From Anaerocolumna aminovalerica (lineage in GTDB: Bacteria > Bacillota > Clostridia > Lachnospirales > Lachnospiraceae), in contig NZ_FOWD01000024.1 of NCBI RefSeq assembly GCF_900115365.1, positions 1 to 64,000 of the forward strand: 64,000 nt of DNA, in the 5' to 3' direction. Below, piece after piece: positions 1 through 64,000 of the stretch. Position 1 is the first letter of the stretch, and each line of letters starts with the position of its first letter. Made by a program: the position numbers and the translations under genes. The notes under the pieces are model-generated. The model was given only the letters and a program-made list of their open reading frames with translations, did not search any database and was not told the origin of the DNA.

Positions 1-164
1 TTTTGAGGAAGTGTTAAAAGAAAGTGAATAATATCTGTAAAAGCTAACTTCCTCGTTCTTGAAAATGCTGAGTTGTTTACTCTGTGTTGTTCAATAAACT
101 CACTAGAAGTAAGAAGAGTATTCATTTCTTGAAAAAAATCCTTTAAGTTATTACGAATAGACAT
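1..164 (-). CDS. IS4-type transposase, N-terminal fragment (cut by window edge)
   Basis: An open frame starts at an ATG at 164 behind a strong GGAGGG ribosome-binding site and runs off the left edge. About 54 residues are visible, beginning MSIRNNLKDFF. The segment around residues 40-54 (RKLAFTDIIHFLLTLPQ) resembles the conserved N-terminal region of IS4-family transposases, where an R-L-F/I-L motif precedes the catalytic DDE domain. The DDE domain itself lies outside the window, so activity cannot be judged. Identification rests on this short segment plus a possible terminal repeat at 288-306. Confidence 0.6.
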   Translation of the reverse strand, partial: MSIRNNLKDFFQEMNTLLTSSEFIEQHRVNNSAFSRTRKLAFTDIIHFLLTLPQ

Positions 165-287
165 AAAAATCCCTCCAAAATTTAATAGATAAAATGTATC
201 TAATAAAATTTTGAAGGGAACATTTGTTTGTCAATTCGCATTTTAACCAAAACACCTATAAATAAATATACAATATGACGGTAGTGT

Positions 288-306
288 CCTTAAGTTGACG
301 ACATTG
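288..306 (-). repeat. Possible IS terminal inverted repeat (right end)
   Basis: Read outward-in on the minus strand, this stretch begins CAATGTCGTCAACTTAAGG and sits about 120 nt upstream of the transposase start, as an IS4-type left terminal repeat would. The partner end is outside the window. It ends only ten bases from the stop codon of the neighbouring hydrolase, which suggests the element inserted right beside that gene. Confidence 0.35.
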
Positions 307-315
307 AGCGTCCTA

Positions 316-1236
316 CTACGCTAAATTTTTATTAATCCAATTATGTACATCTTCCATTATTTCATGAGAATTTAACTCTTGCAATAATTCGTGTCTGCAT
401 TCAGGGTATAGTTTCCAAGACATTTTATTAAAGTTTAATTTTTCGTACGTGGAAATTAACTGTTGGATTTCGGCACCATAACCGCCAACAGGATCCTTAT
501 CACCTGAAATAATATACAATGGAAGGTCAGCTCTTGTTTTGCTCATGAGTGATGGTTTTGAAGCTTGTAGTGATAGTTTTATAAGATCTATATAAAAACT
601 TATAGTACAGATAAAACCACAATAAGGATCATGGATGTATGCGCCTACAGCGTTATTATCCCTTGATAACCAATCGAAGGAGGTTCGGGTGGATAAGGAT
701 GTATAAAGTTTTGAGCCGAATAATAGGTTGTTCATAAACTGGGATTGATGCATAGGTCCGTTAAATAATTTTACAATATGTGCAAGAAAAAAACCTGCTT
801 TTGCTTTTAAACTTGGCGGACAGGTTGTTCCGCACAAAATAACACCATCCAGATTATCCTCTTGCTGTATTACATTACGGGCAATTAGAGAACCCATACT
901 GTGACCGAACAAAAAGAGTTTATGAGAACGTTTATTTTTCATAACAAAATGAAGAACTTCCAAAGCATCTTCAACTACTAATTTATGTCCGTTAGATGTA
1001 CTGTAAAAACCTAATTCCTTTATCATTTTATCTCTTCCGTGTCCTCTATGGTCATAGAGATATACATCCATTCCATTAGTGCATAAATACTCAGCAAAGT
1101 TATGGTAACGGTTACAATGTTCGGCCATTCCATGTAATAGGAGGATACTTGCTTTTGGTTCTTGAGAACTGAAATAATGGTATAATATGGTTTTGTGGTT
1201 GTCTTTTTGTATGATAATATCTTTGTTAACTTCCAT
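316..1236 (-). CDS. Alpha/beta hydrolase, monoacylglycerol lipase / lysophospholipase family
   Basis: Predicted serine hydrolase of 306 residues acting on lipid esters such as monoglycerides or lysophospholipids. An oxyanion-hole HG lies at residues 35-36 (LLLHGMAEH), the nucleophile Ser113 in GHSMG (111-115), then a later Asp in SGDKDPVGG and His in ECRHELL, completing the triad. The DHRGHG motif near 62-67 is typical of the MGL family. No signal peptide is seen, so it is probably cytosolic. The ATG at 1236 was chosen because GGAAGGAT precedes it at good spacing; a 28-residue upstream extension is possible but has no ribosome-binding site. Its 3' end abuts the IS fragment. Substrate is inferred from family only. 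Confidence 0.82.
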   Translation of the reverse strand: MEVNKDIIIQKDNHKTILYHYFSSQEPKASILLLHGMAEHCNRYHNFAEYLCTNGMDVYLYDHRGHGRDKMIKELGFYSTSNGHKLVVEDALEVLHFVMKNKRSHKLFLFGHSMGSLIARNVIQQEDNLDGVILCGTTCPPSLKAKAGFFLAHIVKLFNGPMHQSQFMNNLLFGSKLYTSLSTRTSFDWLSRDNNAVGAYIHDPYCGFICTISFYIDLIKLSLQASKPSLMSKTRADLPLYIISGDKDPVGGYGAEIQQLISTYEKLNFNKMSWKLYPECRHELLQELNSHEIMEDVHNWINKNLA

Positions 1237-1358
1237 GTTCACTATCCTTCCTTTTAACAGGCAATTATATATTTTTTTTAAATAGAGCTGCTTTAAATTT
1301 ATTATACCTCTAATTTTCAAAAAAGCAATTTTATTCCAGTGAAACGTTGAAAATGTTA

Positions 1359-1392
1359 TTGTAGAATTCGATAAAACATAGTATAATTCTAC
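1359..1392 (+). promoter_or_regulatory. Sigma-A promoter with flanking inverted repeat, upstream of amidase
   Basis: TTGTAG (1359-1364) and TATAAT (1382-1387) are separated by 17 nt. An inverted repeat, GTAGAATT at 1361-1368 and AATTCTAC at 1385-1392, brackets the core promoter and could be a repressor operator. Confidence 0.6.
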
Positions 1393-1410
1393 ATATCAGG
1401 GGGAAAATAA

Positions 1411-2559
1411 ATGAACGATCAACGACTAAAGCTTTTAGCAATTCATAGTTTAACGATTATGTTGGTAGTTATAGTGATAGCTATCGCTATTTCGCCGAGC
1501 AATCAACAAAAAATTTATGCAGATGAGAATATTAATAAAAGCAAATCAGATGATTCTAAAAATATACAATTAGAAGTAGAAGTTATTACAGATGGAATTA
1601 TTTCAAAGGATGAGCTAAAAGGCAATACATTAGGAGATAAATACCTTGTAATAAAAAAAGATGAAAAATCGCTGTTTCCTGTGAATTTTCAGGATTATTA
1701 TATGGACCGCAGTATTGAAATAACGGTAAAAGGTTTGAAGGATAAAACTTTTTATGATTCTTCGATTCTTCGTGTGAATGGGGACAAAACCTTTGTGGGA
1801 TTACCTGCTATAACTGAAGAAGAAACTCTAGATTTTGTAAAAAGTTTTCATATAAACTATACAAAAAGTGAGACAACAGGACTTTACACAGCGGTTATTT
1901 ATATAACTTTTAATAATATATATGCAAGCTTGGTGTATCAGGATGATGAAAATATATATATTGATTTAAGGCGTCCAAAAGATGTATATGATAAAATTAT
2001 AGTGGTGGATGCTGGTCATGGCGGCACAGATCCTGGTACATATTCACAGGGTGAAGAATATTATGAAAAGGAAATTAATCTAAGTATTGTACTATATTTG
2101 CAGGAGTTACTGGACAGGGAAGATATTAAAGTATATTATACAAGAACTTCCGATGAAACAATTTTCTTAAACCCAAGAGTTTATTTTGCTAATGATGTAG
2201 AAGCAGATTTTTTCATTAGTATTCATTGTAATGGAAATGAATCTTCCGAACCAAGGGGAGGGGAAGTTTTATATAATGATATTAAGCTGGATAATGGTTT
2301 TACTTCAGAACAATTAGCACAAATATGTTTGGATGAACTTATTAGTGTGACACATAATGTAAATCGTGGGCTTGTAAAAGAAGAAGAAGTGATTATTGTG
2401 AAAAAAGCTAAAATGCCCATGGCTTTATTAGAAGTGGGCTTTATGTCAAATACAGAAGAAATGGACTTTTTAGCTAAGGAAAGAAACAGAAGAGACATAG
2501 CAAAGGGAATACATAAAGCTATTATGAAAGCCTATGAGGAGTTAGAAAATTATAATTAG
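1411..2559 (+). CDS. N-acetylmuramoyl-L-alanine amidase (Amidase_3), membrane-anchored
   Basis: Cleaves the amide bond between muramic acid and the stem peptide of peptidoglycan outside the membrane. The 382 residues start with a signal anchor (about 10-29), then an unassigned region to about 190, then an Amidase_3 domain to the end. Expected zinc/catalytic residues are visible: His203 in GHGG, Glu221 in KEIN, His272 in SIHCN and Glu341 in LEVGFMSN. CwlD of spore cortex formation is a relative, but CwlD is shorter, so the symbol is left open. The start ATG follows GGGGG. It is followed 19 nt later by rdgB, probably in one transcript. Confidence 0.88.
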   Translation: MNDQRLKLLAIHSLTIMLVVIVIAIAISPSNQQKIYADENINKSKSDDSKNIQLEVEVITDGIISKDELKGNTLGDKYLVIKKDEKSLFPVNFQDYYMDRSIEITVKGLKDKTFYDSSILRVNGDKTFVGLPAITEEETLDFVKSFHINYTKSETTGLYTAVIYITFNNIYASLVYQDDENIYIDLRRPKDVYDKIIVVDAGHGGTDPGTYSQGEEYYEKEINLSIVLYLQELLDREDIKVYYTRTSDETIFLNPRVYFANDVEADFFISIHCNGNESSEPRGGEVLYNDIKLDNGFTSEQLAQICLDELISVTHNVNRGLVKEEEVIIVKKAKMPMALLEVGFMSNTEEMDFLAKERNRRDIAKGIHKAIMKAYEELENYN

Positions 2560-2578
2560 GCAGCAGACAGGAGATACT

Positions 2579-3172
2579 ATGAAACGAATTATTTTTGCCA
2601 CAACCAATGAAGGAAAAATGAAAGAAATAAAGGCTATATTAAGTGATTTGAATGTTGAGATTGTTTCCTTAAAGGAAGCTGGAATTCATGTGAATATAGT
2701 AGAAGATGGGGAAACTTTTGAAGAGAATGCAATAATAAAGGCAAAAACAATTATGGAATTAACAGGAGAAATTGTTTTGGCAGATGACTCCGGTCTGGAG
2801 GTGGATGCGATGGACAAGGCTCCGGGTATCTATTCTGCCAGATTTCTTGGTGAAGATACTTCATACGATATAAAAAATCAACATATTTTGGATAAGTTAA
2901 AAGATGTAGAACAAGAAAACAGAAGTGCCAGGTTTGTTTGTGTAATTGCATGTGCCATGCCGAATGGTGAAATTTTGACAAAAAGAGCTACTATTGAAGG
3001 CTTTATAGGATATGAAATTACAGGAAGTAACGGCTTTGGTTATGATCCTATATTCTGGGTACCGGAATTTCATAATACATTAGCACAGTTATCATTAGAG
3101 CAAAAGAATGAAATTAGCCATAGAGGGAAAGCTTTAACGGAAATGAGAGAAGAATTAAGGAAAAAACTATAA
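2579..3172 (+). CDS. rdgB: XTP/dITP diphosphatase (RdgB/HAM1 family)
   Basis: House-cleaning pyrophosphatase that hydrolyses non-canonical purine nucleoside triphosphates (XTP, dITP, ITP) to monophosphates. Length of 197 residues is standard. The N-terminal FATTNEGKMKEI gives the (T/S)xNxxK nucleotide motif, ADDSGLEVDA supplies the metal-binding acidic residues, and GFGYDPIF with SHRGKA near the C terminus are family signatures. It lies just downstream of the amidase and upstream of a phosphoesterase, an arrangement seen in many Clostridia (rdgB next to yfcE/ysnB). Confidence 0.95.
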   Translation: MKRIIFATTNEGKMKEIKAILSDLNVEIVSLKEAGIHVNIVEDGETFEENAIIKAKTIMELTGEIVLADDSGLEVDAMDKAPGIYSARFLGEDTSYDIKNQHILDKLKDVEQENRSARFVCVIACAMPNGEILTKRATIEGFIGYEITGSNGFGYDPIFWVPEFHNTLAQLSLEQKNEISHRGKALTEMREELRKKL

Positions 3173-3231
3173 AAAGAATTTGCAGACATTATTGGAACCA
3201 GTGAATCAGAACTGCTAAGTAGTTTCTGTAA

Positions 3232-3267
3232 AAATATGATAGTTAAGCCGGAGGGTTTATCATATTT
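3232..3267 (+). other. Hairpin between rdgB and phosphoesterase gene
   Basis: AAATATGATA (3232-3241) pairs with TATCATATTT (3258-3267) around a 16-nt loop. There is no clear T-run, so it is either a weak terminator or an mRNA processing or stability structure. Confidence 0.4.
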
Positions 3268-3330
3268 CGTATCGGATTTTATTTATTATTTAAGATGCCC
3301 CTCCGTGGCATCATGGTTGGAAGAGTGAAT

Positions 3331-3813
3331 ATGAAAATTTTAATTGTAAGTGATTCTCACGGAAGAATGAATAATCTAATAAAGGTTATAGATAAGGTTA
3401 AACCCATAGATTTAATGCTGCATCTTGGGGATTTTGAAGGCAATGAGGATTTAATAAGGGAGATTGCACCTTGTAATGTTGAGATGGTTAGTGGCAATAA
3501 TGATTATTACACTAATTTAGAGAAAGAAAAAGTAATTAAATTAGGTAACCATACTGTATTTTTAGCTCATGGACACAGGTATGGTGTTAATTTTAGAACA
3601 GATTATATAAAAGAAGCAGCACTAGAACATAAAGCGGATATAGCCATATTTGGACATACTCACCGCCCTTTAATTGACTTATCAGGTAGTGTATGGACAA
3701 TAAATCCGGGAAGCATTTCCCAGCCAAGGCAAGAGGGTGCAGTTCCAACTTTTATTATTATGGACATAGATAAGGATGGAAGGGCACATTTTACTTTAAA
3801 CTATCTAAAATAA
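3331..3813 (+). CDS. Metallophosphoesterase, YfcE/MJ0936 family
   Basis: Calcineurin-like phosphodiesterase of 160 residues. The dinuclear metal-site motifs appear in order: SDSHGRM at the N terminus, HLGDFEG, GNNDYY, AHGHRYG and FGHTHRP, followed by the family-typical NPGSIS. The substrate is unknown; family members act on small phosphodiesters in vitro. The ATG at 3331 follows GGAAGAG; an upstream in-frame ATG at 3295 lacks a ribosome-binding site and adds unconserved residues. It is probably co-transcribed with rdgB. Confidence 0.9.
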   Translation: MKILIVSDSHGRMNNLIKVIDKVKPIDLMLHLGDFEGNEDLIREIAPCNVEMVSGNNDYYTNLEKEKVIKLGNHTVFLAHGHRYGVNFRTDYIKEAALEHKADIAIFGHTHRPLIDLSGSVWTINPGSISQPRQEGAVPTFIIMDIDKDGRAHFTLNYLK

Positions 3814-3920
3814 AGGGATAAGTGTGATTTCTTCAGGGCATAATATACCTGATTTATCCCTTAAATTAAGGTGGTGGAAGTATTTACCTATATGTTTTTT
3901 AAAAAAGTTTAAAAAAGTTG

Positions 3921-3949
3921 TTGACATTAAAGTAAGTCTATTATATAAT
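3921..3949 (+). promoter_or_regulatory. Perfect consensus sigma-A promoter of tRNA operon
   Basis: TTGACA at 3921-3926 and TATAAT at 3944-3949 with a 17-nt spacer, both boxes matching consensus exactly, 40 bp upstream of the first of seven tRNA genes. Strong unregulated initiation is expected. Confidence 0.9.
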
Positions 3950-3989
3950 GATTCTTGCGTCACGAGAGAGACGAAAAAACACTGGAAAA

Positions 3990-4064
3990 CGGGGTGTGGC
4001 TCAGCTTGGCTAGAGCGCTTGATTTGGGATCAAGAGGTCGCAGGTTCGAATCCTGTCACCCCGA
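3990..4064 (+). tRNA. tRNA-Pro (anticodon TGG)
   Basis: Acceptor CGGGGTG pairs with CACCCCG. The anticodon stem CTTGA/TCAAG encloses a loop with TGG. The T-arm GGTTCGAATCC is present. No 3' CCA is encoded. It is the first gene of the seven-tRNA operon. Confidence 0.95.
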
Positions 4065-4163
4065 TTTGTACAAGCCGAGTTGAATGATTTGTACAATGTA
4101 ATTAAATGCAGTATGAATAAGTTACACAAAGCTTCATAATAATTCTATGTAAAGAGTTTATGT

Positions 4164-4234
4164 GCGGGTGTAGTTCAATGGTAGAACACTAGCCTTCCAA
4201 GCTAGATACGTGGGTTCGATTCCCATCACCCGCT
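4164..4234 (+). tRNA. tRNA-Gly (anticodon TCC)
   Basis: Acceptor GCGGGTG pairs with CACCCGC. The anticodon stem CTAGC/GCTAG has TCC in the loop. The T-arm GGGTTCGATTCCC is intact. CCA is not encoded. Confidence 0.95.
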
Positions 4235-4260
4235 TGATGTGCGTATTTGCATATCGAAAT

Positions 4261-4334
4261 GTGCTAGTAGCTCAGTTGGATAGAGCAACGGCCTTCTAAG
4301 CCGTGTGTCGGGGGTTCGAATCCCTTCTGGCACA
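4261..4334 (+). tRNA. tRNA-Arg (anticodon TCT)
   Basis: Acceptor GTGCTAG pairs with CTGGCAC. The anticodon stem ACGGC/GCCGT carries TCT, so it reads AGA/AGG codons, abundant in this AT-rich genome. CCA is not encoded. Confidence 0.95.
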
Positions 4335-4342
4335 TTTTATAT

Positions 4343-4417
4343 GGTGGGTATAGCGCAGTTGGTTAGCGCGCCAGATTGTGGCTCTGGAGGCCAAGGGTTC
4401 GAATCCCTTTATCCACC
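4343..4417 (+). tRNA. tRNA-His (anticodon GTG)
   Basis: The anticodon stem CCAGA/TCTGG encloses GTG. An extra 5' G at 4343 faces C at the discriminator position 4417, the G-1:C73 identity pair of bacterial tRNA-His. Confidence 0.95.
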
Positions 4418-4446
4418 CTGGTAATTAAAATTGCCTTAATTATTAA

Positions 4447-4518
4447 TGGGCTGTCGCCAAGCGGTAAGGCACAGGACTTTGACTCCTGCAGTCGCTGGTT
4501 CGAATCCAGCTAGCCCAG
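4447..4518 (+). tRNA. tRNA-Gln (anticodon TTG)
   Basis: Acceptor TGGGCTG pairs with TAGCCCA, with the U1:A72 pair usual for tRNA-Gln. The anticodon stem CAGGA/TCCTG holds TTG. CCA is not encoded. Confidence 0.95.
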
Positions 4519-4577
4519 TTTCTAACTGAATATTGTTAGATAATAGGATGCTTAACTTAATATAGTTAACATCGGAT

Positions 4578-4650
4578 GGGATATTAGCTCAGTCGGTAGA
4601 GCACTTGACTTTTAATCAAGGTGTCCCGGGTTCGAATCCCGGATGTCTCA
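4578..4650 (+). tRNA. tRNA-Lys (anticodon TTT)
   Basis: Acceptor GGGATAT pairs with ATGTCTC with two G:U pairs. The anticodon stem CTTGA/TCAAG carries TTT. The T-arm CGGGTTCGAATCCCG is perfect. Confidence 0.94.
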
Positions 4651-4654
4651 TTTT

Positions 4655-4734
4655 GCGGATGTGGCGGAACTGGCAGACGCGCTAGACTTAGGATCTAGTG
4701 GGATACCGTGGGGGTTCAAGTCCCTTCATCCGCA
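4655..4734 (+). tRNA. tRNA-Leu (anticodon TAG)
   Basis: Acceptor GCGGATG pairs with CATCCGC. The anticodon stem CTAGA/TCTAG holds TAG. The variable region is extended, as in class II tRNAs, but short, giving 80 nt in all. It is the last gene of the operon, followed by a terminator. Confidence 0.93.
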
Positions 4735-4746
4735 TTAATTGATAAG

Positions 4747-4782
4747 CCATATGCAGAGATTTGGATGCATATGGTTTTTTTA
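4747..4782 (+). terminator. Rho-independent terminator of tRNA operon
   Basis: CCATATGC (4747-4754) pairs with GCATATGG (4767-4774), followed at once by a run of seven T. Confidence 0.9.
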
Positions 4783-4835
4783 TTTTATGAGGATTAATTA
4801 TTTGGCGATGTGTAGTAAAATGGAGGATAATCCAA

Positions 4836-5492
4836 ATGAAGGTAACAGTAAATAATATTGAACTTGCATACGAAAAGTTCGGAAATGGTGAACCGCTTAT
4901 ACTTTTGCATGGGAATGGTGAGGACCATCATATATTTGATGTAATTACTAAAAAGTTACAAAAAGATTTTACTGTATATTCTGTTGATAGCAGAAATCAT
5001 GGTGAAAGTACAAAAACCGAAGATTATTCCTATGAAACCATGGCAACAGATATCTATTCATTTATTAATACTCTAAAATTAGGAAAAGTAAATATTGTAG
5101 GCTTTAGCGATGGTGGGATAATTTCATTAATTCTTGCAATGAATCAAAGTGAATGTATAAGAAAAATGGCACTGTTAGGTGTAAATTTAAAACCTGGCGA
5201 TTTTAAGGAAGACAGTTATAGATTTATTAAAGACACCTATGAAGAAACCAAAGATCCTTTATTCAAATTAATGCTAGAACATCCTAATATTGAATTAGCT
5301 GATGTGAAAGCTGTAACCACTCCCACATTAGTTGTAGGGGCAGAACATGATGTGTTTAAGCCGGAGTTATTCGTTAACCTTGCAAACACCTTGCCAAACG
5401 CAGAATTAATAATAATGAATGGGCATGAGCATGATAGCTATATTGTAAATCAAGATATGTTATATCCTGATTTAGTGAAATTTTTTATTTAG
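4836..5492 (+). CDS. Small alpha/beta hydrolase
   Basis: Serine hydrolase fold of 218 residues, somewhat short for the family. Oxyanion motif LLHGNGEDH is at about 23-31, the nucleophile elbow GFSDGG has Ser91, Asp falls in VGAEHDVFKPE, and His in the C-terminal GHEHDSY. The cap region is reduced. No signal peptide. It lies alone between the tRNA operon and an acetyltransferase gene, in a stretch of accessory genes. The substrate cannot be inferred; esterase, lipase or lactonase are all possible. Confidence 0.8.
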   Translation: MKVTVNNIELAYEKFGNGEPLILLHGNGEDHHIFDVITKKLQKDFTVYSVDSRNHGESTKTEDYSYETMATDIYSFINTLKLGKVNIVGFSDGGIISLILAMNQSECIRKMALLGVNLKPGDFKEDSYRFIKDTYEETKDPLFKLMLEHPNIELADVKAVTTPTLVVGAEHDVFKPELFVNLANTLPNAELIIMNGHEHDSYIVNQDMLYPDLVKFFI

Positions 5493-5665
5493 GCATATGA
5501 TGTTATCCGTATAATCTGGTTTTTAAGTGGATTCGCAAATTTATTTTAATTATGATTATCAAGTTGAAAAAGGGGCAAGATTGTTTCTTTTTTAACCTGA
5601 TTTTATATGTTATATTTTATAATGATAAGTTTTTTATACCATATCTTAACAAGGAGGCTTAAAAA

Positions 5666-6172
5666 ATGGAATGTAAAATACGTTCTTGGAGAATAGAAGA
5701 TGCAAAGCATCTGGCAGAGGCTTTAAATAACAAAAAAATTCTTGAAAATTTAAGAGATGGATTACCATATCCATATACAGTAGATGATGCTAAAAACTTT
5801 ATTTCAGCAATGCTAGAAGCGGATAAGGATACAACGTATGCTTTTGCAATCACTGTTGACGATAAGGCAGTAGGAAGTATTGGTGTGTTTCGCAAAGATA
5901 ATATTCATTGTAAAACTGCAGAGATGGGTTATTATATTGCAGAGTCATATTGGGGACAAGGAATTGGAACAAGTGCTGTTAAACAAGTCTGTAAATATAT
6001 TTTTGAAAATACAGATATTATAAGAATTTTTGCGGAACCTTTTGCTCATAACTTGGGATCCTGCCGTATACTTGAAAAATCAGGCTTCGTATATGAGGGC
6101 ACTTTAAGGAAAAATGCTGTGAAAAATGGAATTATTCTTGATATGAAAATGTATTCAAGAGTAAAAGAATAA
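5666..6172 (+). CDS. GNAT family N-acetyltransferase (RimJ/RimL-like)
   Basis: Acetyl-CoA-dependent N-acetyltransferase of 168 residues. The N-terminal IRSWRIEDAKHLAEALN, the mid-protein GYYIAESYWGQGIGTSAVKQV (motif A, acetyl-CoA-binding Q/RxxGxG/A) and the C-terminal NLGSCRILEKSGFVYEGTLRK are typical of the RimJ/RimL branch, which modifies protein N termini or small molecules. The ATG is preceded by AAGGAGG. The substrate is unknown. It shows only subgroup-level similarity to the second GNAT protein at 6716. Confidence 0.88.
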   Translation: MECKIRSWRIEDAKHLAEALNNKKILENLRDGLPYPYTVDDAKNFISAMLEADKDTTYAFAITVDDKAVGSIGVFRKDNIHCKTAEMGYYIAESYWGQGIGTSAVKQVCKYIFENTDIIRIFAEPFAHNLGSCRILEKSGFVYEGTLRKNAVKNGIILDMKMYSRVKE

Positions 6173-6210
6173 TCTATTACATCAGGGGGTAGGCATGTTA
6201 TACAAATCAA

Positions 6211-6599
6211 GAGGTTTTTATTACATCAGATACATTACGAGAACGTAATCTAGGAAAATGTATTGGTAAGTCATTCAATGGCTTAGTAAGAACATGGAAT
6301 GCCAAGAAAAAACTATTGATGACCGAATGTTCTCTGACGCAGAAAGCCGCAGGGATGTTTGGAATAGGCTTCGTCCTTTTTACGATATGATAATGAATAG
6401 CGATGAGGAGAACATAATTATAGTATCTCACGGTGATTCTCTTAGTGTGTTTCATGCTATGTGGTTTGGATTAGAGGTTGAAATGTTAAACCAATGTGGT
6501 TTATTTGGTATGTCCGGAGGGGTAAGTTTTATGCAAAAGAATGAAGATGGTAAACACATTATTAGGCGTTTAAGTGATATGTCTTACATCTCTGAATAA
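6211..6599 (+). pseudogene. Decayed histidine phosphatase (phosphoglycerate mutase-like)
   Basis: Two reading frames together encode the later part of a histidine phosphatase. From 6211 one frame gives EVFITSDTLRERNLGKCIGKSF, matching the family's S(D/S)xxRxxxT / LxExxxG region. From about 6294 the next frame gives CQEKTIDDRMF, then ENIIIVSHGDSLSVF containing the second catalytic His, ending at 6599. The N-terminal segment carrying the catalytic RHG motif is absent and the frames differ by a shift near 6290-6300. The longest intact frame (6294-6599, 101 residues) is therefore unlikely to be functional. Confidence 0.7.
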
Positions 6600-6653
6600 T
6601 CCAAATTCCCTTGCATCAAATTTGAAATCATACCATATGAATTGAAATGGTGT

Positions 6654-6693
6654 GAGAAATGGAGTAGCTTACGGCGATCCATTTCTCTTTTAT
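6654..6693. terminator. Bidirectional rho-independent terminator
   Basis: GAGAAATGGA (6654-6663) pairs with TCCATTTCTC (6678-6687), followed by TTTTAT. It lies between the pseudogene on the plus strand and the GNAT gene ending at 6716 on the minus strand. Confidence 0.75.
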
Positions 6694-6715
6694 CAATTAG
6701 GTGTATGAAGCTAAA

Positions 6716-7279
6716 TCAGACAGAGTCTATAGGCGGTTCAGTATGAGATGCCATTTGTTTATACTCGGCACTTAAAATGCCCATTACAATAATGTCATGC
6801 CAGTTTCCGCCACGATAGAGAGCTTGCCGCAATTGGCCTTCTTGTTTGAAACCAATTTTTTCATACAGATTGATTGCACGTTGATTAAATGAAAATACCT
6901 GTAAAAATACACGGTGCAAATTCAATTCATCAAAAGCGTACCTCAAAATCATAGTAAGAGCGGCTTTGCCAATACCCTTTCCCCACATATCTTTTTCTCC
7001 AATATCAATCACACATTCAGCGGAGCGGTTTTTGGTATCTATATGAATCAGTGATATAATACCTACTGCTTGTCCTGTTTCCTTATATTCAATAATATAT
7101 CCCTTAGCATCAGGCTGACCGGACATTATTTGAATTAGATTTTCTGTATCCTCTAAGGTATAAACATCTAATGCCGGGCTGGTACTATACATCACGTCTA
7201 AATCATTGCGCCAGTTATGATAAACATTAAAATCATTGGGTGATAGTTTACGTAATTTTATGATTTTGTCTTCAAACAT
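6716..7279 (-). CDS. GNAT family N-acetyltransferase (RimJ/RimL-like)
   Basis: Acetyltransferase of 187 residues. It opens with IIKLRKLSPNDFNVYHNWRND, has the acetyl-CoA motif GEKDMWGKGIGKAALTMIL, and the C-terminal FSFNQRAINLYEKIGFKQEGQLRQ, as in ribosomal-protein or polyamine acetyltransferases. It starts at an ATG preceded by AAAGGAGGG and overlaps the end of the tetR gene by 8 nt, so the two are translationally coupled and share the promoter and palindrome upstream of tetR. This makes it the likely regulated target of that repressor. The substrate is unknown; detoxification of a small molecule is an inference from the arrangement. Confidence 0.87.
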   Translation of the reverse strand: MFEDKIIKLRKLSPNDFNVYHNWRNDLDVMYSTSPALDVYTLEDTENLIQIMSGQPDAKGYIIEYKETGQAVGIISLIHIDTKNRSAECVIDIGEKDMWGKGIGKAALTMILRYAFDELNLHRVFLQVFSFNQRAINLYEKIGFKQEGQLRQALYRGGNWHDIIVMGILSAEYKQMASHTEPPIDSV

Positions 7280-7889
7280 CTGCTTGCCCTCCTTTATATA
7301 AAAATGCTGTTAATATATCTTCTAATAAATCAAACAATTTTTCACAATTTATGTTTTTGGAATATTGGTAATAGTGATGGAGCATTATACCATCAATAGC
7401 TGAAATCAAGAACTGGGATAAAATTACTTTATCTATTTGTTCACTAAATTCCCCCAGTTCAATTCCGGTATCAATAAATGATTGAATATCAGAAGAAAGA
7501 ACCTCATGCCTTTCGCAAAGATAGGGAGTATCTATAGCAGAATGCGAAAGAAAAAATTCGGATTTTGCACGTACTAAACTCACTTTATCTTCTTCAATGG
7601 TTAAAGCCATTTCCTGCAACCATTTTTTTAGTTGTGGCAGCAGTGGTCTTTTGGGGTCCGGACGCAAAAAACGGTTGTGTGGTAAAGAGTCATCATACCG
7701 TAAAGCGGCTAGAAATACGGCATCTATATTTTCAAAATGCGCATACAATCCCCCTCTCGAAATATTTGACATTTCCATAATATCTTGCATAGTGGCATTA
7801 GAATATCCTTTTTCAGCAAAAACGTTGACGGCTGCTTTGGCGATTTTCATCTTACGTTCTTCCAAATATTTATCACTAACTTGGGGCAT
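7272..7889 (-). CDS. TetR family transcriptional repressor
   Basis: Repressor of 205 residues. The N-terminal helix-turn-helix is clear: KIAKAAVNVFAEKGYSNATM followed by DIMEMSNISRGGLYAHFENID. The C-terminal ligand domain is variable and alpha-helical. The ATG at 7889 lies ten nt after AAAGGAGG; an ATG three codons upstream is too close to the ribosome-binding site. A perfect TTGACA-17-TATAAT promoter and a 48-bp palindrome lie directly upstream, so tight autorepression is likely. The downstream overlapping acetyltransferase is probably induced with it. The ligand is unknown. Confidence 0.88.
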   Translation of the reverse strand: MPQVSDKYLEERKMKIAKAAVNVFAEKGYSNATMQDIMEMSNISRGGLYAHFENIDAVFLAALRYDDSLPHNRFLRPDPKRPLLPQLKKWLQEMALTIEEDKVSLVRAKSEFFLSHSAIDTPYLCERHEVLSSDIQSFIDTGIELGEFSEQIDKVILSQFLISAIDGIMLHHYYQYSKNINCEKLFDLLEDILTAFLYKGGQADV

Positions 7890-7901
7890 AATTTTCATTC
7901 C

Positions 7902-7966
7902 TCCTTTTATAATAAAATAGACACATGTGTCTATTTTATTATAAAAGGAAATTACATATATGTCAA
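7902..7966 (-). promoter_or_regulatory. Consensus promoter with 48-bp perfect palindromic operator for tetR
   Basis: On the minus strand TTGACA (7961-7966) and TATAAT (7938-7943) are 17 nt apart, a perfect sigma-A promoter. Bases 7902-7949 form a perfect palindrome centred between 7925 and 7926 (core AGACACATGTGTCT) with no mismatches, covering the -10 box, the start site and the tetR ribosome-binding site. A repressor bound there would block initiation. The opposite arm also places TATAAT and AAAGGA toward the other side, where only an 8-codon frame is found. Confidence 0.85.
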
Positions 7967-8007
7967 CAAGTAATACTACAATATAAAGATACACAAGAAA
8001 TACAATA

Positions 8008-8036
8008 TAAAAAGCCTGCTATTGCAGCAGGCTTTT
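8008..8036 (-). terminator. Rho-independent terminator of AraC-family gene
   Basis: AAAAGCCTGCT (8010-8020) pairs with AGCAGGCTTTT (8026-8036); read on the minus strand the stem ends in a T-run just after the stop at 8052. Confidence 0.8.
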
Positions 8037-8051
8037 CTAAAGTACAATAAT

Positions 8052-8960
8052 TTATTCCTGTGGTACAGGAACAATCCATATCTCCATGTTGGTTGTTTCA
8101 GGACTGTGACTTGCATAGCGTTCCGCTGCAAAAGGTTTTGAAGTAAGGTTGTGATTTGGAAGCCAAGTTTCAAATACATATTTGTGAGCCTTATACACTA
8201 CATCCATCACAAGGTGTTCAAAATCCTCCGCCTCAAAAGAACAGACGATATATTCACCTTTTGGGAGTTCCCAAGAAGAATAACCTTCCAATATTTCATT
8301 TGAATCAGATTCTGCACCGGCAAAATAGCGGTAATAGCCATCCTTTGTTCCGGGATAGGCAACCCCAAGTTCATCCCCATCTCTTTTCAGTTCTTGTATG
8401 GTAGGCTTGTTTTTATGAAAGTCGTCCCATAGCTTTCCCAGCTCATCTACGCCGGTCTCACCGCCGCCAGGCATCTGATTAATTGGTTCTTCTGCCGTAA
8501 GCCCAATGAAATATTGGGGAGATAAGAGAGTTCGTCGTGTAATTTCAAGAACGATTCCCTCTGCAACTAAAGGTACATTTTCGTCCACAAGAGTATAGTT
8601 TAACAGCAACTGGGGTTTCACAAAGCTATTAAGGCGAACAGGATTGATTCGGTATTCCTCAGGGGTCATTCCAAAAGTATCTTTAAAGGCTCGTGTAAAA
8701 GTTTCGTGAGAAGAAAAACCAAAATCCAAAGCAATATCTAGAATTCTTTTGTTCCTATTCCGTAAAGCCTCGGATGCTTTTGAAAGACGACGCATTTTAA
8801 TATATTCGTTCACCGGTCTTTTTACCAAGCGGCTGAATAGCCTTTGATAATAAAACTGGGATAGCGAAGCAAGCTTTGCTAGATCATTAATTCTAATTTC
8901 CTCTGAAAGATGTTCTTCAATATAGTCTACAGTTATTTGTATTTGTTCCCATGCGTGCAT
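8052..8960 (-). CDS. AraC family regulator with C-terminal GyrI-like effector domain
   Basis: Transcription factor of 302 residues. Residues 1-105 hold the double helix-turn-helix (LAKLASLSQFYYQRLFSRLV and ILDIALDFGFSSHETFTRAF, ending FGMTPEEYR). The C-terminal half resembles the GyrI/SOUL-type effector domain of Rob and related regulators, ending in a beta strand METWIV-like segment (TNMEIWIVPVP). Such proteins often sense hydrophobic or aromatic drugs and activate efflux or detoxification genes. The ATG follows AAGGAGGTG. No obvious dedicated target is adjacent; the divergent neighbour is the DJ-1-like gene. Confidence 0.88.
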   Translation of the reverse strand: MHAWEQIQITVDYIEEHLSEEIRINDLAKLASLSQFYYQRLFSRLVKRPVNEYIKMRRLSKASEALRNRNKRILDIALDFGFSSHETFTRAFKDTFGMTPEEYRINPVRLNSFVKPQLLLNYTLVDENVPLVAEGIVLEITRRTLLSPQYFIGLTAEEPINQMPGGGETGVDELGKLWDDFHKNKPTIQELKRDGDELGVAYPGTKDGYYRYFAGAESDSNEILEGYSSWELPKGEYIVCSFEAEDFEHLVMDVVYKAHKYVFETWLPNHNLTSKPFAAERYASHSPETTNMEIWIVPVPQE

Positions 8961-9088
8961 ATCTTAGCACCTCCTTGTAAATAGGATAGCATGCTCATAA
9001 TGAATTAGCTTGACTGCCAATGCCTTTTTTAGATAATACAGGAATTTTGGAAAACTTTCAATGATAGTGCAGAAATATATTATAATAT

Positions 9089-9231
9089 GATATAATAAAA
9101 ACGGAGTGAGGAAATGCAAGCCTCGCTTGCGCTTTCCGAGCGTAGTGCCAAGATCATGAACACGCTTTTTGTTCATGATATAATAAAAACGGAGTGAGGA
9201 AATACAAGCTCGCTCGCTTGCGCTTTCCGAG
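9089..9231 (+). repeat. 88-bp promoter/hairpin unit in tandem (copy A, 1.6 units)
   Basis: Two units start at 9089 and 9177, exactly 88 nt apart. Each starts GATATAATAAAAACGGAGTG, continues GAGGAAAT, then a GCAAGC..GCTTGC hairpin and TTTCCGAG. Between them is AGTGCCAAGATCATGAAC, whose ATCATGAAC pairs with GTTCATGAT at the start of unit 2. Each unit carries a TATAAT box about 8 nt before ACGGA, so transcripts probably start within the hairpin region. The same 88-nt arrangement recurs at 41969-42104. Confidence 0.8.
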
Positions 9232-9266
9232 TGGATCAGAAGATGGTGAATTGGATTTTCGTAAAA

Positions 9267-9290
9267 GGTGCTTAAGCACCGGAATGGAGG
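9267..9290 (+). promoter_or_regulatory. GGTGCT hairpin plus Shine-Dalgarno cassette (DJ-1-like gene)
   Basis: Palindrome GGTGCTTAAGCACC (9267-9280) followed by GGAATGGAGG and TTATT before the ATG at 9296. The same cassette occurs upstream of genes at 17488, 23802 and 27855. Confidence 0.75.
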
Positions 9291-9295
9291 TTATT

Positions 9296-9847
9296 ATGTC
9301 AGAAGTTTATATATTTTTAGCAGACGGATTTGAAGAAATTGAGGGCCTTACCGTAGTGGATCTTCTAAGAAGAGCTGGAATTGATATTACCATGGTTTCT
9401 ATAACCGGGTCCAAAGAGATTACAGGGGCTCATAATATTAAAGTGATTGCTGATGAATTATTTGATGAAACAGGTTATAATAATGCAAAGATGTTAGTAT
9501 TACCAGGTGGAATGCCAGGTACTACACATCTATTGGAACATAAGAAGTTACGTGAATTATTATTGAGACATAATTCTGAAGATAAAATGATTGCTGCAAT
9601 TTGTGCAGCGCCAAGTGTGTTAGGAATGCATGGTATCTTAGAGGGTAAGAAAGCTACCTGCTATCCTGGTTTTGAAGATAAATTAATTGGTGCTAATTAC
9701 ACCAATGAAAAAGTAGTAAAAGATAAGAATGTCATAACAAGCAAAGGGCTTGGAACTGCTATTGATTTTGCCGCTTCTATTATTGAGCACTATCAGGGAA
9801 AAGAAGCAGCAAATCGGATAAAATCTTCAATACAATATGGATATTAA
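9296..9847 (+). CDS. DJ-1/PfpI family protein
   Basis: Member of the DJ-1/ThiJ/PfpI superfamily, 183 residues, a common length. The nucleophilic Cys103 sits in AAICAAPSVLG and the conserved acidic partner Glu16 in GFEEIEG, as in bacterial YajL and YhbO relatives that act in stress protection, variously described as chaperone, deglycase or glyoxalase. The start at 9296 has GGAGG six nt upstream; the longer in-frame extension to 9194 simply translates the repeat and hairpin leader and is not conserved protein. Function beyond the family is uncertain. Confidence 0.87.
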   Translation: MSEVYIFLADGFEEIEGLTVVDLLRRAGIDITMVSITGSKEITGAHNIKVIADELFDETGYNNAKMLVLPGGMPGTTHLLEHKKLRELLLRHNSEDKMIAAICAAPSVLGMHGILEGKKATCYPGFEDKLIGANYTNEKVVKDKNVITSKGLGTAIDFAASIIEHYQGKEAANRIKSSIQYGY

Positions 9848-9924
9848 AAGGAAATAAAGAAAGAAGGAGTCGTAAGATATATCCAATAGTAACTAATGCT
9901 AATCTCTATTAAAACCTTACTAAA

Positions 9925-9987
9925 AAACCTTGTAAAATCCATATATTCAAGGATATAAAATGCTTTGCTTTTCTACAAGGTTTTTTT
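9925..9987 (+). terminator. Rho-independent terminator after DJ-1-like gene
   Basis: AAACCTTGTA (9925-9934) pairs with TACAAGG plus Ts (9974-9987); an inner ATCC/GGAT helix is also possible. Seven T follow. It separates the van cluster from upstream genes. Confidence 0.8.
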
Positions 9988-10035
9988 AATGGTTTATGAT
10001 CGGGATAAGTATAAGATATATCATATAGGAATGTT

Positions 10036-10740
10036 ATGAGTATTAATATATTAATTGTAGACGATGAACAACCAATTGCAGATCTAATTGAAGTATATTT
10101 AAAAAATGAGAATTATAATGTATATAAATTCTATACGGGAAAGGAAGCACTTCAATGTATCAATACAGTACCTCTTGACCTGGCTATATTAGATGTAATG
10201 CTTCCTGACACGGATGGTTTCTCAATATGCCAGAAGATACGGGAGAAATATTTCTTCCCAATTCTTATGCTGACTGCTAAAGTGGAGGATATGGATAAGA
10301 TTATGGGATTAACGTTGGGAGCAGATGACTATATAACCAAACCATTTAATCCGTTGGAACTTTGTGCAAGGGTAAAGACACAATTAAGAAGGTATAAGAA
10401 ATATAATCATTTGGACGGACAGGTTGAGGTTCCGGAGGAAAATAATGAATTTGATTTTGCAGGATTAGTAATTAATAAAGATAACCATAAATGTACTTTA
10501 TACGGAAAACAGCTGTCATTAACGCCCATTGAATTCTCAATTCTATGGTACCTGTGTGAGCATAAAGGTAAAGTTATCTCTTCTGAAGAATTATTTGAAG
10601 CAGTATGGGGAGAAAAATATTTAGACAATAACAATACTGTTATGGCACATGTGGCCAGGTTACGGGAGAAGATGAATGAACCTTCTAGAAAACCGAAATT
10701 CATAAAAACAGTATGGGGGGTTGGGTATACCATTGAATAA
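10036..10740 (+). CDS. vanR: VanR-type response regulator (OmpR family)
   Basis: Two-component response regulator of 234 residues. The receiver domain holds DD at 9-10, the phospho-acceptor Asp53 (LAILDVMLP) and Lys in LTAKVED. The C-terminal winged helix is of OmpR type (LSLTPIEFSILWYLCEHKGKV..VWGEKY..VMAHVARLREKM..TVWGVGYTIE). It precedes a histidine kinase and the vanG, vanXY and vanT genes, so it is named by context. Expected role: activate the resistance genes when VanS senses glycopeptide. The ribosome-binding site is weak (AGGA). Confidence 0.88.
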   Translation: MSINILIVDDEQPIADLIEVYLKNENYNVYKFYTGKEALQCINTVPLDLAILDVMLPDTDGFSICQKIREKYFFPILMLTAKVEDMDKIMGLTLGADDYITKPFNPLELCARVKTQLRRYKKYNHLDGQVEVPEENNEFDFAGLVINKDNHKCTLYGKQLSLTPIEFSILWYLCEHKGKVISSEELFEAVWGEKYLDNNNTVMAHVARLREKMNEPSRKPKFIKTVWGVGYTIE

Positions 10741-11833
10741 GAATAAATATAAATCCTCAGGTGGTAAATTAACAAGGACAATATTTACAAAATTCTTCTT
10801 ATCGCTGGTTATTTACTCAGTTGCTTTAGTAGTTCTCTTTCTATTTGCCATTATGTTTTTTTCCTACTTTACTTGGTACAGTGAAGATATCATATATAGG
10901 ATTCTAAAAATTATTGATTATAACAAAGGGCTATTTTTAGGATTTTGCTGGATAATCGGTTCTATTGTGATATTTCTTATCTATTGGAGAAAGACACTAG
11001 GATATGTGGATACGATTGTAGAAGCCAGCAATGAACTTGTAGAACCAGGTGATGATTTTATTCATCTTCCAGACGAATTAAAGCAAGTGGAAAATCAAAT
11101 GAATCAGATAAAACAACAGGCAATTCGTAATGCAAGGCTTGCAAAAGAATCAGAGCAACGTAAAAATGATTTAATTGTTTATCTTGCCCATGATTTAAAG
11201 ACTCCCCTTACTTCTGTCATTGGATACCTGACCTTGCTGCGGGATGAGTTACAGATATCAGAGGAGCAGAGAGAAAAATATTTATCAATATCATTAGATA
11301 AGGCTGAACGTTTAGAAGAACTCATTAATGAATTCTTTGAAATTACCAGGTTCAATTTAAGTAATCTTAGTTTAGAAGTAAGCCGCACTAATTTATCAAG
11401 AATGTTAGAACAAATTGTATATGAATTCAAACCATTATTTAATACGAAAAATTTAGAGTGTAAATTAGATATTGCACCCAATATGGAAATAAAGTGTGAT
11501 ATTAATAAAATGGAACGTGTTTTTGATAATCTCATTCGAAATGCAATTAATTATAGCTTTGAAAACAGTACAATTGAAATAACAGTATCTAAGGAACAGG
11601 ATTATATATCAATGAGCTTTTTGAATCATGGTAATACAATTTCCGAAGAAAAACTAAGTCGTATCTTTGAACAATTCTATCGATTAGATACTTCCCGTGG
11701 GACAAAAACAGGGGGCGCAGGACTTGGACTTGCTATTGCAAAGGAGATTATTGAATTACATCAGGGAACGATTACCGCTTCCAGTGAAAATGAGTGTATC
11801 CAATTTGTTGTAAGGCTTCCAAATAGTAATTAG
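10721..11833 (+). CDS. vanS: VanS-type sensor histidine kinase
   Basis: Membrane sensor kinase of about 370 residues. Two transmembrane helices (about 27-50 and 71-90) flank a very short extracellular loop, followed by a HAMP-like linker, the H-box YLAHDLKTPLT with His157, the N-box NLIRNAINYS and the G-box GTKTGGAGLGLAIAKE. It overlaps vanR, with no ATG start available. TTG at 10721 gives the full frame, but TTG at 10733, overlapping the vanR stop and better spaced from the GGGGGG stretch, is equally or more likely (366 residues). TTG starts are known for enterococcal vanS. It senses glycopeptide or its effect on lipid II. Confidence 0.86.
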   Translation: MGIPLNKNKYKSSGGKLTRTIFTKFFLSLVIYSVALVVLFLFAIMFFSYFTWYSEDIIYRILKIIDYNKGLFLGFCWIIGSIVIFLIYWRKTLGYVDTIVEASNELVEPGDDFIHLPDELKQVENQMNQIKQQAIRNARLAKESEQRKNDLIVYLAHDLKTPLTSVIGYLTLLRDELQISEEQREKYLSISLDKAERLEELINEFFEITRFNLSNLSLEVSRTNLSRMLEQIVYEFKPLFNTKNLECKLDIAPNMEIKCDINKMERVFDNLIRNAINYSFENSTIEITVSKEQDYISMSFLNHGNTISEEKLSRIFEQFYRLDTSRGTKTGGAGLGLAIAKEIIELHQGTITASSENECIQFVVRLPNSN

Positions 11834-11843
11834 CTTTTATTTT

Positions 11844-11861
11844 CTTAAGAAAATCTTAGGA
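11844..11861 (+). promoter_or_regulatory. CTTAAGA/CTTAGGA direct repeat, candidate VanR-type box
   Basis: CTTAAGA (11844-11850) and CTTAGGA (11855-11861) repeat with an 11-nt period, the spacing usual for tandem OmpR-family dimers. It lies just after the vanS stop and upstream of the vanG unit. A near-identical pair lies at 38572-38589. Confidence 0.4.
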
Positions 11862-11908
11862 TTTTACGAATAAAATTGCAATAAATTCTTGTCGAAAAAC
11901 GAAAAAAT

Positions 11909-11960
11909 AAAGTTCTTTGTTTTGGTACTATAAATGTACCGGGACAGAGAACTTTTTTTA
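11909..11960 (+). terminator. Terminator between vanS and vanG
   Basis: AAAGTTCT pairs with AGAACTTT, with an inner GGTAC/GTACC helix, followed by seven T ending at about 11959. It divides vanRS from vanG-vanXY-vanT. If the vanG promoter lies upstream of it, it could act as an attenuator. Confidence 0.75.
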
Positions 11961-12080
11961 TGGGAAAATACGTTTATCTTTTAGTAATGTTTATTTCCAG
12001 ATATAGCTGCATACGTTATCCGTGCACTAGTAATCAAAATTCTCCAAATCGGTTTCATAAATTAAATGCACAAGGAGAAT

Positions 12081-12116
12081 GGTTGAAAAATTTCATTGTT
12101 CAACCTGTGAAAGGAG
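12081..12116 (+). promoter_or_regulatory. Leader hairpin and Shine-Dalgarno of vanG
   Basis: GGTTGAA (12081-12087) pairs with TTCAACC (12099-12105), followed by TGTGAAAGGAG. The tail TTCAACCTGTGAAAGGAG plus ATGGTT is repeated nearly exactly before the gene at 44292. AAGGAG(a/t)ATGGTT also occurs twice within this leader. Confidence 0.55.
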
Positions 12117-12129
12117 TATGGTTTTAAAG

Positions 12130-13182
12130 ATGGAAAAGAAAAAAGTTGCAATTATTTTTGGAGGCTGCTCTACAGAATATGAAGTATCCTTACAATCAGC
12201 TTATGCAGTAATAACAAATATAAATAAACAAAGGTATGACACAGTATTATTAGGAATTACAAGAGAGGGTAATTGGTTCCGCTATATTGGAGATACTGAA
12301 AAGATTCCTGCTAATACATGGCATCTGGAAAAAGATCATTGTATTCCGGCAGCAATATCACCAAGCAGAGATATCCATGGAATTATAGAATTCTATGATG
12401 ATGAATTGAAATTTACAAGAATTGATATTGCATTTCCCATGTTACACGGTAAAAATGGAGAAGATGGTACCCTGCAAGGATTGATTGAATTGGCTGGAAT
12501 TCCTCTTGTAGGTTGTAATTCACTGTCCTCTGCATTGTGTATGGACAAAGACAGAGCACATAAATTGGCTGAATTAGCAGGCGTTAAAACACCTTCATCT
12601 GTGGTTTTCTCAGGTTCCCTTTCAGACCAGTTGATTTTTGAAAAGACAAGCCATTTAGCCTATCCGTTATTTGTAAAACCAGTAAAAGCAGGTTCTTCTT
12701 TTGGAATAACAAAGGTCTATAAAAAAGAACAATTACCGGAAGCAGTTAAGAATGCCTTTCAACATGACAACCAGGTAATAATAGAAGAAAATGTAGAAGG
12801 TTTTGAAGTAGGTTGTGCAGTCCTTGGTAATAAGGAGCTTATTATTGGTGAAGTAGATGAAATTGAATTAACAGAAGGATTTTTTGATTATACAGAAAAA
12901 TATACTTTAAAATCTTCTAGAATTCATATGCCTGCAAGAATTAATGCCGAATTAAAAGATAAAATTAAAAAAACAGCGGTCTCTATTTATCGCGCTTTAG
13001 GTTGTACAGGATTTGCAAGGGTAGATATGTTCATTGCAGAAAAAGGAGAAATCGTTTTTAATGAGGTTAATACCATTCCCGGATTTACTTCTCACAGCCG
13101 TTATCCTAATATGATGAAAGGAATTGGATTACAATTTGATGAAATTGTGGACAAGCTGATCCAATTAGGTCTGGAAGAATGA
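12130..13182 (+). CDS. vanG: VanG-type D-alanine--D-serine ligase
   Basis: ATP-grasp ligase of 350 residues that makes D-Ala-D-Ser so that peptidoglycan precursors lose affinity for vancomycin. The N-terminal VAIIFGGCSTEYEVSLQSA, the central VFPMLHGKNGEDGTLQG-type segment, GCNSLSSALCMDKDRAHKLA, FVKPVKAGSSFGITKV, the omega-loop FFDYTEKYTLKSS and FNEVNTIPGFTSHSRYPNMM closely follow enterococcal VanG as remembered. EKYTL in place of the KYK-type loop of D-Ala-D-Ala ligases is typical of D-Ser ligases. An in-frame ATG at 12118 is an alternative start; 12079 is unlikely. It overlaps vanXY by 4 nt. Confidence 0.92.
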   Translation: MEKKKVAIIFGGCSTEYEVSLQSAYAVITNINKQRYDTVLLGITREGNWFRYIGDTEKIPANTWHLEKDHCIPAAISPSRDIHGIIEFYDDELKFTRIDIAFPMLHGKNGEDGTLQGLIELAGIPLVGCNSLSSALCMDKDRAHKLAELAGVKTPSSVVFSGSLSDQLIFEKTSHLAYPLFVKPVKAGSSFGITKVYKKEQLPEAVKNAFQHDNQVIIEENVEGFEVGCAVLGNKELIIGEVDEIELTEGFFDYTEKYTLKSSRIHMPARINAELKDKIKKTAVSIYRALGCTGFARVDMFIAEKGEIVFNEVNTIPGFTSHSRYPNMMKGIGLQFDEIVDKLIQLGLEE

Positions 13183-13937
13183 GAAGGATAACCTTAAATG
13201 AATTGGATATTTTTCATGGGCCATTAATTCTTGTTAATAAAGAACATCAAATTCAAAATAAAAACAATCTGAATTTAGTACCTTATAGTTTAGAGCACAA
13301 GGAGATACAACTAGATGCAAAAACTGCATCTATGTTGTCAAAATTGCTGGAATCCATTAATTGTGATAATGAAATTATACCCGTTAGCGGTTATCGCAGC
13401 AAAGAGGAACAGGAAGAGATATTTGATAATTCTCTTTTAGAAAATGGAATTGATTTTACACATAAGTATGTGGCATTCCCGGATCATAGTGAACATCAGA
13501 CCGGCCTTGCAATTGATTTAGGTGAAAATGGTGATTCTATTGATTTTATTCGACCTAAGTTTTCCTATACAGGTATATGCGGTGAATTTCGTGCAAAGGC
13601 CCCACAATATGGATTCATAGAAAGGTATAGTAAGGGAAAAGAAACAATGACAGGAATTGCTCATGAACCTTGGCATTTTCGATATGTTGGATATCCACAT
13701 TCTTATTTAATAGAATACAATGGTTTAAGCCTGGAGGAGTATATACAATTTATTAAGAAATACCCCTACCAAGGAGAGCATCTTACAATTAAGAATAAAG
13801 GGACAGAGGTAAAAGTGTTCTTTGTAGAAAGTATAGCAGATAAAACAGTAATAGAATTATCTAACAATGACTTATATCAGATATCCGGTAATAATGTAGA
13901 CGGTTTTATTGTTACAGTTTGGAGGCAATATTCATGA
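13179..13937 (+). CDS. vanXY: VanXY-type D,D-dipeptidase/D,D-carboxypeptidase
   Basis: Zinc peptidase of the VanY/M15 family, 252 residues, that hydrolyses D-Ala-D-Ala and removes terminal D-Ala, clearing vancomycin-sensitive precursors. The motif order fits: SGYRSKEEQEEIF (about 70-82), zinc ligands His106 and Asp113 in SEHQTGLAID, then catalytic Glu163 and zinc ligand His166 in EPWHFRYVG. No signal peptide or membrane segment is seen, so it is cytoplasmic, as VanXY enzymes are and unlike VanY. A C-terminal extension (about 195-252) has no assigned role. It overlaps vanG and vanT by four nt each. Confidence 0.9.
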   Translation: MRRITLNELDIFHGPLILVNKEHQIQNKNNLNLVPYSLEHKEIQLDAKTASMLSKLLESINCDNEIIPVSGYRSKEEQEEIFDNSLLENGIDFTHKYVAFPDHSEHQTGLAIDLGENGDSIDFIRPKFSYTGICGEFRAKAPQYGFIERYSKGKETMTGIAHEPWHFRYVGYPHSYLIEYNGLSLEEYIQFIKKYPYQGEHLTIKNKGTEVKVFFVESIADKTVIELSNNDLYQISGNNVDGFIVTVWRQYS

Positions 13938-16057
13938 ATATAACAAAAAGATATGCCACACTTGATATATTCAGGTTGATTGCTGCATTTCTAATTATCG
14001 CAATTCATACCTCCCCTTTTTTATCAATCAATGAAACTGCTGATTTTATAATCGTCCATATAATTGCCAGAGTAGCAGTTCCTTTTTTCTTTATGGTAAC
14101 CGGTTACTTTTTATATTTATCTATGGAAAAAGGCAATAAATTAAGAAGAACTTTAAACAAGTTAATCGGTATCTATATAATTGGAATTTTTCTTTACTTG
14201 CCCCTCAATTTATATGGAAGTTATTTTAGTCAGGAAAATCTGCCCTTTCAGATTACAAAAGATCTGATCTTTGACGGTACGTTCTATCATCTTTGGTATC
14301 TTCCTGCTACAATCATTGGAATTTTATTGGTCCAGTTCTTATTACGCAGGTTTCGAATGATACATGTTTTTATTATTACGATTGTATTATATGTAATAGG
14401 ATTAGGTGGAGATAGTTATTACGGAATAGTCACACAGATTAGTACTGTCCATAAAAGCTATGATTTCTTATTTAAAATAATGGATTATACAAGAAGTGGA
14501 TTGTTTTTTGCACCGGTTTATTTATTCCTAGGGTCCTGGATTGCATACTCTAAACATAAAATAAAAACTGAATTTGCAGTTATTGGGTTAATTATTTCTA
14601 ATGTATTACTTATGGCAGAAGGACTTTTGCTTCATAATTTTAATGTACAACGTCATGATAGTATGTATATTATGCTATTACCAAGTATGTATTTCTTATT
14701 TTTAATATTATTACAGTGTAATGGAAACAACATTAAGGAATTACGAACTCTGTCTATGGTGATCTATATCATTCATCCCTGGATGATTGTAATAGTAAGA
14801 CTAATTGCAAAGATTTTGCACCTTCAGAATTTATTAATTTATAATAATTTGCTTCATTTCTTATCGGTTAGCATTCTATCTCTATTAGCAGGATTAATAG
14901 TTATATATTTTTTTACAAGGTTAAAACAAAAGGGGCCAGGTAGTAACAGCAGAGCTTGGGTGGAAGTTGATCTAAATGCGTTGGTACATAATGCTTTCGC
15001 ATTGAAAGAATGTTTACCAAAAAAGTGTGAGTTAATGGCAGTAGTAAAAGCTGGTGCCTATGGACACGGTGATGTTGAAACTGCAAAGGCGCTGAATAAA
15101 GCGGGATTTCATGCTTTTGCAGTTGCTACACTTACAGAAGGAATACGACTTCGGAAAAATGGAGTTAAAGGAGAAATCCTAATTTTAGGATATACCAATC
15201 CTTCTGACGTAAATTATCTTACGAAATATAAATTAACCCAAACTGTACTAAATTATGATTATGGCAAGTCATTAAATGAATCTTCTAAACAAGTAAAGGT
15301 CCATATAAAGATTGATACAGGTATGCACAGGTTAGGTGAAGATTATGATGGTTATGATAATTTGGAACATATTTACGAACTAAATAATTTAAAGATTGAA
15401 GGGATGTTTACCCATCTTTGTACCAGTGACAGTTTGAAAGATACAGATATTACCTTTAGCAAATTACAAATAGAAAGATTTTATGAAACCATTCGCTATT
15501 TGCAGGCTAAAGGATATGATACAGGAAAGTTGCATATACAAAGCAGCTATGGAATATTAAATTATCCGGAGTTGGAATGTGACTATGTCCGGGCTGGGAT
15601 AGCACTTTATGGAGTATTAAGCGATAGAAACAATACCCGTTTATCAGTTGATTTAAAACCAGTTTTATCATTAAAGGCAAGGGTTAGTATAATTAAAAAT
15701 ATAAAAGCTAATGAAAGTGTAAGTTATGGAAGGTTATTTACTGCAAAACAAAATATGAAAGTTGCAACGGTTACCATTGGATATGCAGATGGAGTTCCAA
15801 GAAATCTTTTTGAAGCGGATACTTATGTTTTACTACATTCTCAAAAGGCACCAGTTATTGGGCGAATCTGCATGGATCAATTTGTAATAGATGTTACAGA
15901 TATAGATGATGTGAGGCCGGATGATATAGTCACTATAATTGGAAATGATGGTGAGGAGCAGATATATTGTGAAGATTTTGCTACGGAATGCGGAACCATT
16001 TCCAATGAAATATTAAGTCGTCTGGGAAGTCGCCTGGGATATATATTTAAACATTAA
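13934..16057 (+). CDS. vanT: VanT-type membrane serine/alanine racemase
   Basis: Fusion of an N-terminal ten-helix acyltransferase-3-like membrane domain (about 1-330) and a C-terminal PLP alanine-racemase domain (about 340-707). The first is thought to import L-Ser; the second converts it to D-Ser for VanG. The PLP lysine is Lys372 in VVKAGAYGHGD; VSYGRLFTA and GYADGVPRN-type motifs and RICMDQFVIDVT follow. The ATG at 13934 has GGAGG nine nt upstream and overlaps the vanXY stop (ATGA). It is last in the operon, followed by a large hairpin. No vanU, vanW or vanY gene is present. Confidence 0.92.
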   Translation: MNITKRYATLDIFRLIAAFLIIAIHTSPFLSINETADFIIVHIIARVAVPFFFMVTGYFLYLSMEKGNKLRRTLNKLIGIYIIGIFLYLPLNLYGSYFSQENLPFQITKDLIFDGTFYHLWYLPATIIGILLVQFLLRRFRMIHVFIITIVLYVIGLGGDSYYGIVTQISTVHKSYDFLFKIMDYTRSGLFFAPVYLFLGSWIAYSKHKIKTEFAVIGLIISNVLLMAEGLLLHNFNVQRHDSMYIMLLPSMYFLFLILLQCNGNNIKELRTLSMVIYIIHPWMIVIVRLIAKILHLQNLLIYNNLLHFLSVSILSLLAGLIVIYFFTRLKQKGPGSNSRAWVEVDLNALVHNAFALKECLPKKCELMAVVKAGAYGHGDVETAKALNKAGFHAFAVATLTEGIRLRKNGVKGEILILGYTNPSDVNYLTKYKLTQTVLNYDYGKSLNESSKQVKVHIKIDTGMHRLGEDYDGYDNLEHIYELNNLKIEGMFTHLCTSDSLKDTDITFSKLQIERFYETIRYLQAKGYDTGKLHIQSSYGILNYPELECDYVRAGIALYGVLSDRNNTRLSVDLKPVLSLKARVSIIKNIKANESVSYGRLFTAKQNMKVATVTIGYADGVPRNLFEADTYVLLHSQKAPVIGRICMDQFVIDVTDIDDVRPDDIVTIIGNDGEEQIYCEDFATECGTISNEILSRLGSRLGYIFKH

Positions 16058-16061
16058 TATT

Positions 16062-16170
16062 TGATTTGAGTGTCAAAAGTCTTCAACCAATTAAATTATG
16101 AATAGTATTTATGTGCAGTACTATTCATTCAATAAACTATATTTAGACTTTTGACATTCAAATCATTTTT
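16062..16170. terminator. Long inverted repeat, bidirectional terminator after vanT
   Basis: TGATTTGAGTGTCAAAAGTCT (21 nt, one mismatch) at 16062-16082 pairs with 16145-16165, and GAATAGTA/TACTATTC forms an inner stem. T5 follows at 16166. It lies between convergent vanT and the symporter gene. Confidence 0.75.
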
Positions 16171-16180
16171 ATGTAATGAG

Positions 16181-17488
16181 CTAATCCTTGACTTTCTTAT
16201 ACAGTACCAAAAGAGACAATACATTTGGCATTATCATAAAAGCATTGACTAAATCAGAAAATTCCCACACAAATTCCAAGGATAATATAGAACCGATAAA
16301 AATCATAATGATATAGCATATACGATAGGTTTCAATACCACTTTTTCCGAATAAATAATCCACTGCTTTTTCACCAAAATAGGACCACCCAATGAGTGTG
16401 GCCACCGCAAAAGCGATAATAGAAATACCCAGCATAGTTTCGCCTACGACTGGAATTTGCTTAAAAGCGGCTGTAGTTAATTCTCCAGAAGAAAGCCCTT
16501 CTACGGATTGGGGATTTCGAAGCATATTTGTTACTATGACCAGTCCGGTAATAGCACACATTATAACGGTATCCCAAAAAGTTGCACTCATAGATATCAG
16601 TGCCTGGTCTTTCGGACTTTTTGTTTTTCCGCTTGCAGCTGCAATAGCAGCGGTACCAAGGCCGGCTTCGTTGGTAAATAATCCTCTGGCAATACCATAG
16701 CGGGCAGCTGTTTTAATGGTGCTGCCAATAAAACCTCCCATAATTGCCTGGGGAAGAAAAGCGGAACGCAGGATAAGAGTAAAAGCTGGCAATATGTAGT
16801 CCAGATTCATAAGAAGCAATATAATACAGGCAAGGATATAAAACCCACCCATTGCAGGAACTAAACGCATACAAATCTTCCCTATGGATTGAATGCCGCC
16901 AAGTATAACTAATCCCGTTACGAAGGCAGTGAGAAATCCGGTTATGTAAGGAGATATTCCCCAAAGATGTGCGGCTGTTTCCGTAACGGCATTGGATTGT
17001 GTGGAGCAGCCTACTCCATAGGAAGCTAAAAGCGTTAAAAAACAAAATAAAACTGCTAAACCTTTGGAATGAAGACCATATTCTAAAGTATACATAGGCC
17101 CCCCAAGATAGGTTCCGTCTTTTGTTTTCTTACGGTATAAGACACCAAGATAACATTCTGCATAGGTAGTTGCCATTCCAAATACACCGGTTAACCAGCA
17201 CCAAAAAATAGCACCGGGTCCTCCAAGTGCCACTGCAGTTGAGACACCTATAATATTACCAGTTCCAAGGGTAGCTGCCAAGGTGGTGGTAAGAGTGGCA
17301 AAACTGCTGGTATCACCTTCCCCGGATTGTGAAGGGGCTATGGATAGTTTAATGGCCTTACCTATATTTTTTTGAATAAATTTTAAATAAAAAGTAAAGA
17401 AAAGATGAGTGCCAAAAAGCAGAATTAACATTGGCCAGCTCCAAATAACGCTATTTATATTTTTAATAATATTAAATAATTGACTCAT
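16181..17488 (-). CDS. Alanine/sodium symporter (AgcS family)
   Basis: Inner-membrane transporter of 435 residues, about ten or eleven transmembrane helices, importing alanine or glycine with sodium. The region after the first helices reads LGTGNIIGVSTAVALGGPGA and MATTYAECYLGVLYRKK, the AgcS signature; NEAGLGTAAIAAA is also typical. The start at 17488 follows GAGG within a GGTGCT hairpin cassette; a 17-residue upstream extension only translates that cassette. Being next to the van cluster, it could supply alanine, but no sequence evidence links them. It is convergent with vanT. Confidence 0.9.
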   Translation of the reverse strand: MSQLFNIIKNINSVIWSWPMLILLFGTHLFFTFYLKFIQKNIGKAIKLSIAPSQSGEGDTSSFATLTTTLAATLGTGNIIGVSTAVALGGPGAIFWCWLTGVFGMATTYAECYLGVLYRKKTKDGTYLGGPMYTLEYGLHSKGLAVLFCFLTLLASYGVGCSTQSNAVTETAAHLWGISPYITGFLTAFVTGLVILGGIQSIGKICMRLVPAMGGFYILACIILLLMNLDYILPAFTLILRSAFLPQAIMGGFIGSTIKTAARYGIARGLFTNEAGLGTAAIAAASGKTKSPKDQALISMSATFWDTVIMCAITGLVIVTNMLRNPQSVEGLSSGELTTAAFKQIPVVGETMLGISIIAFAVATLIGWSYFGEKAVDYLFGKSGIETYRICYIIMIFIGSILSLEFVWEFSDLVNAFMIMPNVLSLLVLYKKVKD

Positions 17489-17490
17489 AA

Positions 17491-17519
17491 TAACCTCAAT
17501 TCCGGTGCTCCAACACCAT
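17491..17519 (-). promoter_or_regulatory. GGTGTT/AGCACC hairpin plus Shine-Dalgarno cassette (symporter gene)
   Basis: On the minus strand GGTGTTGGAGCACC (17517-17504) is followed by GGAATTGAGG and TTATT before the ATG at 17488. One copy of the four-member cassette. The remaining 17520-17853 is AT-rich and shows no other gene; AGTTGAA/TTCAACT at about 17795-17826 is a possible small inverted repeat. Confidence 0.7.
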
Positions 17520-17853
17520 TTAATTACGACAGTAGCCAACTACTCCTTAGGAAAAGCAATTACTATAATATATGTAAGAGGTAAAATGATTAGTATCCCT
17601 ATAAATTTTTGAAACCTTTTCTCTCTTTTAAAAAGAGCTATTTATGGGAACTATAAGTTATACTAAAAATTTTAGAAAGTAAATTTTTCAATTCCACAAC
17701 TTACCATCAATATTTTATAATAAAATCTATAATCACTGCTAACAATATCATTAAGATAATTGATTTACATCATTTATCTAAAATAAAAAGATAAAAGTTG
17801 AAATCACTCAACAAATATCTTCAACTAATTAACAAATCACGGAGGTGAATTAT

Positions 17854-18159
17854 ATGGCAAGTAATAGGACAGGTTCTAACAGAACAGAAGTACCTCAAGC
17901 TAGAGAAGCTCTTAACAGATTCAAGATGGAAGTTGCTGGTGAAATTGGTGTTCCTTTAAAACAAGGTTACAACGGTGACTTAACAAGTTATCAGAATGGT
18001 TCTGTTGGTGGAGAAATGGTTAGACGTATGATTCAACGTCAAGAAGAATCAATGTCTGGAACAACAGCATCTGCTGGCACAGGAAGTGCTCCAGCTGCAG
18101 GCTTAGGACAACCAGGTGGACCACAAGCAGGTTCAACAGGTCAATCTCAAGGATTCTAA
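17854..18159 (+). CDS. Alpha/beta-type small acid-soluble spore protein with long tail
   Basis: DNA-saturating protein of the spore core, 101 residues. Residues 1-68 match the family: RTEVPQAREALNRFKMEVAGEIGVPL, where EVAGEIG is around the germination-protease cleavage region, then YNGDLTSYQNGSVGGEMVRRMIQ, the second conserved block. The last 33 residues are a low-complexity tail rich in Gly, Ala, Ser, Gln and Pro, unusual since most members are 60-75 residues. The start follows GGAGGTGA. Expression is expected in the forespore (sigma G), but no confident sigma G promoter was picked out. It is followed by a strong terminator. Confidence 0.92.
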   Translation: MASNRTGSNRTEVPQAREALNRFKMEVAGEIGVPLKQGYNGDLTSYQNGSVGGEMVRRMIQRQEESMSGTTASAGTGSAPAAGLGQPGGPQAGSTGQSQGF

Positions 18160-18238
18160 TCAAATTGAATAATGTAAAAAAGGCTAACTTTTGATTATGA
18201 AACAGATGCTTCATAACCGGTAAAAAGATAGTCAGAAT

Positions 18239-18320
18239 AAAACATCATCTAGTATATATGATGAAGTAAGGGAGTTACATCTGTTACATGAAATCGTACA
18301 TATGAGATGATGTTTTTTTT
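18239..18320 (+). terminator. Terminator after SASP gene
   Basis: AAACATCATCT (from about 18239) pairs with AGATGATGTTT (18305-18315) around a structured 54-nt interior, followed by T8. Confidence 0.75.
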
Positions 18321-18392
18321 GTAAGTAAAGCACTTTTTAATTGCCGTTACATAATTTAAGTATAGAATAACAACAACATTGGAACTAAAAAG

Positions 18393-18421
18393 TTGCAGCC
18401 AGGTTTATATTATGTTACAAT
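18393..18421 (+). promoter_or_regulatory. Promoter of glmM
   Basis: TTGCAG (18393-18398) and TACAAT (18416-18421) with a 17-nt spacer. A small CCGC/GCGG hairpin lies in the leader before AAAAGGAG. No glmS-type ribozyme features were seen. Confidence 0.6.
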
Positions 18422-18478
18422 TTAACGGGAAAATAACCGCGGAGCTTTGCGGTATGAATATAAAAAGGAGTCATATTT

Positions 18479-19825
18479 ATGGGAAAATATTTTGGAACAG
18501 ATGGATTTAGAGGAGAAGCAAATGTTGAACTCACTGTAGAACATGCCTATAAGGTAGGAAGATTCTTAGGGTATTACTACGGCAAAGACCATAAGGCCAA
18601 TATTGTAATTGGTAAAGACACTAGAAGATCAAGTTACATGTTTGAATATTCTTTGGTGGCTGGATTAACTGCAAGCGGCGCAGATGTTTACCTATTACAT
18701 GTTACCACTACTCCCAGCGTTTCTTATGTAGTACGAAGTGAGAATTTTGATTGTGGAATCATGATATCTGCCAGCCATAATCCATACTATGACAACGGTA
18801 TTAAGATAATTAACGGAAATGGCTTTAAATTAGAGCCGGAAGTGGAAAGTTTAATTGAAGAATACATAGATAGTGAAAGTGATAATATACCTTTTGCTAC
18901 AAAAGAGAATATAGGTAAGACCACTGATTACGCTATGGGTAGAAATCGGTACATTGGATACTTAATTTCTTTGGCCACCAGATCTTTTAAACAGGTAAAA
19001 GTTGGCCTGGATTGTGCCAATGGTTCTGCCTCCACTATAGCTAAAGGTGTATTCGATGCGTTGGGAGCAAAAACCTTTACTATTCATAACGAACCAAATG
19101 GTCTTAATATTAATACAAACTGCGGTTCAACACATATTGAAAATTTACAAAAGTATGTGGTGGACAATGGTCTGGATGTTGGATTTGCATATGATGGGGA
19201 TGCTGACCGCTGTTTAGCCATAGATGAAAAGGGTAATATTATAGATGGCGATTTAATACTATATATTTGCGGACGCTATATGAAAGAACGAGGGGAATTA
19301 AATAACAATACCATTGTAACTACAATTATGTCCAATATCGGTTTATATAAAGCTTTGGATGAACTGGGGATTTCTTATGAAAGAACGGCTGTAGGTGATA
19401 AATATGTATTTGAGAATATGATGGCCAACAATCATTCCATTGGTGGTGAACAATCCGGTCATGTAATTTTTAGCAAGCATGCAACTACCGGTGACGGGAT
19501 TTTAACTTCTTTAAAGATTATGGAAGTAATGCTGGAGAAGAAGTCAAAATTATCCGATATTGTGAAAGAAGTAACTATTTATCCGCAGCTTTTGGTAAAT
19601 GTTAGAGTTAAGAATAAAAAGGATGCGAAAGAAGACCCCAAGGTAGCAGAGATAATTGAAAAGGTTGCCGATGAGCTTGGGGACAATGGGAGAATCCTTG
19701 TTAGGGAAAGCGGGACGGAACCGGTACTTCGAGTAATGGTGGAAGCCAAGACAGATGAAATGTGCAAAAAATATGTGGATATGGTTGTCGGTGTTATTGA
19801 TAATCAGGGACATACTTTATGTTAA
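18479..19825 (+). CDS. glmM: Phosphoglucosamine mutase
   Basis: Converts glucosamine-6-phosphate to glucosamine-1-phosphate, feeding UDP-GlcNAc and peptidoglycan synthesis. The 448-residue protein has KYFGTDGFRGEAN at the N terminus, the phosphoserine loop ISASHNPYYDNG (Ser99), the metal loop YDGDADRC, the sugar loop GGEQSGHVIF and the phosphate-binding RESGTEPVLRVM at the C terminus, all in order. The ATG follows AAAAGGAG. It stands alone between the SASP gene and tig, with its own promoter. Confidence 0.96.
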   Translation: MGKYFGTDGFRGEANVELTVEHAYKVGRFLGYYYGKDHKANIVIGKDTRRSSYMFEYSLVAGLTASGADVYLLHVTTTPSVSYVVRSENFDCGIMISASHNPYYDNGIKIINGNGFKLEPEVESLIEEYIDSESDNIPFATKENIGKTTDYAMGRNRYIGYLISLATRSFKQVKVGLDCANGSASTIAKGVFDALGAKTFTIHNEPNGLNINTNCGSTHIENLQKYVVDNGLDVGFAYDGDADRCLAIDEKGNIIDGDLILYICGRYMKERGELNNNTIVTTIMSNIGLYKALDELGISYERTAVGDKYVFENMMANNHSIGGEQSGHVIFSKHATTGDGILTSLKIMEVMLEKKSKLSDIVKEVTIYPQLLVNVRVKNKKDAKEDPKVAEIIEKVADELGDNGRILVRESGTEPVLRVMVEAKTDEMCKKYVDMVVGVIDNQGHTLC

Positions 19826-20128
19826 TAAAAAAATAGCGTTATAAAAATAGTAAACTATAAAAGTTTAAACATATAAATAGGAAATGTATAAAAATAGCAA
19901 TAAAAGAACAGCGGTAATAACATAATAAATTCTTAAGAATAAGAAGAAAAATATTTATGGTATTTACAGAATTCCTATGTTATAATATACTAATGTCAAA
20001 ACTCAGAATGGGAAATTGTCAGTTTTAATCTGCAAATTTTGTTAATAATAAATTATTAGTATAACAAATTATTATAATAATAAATTATTTCATAAGTAGA
20101 AGGTAAGTTGTGCATACAGTGGATTATA

Positions 20129-20158
20129 TTGACGTTAAAATTACAGGGATCGTATAAG
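20129..20158 (+). promoter_or_regulatory. Probable promoter of tig
   Basis: TTGACG (20129-20134) and TATAAG (20153-20158) with an 18-nt spacer. It lies in a 368-nt gap after glmM that holds no gene and is otherwise AT-rich, with another TATAAT at 19981 lacking a good -35 box. Confidence 0.5.
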
Positions 20159-20193
20159 AGATACGCTTCACATATTTAAGGAGGAAATATTAA

Positions 20194-21489
20194 ATGAGTT
20201 TACAAGTAGAGAATTTGGAAAAGAATATGGTTAAATTTACCATAGAATCAAGTGCAGAGGAGTTTGAAGCTGCATTAGAGAAGGCCTATCAGAAAAATAA
20301 AGGAAAGATGAATGTACAAGGTTTCCGTAAAGGAAAAGCACCTCGTGCAATTATTGAAAAAATGTATGGAGCAGGTATCTTTTATGAAGATGCAGCGAAT
20401 ATTATTATACCAGATGCTTATGAAAAAGCAGCAGAAGAAAGTAAATTAGATATTGTATCAAGACCTGAAATCGATGTTGTTCAAATTGAAAAAGGCAAGT
20501 CATTTATTTTTACTGCTGAAGTGGCTGTAAAACCAGAAGTTACCTTAGGACAATACAAAGGCATTGAAGTGGAGAAAAAATCTGTAGAAGCAACAGAAGA
20601 TGAAATCAATGCAGAATTAGATAAAGTAAGAGAACAAAACTCCAGAACAATTACAGTAGATGACAGAGCTGTTCAAAGCGGAGATATAGCTGTAATAGAT
20701 TATGAAGGATTTGTAGATGGTACTCCATTTGAAGGAGGAAAAGGTGAAAATTATTCCTTAACAATAGGTTCTCATTCCTTTATTGATACATTCGAAGACC
20801 AATTAATCGGTAAGAACATTGGTGAAGAAGTAGAAGTAAATGTAACATTCCCTGCAGAATATCATGCTGCGGAATTAGCAAGCAAACCTGCTTTATTTAA
20901 AGTTACCATTAAAGAAATCAAAGTAAAAGAATTACCGGAATTAGACGACGATTTTGCACAGGATGTATCTGAATTTGATACTTTAGCTGATTACAAAGAA
21001 GATATTAAGAAACATATTCTGGAAAGAAAAGAAAAAGATGCTAAGAGGGCAAAAGAAGATGCTGTAGTTGAAAAAATTATCGAGAATGCAACTATGGAAA
21101 TTCCTGATGCTATGATTGAAACACAGACAAGACAAATGGCAGATGAATTTGCACAAAGACTACAAATGCAAGGTTTAACAGTAGAACAATATTTCCAATT
21201 TACAGGAATGAATGTTCAAAAGTTATTAGAAGAAATGAAGCCTCAGGCTATACAACGTATTAAGACCAGATTAGTATTAGAAGCTATCGTAAAAGCTGAA
21301 AACATTACTATTTCTGATGAAGAGTTAGAAAAAGAAATAACAAACATGGCTTCTTCTTATCAAATGGAAGTTGATAAATTAAAGGAATTAATTTCTGATA
21401 GAGAAAAAGAACAAATCTCATTAGATTTAGCAGTACAAAAAGCTGTTGATGTAGTTTATGAAGCAGCAGTTGATACAGAAGCAAAATAA
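20194..21489 (+). CDS. tig: Trigger factor (ribosome-associated chaperone, peptidyl-prolyl isomerase)
   Basis: Binds the ribosome exit tunnel and shields nascent chains. The 431 residues have the ribosome-binding domain with GFRKGKAPRAIIEKMYG (about 43-59), the FKBP-like domain (about 160-245, IDYEGFVDGTPFEGGKGENY), and a helical C-terminal arm region. The ATG is preceded by AAGGAGG. It is first in the tig-clpP-clpX-lon block. Confidence 0.97.
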   Translation: MSLQVENLEKNMVKFTIESSAEEFEAALEKAYQKNKGKMNVQGFRKGKAPRAIIEKMYGAGIFYEDAANIIIPDAYEKAAEESKLDIVSRPEIDVVQIEKGKSFIFTAEVAVKPEVTLGQYKGIEVEKKSVEATEDEINAELDKVREQNSRTITVDDRAVQSGDIAVIDYEGFVDGTPFEGGKGENYSLTIGSHSFIDTFEDQLIGKNIGEEVEVNVTFPAEYHAAELASKPALFKVTIKEIKVKELPELDDDFAQDVSEFDTLADYKEDIKKHILERKEKDAKRAKEDAVVEKIIENATMEIPDAMIETQTRQMADEFAQRLQMQGLTVEQYFQFTGMNVQKLLEEMKPQAIQRIKTRLVLEAIVKAENITISDEELEKEITNMASSYQMEVDKLKELISDREKEQISLDLAVQKAVDVVYEAAVDTEAK

Positions 21490-21515
21490 TATCCCAAAAT
21501 TAAAATAATTTGTAA

Positions 21516-21624
21516 ACTATTCAGTACACTAGAGAAAACCCAAGGACTCTCCAGTTAGCCAGCTCAACAGCTTGTTTTTGAAAGCTGTGTGCTTCGGTCA
21601 TAAGAAACCTTGTGACTGAATAGT
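21516..21624 (+). other. Candidate structured RNA leader of clpP
   Basis: ACTATTCAGT (21516-21525) and ACTGAATAGT (21615-21624) form a closing stem. Within it CAAGG (21541-21545) can pair with CCTTG (21608-21612), and ACAGCTT with AAGCTGT (21567-21588) gives a hairpin. There is no T-run, and no T-box specifier or antiterminator motif. It resembles a folded 5' leader with no class I recognise. Confidence 0.5.
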
Positions 21625-21649
21625 AATTCTTAATAAAGGAGGAATTTCT

Positions 21650-22231
21650 ATGAGTTTAGTACCATATGTCATTGAACAAACCAGCAGAGGCGAAAGATCC
21701 TATGATATTTATTCCAGATTATTAAAGGATAGAATCATTTTCTTAGGTGAAGAAGTAACCGATGTATCTGCAAGTGTTATAGTAGCTCAGTTATTGTTCC
21801 TAGAGTCAGAAGATCCAGGTAAGGATATTAATCTGTATATCAATAGCCCAGGTGGTTCTGTTACCGCCGGTATGGCAATTTATGATACCATGAGATATAT
21901 TAAGTGTGATGTTTCAACTATTTGTATAGGTATGGCTGCTAGTATGGGCGCATTTCTTTTAGCAGGCGGTACAAAGGGTAAGAGATTTGCACTTCCTAAC
22001 GCTGAAGTTATGATTCATCAGCCATCAGGTGGGGCCAAAGGACAGGCAACGGATATTAAAATTGTTGCTGAGAACATTTTAAGAACAAAACAAAAATTAA
22101 ACGAAATTCTTGCTGCTAATACAGGAAAGCCACTTGACGTGATTGAAATTGATACAGAAAGAGATCACTATATGACAGCTGAGGAAGCAAAAGAATATGG
22201 AATCATTGATAGTGTAATTATTAGCGGATAA
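21650..22231 (+). CDS. clpP: ATP-dependent Clp protease proteolytic subunit
   Basis: Serine peptidase forming the tetradecameric barrel with ClpX. The 193 residues are standard. The catalytic triad is visible: Ser98 in GMAASMGAF, His123 in VMIHQPSGG and Asp172 in DTERDHYM. The propeptide is short ([16 protein letters not shown]). The ATG follows AAAGGAGG. A strong terminator follows, so clpX probably has some separate transcription. Confidence 0.98.
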
Positions 22232-22234
22232 AGG

Positions 22235-22279
22235 ACATTCGGCTAAGCTACATGAGATTGAGCTTAGCCGAATGTTTTT
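22235..22279 (+). terminator. Rho-independent terminator between clpP and clpX
   Basis: ACATTCGGCTAAGCT (22235-22249) pairs perfectly with AGCTTAGCCGAATGT (22261-22275), followed by TTTT. A 15-bp stem is unusually long. Confidence 0.88.
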
Positions 22280-22316
22280 AGCCTGAATTTAGGACTAATG
22301 AAGTGAGGTGAAAATA

Positions 22317-23612
22317 GTGGCTAACAAGACGGATGAGAGAAAACAGTTAAGATGCTCATTCTGTAATAAAAATCAGGATCAGGTCAGAAAGTTAATAGCT
22401 GGTCCTAATAATGTATATATTTGCGATGAATGTATAGAGATATGTTCTGAAATTGTAGAGGAAGAGTTTGATGATACAGTAGCGGATACCGATATTAATC
22501 TGCTAAAGCCAGCCGAAATCAAAAGCTTTCTTGACCAATATGTAATCGGACAAGAAGAAGCGAAAAAGGTATTAGCGGTATCTGTATACAATCATTATAA
22601 AAGAGTGCTTGCCGGTAGGGATTTAGATGTAGAGCTGCAAAAAAGTAATATTCTTATGGTTGGGCCTACTGGTTCCGGTAAAACTTATCTGGCTCAAACC
22701 CTGGCAAAACTACTGAATGTACCTTTTGCCATTGCCGATGCTACAGCATTAACAGAAGCAGGTTATGTAGGCGAAGACGTTGAAAATATCCTGTTAAAGC
22801 TGATTCAAGCAGCAGATTATGACATTGAAAGAGCAGAATATGGTATTATTTATATAGACGAGATAGATAAAATAACAAGAAAGTCTGAAAACACCTCTAT
22901 TACCAGAGATGTTTCCGGTGAAGGTGTACAGCAGGCTTTACTTAAGATACTAGAAGGAACAGCGGCTTCTGTACCGCCACAAGGTGGAAGAAAACATCCC
23001 CATCAGGAATTTATACAAATTAACACTACCAATATATTATTTATTTGCGGCGGTGCCTTTGATGGATTGGAGAAGATTATTGAATCCAGAATTGGAAATA
23101 AGTCCATTGGATTTAATGCTGTTATTTCTGAAAAAGGAAAGCATAATGTTGGAGAGTTATTCAGACAGGCAATGCCTCAGGACTTTGTAAAATTCGGTTT
23201 AATACCTGAATTTGTTGGTCGTGTTCCTGTATGCGTAGCTTTGGATTTATTGGATGAAGAAGCATTGGTTCGTATTCTTACAGAACCTAAGAATGCAATT
23301 GTTAAGCAGTATAAAAAGCTGTTTGAATTAGATGGCGTAGAACTTGAATTCGATCAGGAAGCAATTCGTGCCATTGCGAAACGTTCCATTGAAAGAAAGA
23401 CAGGGGCCAGAGGATTAAGAGCTATTATGGAATCGGTTATGATGGATACCATGTATAGGGTACCTTCCGATACAAAAATCTTAAAATGTATTATTACCAA
23501 AGATGCTGCGGAAGGTAATAGTGATCCTACATTAATTAATGCAGAAGACGATTTGCCAAGAAAGCAGATGACAAAACGTATATCAAAAAAGAGTAATAAC
23601 GAAATAGCTTAA
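22317..23612 (+). CDS. clpX: ATP-dependent Clp protease ATP-binding subunit ClpX
   Basis: AAA+ unfoldase that delivers substrates to ClpP. The N-terminal zinc-binding domain has CSFCNKNQ and [10 protein letters not shown]. Walker A is GPTGSGKT, Walker B YIDEIDKI; the IGF-like ClpP-docking loop appears as RIGNKSIGF. Length is 431 residues from the GTG at 22317, which has GAGGTG at good spacing; another GTG at 22308 overlaps that site and is unlikely. The C-terminal tail ([16 protein letters not shown]) is basic. Confidence 0.97.
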
Positions 23613-23621
23613 GTCTGTAAA

Positions 23622-23736
23622 ATGAGGCTGTCTTAAAATACCTTTATTGTTTCAATTTAATTTCACGAGATATAAGTGAAACTTCGTGAAATAAGTAGAA
23701 TTAAAGAGGAGGCATTTTGAGGCAGCCCCATTTTTA
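23622..23736 (+). terminator. Long imperfect inverted repeat between clpX and lon
   Basis: ATGAGGCTGTCTTAAAATACC (about 23622-23642) pairs imperfectly with the stretch 23711-23731 ending GAGGCAGCCCCAT, followed by T5. An inner stem TTTCACGA/TCGTGAAA is also present. It is probably a terminator; the size suggests a miniature repeat-derived hairpin. Confidence 0.6.
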
Positions 23737-23752
23737 AAATACCAAATTAAAT

Positions 23753-23781
23753 GGTGCTAAAGCACCGGAATTAAGGTTAAT
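23753..23781 (+). promoter_or_regulatory. GGTGCT hairpin plus Shine-Dalgarno cassette (lon)
   Basis: GGTGCTAAAGCACC (23753-23766) then GGAATTAAGGTTAAT. It leads into a mini-ORF at 23782 rather than directly into lon. Confidence 0.7.
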
Positions 23782-23805
23782 ATGGAAAGCAAGGTGTTAA
23801 CATGA
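23782..23805 (+). CDS. Seven-codon leader peptide overlapping lon start
   Basis: ATG at 23782 behind AAGG encodes MESKVLT and ends in TGA that overlaps the lon ATG (ATGA, 23802-23805). The AAGGTG inside the mini-ORF is the probable lon ribosome-binding site. The layout suggests translational coupling, but the peptide could be incidental. Confidence 0.4.
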   Translation: MESKVLT

Positions 23806-26129
23806 GTGAGTATGAAAGAAAAATTCCTGTGGTAGCTTTAAGAGGAATGGCAGTACTTCCGGGTATGTTAATTCATTTTGATATAAATCGCCCCAAATCC
23901 ATAGAGGCAGTAGAGAGTGCTATGGATAACAACCAAATGGTGTTACTTTTAACCCAGCGAGATCCGGATGTAGAAGAGCCGGAGCAAAAAGATTTATATG
24001 AAATTGGTACATTAGCACAAATTAAGCAATTAATTAAATTACCTGGAGATATATTAAGAGTCCTGGTTTCAGGAACAGAAAGAGCTAAGCTGGAAAGTCT
24101 GGAACCAGACAGTACTTATTTAGTGGGCGAAATTCAGTTGCTGGAAGATAAGACTAAGATACAATTATCTCCTCTGGAGCAAGAGGCCATGCTTCGAGGT
24201 CTAAAAGATATATTTGAGCTTTATTCCATAGAGAATACCAGAATCGGGAAAGAAGTAGTAAAGCAAATTCTGAATGCAAAAGAGCTTCAGGAAATGATTG
24301 ATTTAATTGGAATTAATATACCTCTTAGCGTAGAAGGTAAGCAGATATTAATTGAAGCTGTAAATTTAGTTGACAGATATGAAAAATTAATGGTAATGAT
24401 TTCAGAAGAGATTGAAATCCTAAGAATTAAGAAAGATTTACAAGCAAAGGTTAAAGAAAAAGTAGATAAAAATCAAAAAGATTATATTCTACGGGAACAA
24501 TTAAAAGTAATTCGTGAAGAACTTGGAGAAAGTAATACTGTTTCTGATGCTGAGAATTTTATGGCAGCCGTGGAGAAACTGAAGGCAAAAAAAGAAGTAA
24601 AAGAAAAAATCATCAACGAAATTAACCGCTATAAGAATATGCCGGGCAATTCCTCAGAAAGTGCTGTAGTAAGAGGCTATATAGAGACTTTATTGGCTCT
24701 TCCCTGGGATAAAACCAGCAAGGATAATTTAGACATTAATCATGGGGAGAAAATCTTGAATGAAGATCACTACGGACTGGAAAAAGTAAAAGAAAGAATT
24801 TTAGAATTTCTTTCTGTAAGATCTTTAACCAAAAAGGGCGATAGTCCAATCCTGTGTTTAGTGGGGCCGCCGGGTACCGGTAAAACCTCCATAGCCAGAT
24901 CAGTGGCAAAGGCTTTGAATAAAGAATATGTTCGAATCAGCCTTGGAGGTGTGAGAGACGAGGCGGAAATTCGCGGACACAGAAGGACCTATGTTGGTGC
25001 ATTGCCAGGAAGAATTGTATCTGGTCTAAAAAGTGCCGGTGTAAAGAATCCTCTATACCTATTAGACGAAATTGATAAAGTAAGCAGTGACTATAAAGGA
25101 GATACTTCTTCTGCACTTTTAGAGGTACTGGATGGGGAACAAAATAATAAGTTTGTGGACCATTATGTAGAAATTCCTGTAGATTTATCCGAAATATTAT
25201 TCATTGCCACCGCTAATACAGTACAAACTATACCAAGGCCATTGCTGGATAGAATGGAACTGATTGAAGTAACCAGCTATACGGAGAATGAAAAACTTCA
25301 TATAGCAAAAGAACATTTAATAAGAAAGGTTATGGAGAAAAATGGTTTAAAAGAAAAACAATTAACCATTTCCGATCATGCATTAAAAGGGATAATATCC
25401 GGTTATACAAAAGAAGCAGGTGTTCGTAACCTGGAAAGAAAGTTAAGTGAAATATGCAGAAAAGCTGCAAAAGAACTGGTTAGCAAAAAGAAAGTACAAG
25501 TTAAAATTACAGAAAAGAATTTGGTGAAATATTTAGGCAAGGAAAAATATACACATCAAATGGCCAATGAGAAAAATGAAATTGGTATAGTTAGAGGTCT
25601 TGCGTGGACAAGTTTTGGCGGGGATACACTGCAAATTGAAGTGAATGTTATGCCGGGTAAAGGTAAATTCGAATTAACAGGTCAATTAGGGGATGTTATG
25701 AAAGAATCTGCTAAAGCAGGTATTAGTTATATTCGCTCAGTTAGTGAACAATATGGTATAGAAGTAGAATATTTTGAGAAACATGATATTCATATTCATA
25801 TACCGGAAGGTGCAGTGCCAAAAGATGGTCCTTCTGCCGGAATTACTATGGCAACAGCAATGATGTCGGCTGTTCTAAAAAGACCGGTTCGGGCAGACAT
25901 AGCCATGACTGGTGAGATTACTCTAAGAGGAAGAGTACTTCCAATTGGTGGATTAAAAGAAAAAATATTGGCTGCAAAAGCAGCGAAAATCAAACTGGTA
26001 CTGGTACCGGAACAGAACAAAAAAGATGTAGAAGAAATATCCTCGGAGATTTTGGATGGAATTGCTATACAGTACGTAGATACTATGGAGGAAGTTCTTT
26101 CCTTTTCACTTGTTCCGGAGGAAAAATAG
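23802..26129 (+). CDS. lon: ATP-dependent protease Lon (LonA)
   Basis: Homo-oligomeric AAA+ serine protease of 775 residues. It has the LonA N-terminal domain (KIPVVALRGMAVLPGM onward), a coiled-coil stretch about 200-250, Walker A in GPPGTGKTS, Walker B LYLLDEIDKV and the proteolytic domain with the Ser678-Lys dyad (PKDGPSAGITM, later Lys in LPIGGLKEKILAAK). It degrades damaged and regulatory proteins. It follows clpX and precedes engB, the common Firmicutes arrangement. It has an unusual leader with hairpin and mini-ORF. Confidence 0.97.
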   Translation: MSEYERKIPVVALRGMAVLPGMLIHFDINRPKSIEAVESAMDNNQMVLLLTQRDPDVEEPEQKDLYEIGTLAQIKQLIKLPGDILRVLVSGTERAKLESLEPDSTYLVGEIQLLEDKTKIQLSPLEQEAMLRGLKDIFELYSIENTRIGKEVVKQILNAKELQEMIDLIGINIPLSVEGKQILIEAVNLVDRYEKLMVMISEEIEILRIKKDLQAKVKEKVDKNQKDYILREQLKVIREELGESNTVSDAENFMAAVEKLKAKKEVKEKIINEINRYKNMPGNSSESAVVRGYIETLLALPWDKTSKDNLDINHGEKILNEDHYGLEKVKERILEFLSVRSLTKKGDSPILCLVGPPGTGKTSIARSVAKALNKEYVRISLGGVRDEAEIRGHRRTYVGALPGRIVSGLKSAGVKNPLYLLDEIDKVSSDYKGDTSSALLEVLDGEQNNKFVDHYVEIPVDLSEILFIATANTVQTIPRPLLDRMELIEVTSYTENEKLHIAKEHLIRKVMEKNGLKEKQLTISDHALKGIISGYTKEAGVRNLERKLSEICRKAAKELVSKKKVQVKITEKNLVKYLGKEKYTHQMANEKNEIGIVRGLAWTSFGGDTLQIEVNVMPGKGKFELTGQLGDVMKESAKAGISYIRSVSEQYGIEVEYFEKHDIHIHIPEGAVPKDGPSAGITMATAMMSAVLKRPVRADIAMTGEITLRGRVLPIGGLKEKILAAKAAKIKLVLVPEQNKKDVEEISSEILDGIAIQYVDTMEEVLSFSLVPEEK

Positions 26130-26178
26130 TTTTGGATCAGCACCTTGTGTAAATACGTGAGCAGGATAGGAGAGAAAT

Positions 26179-26766
26179 ATGGTTGTAAAAAGTGTAAATT
26201 TAGAAACTGTATGCGGAATTACGAGTACATTACCACAAAATGATAAAATAGAAATTGCATTTGCTGGAAAATCCAACGTTGGTAAGTCATCTCTCATTAA
26301 CGCTTTAATGAATCGTAAGGCATATGCAAGAACGTCATCACAACCAGGTAAAACTCAAACTATTAATTTTTATAATATCAATGACGAATTATACTTTGTA
26401 GATCTTCCTGGCTATGGTTATGCAAAGGTTGCAGAAGCTTTAAAAGAAAAATGGGGTAAAATGATTGAACGTTATCTAAAAACATCAAAGCAATTAAAGA
26501 TTATTTTTTTGTTAATAGACATTCGTCATGAACCTTCTGTAAATGATCGTAATATGTATGAGTGGATAGTTTATAACGGATTTGAACCTGTTATTATTGC
26601 TACAAAGCTGGATAAAATTAACCGCAGCCAGAAAGATAAACAGATTAAACTGATTCGGGAAGGGTTAAATGCAAAACCTGGTACTAGAATTATTCCATTT
26701 TCATCATTGTCTAAACAAGGCAGAGATGAAATATGGGAATGTATTGAAGAAATAATGGAAGTGTAA
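26179..26766 (+). CDS. engB: Ribosome biogenesis GTP-binding protein EngB (YsxC/YihA)
   Basis: Essential GTPase for assembly of the large ribosomal subunit. 195 residues. G1 is AGKSNVGKSSLIN, G2 region TSSQPGKTQTINFY, G3 DLPGYG, G4 TKLDK, and SSLSKQG near G5. The ATG follows AGGAGAG. It is 49 nt after lon and probably co-transcribed, as in Bacillus lonA-ysxC. Confidence 0.97.
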   Translation: MVVKSVNLETVCGITSTLPQNDKIEIAFAGKSNVGKSSLINALMNRKAYARTSSQPGKTQTINFYNINDELYFVDLPGYGYAKVAEALKEKWGKMIERYLKTSKQLKIIFLLIDIRHEPSVNDRNMYEWIVYNGFEPVIIATKLDKINRSQKDKQIKLIREGLNAKPGTRIIPFSSLSKQGRDEIWECIEEIMEV

Positions 26767-26893
26767 ATAATTGCTAAACTAATAATCTACTTAAAGACTT
26801 AAACAAAAGCAATTTTAAGAATATAAGATATTACCTTCGGAGAAAATAATTAAGAACTCATTGTTTCCTAATTTTTTAGAAAGGTGGTATATT

Positions 26894-27268
26894 ATGACTA
26901 AAAGAAGTAATGACGATAATAGGTGCATTGAAAATGAACGTAGAATTGACCATCTTAGAAATATAGTGGAAAAACAAACTCGTTCAGAACGTCATTTAGA
27001 AGAACACTCTGATATATCCAAATCTTCTGAAAATATAGCTCATGTAAAAGATATTCAAAGAGAACGGGAAAATGAAATTCAAAACCTAAAGGATATTATT
27101 GCCCATGGTGAAAATCATACAAATGATCAATTAGAGAATACAAAAAAACGTTTGAAATATACGGAAGGTTATTTAAACCATAATGCAGATCAAATGGATG
27201 ATGAAACATTAGAAAGTACAAAACGTAAACAGGAGCACAGAAGAGAACAGGTTGATCAATTAAAGTAA
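26894..27268 (+). CDS. Small charged coiled-coil protein of unknown function
   Basis: 124 residues, very hydrophilic, rich in Glu, Lys, Asn, Arg and His, predicted almost wholly helical. Repeated segments such as LEEHSD..ENIAHVKDIQRERENEIQNLKDI and QLENTKKRLKYTEGYLNHNADQ suggest an extended coiled coil. It has no membrane segment or cysteine. The ATG is behind AAAGGTGG; an earlier in-frame ATG at 26861 has none. It is monocistronic with its own terminator. I do not recognise a family. Similar small proteins in spore formers are sometimes sporulation-related, but nothing here shows that. Confidence 0.65.
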   Translation: MTKRSNDDNRCIENERRIDHLRNIVEKQTRSERHLEEHSDISKSSENIAHVKDIQRERENEIQNLKDIIAHGENHTNDQLENTKKRLKYTEGYLNHNADQMDDETLESTKRKQEHRREQVDQLK

Positions 27269-27308
27269 AAAAACAGTGCAGGTATCAATTACCTGCACTG
27301 TTTTTTGA
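27267..27308. terminator. Bidirectional rho-independent terminator
   Basis: ACAGTGCAGGTA and TACCTGCACTGT form a 12-bp stem around a tiny loop (about 27273-27301), flanked by A7 and T6. It serves convergent genes on both sides. Confidence 0.92.
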
Positions 27309-27324
27309 TTTAAACACCATCTAT

Positions 27325-27855
27325 TTACTCATCATCTTCTTTTAATAAAGTTGAGACTACAAAAGCATATATTTTTTGGCTTTCTGTCCTCCAATTATTA
27401 CAGAGTTTTGAAGCTTCTTCTTTCGTAGGCACGGATATACTTAAGTCGATAATGGGTTCTTCCTTTTCCAATACACGGAGTCGAGCCATGTATTCTCCTT
27501 TTTTTGCCTCAAAGTATTCTGCAAGAATAGATGTTTCGTTTCTTAGTGAATACTGATTTTCTTTTAAGTACTCTATGATTTCTTCTTGAATTACGGAAGA
27601 AATCATATTATCAAAGAAAGACAAGGTTTCTCTGCCTTCATTATTAATCTTATAATATGAATTATGCCCGATGGTTTCCATGTTTATGAACTCAGCCTCG
27701 ATTAATTCGGAGATAGACTGTTGAACATTAAAGTAGTTGGTATACCCTTTTTCTAATATAAAGTTTGATATTTGTGAATTGGTTAAAGGAAAATCTACTT
27801 TATCCAGAAGAAATAATATAATCAATTTATATAATGTAAAAGCATCTGATTCCAT
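27325..27855 (-). CDS. DUF4364 family protein (winged-helix-like)
   Basis: 176 residues beginning MESDAFTLYKLIILFLLDKVDFPLT-like, with LTNSQISNFILEKGYTNYFNVQQSISEL, the recognition-like helix region of DUF4364. The fold resembles PadR/wHTH regulators, but no target or ligand is known. The ending KEDDE is acidic. The ATG is preceded by GAGG within the GGTGCT cassette. It is widespread in Clostridia as a single gene; a transcriptional role is inferred only from fold. Confidence 0.75.
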   Translation of the reverse strand: MESDAFTLYKLIILFLLDKVDFPLTNSQISNFILEKGYTNYFNVQQSISELIEAEFINMETIGHNSYYKINNEGRETLSFFDNMISSVIQEEIIEYLKENQYSLRNETSILAEYFEAKKGEYMARLRVLEKEEPIIDLSISVPTKEEASKLCNNWRTESQKIYAFVVSTLLKEDDE

Positions 27856-27857
27856 TC

Positions 27858-27888
27858 AATAACCTCGATTCCGGTGCTTTAGCACCAT
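27858..27888 (-). promoter_or_regulatory. GGTGCT hairpin plus Shine-Dalgarno cassette (DUF4364 gene)
   Basis: On the minus strand GGTGCTAAAGCACC (27886-27873) is followed by GGAATCGAGG and TTATTGA before the ATG at 27855. The fourth copy of the cassette. Confidence 0.7.
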
Positions 27889-27949
27889 ATAATAATGGTA
27901 GCGATTTGTGCCACCGCACAAACTGCCGGTTGAAAAATATTGTTTTTCC

Positions 27950-28903
27950 CTATATGACATCCCAGCATTTACCCTGCCAGGTCTTTCTTATTTTAAACTC
28001 TTTATGAATTCTATTCAAGACTAACTTTTTATTGGAACTCCATAATGGGGCAATTAATAAACTCTTAGGTCCATCTCCTGTTAATCTATGAATGACCATA
28101 TCTTTTGGAAGCATCTCAATACAGGATATCAGAATATCCATGTATTCTTCAAGAGAAAGTACATGAAAAGAGTATTTTGCCAAATCCGTGTTTTTTAGCA
28201 CATGGAGTAATTGCAGTTTTATTCCCTGAATAGGCATTCCTTTTTTGTGAAAGGAGGTAATGTAGGATATGGTCTCTAACATATCAGAAAAACTTTCTCC
28301 GGGCAAGCCAAGTATAATATGAACAACCACGGTTACATTTATTTGATGCAGATTTTTAACAGCTTCTTCAAAACAGGAAAGAGAATAGCCTCTCCTTATA
28401 AGCTGAGAGGTTTTCTCATGACAAGTTTGTAAACCAAGTTCAATCCATACCGGTTTTATTTTATTTAAATCTGCCAGCAGAGCAATTACGTCATCTGCAA
28501 GGCAATCCGGACGGGTTGCTATGGATAAAGCTGCAATGTCCGGATGAGATATGGCCTCTGTAAATATATTGCGCAGATGAGATATTTCACCATAAGTGTT
28601 AGTGTATGCCTGAAAATAAGCGATATATTTTTCAGTGATATCTTTTCCATTTATTTTACCTTTCACCAGCTTTTTTGCTTCTTCTATCTGATTGGTAACG
28701 GATAGTTCTGGAGAAGCAGCAAAATCCCCGGAACCGCCTAAGCTGCAGAAGATACATCCTGATGTTCCCAAAGTCCCGTCACGATTAGGACAGGTCATGC
28801 CCCCATTAAGAGACAGTTTGTACACCTTTTGTCCAAATTCTTGTTTTAGATAATAATTGAGGGAATAATAAGGCTTATCTCCCCAAACTTGTATGTCAGT
28901 CAA
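27950..28903 (-). CDS. TIGR01212-family radical SAM protein (YtqA-like)
   Basis: Radical S-adenosylmethionine enzyme of 317 residues. The [4Fe-4S] cluster cysteines are Cys38, Cys50 and Cys53 (CPNRDG..GCIFC), the spacing used by this subgroup, which is related to Elp3-like enzymes. Other segments: FQAYTNTYG, IATRPDCL, ELGLQTCHEKT and HIILGLPGE are conserved Elp3-type positions. Recent work on relatives points to tRNA modification, but the product here is not settled. It lies 36 nt downstream of the malic enzyme gene on the same strand. Confidence 0.87.
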   Translation of the reverse strand: MTDIQVWGDKPYYSLNYYLKQEFGQKVYKLSLNGGMTCPNRDGTLGTSGCIFCSLGGSGDFAASPELSVTNQIEEAKKLVKGKINGKDITEKYIAYFQAYTNTYGEISHLRNIFTEAISHPDIAALSIATRPDCLADDVIALLADLNKIKPVWIELGLQTCHEKTSQLIRRGYSLSCFEEAVKNLHQINVTVVVHIILGLPGESFSDMLETISYITSFHKKGMPIQGIKLQLLHVLKNTDLAKYSFHVLSLEEYMDILISCIEMLPKDMVIHRLTGDGPKSLLIAPLWSSNKKLVLNRIHKEFKIRKTWQGKCWDVI

Positions 28904-28939
28904 AAAAATTCTCCTTAATAATGGTAATGATTGCTTGGT

Positions 28940-30094
28940 TTATTCTGAAATATGAGACTTTACAGCATTGCATACCGCGTTGCATACTCTTGGATCAAAT
29001 GGCTGGGGCATAATATTATCTGCATTAAGCTCACTATCGTCTATTAATCCTGCAATAGCTTGCGCAGCAGCCAGCTTCATTTCTTCCGTAATTTGTGCTG
29101 CCCGCCCTTCTAATGCTCCTTTAAATATTCCCGGAAAGGCAAGTACATTATTTACCTGATTAGGAAAATCGGAACGTCCGGTACCTACAACTTTAGCTCC
29201 AGCTTCCTTTGCCAGGTCAGGCATAATTTCCGGTACAGGGTTTGCCATAGCAAATAAAATGGAATCGTTATTCATAGAAGCTACCATTTCTTTGGTAAGA
29301 ATATTTGGAGCAGATACTCCGATGAATATATCGGTACCTTTTAATGCATCAGCTAATGTACCTTGTTTACCCGGCAGATTGGTTACCTCCATCATTTGCC
29401 TCTGCATCCAGTTCAGATCAGGAGCAGACTTAGATAAGATACCTGTTTTATCACATAAAGTTACATCAGTGAATCCGTAATTTAATAACAATTTGGCTAT
29501 GGCAATTCCAGCAGAACCGGCACCATTAACCACAACCTTACAATTTTCTTTTTGTTTTCCCGTTACTTTTAAACTGTTAATAACACCTGCTAAAACAACA
29601 ATGGCAGTACCGTGCTGATCGTCATGGAATACAGGAATATTTAATAGTTCTTTTAAGCGTTCCTCAATTTCAAAGCAGCGGGGAGCTGCAATGTCTTCCA
29701 GGTTAATACCTCCAAAGGCAGGTGCAATATTAACAATGGTTTTAATGATTTCTTCGGTGTCTTGAGTATCCAGACATATTGGAAATGCATTAACTCCTGC
29801 AAATTCTTTGAACAATACCGCTTTTCCTTCCATAACCGGCATGGCAGCCAGGGGGCCGATATTACCCAACCCTAAAACCGCGCTTCCATCAGAAACAACT
29901 GCCACAGTATTGGATTTTATTGTATACCGGTAAGCTGCATCGGGATTCTTATTTATTACTTTACAAGGTTCTGCTACTCCCGGGGTATAGGCTAAAGCAA
30001 GATCTTCTTTGGAATTAACAGAACATTTTGAAGTGGTTTCAATTTTTCCCTTCCATTTTTCGTGTAACAATAATGACTGGTCGTTTAAATTCAT
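28940..30094 (-). CDS. NAD(P)-dependent malic enzyme
   Basis: Oxidatively decarboxylates malate to pyruvate. Short bacterial form, 384 residues. YTPGVAEPC at about 33-41 holds the catalytic Tyr region, [20 protein letters not shown] contains the catalytic Lys, [15 protein letters not shown] the metal-binding acids, and [13 protein letters not shown] the NAD-binding site. No phosphotransacetylase domain is fused, unlike larger malic enzymes. It is probably co-transcribed with the downstream radical SAM gene. Confidence 0.93.
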
Positions 30095-30444
30095 AGTGTT
30101 ATACCATCCATTCCTTTCTGTATCAGTATGTTGCTTAGTTTTTTATTTCTTTCCGTTTTTGATAATAATACCACTAGAAATCAGGTAAAACAAGTCTGCT
30201 CACCATAAATATTCCAAAATTTTTAATTCTTTGGTCCTATTTTAATCTAATTTTAAAAAAAGCCTTTTTTTTCAAATAGAATAGGTGTATAATAAGTAAA
30301 AGTTTATTTGATTATTCAATACTGCTTATTTCATTAGAGTCGTCTTATCTTAATCGTAATTACTCCCAATTGATACTGTAAAAATAGCTTAATAATGTTT
30401 ATAGGAATAAAAGTTATTAAAGACCTTATTAAAGGAGCGTGTAC
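30095..30444. other. 350-nt divergent intergenic region (malic enzyme / rho)
   Basis: Very AT-rich region between divergent genes. A TATAAT box near 30288-30293 points toward rho with a long (about 150 nt) leader, which suits known Rho autoregulation, but the -35 box is poor. No RNA gene or riboswitch was recognised. Confidence 0.4.
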
Positions 30445-31935
30445 ATGGAAACAAATTTGAACGCAATGTCTCTAGCTGAGCTTAGAGCGTTGGCAAAGAA
30501 TAAAGGAATTAAAGGAATAACCGCATTGAGAAAACAGGAACTGATTGATGCTTTAAAAGAAAATGATGATAATGGGATGACGATGGACGAAGTAATAAGA
30601 ACACAAGATAATACCGTGGAAGGAGCAATAAGGACACAAAATACTGTGGAAGAAGCAATAAGGACACAAGATAATACGGTGGAAGAACATAATAAGCAGG
30701 ATATGCAAGGTCAAGATATTGGACAACAGGATTCGGATTTTAGAAAAAATAAAGTACAAAATGATGCTAGAAAACTCAATGCATCCTCAGAAGCAGAACA
30801 ATTGGACAGTGGAGAGACCAAAGAGGGTATATTAGAAATCATGCCGGATGGATTTGGATTTATCCGCTGTGATAATTACTTGCCCGGTGAGAACGATGTT
30901 TATGTGTCACCTGCACAAATCAGAAGATTTGGATTAAAAACCGGTGATATTGTTGCAGGTAATACAAGGATCAAAAGCCAGAATGAAAAATTCAGTGCAC
31001 TACTGTTTGTTAAGAGTGTCAATGGCTTTCATCCTTCCGAAGCTCAAAGAAGGAAAAGGTTTGAAGATCTAACACCTGTTTTCCCAAATGATAGAATTCA
31101 TTTAGAAACCCCCGGTGCAAGTGTTGCCATGAGAATGGTGGATTTAATTTCACCTATTGGAAAGGGCCAAAGAGGTATGATTGTATCTCAGCCTAAGACC
31201 GGTAAAACTACTTTATTAAAGCAAATCGCAAAGGCTATTACCAAGAATCATCCGGAAATGAATCTTATTATATTATTAATTGATGAACGGCCGGAAGAAG
31301 TAACAGATATTAAGGAATCCATCGAAGGTAAGAATGTAGAAGTAATTTATTCTACTTTTGATGAGCTTCCGGATAATCATAAACGTGTTTCCGAAATGGT
31401 AATTGAACGTGCCAAAAGACTGGTCGAGCATAAAAAGGATGTTATTATTCTGTTAGACAGTATTACACGACTGGCAAGAGCTTATAATTTAACGGTACAA
31501 GCCAGCGGAAGAACATTATCTGGTGGTTTGGATCCTGCTGCTCTTCATATGCCGAAACGTATCTTTGGTGCGGCAAGGAATATGCGTGAAGGGGGAAGTC
31601 TTACTGTTCTTGCAACTGCCTTAGTGGATACAGGAAGCAGAATGGACGATGTAATTTTTGAAGAATTTAAGGGAACCGGTAACATGGAACTGGTATTAGA
31701 CAGAAGCTTATCAGAGAAACGAATATTCCCGGCCATTGATTTACCAAAGTCCAGTACCAGAAGAGAAGATTTATTATTGAACCAGTCGGAATTAGAGGCT
31801 ACTTATTTAATGCGTAAAGCTTTAAATGGTCTAAAATCCGATGAAGCGGCAGAGAGAATAATAGAAATGTTCTTAAGAACTAAGAGTAATGCAGAATTTA
31901 TTGAAATGATAAAAAAGACAAAAATTGTGTTTTAG
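30445..31935 (+). CDS. rho: Transcription termination factor Rho
   Basis: Hexameric RNA helicase that ends transcription. 496 residues, longer than the ~420 of E. coli. The N-terminal Rho_N helices ([19 protein letters not shown]) are followed by an insertion of about 80 residues (45-120) rich in Asn, Gln, Asp, Glu and Thr, built from repeats of RTQ(D)NTVEE. The cold-shock RNA-binding domain ([14 protein letters not shown]) and ATPase core follow: Walker [22 protein letters not shown] and the Q/R loops. The ATG at 30445 follows AAAGGAG. Clostridial Rho proteins are known to carry such insertions, one of which (C. botulinum) behaves as a prion. Confidence 0.97.
30588..30695 (+). repeat. Short in-frame tandem repeat inside rho
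   Basis: Three imperfect 33-39-bp repeats encode variants of (E)[11 protein letters not shown]. Slippage could change the length of this segment between strains without shifting the frame. Confidence 0.75.
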
Positions 31936-32047
31936 GTATTGCATAAACGAACAACCTATGCTATAATTAAAAAGCTGTTTATTTGAAATGATTAGTTTGA
32001 CAAAAGTCAACTTTAAACATTAGTATAGTTGCAAAGAGGTGAAAGTA

Positions 32048-32257
32048 ATGAAAGAAGGAATACATCCAAATTATCATCAGGCAAAAGTTACATGTAACTG
32101 TGGTAACGAATTCGTAACTGGTTCAACAAAGAGTGAAATCCACGTAGAAATATGTTCTAAATGCCATTCATTCTACACAGGTCAGCAGAAAGCAGCTGCT
32201 GCTCGCGGAGCTATTGATAAGTTCAATCGTAGATATGGCCTTAGTCAAAACAAATAG
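32048..32257 (+). CDS. rpmE: Ribosomal protein L31
   Basis: 69-residue large-subunit ribosomal protein of the zinc-binding (C+) type. Cys16, Cys18, Cys36 and Cys39 (CNC and CSKC) coordinate zinc. The C-terminal [12 protein letters not shown] is characteristic. The ATG follows GAGGTGA; a GTG nine nt upstream overlaps that site. The position after rho is conserved in Clostridia. A terminator follows. Confidence 0.96.
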
Positions 32258-32287
32258 AAAGACAGAAACATATCAAATGTTAAAAAC

Positions 32288-32319
32288 AGGTTGAGGTTGG
32301 AGAATCTCAGCCTATTTTT
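32288..32319 (+). terminator. Terminator after rpmE
   Basis: AGGTTGAG (32288-32295) pairs with CTCAGCCT (32306-32313), one G:U, followed by ATTTTTA. Confidence 0.7.
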
Positions 32320-32418
32320 AAATTAGCAGAGGTCTTTCTTTTTGAAAAAATAGATGTCCTTCTGCTTTTGGTTAATAAACATAAGATAGATAGCATTTTT
32401 AGAGAGGATGTGGGGTAT

Positions 32419-33867
32419 ATGAAACCATCAGGAATAGGTGGACAAGCAGTTATTGAAGGCGTAATGATGAAAAACAAAGATGAATATGCCATTGCTGTCA
32501 GAAAACCCAATAAGGAAATTGTAATTGAAAAAAGTACCTTTGTAAGTGCAGCAGAAAAATATAAAATATTTAAGCTTCCGATCTTTCGAGGAATGTTATC
32601 TTTCGTGGAGTCCATGATTATTGGCAGCAGAACTTTAACTTTTTCTGCAAGTTTTTTTGAAGAAGAGGAAGAAGTAAAACCAAGCAGGATGGAGAAAGCA
32701 TTTTCAAAGATTTTTAAAGAAAAAGCGGAAAGTGTTATTATGGGAATTACTATGCTTGTTTCTGTAATATTAGCCATTGGAATATTTATTCTTCTTCCTG
32801 GTTTTATAGCCGGTTTATTAACCGAAGTGGTTCAGTCCAGAGTGCTGTTAACGATTATTGAAGGCTGTATCCGTATTTTGTTATTTGTGTCTTATGTAGC
32901 AGCCATATCTCAAATTAAGGATATTAAACGTATGTTTATGTATCACGGTGCTGAACATAAGACTATTAACTGTATTGAACGGGGGTATGAGTTAACAGTT
33001 GAAAATGTAAAACGGCAGTCCAGAGAGCATAAGAGATGCGGTACCAGTTTTATGTTCATTGTAATGTTTGTCAGCATTATATTCTTTATCTTTATACGTG
33101 TTGAGCAACAATGGCTCCGTTATGTGATCAGGGTATTATTAATACCTGTGATTGCTGGTGTTTCTTATGAATTTATCCGGTTGGCGGGAAGAAATGAATC
33201 AAAAATTGTTAACATACTAAGCAGGCCGGGTATGTGGCTTCAGGCCCTTACAACGAAAGAACCGGACAATGACATGATTGAAGTTGCCATTCAATCTGTA
33301 GAAGCGGTATTTGATTGGAAGGAATTTCTGAATACTAATAAAGCAAAAACCTCTAGAAATAAATCAGCGAGAAAAACTGTGAAAAATTCCAAGACAAACA
33401 ATGGAAATGAAAATAGTAAATTAAATGATAATAGTTCAAAAGAAAATAATAAAATAAATCAAAATAAAAACATAAATAATATGAAAATAGAAGAAACTGC
33501 GGAAGAAATTATTGCTAAAAAAGAGAGTTTAAAAGCAAAATCTAAGGTAGTTGCGGATAGTACTTTACAACATCTGGAAGCGGATAAACGTAATGATATT
33601 GAGGAGCAGAATAATCAAAAGAAAGACGACTTAAGTAAAGACAATAAACACAGAAGTGAAAAACATAAAAAATCAGGCAACAATAATTCCAAAAGTAGTG
33701 AAGGTCTAAAAGCTTCTGATAAAAAGCATCCGGTGGATGAAGAGACAGCAGCTGCTATTGGAGAACTGAAAGGAAATCCTTATATTGATGAGGAAGAAGA
33801 CGACGAGATATTAAGGGCGTTGGACCGTTATCTTTTCATTAATGAGAAAAGCAAAGAAGAGGAATGA
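32419..33867 (+). CDS. DUF1385 family membrane protein (YqhQ-like)
   Basis: 482 residues. The N-terminal half is the DUF1385 domain: GIGGQAVIEGVMMKN, then IFRGMLSFVESMI; membrane segments follow at about 100-160 and 205-245, with YHGAEHKTINCIERGYELTVENV and RCGTSFMF, the conserved His/Glu/Cys positions that may bind metal. From about residue 310 a 150-residue low-complexity tail rich in Lys, Asn, Ser and Glu follows, absent from Bacillus YqhQ. The ATG at 32419 gives the conserved start; an in-frame extension upstream is not conserved. Function is unknown. The gene position before prmC is conserved. Confidence 0.85.
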   Translation: MKPSGIGGQAVIEGVMMKNKDEYAIAVRKPNKEIVIEKSTFVSAAEKYKIFKLPIFRGMLSFVESMIIGSRTLTFSASFFEEEEEVKPSRMEKAFSKIFKEKAESVIMGITMLVSVILAIGIFILLPGFIAGLLTEVVQSRVLLTIIEGCIRILLFVSYVAAISQIKDIKRMFMYHGAEHKTINCIERGYELTVENVKRQSREHKRCGTSFMFIVMFVSIIFFIFIRVEQQWLRYVIRVLLIPVIAGVSYEFIRLAGRNESKIVNILSRPGMWLQALTTKEPDNDMIEVAIQSVEAVFDWKEFLNTNKAKTSRNKSARKTVKNSKTNNGNENSKLNDNSSKENNKINQNKNINNMKIEETAEEIIAKKESLKAKSKVVADSTLQHLEADKRNDIEEQNNQKKDDLSKDNKHRSEKHKKSGNNNSKSSEGLKASDKKHPVDEETAAAIGELKGNPYIDEEEDDEILRALDRYLFINEKSKEEE

Positions 33868-33873
33868 TATATC

Positions 33874-34725
33874 ATGAAAACATTAGAGAATGCATTACAG
33901 GAGGGCAGAAAGTTTTTAAAAGAGAAGCAGATTGCAGATAGTGATATTGATGCATGGTATCTGTTATCTTTTCTGTTTAAAATGGATCGTGCCCGGTACC
34001 TGATGCATTCTTCTATGCCTATTTCTCAAGTAGAATATCATGAATATATGGAATTAGTAAAGAAACGTGGTAATCATATACCTCTTCAGCATATAACCGG
34101 TGAACAGGAGTTTATGGGGCTTAATTTTAAAGTATCGAAAGACGTATTAATACCAAGGCAGGATACCGAAATATTAGTTCAGGAAGTCCTGAAGACAGCT
34201 GAGGGAAAAAACGTATTGGATATGTGTACTGGCTCCGGTTGCATTATTATTAGTTTGGATAAACTGGGGAATATTAAGTCAGGAGTTGGTGTGGATATAT
34301 CAGAAGCAGCCTTAAAGATTGCAAATGAAAACAATACCCGATTGGAAACCAAGGTGCAATTCCTGCAAAGTAATTTATTTGAACAGGTACGTGGCAAATA
34401 CGATATTATTGTATCCAACCCGCCTTATATTCCAACTTCTGATATAGAAACCTTAATGGATGAGGTAAAAGAACATGAACCCCCCATTGCTTTAGATGGT
34501 AAAGAAGACGGTTTATACTTCTATAGATGCATTCTGTCAGAAGGAACCGAATATATGAATCCGGGAGGATTCATTTTCTTTGAAATAGGATGGGATCAAG
34601 GCATGGCAGTAAGCCGGCTTCTGAAAGAAAAGGGTTTTCAGGATATTCGTATTATTAAGGACTTAGCAGGTTTAGACCGGGTTGTTACAGGCAGATATGT
34701 AAACCAAGAGGAACCCTTCACTTAG
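33874..34725 (+). CDS. prmC: Peptide chain release factor N5-glutamine methyltransferase
   Basis: Methylates the GGQ glutamine of release factors. 283 residues. N-terminal helical domain, then PLQHITGEQEFMGLNF, the SAM-binding VLDMCTGSGCIIISL, and the catalytic NPPYIP that holds the glutamine. It starts 6 nt after the DUF1385 gene and lies directly upstream of its substrate gene prfA, the usual pairing. Confidence 0.96.
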   Translation: MKTLENALQEGRKFLKEKQIADSDIDAWYLLSFLFKMDRARYLMHSSMPISQVEYHEYMELVKKRGNHIPLQHITGEQEFMGLNFKVSKDVLIPRQDTEILVQEVLKTAEGKNVLDMCTGSGCIIISLDKLGNIKSGVGVDISEAALKIANENNTRLETKVQFLQSNLFEQVRGKYDIIVSNPPYIPTSDIETLMDEVKEHEPPIALDGKEDGLYFYRCILSEGTEYMNPGGFIFFEIGWDQGMAVSRLLKEKGFQDIRIIKDLAGLDRVVTGRYVNQEEPFT

Positions 34726-34794
34726 CGTTGCGAATATAATTTGATACAAATCAATAGAATTTATAAATGAAAGTTATTATTGGAGGAATATGTA

Positions 34795-35871
34795 ATGTTT
34801 GATAAATTAGAGGATCTTTTAATAAGATATGAAGAAATCATTCAAGAATTAAATGATCCGGGAGTTATAAATGATCAAAATAAGTATCGTAAGCTTATGA
34901 AGGAACAGAGTGACTTAAGTGCTATTGTAGATAAATATAAAGAATATAAGGCTACAAAAGAAGCCATTGATGACAGCCTAAAGATGTTAGAAGAAGAAAA
35001 AGATGAAGAAATGCGTGAACTTGCCAAGGAAGAGTTAAATGATTGCAAGCAAAGGCTAATCGAAATTGAAAATGATCTGAAGATTCTTCTTTTACCAAAA
35101 GATCCTAATGACGAAAAGAATGTTATTGTTGAAATCCGTGGTGGTGCCGGAGGAGACGAAGCAGCATTATTTGCAGCTGAGCTTTTTAGAATGTACTCCA
35201 AGTATGCAGAAAGCCAACGTTGGAAGATTGATATGATAAACTTAAATGAAAATGGTTTAGGCGGATTTAAAGAAGTTGTATTTATGATTAATGGTAAAGG
35301 CGTATATTCCCGTATGAAATACGAAAGCGGTGTACACAGAGTACAAAGAATTCCGGTAACAGAATCCGGCGGACGTATTCATACCTCTACTACAACTGTA
35401 GCTATAATGCCTGAAGCAGAAGAAGTTGAAGTAGAACTTGATTTAAATGATTGTAAATTTGATGTATTCCGTGCCTCCGGTAACGGAGGACAGTGCGTTA
35501 ATACAACTGACTCCGCAGTACGTCTTACTCATATACCTACTGGTATCGTAATCTCCTGTCAGGATGAAAAATCTCAGTTGAAGAACAGAGATAAAGCCTT
35601 AAAGGTATTACGTGCGAAACTTTATGAATTAGAGCTGGAAAAGGCTCATAGTGCTGAAGCGGAAGCCAGAAGAAGCCAGGTTGGAACAGGAGACCGTTCT
35701 GAAAAAATCAGAACCTATAATTTTCCGCAAGGACGTGTAACGGATCATAGAATTAAGCTAACACTTCATAGACTTGACGATATTTTAAATGGAGATTTGG
35801 ATGAAGTTATTGACAGCTTAACTGCAGCTGATCAGGCGGCTAAATTAAGTAAAATGAATGAAAGCCAATAA
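34795..35871 (+). CDS. prfA: Peptide chain release factor 1
   Basis: Reads UAA and UAG stop codons. 358 residues. The codon-recognition tripeptide PVT is in [14 protein letters not shown] (PxT class of RF1, not SPF of RF2). The catalytic GGQ appears in [21 protein letters not shown]. The ATG at 34795 has GGAGG upstream; ATG-like codons before it are within the ribosome-binding region. Confidence 0.97.
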
Positions 35872-35951
35872 GATGAGTGAAATGGCTTAGTCGGTATTTA
35901 AGTTAATGCATAAATAGAAATCTAAAATGAAATAAGGCAAGAGGAATAAGT

Positions 35952-36740
35952 ATGATCAGCAGTATTTCTAATGGGCAGATTAAAAATATAATACAATTGC
36001 AGAAAAAATCCAAAGCCAGAGCAGAACAAGGTGCCTTTGTAATAGAGGGAATTAAAATGTTCGAGGAATCAGTGGCTTTTGGAAAACTTATAAAAGCATA
36101 TGTTTCAAATAGCTTTTATGAGGAAAAAGTTTTAGAGGATCCGGACTATTTCAGGATTATCCCATATGAAATAGTAGAAGATACCGTATTAAAAGAAGCT
36201 TCCGATACTTTAACCCCTCAAGGAATTATGGCTATTGTAAAGAAACCGGAATATAATCTAGAAGATATGCTTCAGGCCCCTAATGCTAATTTAGTAATAT
36301 TAGAAGACCTTAGGGATCCCGGAAATCTTGGAACTATCCTTCGTACAGCAGAGGGTGCTGGGGTAACGGGAATTATTCTCAGCAAAACCTCTGTAGATAT
36401 GTATAATCCAAAAGTAATCCGTTCCACCATGGGTGCTATCTACCGAATGCCTTTTGTTTATGCAGAGGACTTAAAAGAAGCAATTGTCAAAGTGAAGGAG
36501 CATAATATAGCTATATATGCAGCACATCTGTCGGCTGATTGTTATTATGATGAAATAGATTATAAAGGAAAAAGTGCCATTCTGATTGGTAACGAAGCCA
36601 ACGGCTTAAGTGATGAAATCACCCAAATGGCAACAAAATATATAAAAATCCCTATGGAGGGAAATGTAGAATCTTTAAACGCAGCAATTGCGGCGTCGGT
36701 TTTGATGTATGAAATATATCGTCAAAAAAGAGTGAGATAA
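35952..36740 (+). CDS. TrmH/SpoU family RNA 2'-O-methyltransferase
   Basis: 262-residue SPOUT methyltransferase for rRNA or tRNA ribose. An N-terminal substrate-binding domain (residues 1-95) precedes the knotted domain with motif 1 EDLRDPGNLGTILRTAEGAG, motif 2 LIGNEANGLSDE and motif 3 IPMEGNVESLNAAIAASVLMYE. RlmB-, TrmH- or YsgA-like assignment cannot be separated here. It closes the rpmE-prfA block. Confidence 0.93.
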   Translation: MISSISNGQIKNIIQLQKKSKARAEQGAFVIEGIKMFEESVAFGKLIKAYVSNSFYEEKVLEDPDYFRIIPYEIVEDTVLKEASDTLTPQGIMAIVKKPEYNLEDMLQAPNANLVILEDLRDPGNLGTILRTAEGAGVTGIILSKTSVDMYNPKVIRSTMGAIYRMPFVYAEDLKEAIVKVKEHNIAIYAAHLSADCYYDEIDYKGKSAILIGNEANGLSDEITQMATKYIKIPMEGNVESLNAAIAASVLMYEIYRQKRVR

Positions 36741-36982
36741 TATATAAAATTATCGGCTGTTTTAATACTATAAAATCAGATTCATGAATAATTAAACAAT
36801 ATAAGGTTGGTATGAAAATACCAATCTTTTTAATGTTAGGAAATTTATAGGTTGTTAACGAAACATAAATTACTACTATTGGGAAATAATAAATGTATAA
36901 TATGTTAAACTAATCTTGTATATTATGGTAATATGAAGTAAAATAAAATTACCATAGTGAGAATAAGGGGGTGCTTTACAAG

Positions 36983-37420
36983 ATGGATTCTATGTACTGG
37001 TTAGTGATTTTAGCAATATTCTTACTAATAGAAATTATCACACTGGGTCTGACTACCATATGGTTTGCCGGTGGTTCTCTCGTATCTTTTTTCCTTTCCC
37101 TGCTGGTAGATAACATGATATTAGAAATAACTGTATGCTTAGTCGTTTCATTTTTACTGTTGTTTTTTACAAGGCCTGTTGCAAAAAAATATTTTAATAA
37201 ACAACGTGTTAAGACAAATATTGATTTGCTTATAGGTAAAGAGGTGAAAGTGATAGAAACTATTGATAATTTAAATGGTAAGGGATGGGTCTTACTTAAT
37301 GGGCAGGAATGGATGGCCAGAGCGGTGAATGATGATACAATCATTCCGGAAGGCGAAAGAGTAATTGTAAGAAAAGTTTCAGGTGTAAAATTAATTGTTG
37401 ATATAAAGGAGGAAATATAG
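36983..37420 (+). CDS. NfeD family membrane protein
   Basis: About 145 residues with three to four membrane helices in the first 75 residues (WLVILAIFLLIEIITLGLTT and following), then a soluble OB-fold domain (LLIGKEVKVIETIDN..GWVLLNGQEWMARA). Short NfeD proteins partner SPFH proteins in membrane microdomains. The ATG at 36983 is 9 nt after GGGGGTG; a GTG at 36971 overlaps that site. The SPFH gene starts right after it. Confidence 0.85.
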   Translation: MDSMYWLVILAIFLLIEIITLGLTTIWFAGGSLVSFFLSLLVDNMILEITVCLVVSFLLLFFTRPVAKKYFNKQRVKTNIDLLIGKEVKVIETIDNLNGKGWVLLNGQEWMARAVNDDTIIPEGERVIVRKVSGVKLIVDIKEEI

Positions 37421-37421
37421 T

Positions 37422-38342
37422 ATGGAGATTGTACTTATTATTTTAGGTGTTATTGTTTTACTCATTCTTGCATCCAGCATCAAAATTGTACCACAGGCTA
37501 CGGCTTATGTAATCGAGCGTCTTGGTGGATATCAGACTACATTAGATGTAGGTATTCATTTTATTATACCCCTTATAGATAAAGTAGCAAAAAGGGTATC
37601 CTTAAAAGAGCAGGTAGCCGATTTTGCTCCTCAGCCGGTTATTACTAAGGATAATGTAACTATGAAAATCGATACGGTATTATTTTTTCAGATTACAGAT
37701 CCGAAGTTATATACCTACGGTGTTGAGAGGCCCTTAATGGCTATCGAGAATTTATCCGCCACTACATTACGTAATATTATTGGTGATTTGGAATTGGATG
37801 AAACTTTGACTTCCAGAGAAATTATTAATACGAAGATGCGTGTATCTCTTGATATTGCAACAGACCCCTGGGGAATCAAGGTAACTCGTGTAGAACTAAA
37901 GAATATTATTCCCCCAACTGCTATTCAGGATGCTATGGAGAAGCAAATGAAAGCAGAGAGGGAAAGAAGAGAAGCAATTCTTCGTGCAGAGGGTGAGAAA
38001 ACTTCTGCTATTTTGGTTGCCGAAGGTAAGAAACAGGCAGTGATACTTGAAGCGGAAGCATCAAAAGAAGCTGCCATATTACGGGCAGAAGCACAAAAAG
38101 AAGCGACCATTAGAGAAGCAGAAGGTCAGGCAGAAGCGATACTTGCTGTACAAAAGGCTAATGCAGACGGTATTCGTTTCTTAAATGAATCTCAGCCGGG
38201 AAATGCAGTGCTTCAATTAAAGAGTCTGGAAGCCTTTGCAAAAGCTGCAGATGGTAAAGCAACAAAGATTATAATTCCTTCTGAAATTCAAGGAATTGCA
38301 GGTCTTGTAAAATCTTTAACAGAAGTAAGCAAGGAAGATTAA
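37422..38342 (+). CDS. SPFH/band-7 family protein (stomatin/QmcA-like)
   Basis: 306 residues: an N-terminal membrane anchor (about 3-20), SPFH domain (KIVPQATAYVIERLGGYQTTLDVGIHFIIPLIDKV...), then an Ala/Glu-rich coiled coil (about 165-245: ILRAEGEKTSAILVAEGKK and further repeats). Such proteins form ring-like oligomers or scaffolds at the membrane and often work with NfeD. Start 2 nt after the nfeD-like stop, with AAGGAGG inside that gene's end, so the two are coupled. Confidence 0.93.
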   Translation: MEIVLIILGVIVLLILASSIKIVPQATAYVIERLGGYQTTLDVGIHFIIPLIDKVAKRVSLKEQVADFAPQPVITKDNVTMKIDTVLFFQITDPKLYTYGVERPLMAIENLSATTLRNIIGDLELDETLTSREIINTKMRVSLDIATDPWGIKVTRVELKNIIPPTAIQDAMEKQMKAERERREAILRAEGEKTSAILVAEGKKQAVILEAEASKEAAILRAEAQKEATIREAEGQAEAILAVQKANADGIRFLNESQPGNAVLQLKSLEAFAKAADGKATKIIIPSEIQGIAGLVKSLTEVSKED

Positions 38343-38431
38343 TAAAAAAGGGAGCAGAATCATTCTTGTATGATTTGTTAACCACAACACTGGTTTTATA
38401 GAAAATAAATTTGTAACCAATAAAAATTAAT

Positions 38432-38545
38432 TTAATGCCTGATATTTAAAAAATCTGAGTAATTATAAGGGCTGGAGGAAAGAAAAAAGATATTATTTTC
38501 CTACAGGCTCAGAGGATTTAATGTCAGGCATTATTTTTATTTAAC
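38432..38545. terminator. Long inverted repeat after SPFH gene
   Basis: AATGCCTGA (from 38434) pairs with TCAGGCATT (38524-38532); further inward AAATC/GATTT, CTGAG/CTCAG and AGGAAA/TTTCCT arms continue the stem. T-rich ATTTTTATTT follows. It is probably a large terminator. Confidence 0.6.
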
Positions 38546-38571
38546 AAAAAAAACTTTAAATTTCCATTTTT

Positions 38572-38627
38572 TTTAAGATAATCTTAAGAATTCTTGTCTT
38601 GATAATAAAATCCCTTTGAGCTATTAT
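38572..38627 (+). promoter_or_regulatory. Promoter and direct-repeat box of LTA-synthase-like gene
   Basis: TTGATA (38599-38604) and TATTAT (38622-38627) are 17 nt apart. Directly upstream TTTAAGA (38572-38578) and CTTAAGA (38583-38589) repeat with an 11-nt period, as for an OmpR-type activator. The same box type is found after vanS. Confidence 0.55.
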
Positions 38628-38699
38628 ATAAAAGGAGTAGGATGAGGATTTAAGAACAGATGGTACTCTGTTGAAATTGATAAAAGGAGTGCATATATA

Positions 38700-40619
38700 A
38701 TGAAACAGTACAAAAAGATTTTACAATCGCCTTATATGATTTTGCTTTTATTTACAATAAAGCTAATTATATATTATGGATTGATTGATGCCAATATTCT
38801 GGATAGTTTTATTATTATAGTAAGTATTATAACTCTTGGCATCATTTTTATAGGCATTAGCAGAATTAAATTTAAACATAAAAAGGGATTATTTTTAATA
38901 GTATATAGCTTAGTCAGTTTATTGATGTTTGCTGATTCCATGTATTATAATTATTATAATCAAACAGTGTCCATCAAGCAACTTTGGCAGGCAAAGAATG
39001 TTGCTGCCGTACCGGATAGCTTTTTTGCAACACTAATACCTGCAAGTTTTCTGTTGTTCTTAGATATTCCCTTTGTCTACTATTATTTTAAAAAGCATAC
39101 CGATGACATCAGTACGAAAAATAGCTGGAGTTTTAAAAGAGAAATGAAGTATTTAATAGCAGGCTTATGTGCTATTTTTGCTTTATTGGTTGTAAATCCA
39201 TTAGATAGTGTAGCTATTGACAAAGTAAACAGTGTAGAGTTTTTTACGAACCATGTAAATGATATCTATAATGCCGTTGCAGATAATATAGTAACAGAAG
39301 AAATACCGGTGGAAGAGGTCTTGGAAGTGGTAGAAGAGGTTGCCCCCAAGGAAGAAGGTATGTCCCTGCAAGGTATTGGAAAAGACAAAAATTTAATATT
39401 ACTTCAAGTGGAAGCTTTGCAAAACTTTGTTCTTGGTGCAGAATACAATGGGCAAATACTAACACCTAATTTGAATTCCTTAATCGGCAAAGACTCTATA
39501 TATTTTAATAGGTATTATAGTACCATAGGGAAAGGAAATACTGTTGATGCGGAATTTGCTACCTTAAATAGCTTATATCCTGTTATTGATAGGGAGTGCT
39601 ATACGTTATATGAAAAGAATACTTTTTATGGACTTCCCTGGATCTTACGGGAAAAGGGATACAGCACTTTGGCTATCCACGGTTATGAAGGAGCGTTTTG
39701 GAATAGGGAAGCAGCTTATCCGGGGCAGGGCATTGAAGAATTTTATAGTATGGAAGATCTGGATGCAAGTGAAACAATTGGATTAGGTATCTCAGATAAG
39801 TCCATGTTTAAACAGGCAATTGATATATTAGAGGAAGAAAAAGAACCTTTCTTTAGTTTTATTATTACTTTAACCAGTCATCATCCTTATCTTTTGGATG
39901 AGGAATATAATACCTTAGTACTTCGGGAAGAAGATAAGGACACGAAGTTTGGTTCTTACCTGCAAACCATTCATTATATGGATGAAGCCCTTGGACAATT
40001 TATTGCTGATTTAAAAGAAAAGGGACTTTACGAGGATACGGTAATTGCTATATATGGTGATCATCATGGTTTAAATAAAAACATGGATAACAACCAAGAA
40101 AAGATGGAAGAGTTTTTGGGGAGAGAATATGATTATGATGAAATGCTAAGGGTACCTTTAATCATACATGTTCCCGGAAGCAATGTATATAGAACCGTAT
40201 CAACAACAGGTGGGCAAATTGATTTTCTCCCCACCATTGCCAATATTATGGGACTGAAAATAGATCATCCTTATATTTTAGGTCAGGATTTAGTGAATGC
40301 CAAAGAAGGTTTCGCAGCGTTTACGGCATATTTATTTGAAGGGTCCTTTATACACAATAATGTTATGTTTGAAATATCCAGAGAAGGTGTCTTTGAAGGA
40401 AGCAGAGCTTGGGACGTGGGAACCCATGAAGAATTGGATGGGTCACTTTTTGAAGAGGATTATAATAGAACTGTTAAAATAAAGAAGACCTCAAAAGAAA
40501 TATTAGATCGGGATTTAATTGCAGAATATATGGAAGATAAAAATAGTTCTGATCATTCCTATGAGGAAAAGTACAATACAGATACTAAGAGTAATATAGA
40601 AGAAAACAATTATAGATAA
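38700..40619 (+). CDS. LTA synthase family sulfatase-fold membrane enzyme
   Basis: Lipoteichoic-acid-synthase-like phosphoglycerol transferase of 639 residues. Four or five N-terminal helices (about 12-175) are followed by an extracellular alkaline-phosphatase/sulfatase domain. The nucleophile is Thr281 in GKGNTVDAEF; metal ligands appear in LLQVEALQNF, later IYGDHHG, and SHHPYL. Clostridial LTA is not always poly-glycerol-phosphate, so the exact polymer is unclear. The C terminus has a charged, Asp/Asn-rich tail. It stands alone, with a terminator after it. No leader peptidase site was judged. Confidence 0.9.
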   Translation: MKQYKKILQSPYMILLLFTIKLIIYYGLIDANILDSFIIIVSIITLGIIFIGISRIKFKHKKGLFLIVYSLVSLLMFADSMYYNYYNQTVSIKQLWQAKNVAAVPDSFFATLIPASFLLFLDIPFVYYYFKKHTDDISTKNSWSFKREMKYLIAGLCAIFALLVVNPLDSVAIDKVNSVEFFTNHVNDIYNAVADNIVTEEIPVEEVLEVVEEVAPKEEGMSLQGIGKDKNLILLQVEALQNFVLGAEYNGQILTPNLNSLIGKDSIYFNRYYSTIGKGNTVDAEFATLNSLYPVIDRECYTLYEKNTFYGLPWILREKGYSTLAIHGYEGAFWNREAAYPGQGIEEFYSMEDLDASETIGLGISDKSMFKQAIDILEEEKEPFFSFIITLTSHHPYLLDEEYNTLVLREEDKDTKFGSYLQTIHYMDEALGQFIADLKEKGLYEDTVIAIYGDHHGLNKNMDNNQEKMEEFLGREYDYDEMLRVPLIIHVPGSNVYRTVSTTGGQIDFLPTIANIMGLKIDHPYILGQDLVNAKEGFAAFTAYLFEGSFIHNNVMFEISREGVFEGSRAWDVGTHEELDGSLFEEDYNRTVKIKKTSKEILDRDLIAEYMEDKNSSDHSYEEKYNTDTKSNIEENNYR

Positions 40620-40632
40620 TTAATTTATTCAA

Positions 40633-40676
40633 GGAAGTTCTACACTTTTTATATCAGTGTTAGAACTTCCTTTTAA
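40633..40676 (+). terminator. Terminator after LTA-synthase-like gene
   Basis: GGAAGTTCTACACT (40633-40646) pairs with AGTGTTAGAACTTCC (40656-40670) with one bulge, followed by TTTT. Confidence 0.88.
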
Positions 40677-40692
40677 AATTTACAAAAATATA

Positions 40693-40721
40693 TTGACAAA
40701 AAAATAAAAATTAAGTACCAT
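40693..40721 (+). promoter_or_regulatory. Probable promoter of argF
   Basis: TTGACA (40693-40698) and TACCAT (40716-40721) with a 17-nt spacer. AT-rich near-palindromic sequence follows (40723-40765), which could hold an arginine-repressor box, but no clear consensus was found. Confidence 0.5.
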
Positions 40722-40815
40722 GTATAAATAAACATTAATATTTATAAATATAATATATAGTCATTATTAAAAATGAAGCCTAAATTATTATTTCATTTTA
40801 TAAAGGAGGATTTGT

Positions 40816-41751
40816 ATGAATTTGAAAGGGCGTAGTTTACTAACATTAAAAGATTTTACACCAGCAGAGATTGAATATTTAATAGATTTAGCGGCAGACT
40901 TAAAAAGAAAAAAGAAACAGGGTATTACGGGAAATAGTTTAAAAGGTAAGAATATTGCATTAATATTTGAAAAACCTTCCACCAGAACCAGATGTGCATT
41001 TACAGTGGGATGTGTTGACGAAGGGGGACATCCTGAATATTTAGGTAAAAATGACATACAATTGGGGCATAAGGAAAGCATTGAAGATACTGCAAGAGTA
41101 CTAGGAAGAATCTTTGATGGGATTGAATTTCGAGGATTTAAGCAAGATACCGTTGAAAAACTTGCCAAATACAGTGGAGTACCTGTTTGGAATGGTTTAA
41201 CAGACTTATACCATCCAACACAGATTTTAGCAGATTTTTTAACATTAAAGGAGCAATTTGGGAAGTTATCAGGACTTCATTTGATATTTGTGGGAGACGG
41301 CAGAAATAATATGGCAAATAGTTTAATGATCGGTTCCGGTAAATTAGGTATTAATTTTACTATTCTTGCTCCAAAATCCTTATGGCCGGAAGGGGAGTTA
41401 GTAAAGACCTGCAAAGAATATGCAGATGCCGCAGGCAGCACAATAACAATCACAGATAACATAGAAGCGGTAAAAGGTGCAGACGCTATTTATACGGATG
41501 TATGGTGCTCCATGGGTGAGGAGGACCTTGCAGCAGAACGTATCGCGCTTCTAAGACCTTATCAGGTAAATCAGGCTCTAATGGAGAAGACGGGTAAGAA
41601 AGAGACGATTTTCTTACATTGCCTTCCGGCAGTAAAAGGAAACGAAGTTACAGAAGATGTTTTTGAAAAACACAGTGAAGTTGTTTTTGATGAAGCGGAA
41701 AACCGCATGCATACCATAAAGGCGGTTATGGTTGCTACACTTGGTAATTAG
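40816..41751 (+). CDS. argF: Ornithine carbamoyltransferase
   Basis: Makes citrulline from ornithine and carbamoyl phosphate. 311 residues. Carbamoyl-phosphate loop [12 protein letters not shown] (Ser55-Arg59), [14 protein letters not shown], the ornithine-binding region NNMANSLM, and [15 protein letters not shown] are all typical. It may be biosynthetic (argF) or catabolic (arcB). No arginine deiminase or other arg genes are nearby, so the biosynthetic name is a default. The ATG follows AAGGAGG. Confidence 0.94.
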
Positions 41752-41779
41752 TTAAAGGACGTTTCTGAAAAAGGATAGA

Positions 41780-41813
41780 GAACTCCGAAAGTCAACCATG
41801 ACTTTCGGAGTTC
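41780..41813 (+). terminator. Hairpin after argF
   Basis: GAACTCCGAAAGTCA (41780-41794) pairs perfectly with TGACTTTCGGAGTTC (41799-41813) around a 4-nt loop. There is no real T-run, so termination efficiency is uncertain. Confidence 0.6.
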
Positions 41814-41968
41814 AATTTACGTTATAAGGCAAAATTAAGTACTTAAGTAGGATGTTGTATTGTTGAAAATCTCAGTATATTTTTTTTACTATTTATCAGT
41901 TTTAAATGGAAAAAATATTATCATAGGTTGTCTTAAATTTACTTGAATTATTTTATATTTCCGTTTAT

Positions 41969-42104
41969 GATATAATACAAACGGAATGAGGAAGGTGCAA
42001 GCTTGCTTGCAAATTCCGATTGGAGTGCCAAGATCATGAACATTTTTTATGTTCATGATATAATACAAACGGAATGAGGAAGATGCAAGCTTGCTTGCAA
42101 ATTA
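41969..42104 (+). repeat. 88-bp promoter/hairpin unit in tandem (copy B, 1.6 units)
   Basis: Units start at 41969 and 42057, again exactly 88 nt apart, with GATATAATACAAACGGAATG, GAGGAAG, then a GCAAGC..GCTTGC hairpin. The linker AGTGCCAAGATCATGAAC is identical to copy A. TTCCGTTT (41959-41966) and AAACGGAA flank the first TATAAT. The last unit ends 25 nt before the gene at 42129. Confidence 0.8.
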
Positions 42105-42128
42105 AAAAGTTTAACCGAAAGGGTATGG

Positions 42129-42479
42129 ATGACTATGTATCAGGATAAGATGGTTTTATGTGCCAGCAGTTCTTATGAGCATAAATTTTATTTAAATGAA
42201 GATTTTGATTCGCTTCCGGAATCTATTAAAGAGGAATTAAAAATCATGTGTGTTTTATATACAGAAGATGTAGGAGGTGTTCTTACATTAGAGTTTGATG
42301 AAGAAGGTGACTTGATGTTCAATGTGACTAGTGATGAGGGAGATCTTCTTTTCGATGAAATTGGAAGTGTCCTTAAGATAAAGGAAATCAGACAGAAAAA
42401 AGAAGAGCTTTTGGAAGCATTGGAATTATATTATAAAGTGTTTTTTTTAGGTGAAGATGTTGATTTAGAAGATAAATAG
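42129..42479 (+). CDS. Small acidic conserved protein (DUF6145/DUF1292-like)
   Basis: 116 residues, strongly acidic. Segments [42 protein letters not shown] recall a small Lachnospiraceae family that I associate with DUF6145, but I cannot verify the number. No catalytic motif, membrane segment or cysteine pair is seen. The start at 42129 follows AAAGGG; an overlapping ATG is at 42135. It is the first gene of a run with coaX, dusB and a YvyF-like gene (gaps 14-35 nt), so it is likely part of that operon. Confidence 0.6.
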
Positions 42480-42493
42480 AATGGAGGTTTGTT

Positions 42494-43264
42494 ATGTTAC
42501 TGGTAATTGATGTGGGAAATACCAATGTTACATTAGGTATATTTAAAGAGGATGTTTTAATTTCTAACTTCCGTATTACAACAAGAATAGCAAGAACCTC
42601 TGATGAATATGGAATTATAATTTATGATTTATTGAAAATAAAAGGAATAGATTTTACCCAGATTAAAGCGGCAGCAATAGCTTCTGTAGTACCAGGTATT
42701 ATGCATTCTCTAAAGTCTGCAATTATAAAGTATCTCAACTTAACCCCTTTTGTAATTGGTACAGGAACAAAAACCGGCATTAAGATAGTTACTCCAAATC
42801 CGAAAGAAATCGGCTCGGATCGTATTGTTGATGCAGTAGCGGCTTATGATTTATATGGAGGACCTTTAATCGTGATTGATTTTGGGACGGCAACTACCTA
42901 TGATCTTATTACAGAAGACGGCTCTTTCCTTGCAGGAATTACAAGTCCGGGTATCCGCATATGTGCTGATGCTTTATGGCAACAAACTGCAAGACTGCCG
43001 GAAATCGAAATTAAGAAGCCGGATTCCATTTTAGCAAAAGAAACTATTTCCAGTATGCAGGCGGGATTAGTTTATGGATATATAGGCCAAACTGAGTATA
43101 TCGTTAAGAAAGTTATAGAAGAATCCGGTATAAAGGGAATCAAAGTCATTGCTACCGGAGGGCTTGGAAAAATTATTGCAGATGAAACAGACGCGATTCA
43201 AATCTTTGATGATAGTCTAACTTTGCAAGGTATTCGTCTCATTTACAATAAGAACAGAATGTAG
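42494..43264 (+). CDS. coaX: Type III pantothenate kinase
   Basis: First step of coenzyme A synthesis. 256 residues. [12 protein letters not shown] (phosphate 1 motif) at 6-17, the [15 protein letters not shown] region with catalytic Asp, [12 protein letters not shown] (phosphate 2) and GITSPGI, ATGGLG near the C terminus. The type III enzyme is not feedback-inhibited by CoA. ATG follows GGAGG. Confidence 0.96.
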
Positions 43265-43284
43265 AACAAAGAGCAGGTAGTTTT

Positions 43285-44256
43285 ATGAGTTTAATGATTG
43301 GAAATATAAAGATAGATGGTAATCTTGTGCTAGGACCTATGGCAGGAGTAACAGACCTGCCATTTCGTCTGTTGTGCAAAGAGCAAGGTGCAGATCTAAT
43401 TTATACTGAAATGGTTAGTGCCAAAGGCATACAATATAATAATAAAAATACAGAGAAGCTTTTAGAAGTTGCAGAAGGAGAAAGGCCGGTTTCCCTGCAA
43501 TTGTTCGGATCAGATCCGTATATTATGAGTGAAACGGCAAAACGTATTGAAGATAAAAACTTTGATATTTTAGATATTAATATGGGATGTCCGGTTCCTA
43601 AAGTAGTTAATAACGGTGAAGGCTCCGGCTTAATGAAAAATCCTAAGTTGGTAGGAGAAATTGTACATGCCGTATCTTCTGCTATTAAAAAGCCTCTTAC
43701 CGTAAAAATACGTAAAGGTTTCACAGAATCTACAACAAATGCAGTAGAAATAGCAAAGATAGCAGAAGCCAATGGAGCAGCAGCCGTTGCTGTTCATGGT
43801 AGAACCCGTGAGCAATATTACAGCGGTGAAGCAGATTGGAAGATTATTAAAGCGGTAAAAGAAGCCGTATCCATACCGGTTATTGGCAATGGAGATGTAA
43901 TTACGCCGGAGAGTGCTACCGCGCTGATAAACGAGACAGGTTGTGATGCTGTTATGATAGCCCGCGGTGCCAGAGGTAATCCATGGATATTTTCTCAAAT
44001 CAAAGAATATTATCAAACAGGTAAGATACCAAAGAAGCCAACTCCCCAAGAAGCAGTAGATATGATGCTTCGTCATGCAAGAATGTCAATTGACTATAAA
44101 GGTGAATATACTGGTATTAGGGAAATGCGAAAACATATTGCTTGGTATACAACAGGATATCCTTTAGCTGCTAAATTAAGAAATCGAGTAAATGAAATTG
44201 AAAGTATAGAACAATTACAAGAATTACTTTTTGAATATTTAAAAAGTATAGGATAA
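43285..44256 (+). CDS. dusB: tRNA-dihydrouridine synthase (DusB type)
   Basis: FMN enzyme that reduces uridine in the tRNA D-loop. 323 residues. LGPMAGVTDLPFRLL at the N terminus, the catalytic Cys in INMGCPVPKVVNNGEGSGLM, KIRKGF, AVHGRTREQYYSG, and GNGDV / MIARGARGNPWIF are all family motifs. It follows coaX by 20 nt. Confidence 0.95.
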   Translation: MSLMIGNIKIDGNLVLGPMAGVTDLPFRLLCKEQGADLIYTEMVSAKGIQYNNKNTEKLLEVAEGERPVSLQLFGSDPYIMSETAKRIEDKNFDILDINMGCPVPKVVNNGEGSGLMKNPKLVGEIVHAVSSAIKKPLTVKIRKGFTESTTNAVEIAKIAEANGAAAVAVHGRTREQYYSGEADWKIIKAVKEAVSIPVIGNGDVITPESATALINETGCDAVMIARGARGNPWIFSQIKEYYQTGKIPKKPTPQEAVDMMLRHARMSIDYKGEYTGIREMRKHIAWYTTGYPLAAKLRNRVNEIESIEQLQELLFEYLKSIG

Positions 44257-44280
44257 ATTTTTTCAACCTGTGAAAGGAGC

Positions 44281-44328
44281 ATGGTTAAAAGATGGAGAAC
44301 TACCAAAGAAATGCAAATGGTGAAATAA
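44281..44328 (+). other. Possible 15-codon leader ORF overlapping next gene start
   Basis: ATG directly after AAAGGAGC starts a frame encoding MVKRWRTTKEMQMVK. Its ATG is 1 nt from the ribosome-binding site, too close for good initiation, so it may be only a by-product of the shared TTCAACCTGTGAAAGGAG leader. Confidence 0.25.
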
Positions 44329-44738
44329 GGACTTGTATAAGGTGTGGAAAAATATTTCAATATTATGGGTTAGGCCGCTGCTACTGTCCTGCTTGCAAGA
44401 AGCAAGATGATGAGGCTTTTAATAAAGTGAAAGCTTATATCTATGAACATGGTACTGCAACGGTTATGGAGGTATCTGAAAAAACGGGAGTTCCCGTTCG
44501 TTACATAAGACTATATTTAAAGGACAGCCGAATTGAAATACCAGAGAATTCACCTATATTTATTCAATGTGAAAGATGTGGTGTAAATATACGTTCCGGT
44601 AGGTTATGCCCCAATTGTGCAAGTGAATTGACCAATGAGATGCGATTGGAAATGGATTTTAACAACGAGCAGATTGGTGAGATACCCAGAAAGTATAGCT
44701 GCGGGAAAATGAGATTTTTAGATAAGAATTGTGACTAA
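44292..44738 (+). CDS. YvyF-like zinc-ribbon/HTH protein
   Basis: 148 residues. Two cysteine pairs near the N terminus (CIRCGKIF and CYCPACKK), a MerR-like helix-turn-helix (ATVMEVSEKTGVPVRYIRLYLKDSRIEIPE), then a second zinc ribbon (CERCGVNIRSGRLCPNC). This matches the TIGR03826/YvyF flagellar-operon protein family. No flagellar genes are in this window, so a flagellar role is not shown. The leader repeats that of vanG. Confidence 0.7.
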   Translation: MENYQRNANGEIRTCIRCGKIFQYYGLGRCYCPACKKQDDEAFNKVKAYIYEHGTATVMEVSEKTGVPVRYIRLYLKDSRIEIPENSPIFIQCERCGVNIRSGRLCPNCASELTNEMRLEMDFNNEQIGEIPRKYSCGKMRFLDKNCD

Positions 44739-44920
44739 AAACTTTAATACTTATACTTAATATTTAAACATTTGTCACAAAAAATCATTAAATAGTAGAA
44801 AACAGTTGATTTTTATGAGCAAGAAGAGTAGTGTATATCTACAAGGAAGACATATGTTCGTAGTACAAATACATTTTCAGGTATTTGTCCTTTTATAAGT
44901 TGAAAGGAATTGGTGTTGGT

Positions 44921-46003
44921 ATGAGCAAATTAAAAGTTGGTATCTTAGGCGGTACTGGAATGGTAGGGCAGCGCTTTGTTGCATTGTTAGAGAATCATCC
45001 TTGGTTTGAGGTTGTAACTGTTGCAGCTAGTGAAAGAAGTGCAGGAAAGACATATGAAGAAGCAGTAGGAGATCGTTGGAAGTTAAATACTCCAATGCCT
45101 GAATCAGTAAAGAAACTTATTGTAAAGAATGTAAATAGCGTAGATGAAGTCAGCCAAGGAGTTGATTTTGTTTTCAGTGCAGTTGATATGACAAAAGAAG
45201 AAATTAAAGCCATAGAAGAAGCCTATGCTAAAACAGAAACGCCAGTCGTATCCAATAATAGTGCACATAGATGGACACCTGATGTGCCAATGGTAGTTCC
45301 TGAAATTAACCCGGAACATTTGGCAGTTATTGAAGATCAAAAGAAACGTTTGGGAACGGAAAGAGGTTTTATTGTAGTAAAACCTAATTGTTCTATTCAA
45401 AGCTATACACCGGCCCTTCACGCCTTAAAAGAATTTGAACCTAAAATTGTTGTAGCAACAACTTATCAAGCGATATCCGGAGCTGGAAAAACCTTTAAGG
45501 ACTGGCCAGAAATGATTGATAATGTTATCCCTTATATCGGTGGAGAAGAAGAAAAGAGCGAACAAGAACCGCTTAGAATCTGGGGTAAGGTTGAAAACGG
45601 TGAAATCGTAAAAGCGGCAGCACCAATTATTACAACTCAATGTATCCGTGTACCGGTAAGTGATGGTCATACTGCGGCAGTATTTGTAAGTTTTGAAAAG
45701 AAACCAACTAAAGAACAAATAATCAAAGCTTGGAAAGAATATAAAGGACTTCCCCAAGAATTAAATTTACCAAGTGCTCCAGAACACTTTATTCAATATC
45801 TTGAGGAAGATAATCGTCCACAGGTTAAGCTGGATAAAGATTATGAAAATGGTATGGGAATTTCTCTGGGCAGGCTTCGTGAAGACAGGGTTTACCATTA
45901 TAAATTCGTTGGTTTGTCCCACAATACCCTTCGTGGAGCAGCAGGCGGCGCTGTCTTAATCGCTGAATTGCTGAAAGCCAAGGGTTATATTACTTCAAAA
46001 TAA
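44921..46003 (+). CDS. asd: Aspartate-semialdehyde dehydrogenase
   Basis: Reduces aspartyl phosphate to the semialdehyde for lysine, threonine, methionine and diaminopimelate. 360 residues of the archaeal/fungal-type subclass, with GGTGMVGQRFV NADP-binding loop, active-site Cys in KPNCSIQSY, and VPVSDGHTAAV with catalytic His. The ATG at 44921 is preceded by AAAGG 14 nt upstream, a wide gap; the longer TTG-start frame is not conserved. It is separated from the YvyF-like gene by 182 nt and may have its own promoter. Confidence 0.94.
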   Translation: MSKLKVGILGGTGMVGQRFVALLENHPWFEVVTVAASERSAGKTYEEAVGDRWKLNTPMPESVKKLIVKNVNSVDEVSQGVDFVFSAVDMTKEEIKAIEEAYAKTETPVVSNNSAHRWTPDVPMVVPEINPEHLAVIEDQKKRLGTERGFIVVKPNCSIQSYTPALHALKEFEPKIVVATTYQAISGAGKTFKDWPEMIDNVIPYIGGEEEKSEQEPLRIWGKVENGEIVKAAAPIITTQCIRVPVSDGHTAAVFVSFEKKPTKEQIIKAWKEYKGLPQELNLPSAPEHFIQYLEEDNRPQVKLDKDYENGMGISLGRLREDRVYHYKFVGLSHNTLRGAAGGAVLIAELLKAKGYITSK

Positions 46004-46100
46004 ACTTATTAATTTATAGAACGCTTACTTAATAATTATAGAAATGTCTCACTAATAATGTGTAGCTTCCATTATTAATCGTTGACCTTCAAGAGTAAGG

Positions 46101-46202
46101 ATTTGTTTTTGCAGAGAATCAGTGGAGGGTATGTGGGATTAGTGGCAATATAGAAAATGCCACTAATCCCACATACCCTCCACTGATTTCGAAAAAACAA
46201 AT
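46101..46202. repeat. Long hairpin with perfect 31-bp stem
   Basis: Bases 46117-46147 pair with 46158-46188 without mismatch around a 10-nt loop; ATTTGTTTTT (46101-46110) and AAAAAACAAAT (46192-46202) extend it. The inner stem is not followed by a classical T-run. Either a large bidirectional terminator for convergent genes or a MITE-like palindrome. Confidence 0.75.
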
Positions 46203-46280
46203 CATACCCTCTCGCTATATTCACAACCTAAATTATGCAACATCTATTCAAACTTAACAGGGCAAAGTGTACATTGAACT

Positions 46281-47009
46281 TTATTTTGTTAACTCAAAGA
46301 TATACCTGATAAAATCAACAGCATTTTCAGTATATTTGGAATTCACGGCTATTCCCAGAACCGGATTCTCCATAGGTTGTCCGGTTTTATCATATAATAT
46401 GCTATCCTTTAGGTAAATCCCATAAGCGCCTTTAGCCGGATCTTCTTCTGTTTGGGTATAGTAGAAGGAATCTCCAAAATAGCTGCACATTTCAGTGGTT
46501 AGCTGATCCGATAATTTACTAAAGAAACCTGAATTTGCATAGCGAGCAAATTCAGCTTCGGGAGCTATGAAGATATCGATTTCGCCAGAGTAAAACAAAA
46601 CCGTTAATTTTTGCTCACTGGCCATAGTCATTTCATTCATGGCGTCTTCATTGCTAAGATATAATGTAGTGTCTATAAATACGTTTTCTTTATCTTTATC
46701 TAAGTTTAGATAATCAGAAAAGTTGGCTTCCAGTATTTCTGCCGTCTCCATATCAATGGAGCTGTTAATAGAGGTTACATGTAATACTGTTTTGGGACCT
46801 GGATTTAAGATAGTATAGGCTAAATAGATGATTCCAACTGCTATTGCAACGAAGACTATTGTTTTTAATCTATAATAGTCATTAAAATAACTAACCTTTT
46901 CCTTAAATGTCATCTCACTGAATTTTTGCTTTTCTGTTTGTTCCTGTCTTGGTTGATATATAGAAGCAGAGTCATCAAGAGTTGTACTTTTAAAATGATC
47001 TTCTTTCAT
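46281..47009 (-). CDS. Unrecognised single-pass membrane protein
   Basis: 242 residues: a charged cytoplasmic N terminus of about 45 residues (with QPRQEQTEKQKFSEMTFKEK), one membrane helix (about 53-71, TIVFVAIAVGIIYLAYTIL), and a soluble outer domain. The outer domain has LYLSNEDAMNEMTMASEQKL, then DIFIAPEAEF, which is reminiscent of substrate-binding-protein folds (an Asp-rich lobe and IAPEAE), but I recognise no family. It has no cysteine pair apart from a single Cys. Transcription is convergent with asd. Confidence 0.6.
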   Translation of the reverse strand: MKEDHFKSTTLDDSASIYQPRQEQTEKQKFSEMTFKEKVSYFNDYYRLKTIVFVAIAVGIIYLAYTILNPGPKTVLHVTSINSSIDMETAEILEANFSDYLNLDKDKENVFIDTTLYLSNEDAMNEMTMASEQKLTVLFYSGEIDIFIAPEAEFARYANSGFFSKLSDQLTTEMCSYFGDSFYYTQTEEDPAKGAYGIYLKDSILYDKTGQPMENPVLGIAVNSKYTENAVDFIRYIFELTK

Positions 47010-47214
47010 GAATGATGTACCTCTTTCCTTTTACTAATTTCTAATTATGTTCGTTAAGATTCATTACAATAAGTTTAGCATACTGCCCTATGAAATAAAA
47101 GAAAGGAAATATAAAATATTAGTAAAAATATTTAATACAAAAGTTATGCCAATATAAATAATGGGAAATTTATTATAAGATTAAGCATGTTATTTATTTC
47201 TGCTGATAAAAAGA

Positions 47215-47288
47215 GAGTTGCTGCATTTCTCTTAACATATAATTGGTAACAAGTTACACAATCTACGTTATGAAATTTGCAGCAACTC
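47215..47288 (-). terminator. Terminator of the 47336-49189 gene
   Basis: GAGTTGCTGCA (47215-47225) pairs with TGCAGCAACTC (47278-47288). On the minus strand the stem is followed by TCTTTTTATC. The remainder of the gap to 47010 is AT-rich with nothing recognised. Confidence 0.65.
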
Positions 47289-47335
47289 CCGCTTATAATT
47301 GTTTTAATTTTGTCTTATTCGTAAAAAATTCTAAA

Positions 47336-49189
47336 TTACATTCCATATAGAAGCAGATCAAATAATGGGCCAAAGTCTTCCGCTAATATAGTTTGAATGT
47401 TCGTCATAAAACCTTCCAAGTCTGCGGTTTCAATGTAGGAATCCATATTATTCATCATATCAACGATTTTTTCAGAAGAAGAAGGCATTTTTATATCTTT
47501 TACTGGTATTTCCTTGGTGGTCAATAATAATGCAATGGTTTCAATTCCACCAGCCATCATTTTAATGTTTATATCCTGCTGTTTGTTAGCAGATTTGAAT
47601 TCAACTACGAATTCCGTACCAAGCATTTCATCAGATGTTAAAGTGAATTTACCATCTAATTTGTTATCTTTCAATTTAACATTTTCAAGAGCTACATTAA
47701 AACTTGTTGAAGTAGTTTCGTCATAGTATTCATCATAATAATTAAATGAAATAACAGAATCACCGGTAAAACCATTGCCGATAGTACCATTAGCAGTAAC
47801 ATCTAAAATATCTAAATCCTTTTCCTTAAACCAGGCTTGAAAGCCCAATTTTGAACCATCCCTAGCGGTAGTATAACCCAAAGAAGTGCTGCTACCGTCC
47901 AAAATGGTTATTTCGCGGCCTGTAATATTACCATTACTATCTGTATATAGGACCATATTTAACATAGGTTCGTTTGTCAGAGTTGATTTATCCGCTTTCA
48001 AATCATTAATGGCGGTTTCAATGGTATTGTAATATTCATCTTCAGTCATTAACTGTAAGGAAGCTGTTATTTTAGCTAAGTCTTTATCAGTTTTGGCGTC
48101 TTCTAAAATTGCTAAAGCTATATTATATAAATCCGTATCTGTAACAGTTGCAGTAAGTTTACTATAGCTGGAAGTTATAGTAGAAGCAGTAACATCTACG
48201 TTTTTCTTAACCTCAACTGTTTTAATATTATTGTAAATATCAGAAGAATATCTTTTTAGCATTTCATTTAAGGCATTTTCAGAGAGAAGCTGGTTACCCA
48301 GTAGTGCAGGGAGATTTTTTGCATATTCATTATAATCGAAATCAGTATCTGCCATAATTCCTGAATCTATCATGTCTTTCATAGTCATGAGCAGATATGC
48401 ACTGCTTAATTCGGGTACTTTTAGGTAGTAATCAGAAGTATTCATATCAGATAACAACTCTAAAGATGCAAGGGTTTTATTATCATAGGAAAGTACTCCA
48501 TTAAAACTACTTAATCCATCTTTTGAAATGCTTTCAAGCTTTGCATTGATCGGTTTAATTTCATTTAAGCCCATCATCATTGCTAATGCAGGAGAGATGG
48601 TGAAGGACAGGTTATTTTCAGCCCCAATTCCTTTTTTATAATTATCTTGTGATTTACTGTAATTTTTTGTTACAGAATTTATTTGTTTGTCAAGATTCTT
48701 TTGTTCTATATAGGCATAGTATTGAGAGGAACTTTTTGTCATCATTGCAATTGTATTGGATAACTTATTTCGATTTGCAAATGCTGTAATAGAACCGGCC
48801 AGAACAACTACTAAGATTAGTAAGGCAGCTACGATTTTACCTGTTTGTTTCTTTTTTACAGGTGCTTCAGGAAGAGTTTCTACATTCGGTTGAGAGTCAC
48901 TTGGCTGCAAAGATATATCTTCTTTCATTTCTTCCGTAATATTTTCTTTGTTAAGCTCTAAATCCTCAGACTGAGTATTTAAGTTTTCACCCGCTGTGTT
49001 ATTTTCAGCTTCTATATTAGAAGTTAATTCTGTGTCAGAAGCTGCTTCCGTGCCAGATGTTTCTTCTGTAAAAGAAGCTGTTTCTGTAAAAGGAGTTTCT
49101 TCAGGTACTCCTTTAGGAGCATTGTCCAATTCTACTTCAGAGAATTGATTTTCATTCAAATTACTTTCGTTTTGATTTTCATTATTCAT
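47336..49189 (-). CDS. Unrecognised membrane-anchored extracellular protein
   Basis: 617 residues. The first 110 are acidic and rich in Glu, Thr, Ser and Asn (SFTEETSGTEAASDTELTS), then a single membrane helix (about 118-138, IVAALLILVVVLAGSITAFA) with a short basic run before it. The remaining ~480 residues are predicted extracellular, beta-rich, with repeated (D/E)xxT segments, and no cysteine or catalytic motif. The topology resembles anchored envelope proteins of Clostridia. No function assigned. It is followed by the other membrane protein at 46281 with a terminator between. Confidence 0.6.
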   Translation of the reverse strand: MNNENQNESNLNENQFSEVELDNAPKGVPEETPFTETASFTEETSGTEAASDTELTSNIEAENNTAGENLNTQSEDLELNKENITEEMKEDISLQPSDSQPNVETLPEAPVKKKQTGKIVAALLILVVVLAGSITAFANRNKLSNTIAMMTKSSSQYYAYIEQKNLDKQINSVTKNYSKSQDNYKKGIGAENNLSFTISPALAMMMGLNEIKPINAKLESISKDGLSSFNGVLSYDNKTLASLELLSDMNTSDYYLKVPELSSAYLLMTMKDMIDSGIMADTDFDYNEYAKNLPALLGNQLLSENALNEMLKRYSSDIYNNIKTVEVKKNVDVTASTITSSYSKLTATVTDTDLYNIALAILEDAKTDKDLAKITASLQLMTEDEYYNTIETAINDLKADKSTLTNEPMLNMVLYTDSNGNITGREITILDGSSTSLGYTTARDGSKLGFQAWFKEKDLDILDVTANGTIGNGFTGDSVISFNYYDEYYDETTSTSFNVALENVKLKDNKLDGKFTLTSDEMLGTEFVVEFKSANKQQDINIKMMAGGIETIALLLTTKEIPVKDIKMPSSSEKIVDMMNNMDSYIETADLEGFMTNIQTILAEDFGPLFDLLLYGM

Positions 49190-49434
49190 ATTAAATTTTG
49201 ACCCCTTCTTTATATTGGTAAATATAAAAAAATGTTATCAGAGATGTAGAAAAAAGTCAACTTAAATGTGATGATTTGGGGAGTCTAACATAATATCTCT
49301 AAAAAAACATAAAAAAACTATGAAATCTATTGTTTTAATCCAGGTAAAAATATATAATATACAAAAGGAAAATCCCAAACTGCATAAAAAATTTACTAGT
49401 TAGGAGCCTTATATAATACCTTAAGGAGGACATT

Positions 49435-51222
49435 ATGACAGAACTATTCAAAAATTCAGTGGATTCATATGTGAAACATCTACAAGAAAATGTTTTTGCA
49501 TCAATAGGAAGGATAGCACCGGAATTAGTACTTAAAAACGGAAGATTTGTAAATGTATTTACCAATCAACTAGAGAGCGGAGATATAGCCATACATAATG
49601 GGTATATAGTTGGCATCGGTGACTACTCCAGTGTGGAATTTGATACAGAAACAGGTCATTTAACAAAATATATTGATTGTTCAGGCAAGATTTTGTGTCC
49701 CGGATTTATTGATGGTCATATTCATATAGAAAGTTCTATGTTATCCCCCGGTGAATTTGCTGCTTCTGTAGTGCCTCACGGAACTACGGCTGTTATTACA
49801 GATCCTCATGAGATTACCAATGTTGCCGGCAAGATGGGAATCGAATATATGCTGGAAAGCAGCGAAGGATTACCTTTGGATGTTTATTTTATGCTACCTT
49901 CCTGTGTACCTGCTACTTCTTTGGATGAATCAGGGGCTGTACTGGAAGCAGAAGATCTGGAGGAGTTTTTTGAAAATCCAAGGGTTTTGGGACTGGCAGA
50001 ATTAATGAATTCTTACGGTACTTTATTAGGAGACGAGGGAATCTTTCGAAAGATTGCCATAACAAAGAAATATAATAAAATAGTGGATGGCCATGCTCCC
50101 GGGTTGCAGGGGAAAGGGCTGAACGGATATATAGCTGCCGGTGTTGTTTCAGATCATGAATGCAGTACCGTAGAAGATGCAAAAGAGAAACTAAGCCGGG
50201 GACAGTGGATTATGATTCGGGAAGGCACTGCTGCAAAGAATATGGACGCCTTAATGCCATTGTTCCAACCACCCTACTGTTATAGATGTATGCTGGTTAC
50301 AGATGATAAACATCCGGGAGATATTATAGAGTACGGTCATGTAGATTATTTAATTAGAAAAGCCGTGTCCAATGGAGCGGATCCTATACTGGCGGTTAAG
50401 ATGGCTACTATTCAGCCCGCAGAGTATTTTGGAATAAAGAATACGGGAGCCATTGCACCCGGTTATAAAGCAGATATAGCGGTGGTAGGCAGCTTATATG
50501 ACATGAATGTATTGGAAGTATATAAAGACGGTAAACTAGCAGCACAAAATAAAATCATTCTAAATGAAAGTGTAACTACTAAAAAAGATTTAAATAAATT
50601 TAAAAAAGTATATACTTCTTTCCATATGAAAGAATTAAAACCGGAAGATTTTATAGTGAAGGAAACCGGAGAATCCATGCGGGTAATTGAACTTGTTAAT
50701 GGAGAGATATTAACGAATGAAAAAATAATGCCTTTCTCTGGAACAGGAGTAAATCCAGAGCAGGATATTGTAAAACTTGCGGTAGCGGAACGACATTTAA
50801 ATACAGGGCATATTGGTGTGGGATTCTTAAAAGGTTATGGACTGAAGAATGGCGCAATAGCCTCAAGTATTGCTCATGATTCACATAATCTGATTATTGT
50901 GGGTACCAATGATTTGGATATGAGCATAGCTGGAAATTGTGTGCGAAAGAATCAAGGAGGCTTGGCAATAGTGTCAGAGGGTAAGATTCTTGGAGAATTG
51001 CCATTGCCTATTGCCGGTGTAATGTGTGATGAAAAAGCAGAAGTAGTAGAAGATAAGCTGGGAGCAATGAAAAAGAAGGCAAAAGGTTTAGGGGTATCGG
51101 AAGGAATTGATCCATTTATGACTTTAGCATTCATAAGTCTGTCAGTAATTCCTGATATCAGGCTCACGACCCGTGGCTTGGTAAAAGTGGATGTGCAAGA
51201 ATTTGTACCAACTATTTTTTAA
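49435..51222 (+). CDS. ade: Adenine deaminase
   Basis: Converts adenine to hypoxanthine in purine salvage. 595 residues, amidohydrolase superfamily, Ade type. GFIDGHIHIESSML holds the first metal-binding His pair, TDPHEITNV a following motif, DGHAPGLQGKGLNGY and SDHECS further metal ligands, and ILAVKMATIQPAEYFG the conserved C-terminal region. ATG follows AAGGAGG. It is a single gene with no adjacent purine genes. Confidence 0.95.
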   Translation: MTELFKNSVDSYVKHLQENVFASIGRIAPELVLKNGRFVNVFTNQLESGDIAIHNGYIVGIGDYSSVEFDTETGHLTKYIDCSGKILCPGFIDGHIHIESSMLSPGEFAASVVPHGTTAVITDPHEITNVAGKMGIEYMLESSEGLPLDVYFMLPSCVPATSLDESGAVLEAEDLEEFFENPRVLGLAELMNSYGTLLGDEGIFRKIAITKKYNKIVDGHAPGLQGKGLNGYIAAGVVSDHECSTVEDAKEKLSRGQWIMIREGTAAKNMDALMPLFQPPYCYRCMLVTDDKHPGDIIEYGHVDYLIRKAVSNGADPILAVKMATIQPAEYFGIKNTGAIAPGYKADIAVVGSLYDMNVLEVYKDGKLAAQNKIILNESVTTKKDLNKFKKVYTSFHMKELKPEDFIVKETGESMRVIELVNGEILTNEKIMPFSGTGVNPEQDIVKLAVAERHLNTGHIGVGFLKGYGLKNGAIASSIAHDSHNLIIVGTNDLDMSIAGNCVRKNQGGLAIVSEGKILGELPLPIAGVMCDEKAEVVEDKLGAMKKKAKGLGVSEGIDPFMTLAFISLSVIPDIRLTTRGLVKVDVQEFVPTIF

Positions 51223-51253
51223 TTATAGTAAAAGGTGTTCAGCACTTTTGCCG

Positions 51254-51301
51254 GTACAAGATATTGCTTGGTAAGGAAGGTTACTCATCAATATCTTGTA
51301 C
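51254..51301 (+). terminator. Hairpin after ade
   Basis: GTACAAGATATTG (51254-51266) pairs with CAATATCTTGTAC (51289-51301). No T-run follows. Confidence 0.55.
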
Positions 51302-51421
51302 TAGAATAGCATCTTTGGTGTTATTATATCTTTATATTTTTTAGAAAATTATGAATTTATATCTTGCAATTTTCACATAATAAGTATATGATGAAGAAAA
51401 TTTCATAAGGAGGAGTTTTAT

Positions 51422-52984
51422 ATGAAAAAAAGAAAACCATTTTTCATACTCATGATTCTGGTTTTATCCATTGCACTTTACGGATGTGGAGGCGGTAGGA
51501 AAGGAAACGATAATGAGAAAGCTCCTGTAGATGATATGTCTTCAAAAACCCCTATTAACAGTGGAAAAATCGTAGTAGGAATTTCACAAGATTTAGATAG
51601 TCTTGACCCTCACAAAGCGGTAGCGGCAGGAACTAAGGAAGTTTTATTTAATCTGTTTGAAGGTTTGGTAAAACCTGACCAAAATGGTAATTTAGTGCCT
51701 GCTGTAGCAGAGAGTTATGACATATCGGAAGACGGAAAAGTATATACTTTCCCTTTGCGTGAAAATGTTAAGTTTCATAACGGTGCTCCTGTAACAGCAG
51801 ATGATGTTATATATTCAATCAAAAGAAGCGCCGGTTTACTTGAAACAGCTGATCCTGCTGTTGTAGTGGAATCGGCGCTTACTAATGTTTCAGAAGTAAA
51901 CAAGATAGATGAAACTACAGTGGAAGTGGTATTAAAAGAAGGTGACACAGAGTTACTGGGTTATCTTACTTGTGCCATTATTCCAAAAGACTACAAGGAC
52001 CAGAATACTGCTCCGGTTGGAACGGGACCCTTTAAATTTGTGTCTTATACACCGCTAGAAAGTCTGGTCGTAGAGAAGAATGAAGAGTATTATGTTACAG
52101 GAAAACCATATTTAGATCAGGTAACTTTTAAAATAGTACCAAATCCGGATTCTGCGGTTTTGGATTTATTAGCAGGATCACTTGATATTTTTCCATATTT
52201 AACAGAAACCCAGGCAGCTCAATTATCACAGCAGTTTAATATTGCAGAAGGCCATATGAATCTGGTACAAGCACTATTTTTAAATAATACTGCAAAACCA
52301 TTTACTGATATAAAAGTACGTCAGGCTCTAAATTATGCAATAGATAGACAAGGAATTCTTGATATGGTAGCAGGGGGAAAAGGTTCTGTAATTGGCAGCA
52401 ATATGTTCCCCGGCTTTTCCAAGTATTATAATGAAGAAACGGCAGGAACTTATACCTATGACGTGAAAAAAGCAAAGGATCTACTTGCCGAGGCAGGATA
52501 TCCCAATGGATTCACTTTCACTATTAAAGTGCCTTCCAATTATAAGTTCCATGTAGACACTGCCCAGGTAATTGTTGAACAGCTAAAACAGGCGGGCATT
52601 ACTGCTAAAATTGAGCAGATCGAATGGGCCAGCTGGCTAAGTGATGTTTATGTGGCAAGAAATTATGAAGCAACAGTTATTGGCTTAGACGCGAAACTGG
52701 CTCCCAGAGATGTATTAGAAAGATATAAATCAGATGCGGGTAATAATTTCTTAAAATATAGTAACCCACAATTTGATAAGACTTTAGACAATGCCGTAAA
52801 GACAACAAAGGATGAAGAGAAGATAACGTTTTATAAAGAACTGCAATCCATTTTAGCGGAAGACGCAGCTGCTGTCTATATACAGGATCCTGCCCTTTTA
52901 GTGGCGGTCAATAAAAAATTAGACGGATTTACCTTCTATCCTGTTTTTGCATTAGATATGGCCAGTGTGTATTATGCAGAATAA
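51422..52984 (+). CDS. ABC transporter substrate-binding lipoprotein (peptide/nickel family 5)
   Basis: Extracellular binding protein of 520 residues, of the OppA/DppA/NikA SBP_bac_5 family. The signal peptide ends in a lipobox SIALYGC, with Cys22 the lipidated residue, then a Gly-rich spacer. The domain starts GKIVVGISQDLDSLDPHKA; GTGPFKFVSY and VRQALNYAIDRQGIL are family hallmarks. It precedes the two permeases and the ATPase. Whether substrate is peptide, nickel chelate or something else cannot be decided. A large hairpin lies between it and the permease gene. Confidence 0.92.
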   Translation: MKKRKPFFILMILVLSIALYGCGGGRKGNDNEKAPVDDMSSKTPINSGKIVVGISQDLDSLDPHKAVAAGTKEVLFNLFEGLVKPDQNGNLVPAVAESYDISEDGKVYTFPLRENVKFHNGAPVTADDVIYSIKRSAGLLETADPAVVVESALTNVSEVNKIDETTVEVVLKEGDTELLGYLTCAIIPKDYKDQNTAPVGTGPFKFVSYTPLESLVVEKNEEYYVTGKPYLDQVTFKIVPNPDSAVLDLLAGSLDIFPYLTETQAAQLSQQFNIAEGHMNLVQALFLNNTAKPFTDIKVRQALNYAIDRQGILDMVAGGKGSVIGSNMFPGFSKYYNEETAGTYTYDVKKAKDLLAEAGYPNGFTFTIKVPSNYKFHVDTAQVIVEQLKQAGITAKIEQIEWASWLSDVYVARNYEATVIGLDAKLAPRDVLERYKSDAGNNFLKYSNPQFDKTLDNAVKTTKDEEKITFYKELQSILAEDAAAVYIQDPALLVAVNKKLDGFTFYPVFALDMASVYYAE

Positions 52985-53040
52985 TTGTTGATAAATATAT
53001 AAAATAAATAAATTTTTGTGGAAAAGTAGAAATAAAATAA

Positions 53041-53141
53041 TTTGTCATTCTAAGCCCAAAGGGTGGAGAATCTCTAATAAAGGTGAGATTTTTCGAGTAC
53101 AGGATTCAGCCTTGCTGAAATTGTACTCTCGGAATGACAAA
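53041..53141 (+). terminator. Hairpin after binding protein gene (TGTCATTCT-type repeat)
   Basis: TTTGTCATTC (53041-53050) pairs with GAATGACAAA (53132-53141), with GAGTACA/TGTACTC as an inner stem. The following T-rich stretch suits termination. Its opening (GTCATTCTAAGCCCAAAG) resembles a dispersed intergenic repeat common in many bacteria. Confidence 0.6.
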
Positions 53142-53201
53142 TTTAATTTTATTTTGTAATATTTAAAGAAAAATAAGAGGAAATCGTACATACTTTATTT
53201 A

Positions 53202-53332
53202 ACCTCATCAGGTAAGGACTTGCCTGTTTCAGCAGGAGTTAGGGCTCCTGCTGAAATGCCATGTAGTGGCAATGAGGTAGAGCTGGTAGCGTAAGCGGAT
53301 AAACTTGCCTATAGGCAAGTGAGAATATCCGC
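53202..53332 (+). other. Structured leader upstream of ABC permease genes
   Basis: ACCTCAT (53202-53208) and ATGAGGT (53272-53278) close a domain that holds the perfect hairpin TTTCAGCAGGAG/CTCCTGCTGAAA. A second domain, GCGGAT/ATCCGC (53295-53332), holds the palindrome ACTTGCCTATAGGCAAGT. No known riboswitch class was recognised and no T-run ends it. Confidence 0.5.
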
Positions 53333-53378
53333 TTTAACGATAGGATTAGAAAACACATATAAAAGGAGGAAAAGGAAT

Positions 53379-54320
53379 ATGAAATATACTCTAAAGAAAG
53401 TACTTACTTTAGTCCTTACTCTACTTATTGTTTCCTTTCTCACTTTTATAGCATTTCAAGTAGTTCCGGGAGACAGTGCTGTTACCCAATTGGGTACCAA
53501 TGCAACAGAAGAAAATATTGAAGCTTTAAGGGAAGCTATGAATTTAAATGGAAATGTTTTGGTTCGTTACGGAAGGTGGCTTTCTAGAGTATTTACCGGT
53601 GATTTTGGCATCTCCAGCCAGTATAAAATACCTGTAAGTTCTCTTATATTGGAAAGAATGCCGGTGACTATTTGGCTGGCTGCTTTATCTTTTTCTTTTA
53701 TTCTTGTTCTTTCCATTCCTTTTGGTATTATGGCAGCTAAGAAAGAAGGGGAAGGGGTGGACCGAATTATATCCTTCTTTACTCATACCGGAATGGGAAT
53801 ACCACCTTTCTTTCTTGGTATTATTATAACATTACTATTTGGATTTATATTAAAATGGTTTACGCCGGGAAGTTATATTGGGCCTAAGGAGAACTTCGGT
53901 CTATTTCTGGGATACATGATTTATCCCGCATTGGCCAATGCAATTCCCAAGGCTGCTATGGTCTTAAAGTTTTTAAGAAGTTCTATCATCAGACAGCTTC
54001 AGATGGATTATGTAAGGACAGCCAGAAGTAAAGGTAATTTAGAAAACCCCATTCTTTACAAACACGTGTTAAAGAACGCCTTTATTCCTGTGCTTACCTT
54101 TATTGGGATGATTATTGCTGATACTTTAGCCGGAAGTATTGCGATTGAACAGGTCTTTAGTTTGCCGGGCTTAGGAAGGCTTCTGGTTATGGCAATTTCC
54201 AACCGGGATTATGCAGTTGTACAAGTCATAGTTTTATATATTGCTGCGACTATTGTTGTTATAAACTTTATTGTTGATATGCTATACCAGTGGATTGATC
54301 CACGTGTGAGAGTGAAGTAA
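53379..54320 (+). CDS. ABC transporter permease, DppB/OppB type
   Basis: First membrane subunit, 313 residues with six helices. KKVLTLVLTLLIVSFLTFIAFQVVPGDSA at the N terminus, and the EAA loop DYVRTARSKGNLENPILYKHVLKNAFIPV contacting the ATPase. The ATG at 53379 follows AAAGGAGG; upstream in-frame codons translate the leader region. It belongs to the four-gene importer. Confidence 0.94.
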   Translation: MKYTLKKVLTLVLTLLIVSFLTFIAFQVVPGDSAVTQLGTNATEENIEALREAMNLNGNVLVRYGRWLSRVFTGDFGISSQYKIPVSSLILERMPVTIWLAALSFSFILVLSIPFGIMAAKKEGEGVDRIISFFTHTGMGIPPFFLGIIITLLFGFILKWFTPGSYIGPKENFGLFLGYMIYPALANAIPKAAMVLKFLRSSIIRQLQMDYVRTARSKGNLENPILYKHVLKNAFIPVLTFIGMIIADTLAGSIAIEQVFSLPGLGRLLVMAISNRDYAVVQVIVLYIAATIVVINFIVDMLYQWIDPRVRVK

Positions 54321-54336
54321 TGTAAGGAGAAGACAA

Positions 54337-55125
54337 GTGAAGAACAAAAAAATAAATAATTTAAACTTTAAAATAGGAATCTCTATTATTAGTTTAGTGC
54401 TTCTCTTTATTATAATAGGGCTGTTTTACACCCCCTATGACCCAAATGCAATGGATGGAACTGCGAAGAATATGGCACCGGGTTTTACGCATTTATTTGG
54501 AACAGATAATTTTGGCCGTGATGTATTAAGCCGGGTGATGGAGGGGGGAAGAACCACCTTTTTTGTAGCCTTGCTCACGGTTGCCATTGGTGCTTTTTTT
54601 GGAACACTAGTAGGAGCATTTACCGGTTACTATGGAGGCTGGCTGGATGAGATCCTAATGCGCATTAATGATGGAGTGGCTTCTTTTCCAAGTATTTTGC
54701 TGGCACTTATTGTGGTAAGCTTAATTGGACCCGGTAAATATAATGTGATCATTGCATTAGGTATTATTTTTATACCCAGTTTTGCCAGAGTAGTACGAAG
54801 TGAGTATATTACATTAAAAGAAAGAGATTTTGTAAAGAATGCAAAATTAATGGGCGCCAGCGATTTGCGAATTATGTTTGTTCATATTCTTCCTAATACA
54901 AAAGCTATTTTATTATCTTCCCTTACTATTGGATTTAATAATGCGGTTTTGGCAGAAGCAGGTATGAGTTACCTGCAATTAGGTGTACAGCCTCCCGATC
55001 CCAGTTTAGGAAGAATGTTATCAGAGGCACAATCTTATATGTTTATGTCTCCCTGGTGTGCCATATTTCCGGGAATTATGATAGTTCTATCCGTAATAGG
55101 ATTTAGTCTGATAAACGAAAGGTAG
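54337..55125 (+). CDS. ABC transporter permease, DppC/OppC type
   Basis: Second permease subunit, 262 residues, slightly shorter than the 280-300 typical. Six helices; FGTDNFGRDVLSRVMEGGRTTF and the EAA loop DFVKNAKLMGASDLRIMFVHILPN are family features. It starts with GTG seven nt after AAGGAG. It lies between the first permease and the ATPase gene, which begins 9 nt after it. Confidence 0.93.
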   Translation: MKNKKINNLNFKIGISIISLVLLFIIIGLFYTPYDPNAMDGTAKNMAPGFTHLFGTDNFGRDVLSRVMEGGRTTFFVALLTVAIGAFFGTLVGAFTGYYGGWLDEILMRINDGVASFPSILLALIVVSLIGPGKYNVIIALGIIFIPSFARVVRSEYITLKERDFVKNAKLMGASDLRIMFVHILPNTKAILLSSLTIGFNNAVLAEAGMSYLQLGVQPPDPSLGRMLSEAQSYMFMSPWCAIFPGIMIVLSVIGFSLINER

Positions 55126-55134
55126 GAAATAAAG

Positions 55135-56820
55135 GTGAATCATCCATTAATTAAAGTTAAAGATGTTACCATTGGTTTTCGTGATAAAGGCAATGTAAGT
55201 AAAGTGACGGATAAAGTTTCCTTTCAATTGGAGAAAGGCGAAATCCTTGGAGTTGTTGGAGAATCCGGTTCTGGAAAAACAATGACCGCACTGGCAATTA
55301 TGGGTCTATTATCAAAGGATGCGGAAGTTTTGGAGGGAAGTATTCTCTTTGAACATAAAGATTTATTAAAGTTAAAACAGGAAGAGCTTAGAAAAATAAA
55401 TGGAAATCAAATCTCTATGATATTTCAGGAACCCATGACCTCTTTGAATCCGGTTATTACAATCGGTCATCAGATTGAAGAAATGCTGCTGTTACATGAG
55501 CCGGAATTACATTCTGATGAACGTAAAAAACGGGTACTGGAAGCTTTGCAGGAGGCAGACTTAAAGGACCCTGAGAGCTTATTTTATAAATATCCCCATC
55601 AATTATCCGGAGGTATGCGCCAGAGAGTAATGATTGCTATGGCAATGATTTGCAGCCCTAAAGTGCTGATTGCAGATGAGCCAACAACTGCACTGGATGT
55701 TACTATTCAAGCTAAAATACTAAAATTAATAAAGAAATTGAATAAAGATCATGGTACTTCTGTTATTCTCATATCCCATGATCTGGGTGTTATCAAAAGC
55801 ATTTGTAAAAGAGCCTTGGTTATGCAGGATGGAAAGATTGTAGAAGAAGGGACGGTAGAGGAGATATTCTCAGATCCCGTTAAAGATTATACCAAGAAAT
55901 TACTGGCTGCCATGCCCGGCAGAGAAAAAAAGAAATTATACAATGAAGCCGCTGAAAAGGAAACATATCAGGGACATAGCAAGAAGCTTGAAGTTGAAAG
56001 TACTAAGAAAGCTGAAAGGGATTGCACAGAAGCAGAAACAGAAGCTAAAAGGAAATCAGAAATTAAAGAGGTAAGAAATACAGATGAGGTTACTATATTA
56101 GAGGTACATCATCTGGATGTATTTTATGAAGAAAATGTAAAAAAGGTATTCGCAAAAAAGAAGTTAAAAAAAGTGGTAAACAAAGTTTCTTTGTCTGTAA
56201 AGTATGGAGAAGTTCTGGGCATCGTAGGTGAAAGCGGAAGCGGAAAATCAACTTTAGCAAAAGCAATAACAGGACTTATAAAGGATGTATCCGGTGAAAT
56301 CAAATTAAAAGATAAGAAACCCCAAATGGTCTTCCAGGATCCTTATGGCAGCTTAAATCCCGCAAAGAAAGTAAGCTGGATTTTAGAAGAACCCTTAAGG
56401 ATTGCCGGTGGTTATACCAGACAGGAAAGAAAAGAAAAGGTATTGCAAATATTAAAAGAAGTTGGGTTAAAAGAAAAGCTCGGAGAACGTTATTTATCCC
56501 AATTAAGCGGTGGCCAAAGACAAAGGGTGGCTATTGGTGCAGCCATTATTCAGAATTCCAGGCTTATCGTTTTAGATGAACCGGTTTCTGCTCTTGATGT
56601 GACAGTTCAAGCTCAGATATTGGAACTTTTAAAAAAATTAAGAGAGGAACACGACCTGTCCTATCTTTTTATTTCCCATGATTTGAATGTTATTTATCAA
56701 ATGTGTGACAGGGTATGTGTTATGTACCAAGGTGAAATTGTGGAGACGGCAGATGCCTGGGATTTATTCCATCAGCCTAATCATCCATACAGTAAAAAGT
56801 TGTTAGAAACTATGGTTTGA
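55135..56820 (+). CDS. Fused double ABC ATPase (DppD-DppF type)
   Basis: 561-residue fusion of the two ATPases usually encoded separately. Domain 1 (about 1-270): Walker [14 protein letters not shown], signature LSGGMRQRV, Walker [14 protein letters not shown] charged linker (about 280-325) rich in Glu, Lys and Thr follows. Domain 2 (about 326-561): Walker [10 protein letters not shown], signature LSGGQRQRV, Walker [13 protein letters not shown]. Both sites look intact. It starts with GTG at 55135. Domain 1 lacks the full C-terminal Cys motif of DppD-type ATPases that binds an iron-sulfur cluster. Confidence 0.92.
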
Positions 56821-56846
56821 TAAGTGAGATTCGTATAGCTTAAAAA

Positions 56847-56892
56847 AGGAAGCTCCCGGATTCTTATTCAGGTTGGGAACTTCCTTGTTTTA
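56847..56892 (+). terminator. Terminator of ABC importer operon
   Basis: AAGGAAGctCCC pairs with GGGaaCTTCCTT around a 22-nt interior (56847-56886), then TTGTTTTAAT. It overlaps the end of the convergent minus-strand gene. Confidence 0.6.
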
Positions 56893-57322
56893 ATCGTAAA
56901 CATAATTGTAAAAAAGCCCTTTCAAAATTTTCATCATTTTCTTTGGTTCGCTTTTTAATAGAGCTGGTTTTCTTACCGGCTCTTCTTTGCTTTTTGGCAA
57001 TATGCCGTTCAAACATTAAACAGTCAATGTTATCTTCCGTATAATATCTGCCATTTTGATTGATTGCATAGGCCTTTTTTCCAAGGGCCATAGAAGCCAC
57101 TCCATAATCCTGGGTTACCACAATATCTCCAGCAGAAGTACGGTTGATCAGGGCAATATCCACCGCTTCCGGAGCCTTACTGACTTGAAGGATTTCACTA
57201 TAGTCCGATTGAAGGATATGACTTGTATCGATTACCATAATAACCGGTATCTTATGTTCTTTTGCAATCCTTTCTATAATATGCTTTACCGGACAGGCAT
57301 CAGCATCTACTAATATCTTCAT
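56864..57322 (-). CDS. DUF188 family protein (YaiI/YqxD)
   Basis: 152 residues of a conserved family with a PIN-like nuclease fold. ILVDADACPVK at the start holds conserved acidic residues; VIDTSHILQSDYSEILQVSKAPEAVDIALINR and DIVVTQDYGVASMALGKKAY give further acidic positions. A nuclease role is inferred from fold; the function is not established. The start at 57322 follows AAAGGAG; an upstream extension is not conserved and translates a hairpin leader. Confidence 0.87.
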   Translation of the reverse strand: MKILVDADACPVKHIIERIAKEHKIPVIMVIDTSHILQSDYSEILQVSKAPEAVDIALINRTSAGDIVVTQDYGVASMALGKKAYAINQNGRYYTEDNIDCLMFERHIAKKQRRAGKKTSSIKKRTKENDENFERAFLQLCLRLKQGSSQPE

Positions 57323-57403
57323 AGGACTCCTTTCACCGGAATGCTGCAACATCCTCGGGTGGGAATGCTGCGTATCCCACTCTTTCCTCATTCCGTTTTT
57401 AAA
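57323..57403 (-). repeat. Degenerate relative of the 88-bp leader unit (copy C)
   Basis: On the minus strand AAAAACGGAATGAGGAAAG begins a leader in which two related hairpins (GGGATAC..GTATCCC-like and GGATGTTGCAGCATTCC) lie before ATTCCGGTGAAAGGAG. The opening box AAACGGAATGAGGAA is shared with copies A and B, and CGGAAT can pair with ATTCCG. No TATAAT lies at the usual place. Confidence 0.5.
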
Positions 57404-57580
57404 TGTATTACTTACTCCTATTATATACCATTGGGTTTATAAACAGTATACATATTGAAAATAAATTATAGAACAAAAGCTTACATAATAGCAAATGAAT
57501 AAAAATTATCATTGAAAAAAAGATAACTATCATACATAATAGAAAAGTACGGTTAATTAAAAGAACAGTAGGTGAAGAAC

Positions 57581-59329
57581 ATGAAAAAGAATAATATAAT
57601 ATTAAAATACTTATATAGATATAAATGGAAGTACTTTCTTGGTATCATTACTCTATTTGTAGTGGATTTTGTGAACTTATACATACCTCAATTTACTGGG
57701 GAAATTACCGATGGATTGGAAAGTAAAACCATGAACATCCATGGGGTTTTGCTGGGTATTGGTAAGATACTGATAGTTGGCGCAATCTTGATGATAGGAA
57801 GATTTTTGTGGCGTTATTTTATATTTGGCTCCTCTAGGGCAATTGAGTGTGAAATTAGAAATGATTTATTTGCCCATTTGGAAAAGCTATCTATGAGTTA
57901 CTTTAATAAGAATAAAACCGGCGATTTAATGTCCCATTTTACAAATGATCTGAATGCAGTTCGTATGTCTATAGGTCCTGCGGTTATTACTACCTTTGAT
58001 GCGGTTATTATGACATTGATGGTCCTAATTAAGATGATTCTATATGTAGATCTTCGATTAACGGTTTTAGCAGTAATTCCACTTTTGTTCATTGCTGTAG
58101 GTGGTGTGTATTATGGTAAGGCTGCTGAAAAGAAATTTACAGCAAAACAGCAGGCATTCTCAGACCTAACGGATCAGGTACAAGAGAGTATTTCGGGTAT
58201 TCATGTTATAAAAGCCTTTGTGCAGGAAAGAAAGGAATTAAAAGCCTTTGGGAAAGCCAATAAGGAAAACAAAGACAAGAATATGGGTGTGGTTAAATTA
58301 CAGGCAGTTGTTATGCCCTCTCTTGACTTTATTATTGGTTTCTCCAGTGTAATAACTCTGCTGTATGGGGGTTACCTTACTATAAAAGGTGATATTACTT
58401 TAGGCCGCTTTATTGCATTTAACCAATATATTTATATGCTGGTATGGCCTATGATTGCGGCTGGAGACAGCATTACTTTCTTCTCTCAGGGCTTTGCCTC
58501 ATTAAAAAGGATACAGAATATCTTTGATGAAAAGCCGGAAATATTTGATGAAGATACCGTTAAAAGAGTAGAACATTTGGAAGGAGATATACAAATCAAA
58601 GATTTGTGTTTTCAATATAATAACGATGCACCAAAAGCTTTGAATAATATTTCTGTACATATAGAAAAAGGTTCTTCTCTTGCAATACTTGGAAGAACAG
58701 GAAGCGGTAAAACCACCCTGGTAAATCTTCTGCTCCGAATGTATAATGTGGAACCGGGTCAAATTACATTGGATGGATATGACATAAGGGAGATACCTTT
58801 AAAGACGCTAAGAGAGAACATTGCTTATGTCCCCCAGGATAACTTTCTGTTTTCCGATACGTTACGGAATAACATTGCTTTTGGAGCTGCCGACAATGAT
58901 TTAGAGATGGTAGAACAGGCAGCAAAAGAAGCTTGTATCCATGAGAATATTATGAATTTTCCTTTAAAATATGAAACTGTGGTTGGGGAAAGAGGAGCAA
59001 CTTTATCAGGAGGGCAAAAACAAAGAAGTTCCATAGCGAGAGCTTTTATGAAAGATGCCCCTATTCTTATACTGGATGATTCTTTATCTGCAGTTGATAC
59101 CAATACGGAAGAGAGAATTTTGGAAAATCTGAAGAAAAACAGAGAAGGTAAAACCACTATCATCATCGCCCATCGAATCTCCACTATTCAAAATGCAGAC
59201 CGCATTCTTGTTTTAGATGCAGGAGAAGCAGCAGAATATGGAACTCATGAAGAACTTCTTAAACTGCAAGGTATCTATGCAAGAATGTATGAAAAGCAGC
59301 AATTAGAAAAACAATTGGAAGCAGTTTAA
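57581..59329 (+). CDS. ABC exporter half-transporter, degenerate-site subunit
   Basis: 582 residues: six-helix membrane domain (about 15-310) plus ATPase. Walker A is GRTGSGKTTLV and the signature is canonical LSGGQKQRS, but after Walker B (ILILDDSLS) the catalytic Glu is replaced by Asp. The next gene encodes a partner with the reverse pattern, so the two form a heterodimeric exporter of the multidrug type (BmrCD/LmrCD/TM287-288-like). Start ATG at 57581; a GTG at 57572 is possible. Substrate unknown. Confidence 0.9.
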   Translation: MKKNNIILKYLYRYKWKYFLGIITLFVVDFVNLYIPQFTGEITDGLESKTMNIHGVLLGIGKILIVGAILMIGRFLWRYFIFGSSRAIECEIRNDLFAHLEKLSMSYFNKNKTGDLMSHFTNDLNAVRMSIGPAVITTFDAVIMTLMVLIKMILYVDLRLTVLAVIPLLFIAVGGVYYGKAAEKKFTAKQQAFSDLTDQVQESISGIHVIKAFVQERKELKAFGKANKENKDKNMGVVKLQAVVMPSLDFIIGFSSVITLLYGGYLTIKGDITLGRFIAFNQYIYMLVWPMIAAGDSITFFSQGFASLKRIQNIFDEKPEIFDEDTVKRVEHLEGDIQIKDLCFQYNNDAPKALNNISVHIEKGSSLAILGRTGSGKTTLVNLLLRMYNVEPGQITLDGYDIREIPLKTLRENIAYVPQDNFLFSDTLRNNIAFGAADNDLEMVEQAAKEACIHENIMNFPLKYETVVGERGATLSGGQKQRSSIARAFMKDAPILILDDSLSAVDTNTEERILENLKKNREGKTTIIIAHRISTIQNADRILVLDAGEAAEYGTHEELLKLQGIYARMYEKQQLEKQLEAV

Positions 59330-59360
59330 CACTGTGAAGAAAGGCATTGGTGTAATTGTT

Positions 59361-61121
59361 ATGGCGAACAATAGAGAAATAGATTATGAAAGGTCTCAGG
59401 GAGGAAGGGTTTTAAAACGTCTTTTGGCATATGCAAAACCTTACTGGCACTGGATGGCATTTGCTTTCCTGCTGGTTCTGGGGATTACCGGGCTGGAACT
59501 TCTTCGACCTATTTTAATAGGAGAGGCTATTGATAAATACATTGGAAACGGAAATTTTCAGGGAGTTCAAAAAATAGCTCTGATATATTTAATCGTATTG
59601 GTATTAAGTTTTGTATTCAACTTTCTTCAGACCTGGATACTTCAAAATACTGGTCAAACTATTATATATAACATCAGACAAGAAGTATTTGAACATGTAC
59701 ATAAGTTGTCACTGCGATTCTTTGATATAACACCGGTAGGCAAAATCGTTACCAGGATTACCAATGACGTTGAGGCCTTAAATGAGATGTTTGCCAATAT
59801 ACTAGTTAAACTCCTTAAGAATATTGTAAAAATCATTGGTATTGCGGTGGTTATGCTGTCTATTGATTTGAGAATGTCAATTTATTCTTTTATATTACTG
59901 CCATTTATAATTGGATTAACGGTTTTATTTAAATCTATCTCCAGAGCCACCTATCGTGTGGCAAGAACAAAAATAACCGCCATAAATACTTACTTATCGG
60001 AGCATATTACCGGAATGAAACTGATTCAGATCTTTGCAAGAGAGCAGGAAAAATATAAAGAATTTGAATATAAGAGCAAGGATTTGTTTCGTGCTAATTA
60101 TAGAGAAATGATGGTGTTTGCAATCTTTCGCCCATCTATTTATATGCTTTCTATCATTTCATTGGTTATTATCATTGGAGTGGGCGGAGATTCTGTATTA
60201 AACGGCACTATTAGCATGGGTACTTTATATATCTTTATTCAGTATATAGGATCTTTTTTTGAACCCATACAAGATCTTGCAGAACAATTAGGAACTATGC
60301 AGTCTGCCATGGCTTCTGCTGAGAAAATCTTCTATATATTAGATGAAGAACCGCTGATTACCAATCCGGAGAAACCTGTCATATTACATGAGGTAAAGGG
60401 ACGAATTGAATTTGAACATGTATGGTTTGCCTATGAAGGTGAGAACTGGATATTAAAGGATGTAAGTTTTGTAATTGAACCAGGACAAAAAATTGCTTTT
60501 GTAGGAGCAACCGGAGCCGGTAAATCCTCTATTCTGAACCTTATCGGAAGGTATTATGATATACAAAAAGGTAAAATTACCGTGGACGGAGTGGATATAA
60601 AAGAAATGGATACAGATCAGTTACGGGGTGCAATTGGACAGGTGCAGCAGGATGTATTCATATTTACCGGAGACATTAAGAGTAATATCCGTTTGAAAGA
60701 AGAGGGAATTACGGAGGAAGAAATAAAGGCGGCGGCGGTCTATGTAAATGCCTCCAGGTTCATTGATAATTTGGAACATACCTATGATGAACCGGTAACC
60801 GAAAGGGGAGCTACCTTATCTGCCGGTGAAAGGCAGCTTATTTCTTTTGCCAGAACATTAGCGTATAATCCTTCTATTTTGGTAATGGATGAAGCCACTG
60901 CTAATATTGACACAGAAACAGAGCAGTTGATTCAAGAAGCTTTGAATAAGCTGATGGAAGGAAGAACAACCATTATGGTAGCTCATAGACTGTCCACTAT
61001 TCAGCATGCTGATAAGATCATTGTTATGCATAAAGGAAGAATTCGAGAATCCGGTACTCATCAGCAGCTTTTAAATCAGAACGGAATTTACAAGAAGCTG
61101 TACGAATTACAATTACAATAA
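59361..61121 (+). CDS. ABC exporter half-transporter, catalytic-site subunit
   Basis: About 586 residues, six-helix membrane domain and ATPase. Walker A is GATGAGKSS, Walker B ILVMDEATANID with intact catalytic Glu, but the signature reads LSAGERQL, a deviation from LSGGQ. This complements the preceding subunit: one consensus site is formed from this Walker motifs and the partner's canonical signature. The start is uncertain: ATG at 59361 or GTG at 59334, only four nt after the upstream stop. The leader resembles that of asd. Confidence 0.9.
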   Translation: MANNREIDYERSQGGRVLKRLLAYAKPYWHWMAFAFLLVLGITGLELLRPILIGEAIDKYIGNGNFQGVQKIALIYLIVLVLSFVFNFLQTWILQNTGQTIIYNIRQEVFEHVHKLSLRFFDITPVGKIVTRITNDVEALNEMFANILVKLLKNIVKIIGIAVVMLSIDLRMSIYSFILLPFIIGLTVLFKSISRATYRVARTKITAINTYLSEHITGMKLIQIFAREQEKYKEFEYKSKDLFRANYREMMVFAIFRPSIYMLSIISLVIIIGVGGDSVLNGTISMGTLYIFIQYIGSFFEPIQDLAEQLGTMQSAMASAEKIFYILDEEPLITNPEKPVILHEVKGRIEFEHVWFAYEGENWILKDVSFVIEPGQKIAFVGATGAGKSSILNLIGRYYDIQKGKITVDGVDIKEMDTDQLRGAIGQVQQDVFIFTGDIKSNIRLKEEGITEEEIKAAAVYVNASRFIDNLEHTYDEPVTERGATLSAGERQLISFARTLAYNPSILVMDEATANIDTETEQLIQEALNKLMEGRTTIMVAHRLSTIQHADKIIVMHKGRIRESGTHQQLLNQNGIYKKLYELQLQ

Positions 61122-61136
61122 ATAATTGGAAATTCC

Positions 61137-61166
61137 TTGACAAAGACATAAGTAATATAATATAAT
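61137..61166 (+). promoter_or_regulatory. Promoter of the CDF transporter
   Basis: TTGACA (61137-61142) and TATAAT (61161-61166), spacer 18 nt, 40 nt upstream of the riboswitch aptamer. Confidence 0.8.
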
Positions 61167-61207
61167 TTACAAAATATCAATTTGCACTGCATTATAATCT
61201 ACAGTAC

Positions 61208-61302
61208 AAACTGAGCAGGCGATGAATCAAGATATTCTCTGATTCATGGGGCTGGGCCGTTTATACGGCAGCAGATGAGTGTTACACATCTGTGGGACAG
61301 TA
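61208..61302 (+). promoter_or_regulatory. NiCo (czcD) riboswitch aptamer
   Basis: Opens ACTGAGCAGGCGATGAATC and contains the four-way-junction signatures GGGGCTGGGCCG, CGGCAGCAGATGAG, and closes CATCTGTGGGACAGT, in the order and with the spacing of the NiCo riboswitch. P1 ACTG pairs with CAGT. The class binds Ni and Co, and iron has been proposed. It lies before a cation transporter gene, the usual target. The assignment is from remembered consensus. Confidence 0.9.
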
Positions 61303-61327
61303 GTATGTTCCATAGGTGTGTTTTTTT
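61284..61327 (+). terminator. Riboswitch expression-platform terminator
   Basis: ACACATCTGTGGGAC (61284-61298) pairs with GTTCCATAGGTGTGT (61307-61321), ending in T7. Its 5' arm is also the last part of the aptamer (CATCTGTGGGAC), so metal binding should disrupt the terminator: an ON switch. Confidence 0.85.
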
Positions 61328-61414
61328 ATAATAAAGTAAAGAAATATATCGTTTATTTATAAACTGGAGTAAAAAAATATAATTATAAAGATATTTGAAA
61401 GGAAAAATAATCAC

Positions 61415-62602
61415 ATGACACAGTTGTTGGTAAAATTATTTATAAAAGATTATGATAAGGTGGAACAGTCTAGTGTACGTACCGCTTATGGAGTGTTATC
61501 CAGCGTTGTAGGAATTATATGCAATATTATCCTTTTTGGAACAAAATTAATTATAGGATTTTTAATAAATAGTATATCCGTAACGGCAGATGCTTTTAAT
61601 AATTTATCCGATGCAGCTTCCTCCATTATCGGTTTTATCGGTGTTAAACTGGCAGAAAGACCGGCAGATAAAGAGCATCCTTTTGGACACGGCAGATTTG
61701 AATATATATCTGCATTTGTAGTATCCTTTTTAATTCTGCAAGTTGGTTTTTCTTGTTTTAAAAGTTCCTTTACTAAGGTAATAAATCCGGAAAATATTGG
61801 ATTTAGCTGGATAATGGTAATTATACTAGGAATATCCGTTCTTATAAAACTATGGCTATCTATTTTTAATAAAACACTGGGAAAACGTATTAATTCCAGC
61901 GTAATGAAAGCAACTTCCGCGGATTCCTTAGGGGATGTTTTGATTACATCTGCAACAGTTATATCTATCATTATTGGAAAAGTAACCGGCCTTGCTATTG
62001 ATGGATGGATGGGTTTAATTGTATCTGTATTTGTACTGATAGCAGGATTTAATATTGCTAAGGATACCTTAGAGCCTTTGTTGGGTGAGGCAGTTGACCA
62101 TGAAATATATCAGTCCATTACTGATATGGTAGAAAGCTATGACGGAATAATAGGAAGCCATGACTTGATTGTCCACAACTATGGTCCTTCTCATATCATG
62201 GCAACCATACACGCGGAAGTTCCCAATGATGTTAATCTGGAAGAAATTCATGAGATTATAGATTCTATTGAAAGGGATATATTAAGAGAAAAGGGAATCT
62301 TTATTGTTATTCATATGGATCCTATAGAAATTAATGATTCTAAAGTGCTGGAGAAAAAAAATATGGTTATTGGCATTGTTAAGGAACTGGAACCAAAAGC
62401 AACCATCCATGATTTTAGAGTTGTAAATGGTGAAAATCAGATCAATCTGATTTTTGACTTAGTAGTTCCCTACTCTTATAGTGAGCTTCAGGAACAGGAG
62501 CTGCTGTTTAAAGTAGAAGAAAACATCCGGAAAATAGATTCGAAATATCAGTGTGTTATCACTATTGAGAACAGCTATATAGCGGATAAAAAAGATAATT
62601 GA
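61415..62602 (+). CDS. Cation diffusion facilitator family metal exporter
   Basis: 395 residues. Six membrane helices (about 25-220), with the metal-site motifs SVTADAFNNLSDAASS (helix II, DxxxD) and SADSLGDVLITSAT (helix V, HxxxD replaced by S/D xxxxD), plus HPFGHGR at helix II-III. The C-terminal domain continues to 395, longer than in most CDF proteins, and contains HxD-type positions (HAEVPNDVNLEEIHEII). The NiCo riboswitch upstream points to Ni or Co (or Fe) export. ATG follows AAAGGA. Confidence 0.93.
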   Translation: MTQLLVKLFIKDYDKVEQSSVRTAYGVLSSVVGIICNIILFGTKLIIGFLINSISVTADAFNNLSDAASSIIGFIGVKLAERPADKEHPFGHGRFEYISAFVVSFLILQVGFSCFKSSFTKVINPENIGFSWIMVIILGISVLIKLWLSIFNKTLGKRINSSVMKATSADSLGDVLITSATVISIIIGKVTGLAIDGWMGLIVSVFVLIAGFNIAKDTLEPLLGEAVDHEIYQSITDMVESYDGIIGSHDLIVHNYGPSHIMATIHAEVPNDVNLEEIHEIIDSIERDILREKGIFIVIHMDPIEINDSKVLEKKNMVIGIVKELEPKATIHDFRVVNGENQINLIFDLVVPYSYSELQEQELLFKVEENIRKIDSKYQCVITIENSYIADKKDN

Positions 62603-62659
62603 TATCTTTTATATTTTATATACAGCCTATGAAGAAGGAGTTTGTTATATTAAAGGTTT

Positions 62660-62709
62660 AAAAAACGGAGGAACCCAAAACTTAAGTGTTTGGATTCATC
62701 CGTTTTTAA
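62660..62709. terminator. Bidirectional terminator between CDF gene and ferredoxin gene
   Basis: AAAAACGGA..CCAAA (from 62661) pairs with TTTGG..TCCGTTTTT with bulges, around CTTAAGT-type loop. Runs of A and T flank both sides. Confidence 0.8.
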
Positions 62710-62725
62710 AAAAGCAATACAATTT

Positions 62726-63448
62726 TTATTCTATAATAGAACCATCCGGAGATATGGTAACCACCTGCCATGGAATCATTTTACCGCTATTCTTTAATGC
62801 GGTAGTAACAGCATTTACAATTCCTCCGCAGCACGGAACAGTCATACGAACTACAGTTATGTTCTTTATGTTATTGTATCTTAATATTTCTGTTAATTTC
62901 TCTGAATAATCTACCTCGTCCAGTTTTGGACAACCAATTAAAGTAATTTTGTTTTTCATGAACCTGTTATGAAAATCTCCATAAGCGAAAGCGGTGCAAT
63001 CAGCTGCAATAAGCAGATTTGCATTATCAAAATAGGGAGCATTTACCGGAACTAATTTTATCTGTACAGGCCATTGATTTAACATGGAAGCAGGTGCTTC
63101 ATACTTTTCTTCTTCTAATTTTTCTTTTCTTTTTTCTTGACTGTGATTGATGATATTGGCCTGTGAACCGGGACACCCTGGGAAAACAGGAGCATCTGGA
63201 ACCGATTTTTTCTTTGCCATATTTCTTAGCACTTCTTCTTCGTTATATTCTAAAGCCTCTCTTTCTTCAAAGCTTATGGCATTCACGGGACAAACAGGAA
63301 GGCAGTTACCAAGTCCGTCACAATAATCATCACGGAGGAGGGTTGCTTTGCCATCTACTAAACCTATAGCTCCCTCATGACAGGCACTTACACATAAGCC
63401 GCAACCGTTACATGCTTCTTTATCAATGGTTATAATTTTTCTTATCAT
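62726..63448 (-). CDS. 4Fe-4S ferredoxin-type protein with C-terminal extra domain
   Basis: 240 residues. Two [4Fe-4S] motifs: CNGCGLCVSACHEGAIG (about 14-30) and CDGLGNCLPVCPVNAI (about 43-58), a slightly altered second spacing (CxxxxxCxxxCP). Then a charged linker to about 110, then a domain with DCTAFAYGDFH, GCPKLDEVDYSEKL and VPCCGG that could hold another cluster or bind a metal. Similar proteins are found in anaerobes near Crp/Fnr regulators. The electron partner is unknown. The gene is divergent from the Crp/Fnr gene. Confidence 0.85.
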   Translation of the reverse strand: MIRKIITIDKEACNGCGLCVSACHEGAIGLVDGKATLLRDDYCDGLGNCLPVCPVNAISFEEREALEYNEEEVLRNMAKKKSVPDAPVFPGCPGSQANIINHSQEKRKEKLEEEKYEAPASMLNQWPVQIKLVPVNAPYFDNANLLIAADCTAFAYGDFHNRFMKNKITLIGCPKLDEVDYSEKLTEILRYNNIKNITVVRMTVPCCGGIVNAVTTALKNSGKMIPWQVVTISPDGSIIE

Positions 63449-63589
63449 ATATATTTCCTTTCTATATGGTAATCATTTATTACATAGTGTGATTTATATC
63501 AGGGTGTGTCTGATTATAAATAAGCAGGCTTTATAATTCTTTTATTTTAATGTTCTACTATATAGTACAATACTTTTAATAAAATATCA

Positions 63590-63619
63590 GTTGCATTTGC
63601 AACAAAGTATAAATATAAT
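63590..63619 (+). promoter_or_regulatory. Promoter and palindromic box of Crp/Fnr gene
   Basis: TTGCAT (63591-63596) and TATAAT (63614-63619) with a 17-nt spacer. GTTGCA-TT-TGCAAC (63590-63603) is an inverted repeat over the -35 box, a likely operator. In Clostridia a TTGCA..TGCAA type box is proposed for some Crp/Fnr regulators. Confidence 0.6.
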
Positions 63620-63669
63620 AAGAAAAATATAGTAACATAGTTTTAATTACTTTTATGAAGGAGAAAAGT

Positions 63670-64000
63670 ATGAATCTGAATATAAAAATTCTTGAAAAAG
63701 TTTCGCTGTTTTCGGGAATGAAAGCAGCAGATATTGAGTCTATATTGGAATGTTTAGACAGCAAAGAAAGAATATATGGGAAACATCAATGCATTATTCA
63801 AGCAGGAGATGAAGTTCCGGCACTTGGTATTGTCATAACGGGACGTGTACAAGTAATAAGAGAAGATATTTTAGGAAACCGAATGCTTGTAGCAGGGCTT
63901 GGCCCTGCAGATATATTTGCCGAATCCCTGGCAAGTGCAGGTGCTAAATCCAGTCCGGTAAGCGTGTATGCCAACGAGGATACCACAATTCTTTGGCTCT
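63670..64000 (+). CDS. Crp/Fnr family transcriptional regulator, N-terminal part (cut by window edge)
   Basis: About 110 residues visible, running off the right edge. It starts MNLNIKILEKVSLFSGMKAADI and shows the cyclic-nucleotide-binding beta-roll: KHQCIIQAGDEVPALGIVITGRVQVIREDILGNRMLVAGLGPADIFAES. The C-terminal helix-turn-helix is outside the window. ATG follows AAGGAG. The promoter has a palindromic box; the divergent neighbour is a ferredoxin-type gene, which is a plausible target. No N-terminal cysteine cluster as in E. coli Fnr is visible. Confidence 0.85.
   Translation, partial: MNLNIKILEKVSLFSGMKAADIESILECLDSKERIYGKHQCIIQAGDEVPALGIVITGRVQVIREDILGNRMLVAGLGPADIFAESLASAGAKSSPVSVYANEDTTILWL

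Follow-up and report, generated by a model that had tools for sequence, protein, structure and literature searches.

Why should the same 88-nt unit, which combines a TATAAT box with hairpins, stand in front of unrelated genes at two distant places of a single contig? The question was raised by an earlier note on the first 64,000 nucleotides of contig NZ_FOWD01000024.1 of Anaerocolumna aminovalerica (the whole of this stretch is called the window in the following), which reported two such units each at 9089 and 41969 and regarded them as a regulatory cassette, mobile or amplified, that supplies every copy with a promoter and a 5' hairpin. The window lies on contig C65 of a draft genome (G000) of 83 contigs and 4.62 Mb. 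As judged from sequence, a dispersed family of such units and covariation within their hairpins lend support to this interpretation.

Two loci and the anatomy of the unit

Both loci were recovered as described. When the whole window was searched with a covariance model and filters switched off, the complete units at the second and first locus were the two top matches (E 1.3e-20 and 2.6e-18, respectively) and the third-best match had an E value of 0.26; the model had been built from units of the same genome, including both window units that it then scored. Each locus holds one complete unit, but the second units (at 9177 and 42057) are incomplete: the former is clear through hairpin 1 and continues as a weak match to profile positions 1-85 of the family, the latter matches profile positions 1-48 only, and the right-hand -10 box is absent from both. 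The linker AGTGCCAAGATCATGAAC is indeed the same at both loci, although its exact copy occurs only once at each. The downstream genes are unrelated, as had been stated (DJ-1/PfpI, DUF6145 and, for a third relative, DUF188 at 57391). Exact copies of TATGATATAAT are found in the window only at the two left ends listed in Table 1, with an element at both.

Table 1. Positions of the units, their parts and the third relative in the window
Feature	Position	Strand	Evidence
Left extended -10 box TATGATATAAT, junction with native promoter	9086..9096	+	exact match; left-flank frequencies
Complete unit including both -10 boxes	9088..9184	+	102.2 bits
Hairpin 1 (ACGGAGTGAGG ... GTAGT) with conserved G.A-rich internal motifs	9101..9146	+	pairing and base counts on alignment; folding
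Hairpin 2 (ATCATGAAC ... GTTCATGAT), 3' arm enters next -10 box	9153..9179	+	folding; pairing counts
Right extended -10 box CATGATATAAT	9174..9184	+	exact match
Second, incomplete unit, weak match beyond about 9231, right -10 box lacking; precedes DJ-1/PfpI gene (start 9296)	9177..9262	+	
Left extended -10 box TATGATATAAT	41966..41976	+	exact match
Complete unit	41968..42064	+	113.5 bits
Hairpin 1	41981..42026	+	pairing and base counts on alignment
Hairpin 2	42033..42059	+	folding; pairing counts
Right extended -10 box CATGATATAAT	42054..42064	+	exact match
Second, truncated unit, upstream of DUF6145 gene at 42129	42057..42103	+	profile match
Decayed relative of the extra-hairpin variant of G013, upstream of DUF188 gene	57323..57403	-	alignment with G013 unit

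The order of parts within a unit is TATAAT, four unpaired bases, hairpin 1, a linker, and hairpin 2, which runs by its 3' arm into the next extended -10 box; a complete unit is thus flanked by two such boxes, TATGATATAAT ... CATGATATAAT. Alignment A2 comprises 100 model matches and 88 distinct rows, of which 74 have an exact TATAAT and 14 do not; in 67 of the 74, TATAAT and the first paired base are separated by 4 nt. Unlike a miniature inverted-repeat transposable element (MITE), the unit carries no terminal inverted repeats: ATGATATAAT at the left end and CATGATATAAT at the right end are in direct orientation, and ATGATATAAT is only a weak palindrome. We considered a terminator role for hairpin 2 and dropped it, as what comes after the hairpin is ATAAT rather than a run of T.

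Covariation, which the earlier note had named as a check, was found in A2 with changes on both sides in 18 of 25 pairs. In this alignment 93.3% of 2047 cells are paired, and 183 cells show double changes compared to 58.1 +/- 5.2 in shuffled alignments and at most 48 for slid structures; since A2 was fitted to the structure used in the covariance model, which was written by hand, and its rows are related, these figures lean towards that structure. RNAalifold applied to alignment A1 predicted only 12 pairs, none of them in hairpin 2, and folding units and leaders as single sequences gave nothing remarkable (z-scores -0.99 to -2.39 and -0.03 to -1.66). The outermost pair is A-U in 51 rows and G-C in 22, and the pair between two G.A motifs is A-U in 54, G-C in 20 and C-G in 4. 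On either side of this pair opposed G and A are kept in most of up to 88 rows (G20 in 78 and A110 in 76; A22 in 84 and G108 in 78; G25 in 85 and A103 in 87; A26 in 86 and G102 in 81). Sheared G.A pairs are a known RNA motif, and we infer that the opposed bases form such pairs. G(G/T)A(G/A) beside hairpin 1 and G(G/T)AG before hairpin 2, present in most A1 units, both lie inside an opposed G.A motif. Among relatives, altered bases before TATAAT are matched by an altered opposite arm of hairpin 2 (for example AAGAAAATGAAC with TTTTATAAT). G-U cells outnumber A-C cells (82 vs 46), which mildly favours folding of this strand.

The third, degenerate relative proposed for the minus strand (Table 1) can be aligned with a variant of the unit that carries an additional GTGGGA...TCCCAC hairpin and is found in G013, the congener closest to G000 by the proteins compared; it was, however, missed by the covariance model, and TATAAT does not directly precede it. 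Alignment scores with the extra-hairpin units of G013 were 42-47, compared to a maximum of 26-27 in 300 single-letter shuffles, and 31 and 33 with the two units of the window itself. Four loci of G013 (L087, L095, L073, L250) show this subfamily, complete or partial, in which a GTGGGAG...CTCCCAC-like hairpin is set inside hairpin 1.

A dispersed and oriented family

The window copies are not the only ones. The genome contains 51 DNA matches to window positions 9080-9240 at more than 30 places, as single units or head-to-tail arrays, and a profile match was obtained at 34 of 36 places examined. At 30 loci (best match at least 40 bits, repeated flanks dropped) arrays consist of one match in 12 cases, two in 8, three in 7 and four in 3, partial units counted. 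Some arrays reach contig ends, and by their matching partial units C46 and C78, and likewise C9 and C68, look like halves of one array.

In 60 related genomes, blastn matches were obtained in ten, namely in nine of 14 congeners and in one other genome, whose 24-bp match is taken for chance; two of the nine congeners gave a single match each, and all copy counts in relatives are lower bounds (at most 14 candidates per genome were scored). A scan of genome_contigs with an exact pattern retrieved 40 stretches titled Anaerocolumna, Herbinix, Lachnospiraceae, Clostridiales or Clostridiaceae. A unit of NZ_CP048000 (A. sedimenticola) and its left flank agree with those of the congener G005, a genome of 5.5 Mb in a single contig. 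Among 299 Lachnospiraceae genomes searched with the covariance model only four were positive, our own and three from other genera, which is probably an undercount because filters were strict and the model was made from units of our own genome only. Diverged kinds with different hairpin-1 sequences occur in isolate C70, bin E0_LS 228, G136 and G196, with a repeat period of 68 bp in C70 and 69 bp in one array of G136, and hairpin 1 of G152 is close to that of the window. Most diverged kinds have kept TATGATATAAT and ATCATGAAC...GTTCATGATATAAT, which for the genome_contigs records follows from the search pattern itself. At four loci of bin E0_LS 228 (L107, L120, L136, L138) a second short hairpin repeat (GAACGCAAGGCGTTC-like, then AGAAGAA...) follows the last -10 box of the element. 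A strongly diverged unit-like sequence follows TATGATATAATA at C53:77170 of our own genome (L305), where CGTAGTGA...GAGCGGAGC flank another stem; this is perhaps a further subfamily.

The units match no family of Rfam at the gathering threshold, at which the whole window yielded only a NiCo (nickel/cobalt) riboswitch (61201-61302, 82 bits) and seven clustered tRNA genes (3990-4735; Pro, Gly, Arg, His, Gln, Lys, Leu); down to E 5, positions 8960-9320 gave only two weak matches (E 3.0 and 3.1). The core pattern did not occur exactly in viral_contigs, blastn of window 41966-42064 gave no match in the plasmids collection, and the titles and abstract openings of the open-licence papers retrieved contained no description of the 88-bp repeat.

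Several observations concern the spread of the units within the genome. The 97 bp of unit C46.1 recur without a change in C53a.1, which has different flanks, and a single base separates C58a.1 from C72b.1. In multi-unit arrays the nearest relative of a unit is located in the same array for 25 of 32 units, and mean identity is 92.6% within arrays vs 82.6% between them; local duplication thus seems to be the main way in which arrays grow, while some units arrive from elsewhere.

The element points at the downstream gene at 52 of 59 scorable loci, orientation being scored against the first ORF of 100 aa or more that follows within 400 bp (nine of 68 loci were not scorable). In our own genome 20 of 26 scorable loci (of 30) show the same direction and six are contrary; in relatives the corresponding numbers are 32 of 33 (of 38) and one. 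A looser count of all 34 profile-match places of our own genome gave 25 vs 7, with two lacking a downstream ORF. At C29, one of the six contrary loci, the script probably picked an antisense ORF. Real contrary copies include a low-scoring one beside recA and the intact C53a unit, which is antisense between two tRNA genes and was not scorable in the orientation count. The genes downstream of the units have no common theme.

Occupied and bare promoters

The left boundary of the element is sharp. In 61 distinct left flanks from 99 arrays, chosen for an exact TATAAT (which is therefore present in 100% by selection), TATGA precedes TATAAT at 90-93% per position, and the next base outward is at background. 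A -35-like signal (at least four of six bases of TTGACA at a spacing of 16-18) is present in 21 of the 61 flanks, compared to 9.6 +/- 2.8 in single-letter shuffles (P 0.001) and to 3-14 in five other registers; flanks of related loci are not independent in this test. The signal is seen in relatives (14 of 36 vs 5.7, P 0.0005) and is not significant in our own genome alone (7 of 25 vs 4.0, P 0.09).

Comparisons of the asnS and purL promoters were made by eye on printed sequence, between species and not between strains; asnS of G000 and G136, phosphoribosylformylglycinamidine synthase (purL) and proC were named by NCBIfam, RecA by Pfam, and asnS and purL in congeners by similarity to the G000 protein. 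Upstream of asnS, G000 has TTGTAATCAGAAAATCATATGATATAAT-element-CATGATATAATAAAAAAGAAATTA where G013 has bare TTGTAATCAGAAAATCATATGTTATAATAAGAAAAGAAATTA. The promoter is likewise bare, with TATGATATAAT, in G003, G005 and G010; bare TGNTATAAT lies near by in less similar sequence in G008, G009, G011, G012 and G014, and G002 and G004 gave no clear match. In G001 a unit of its own species type occupies the same -10 box, G007 has an apparently decayed unit, and asnS of G136, a member of another genus, is also preceded by a unit, which suggests that this promoter was hit repeatedly or that the element was kept selectively. At purL, where G000 carries four units and a partial fifth, the promoter of the closest congener (G013) is bare exactly where the element sits in G000; of 13 other genomes compared, 11 have a bare TRTGNTATAAT at the corresponding site, and G002 and G004 have a weaker -10 box. 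At the DUF6145 locus G013 shares the upstream sequence and has the promoter TTTATGATATATAGTG, no unit and a different leader. The DJ-1 site is occupied in both, by a partial unit of the extra-hairpin variant in G013. The comparison at proC was not clean; upstream of its homologue in G013 (L158), about seven tandem 18-19-bp units like TATAATGGATTAAAACAT, -10-like boxes without hairpins, sit in the promoter region where G000 has the element. The occupied and bare states would be explained by insertion rather than by loss.

Bare promoters contain one -10 box and occupied ones have a box on each side of the element, but the letter at N differs between the two states at purL and at asnS of G013, so that a plain target-site duplication would need a later change, or replacement. 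Among the 86 TATGNTATAATR sites of our own genome, 37 have A at N, and element left ends account for 20 of these 37 compared to none of the 49 sites with C, G or T (Fisher P 9e-10); one of the 20, C58:170901, belongs to a half element. By eye, the other 17 sites with A comprise two apparent decayed or divergent relatives (C53:77170, C16:8107) and 15 that are apparently bare. Either A at N is required for insertion or it is brought by the element. The latter is favoured at purL, since none of the 11 bare purL promoters has A at N; both outer -10 boxes of purL in G000 have it. At asnS the bare promoters are mixed, with A in G003, G005 and G010 and T in G013.

Origin of the family and relation to known repeats

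We consider it probable that the family consists of small (about 88 bp), non-autonomous mobile elements which insert at extended -10 promoters (TATGATATAAT) along the direction of the promoter. Insertion would leave a -10 box on either side of the element: the upstream box would retain the native upstream region, and the downstream box, part of the 3' arm of hairpin 2, would face the gene, which would thus keep a -10 box in front of it. As one target box becomes two, head-to-tail arrays could grow by local duplication and further insertion. From the position of each TATAAT, RNA synthesis would be expected to begin only a few bases from the foot of hairpin 1, so that every transcript would carry a stem-loop at its start. 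In other bacteria, 5'-terminal stem-loops slow 5'-end-dependent mRNA decay. Promoter activity, transcript start and an effect on mRNA are predictions for the element that derive from its sequence.

The strong covariation, the conserved G.A-rich motifs, the excess of G-U over A-C cells (expected if this strand folds) and the sense orientation would all fit a cis-regulatory leader RNA, riboswitch-like or protein-binding, that was spread by selection and not by mobility upstream of co-controlled genes, and so would its recurrence upstream of asnS in G000, G001, G007 and another genus. We nevertheless regard such a leader as very unlikely, because the downstream genes share no theme, copies are present or absent between congeners, an identical unit occurs at two loci, some copies are antisense (beside recA; between two tRNA genes) and no Rfam family reached its gathering score. 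If the units were only a tandem repeat that expands by slippage and was spread by ectopic recombination between promoters sharing TATGATATAAT, units should usually be closest to their array neighbours, as is the case, the common 10-11 bp at both ends could act as microhomology, and A at N in both purL boxes would fit replacement. However, about 10 bp is short for homologous recombination, and so many scattered insertions that share their left end and orientation point to a precise process; we regard this explanation as distinctly improbable.

Also unlikely, in our view, is a REP/REPIN-like nature, in which a Y1 transposase (IS200/IS605 or RAYT) would mobilise the element in single-stranded form. 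In line with it are the two hairpins near the ends, the TATAAT shared by both ends and a G(G/T)AG close to the hairpins, and four of the nine element-bearing congeners have a Y1 match (PF01797, E 0.001), but none was found in the other five (G005, G006, G007, G009, G011; G006 is only 78% complete, and G005, G007 and G009 are single contigs), whereas G008 has four matches and no element was found in it. A Y1/IS200 origin is disfavoured, as Y1 does not track with the element; the Y1 copies read in our own genome resemble ordinary IS200 and have different hairpins. Furthermore, head-to-head dimers predominate among REPs, and the passage concerned does not name Firmicutes as one of the phyla with GTAG repeats (PMC3733652). 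Pieces of IS200-like Y1 genes are located at many contig ends of G000 (e.g. C13, C28, C33, C40, C43, C50, C55, C56, C72, C81), and these copies thus probably break the assembly; the piece at C27 has an in-frame stop. With respect to an autonomous version of the element, no partner was detected within about 4 kb around four half-element loci.

The small mobile element that we prefer as explanation shares features with three known systems, compared here with the passages that describe them. BOX of Streptococcus pneumoniae, a short interspersed repeat judged currently dormant by the authors, has a variable number of modules in tandem, is predicted to fold when transcribed, lies near genes and can affect their expression (PMC3049150). 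It differs by its own end modules (boxA, boxC) with terminal inverted repeats (PMC3049150), while the 88-bp element repeats one type of module and ends in direct extended -10 boxes inside existing promoters; an order boxA-boxB(n)-boxC was not found, as a -10 box opens the arrays and also closes many of them. Correia elements (CREE) of Neisseria are likewise small mobile repeats with sigma-70 promoters at one or both ends and hairpins in transcripts, and one type pairs a native -35 with a -10 in the element (PMC2649163, PMC10969869). In contrast to these, which have inverted repeats and mostly TA target sites (PMC2649163, PMC10969869), the 88-bp element has no inverted ends, its left junction TATGATATAAT is a whole -10 box, and it forms head-to-tail arrays. 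REP, REPIN and BIME sequences are repeated intergenic palindromes in which a conserved tag, GTAG in REPs, adjoins the hairpin (PMC3733652); the 88-bp element is longer, has two hairpins, is arranged head-to-tail and occurs in five of nine congeners without a Y1 match. In the passages describing them, neither BOX nor Correia nor REP is both bounded by -10 boxes and inserted at one. The 88-bp family might represent a new class of promoter-specific mobile element that targets the extended -10 box, rebuilds it at both ends, and multiplies promoter-plus-hairpin modules without inverted repeats or a known type of transposase, with parallel insertions at asnS across species and genera, a proposal we make only tentatively.

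Insertions near genes usually break their control, or add to it by accident. An element that apparently aims at the core promoter and leaves a -10 box facing the gene would explain its presence in front of the housekeeping genes asnS and purL. If this is true, many genes of these bacteria are preceded by promoter-hairpin modules, from one to several in number, a natural series by which promoters as a target of transposition, the growth of tandem promoters, and the possible spread of 5'-terminal hairpins as mobile stabilisers of mRNA become testable. The family would thus be a natural example for studying how mobile DNA can enter promoters and leave them functional.
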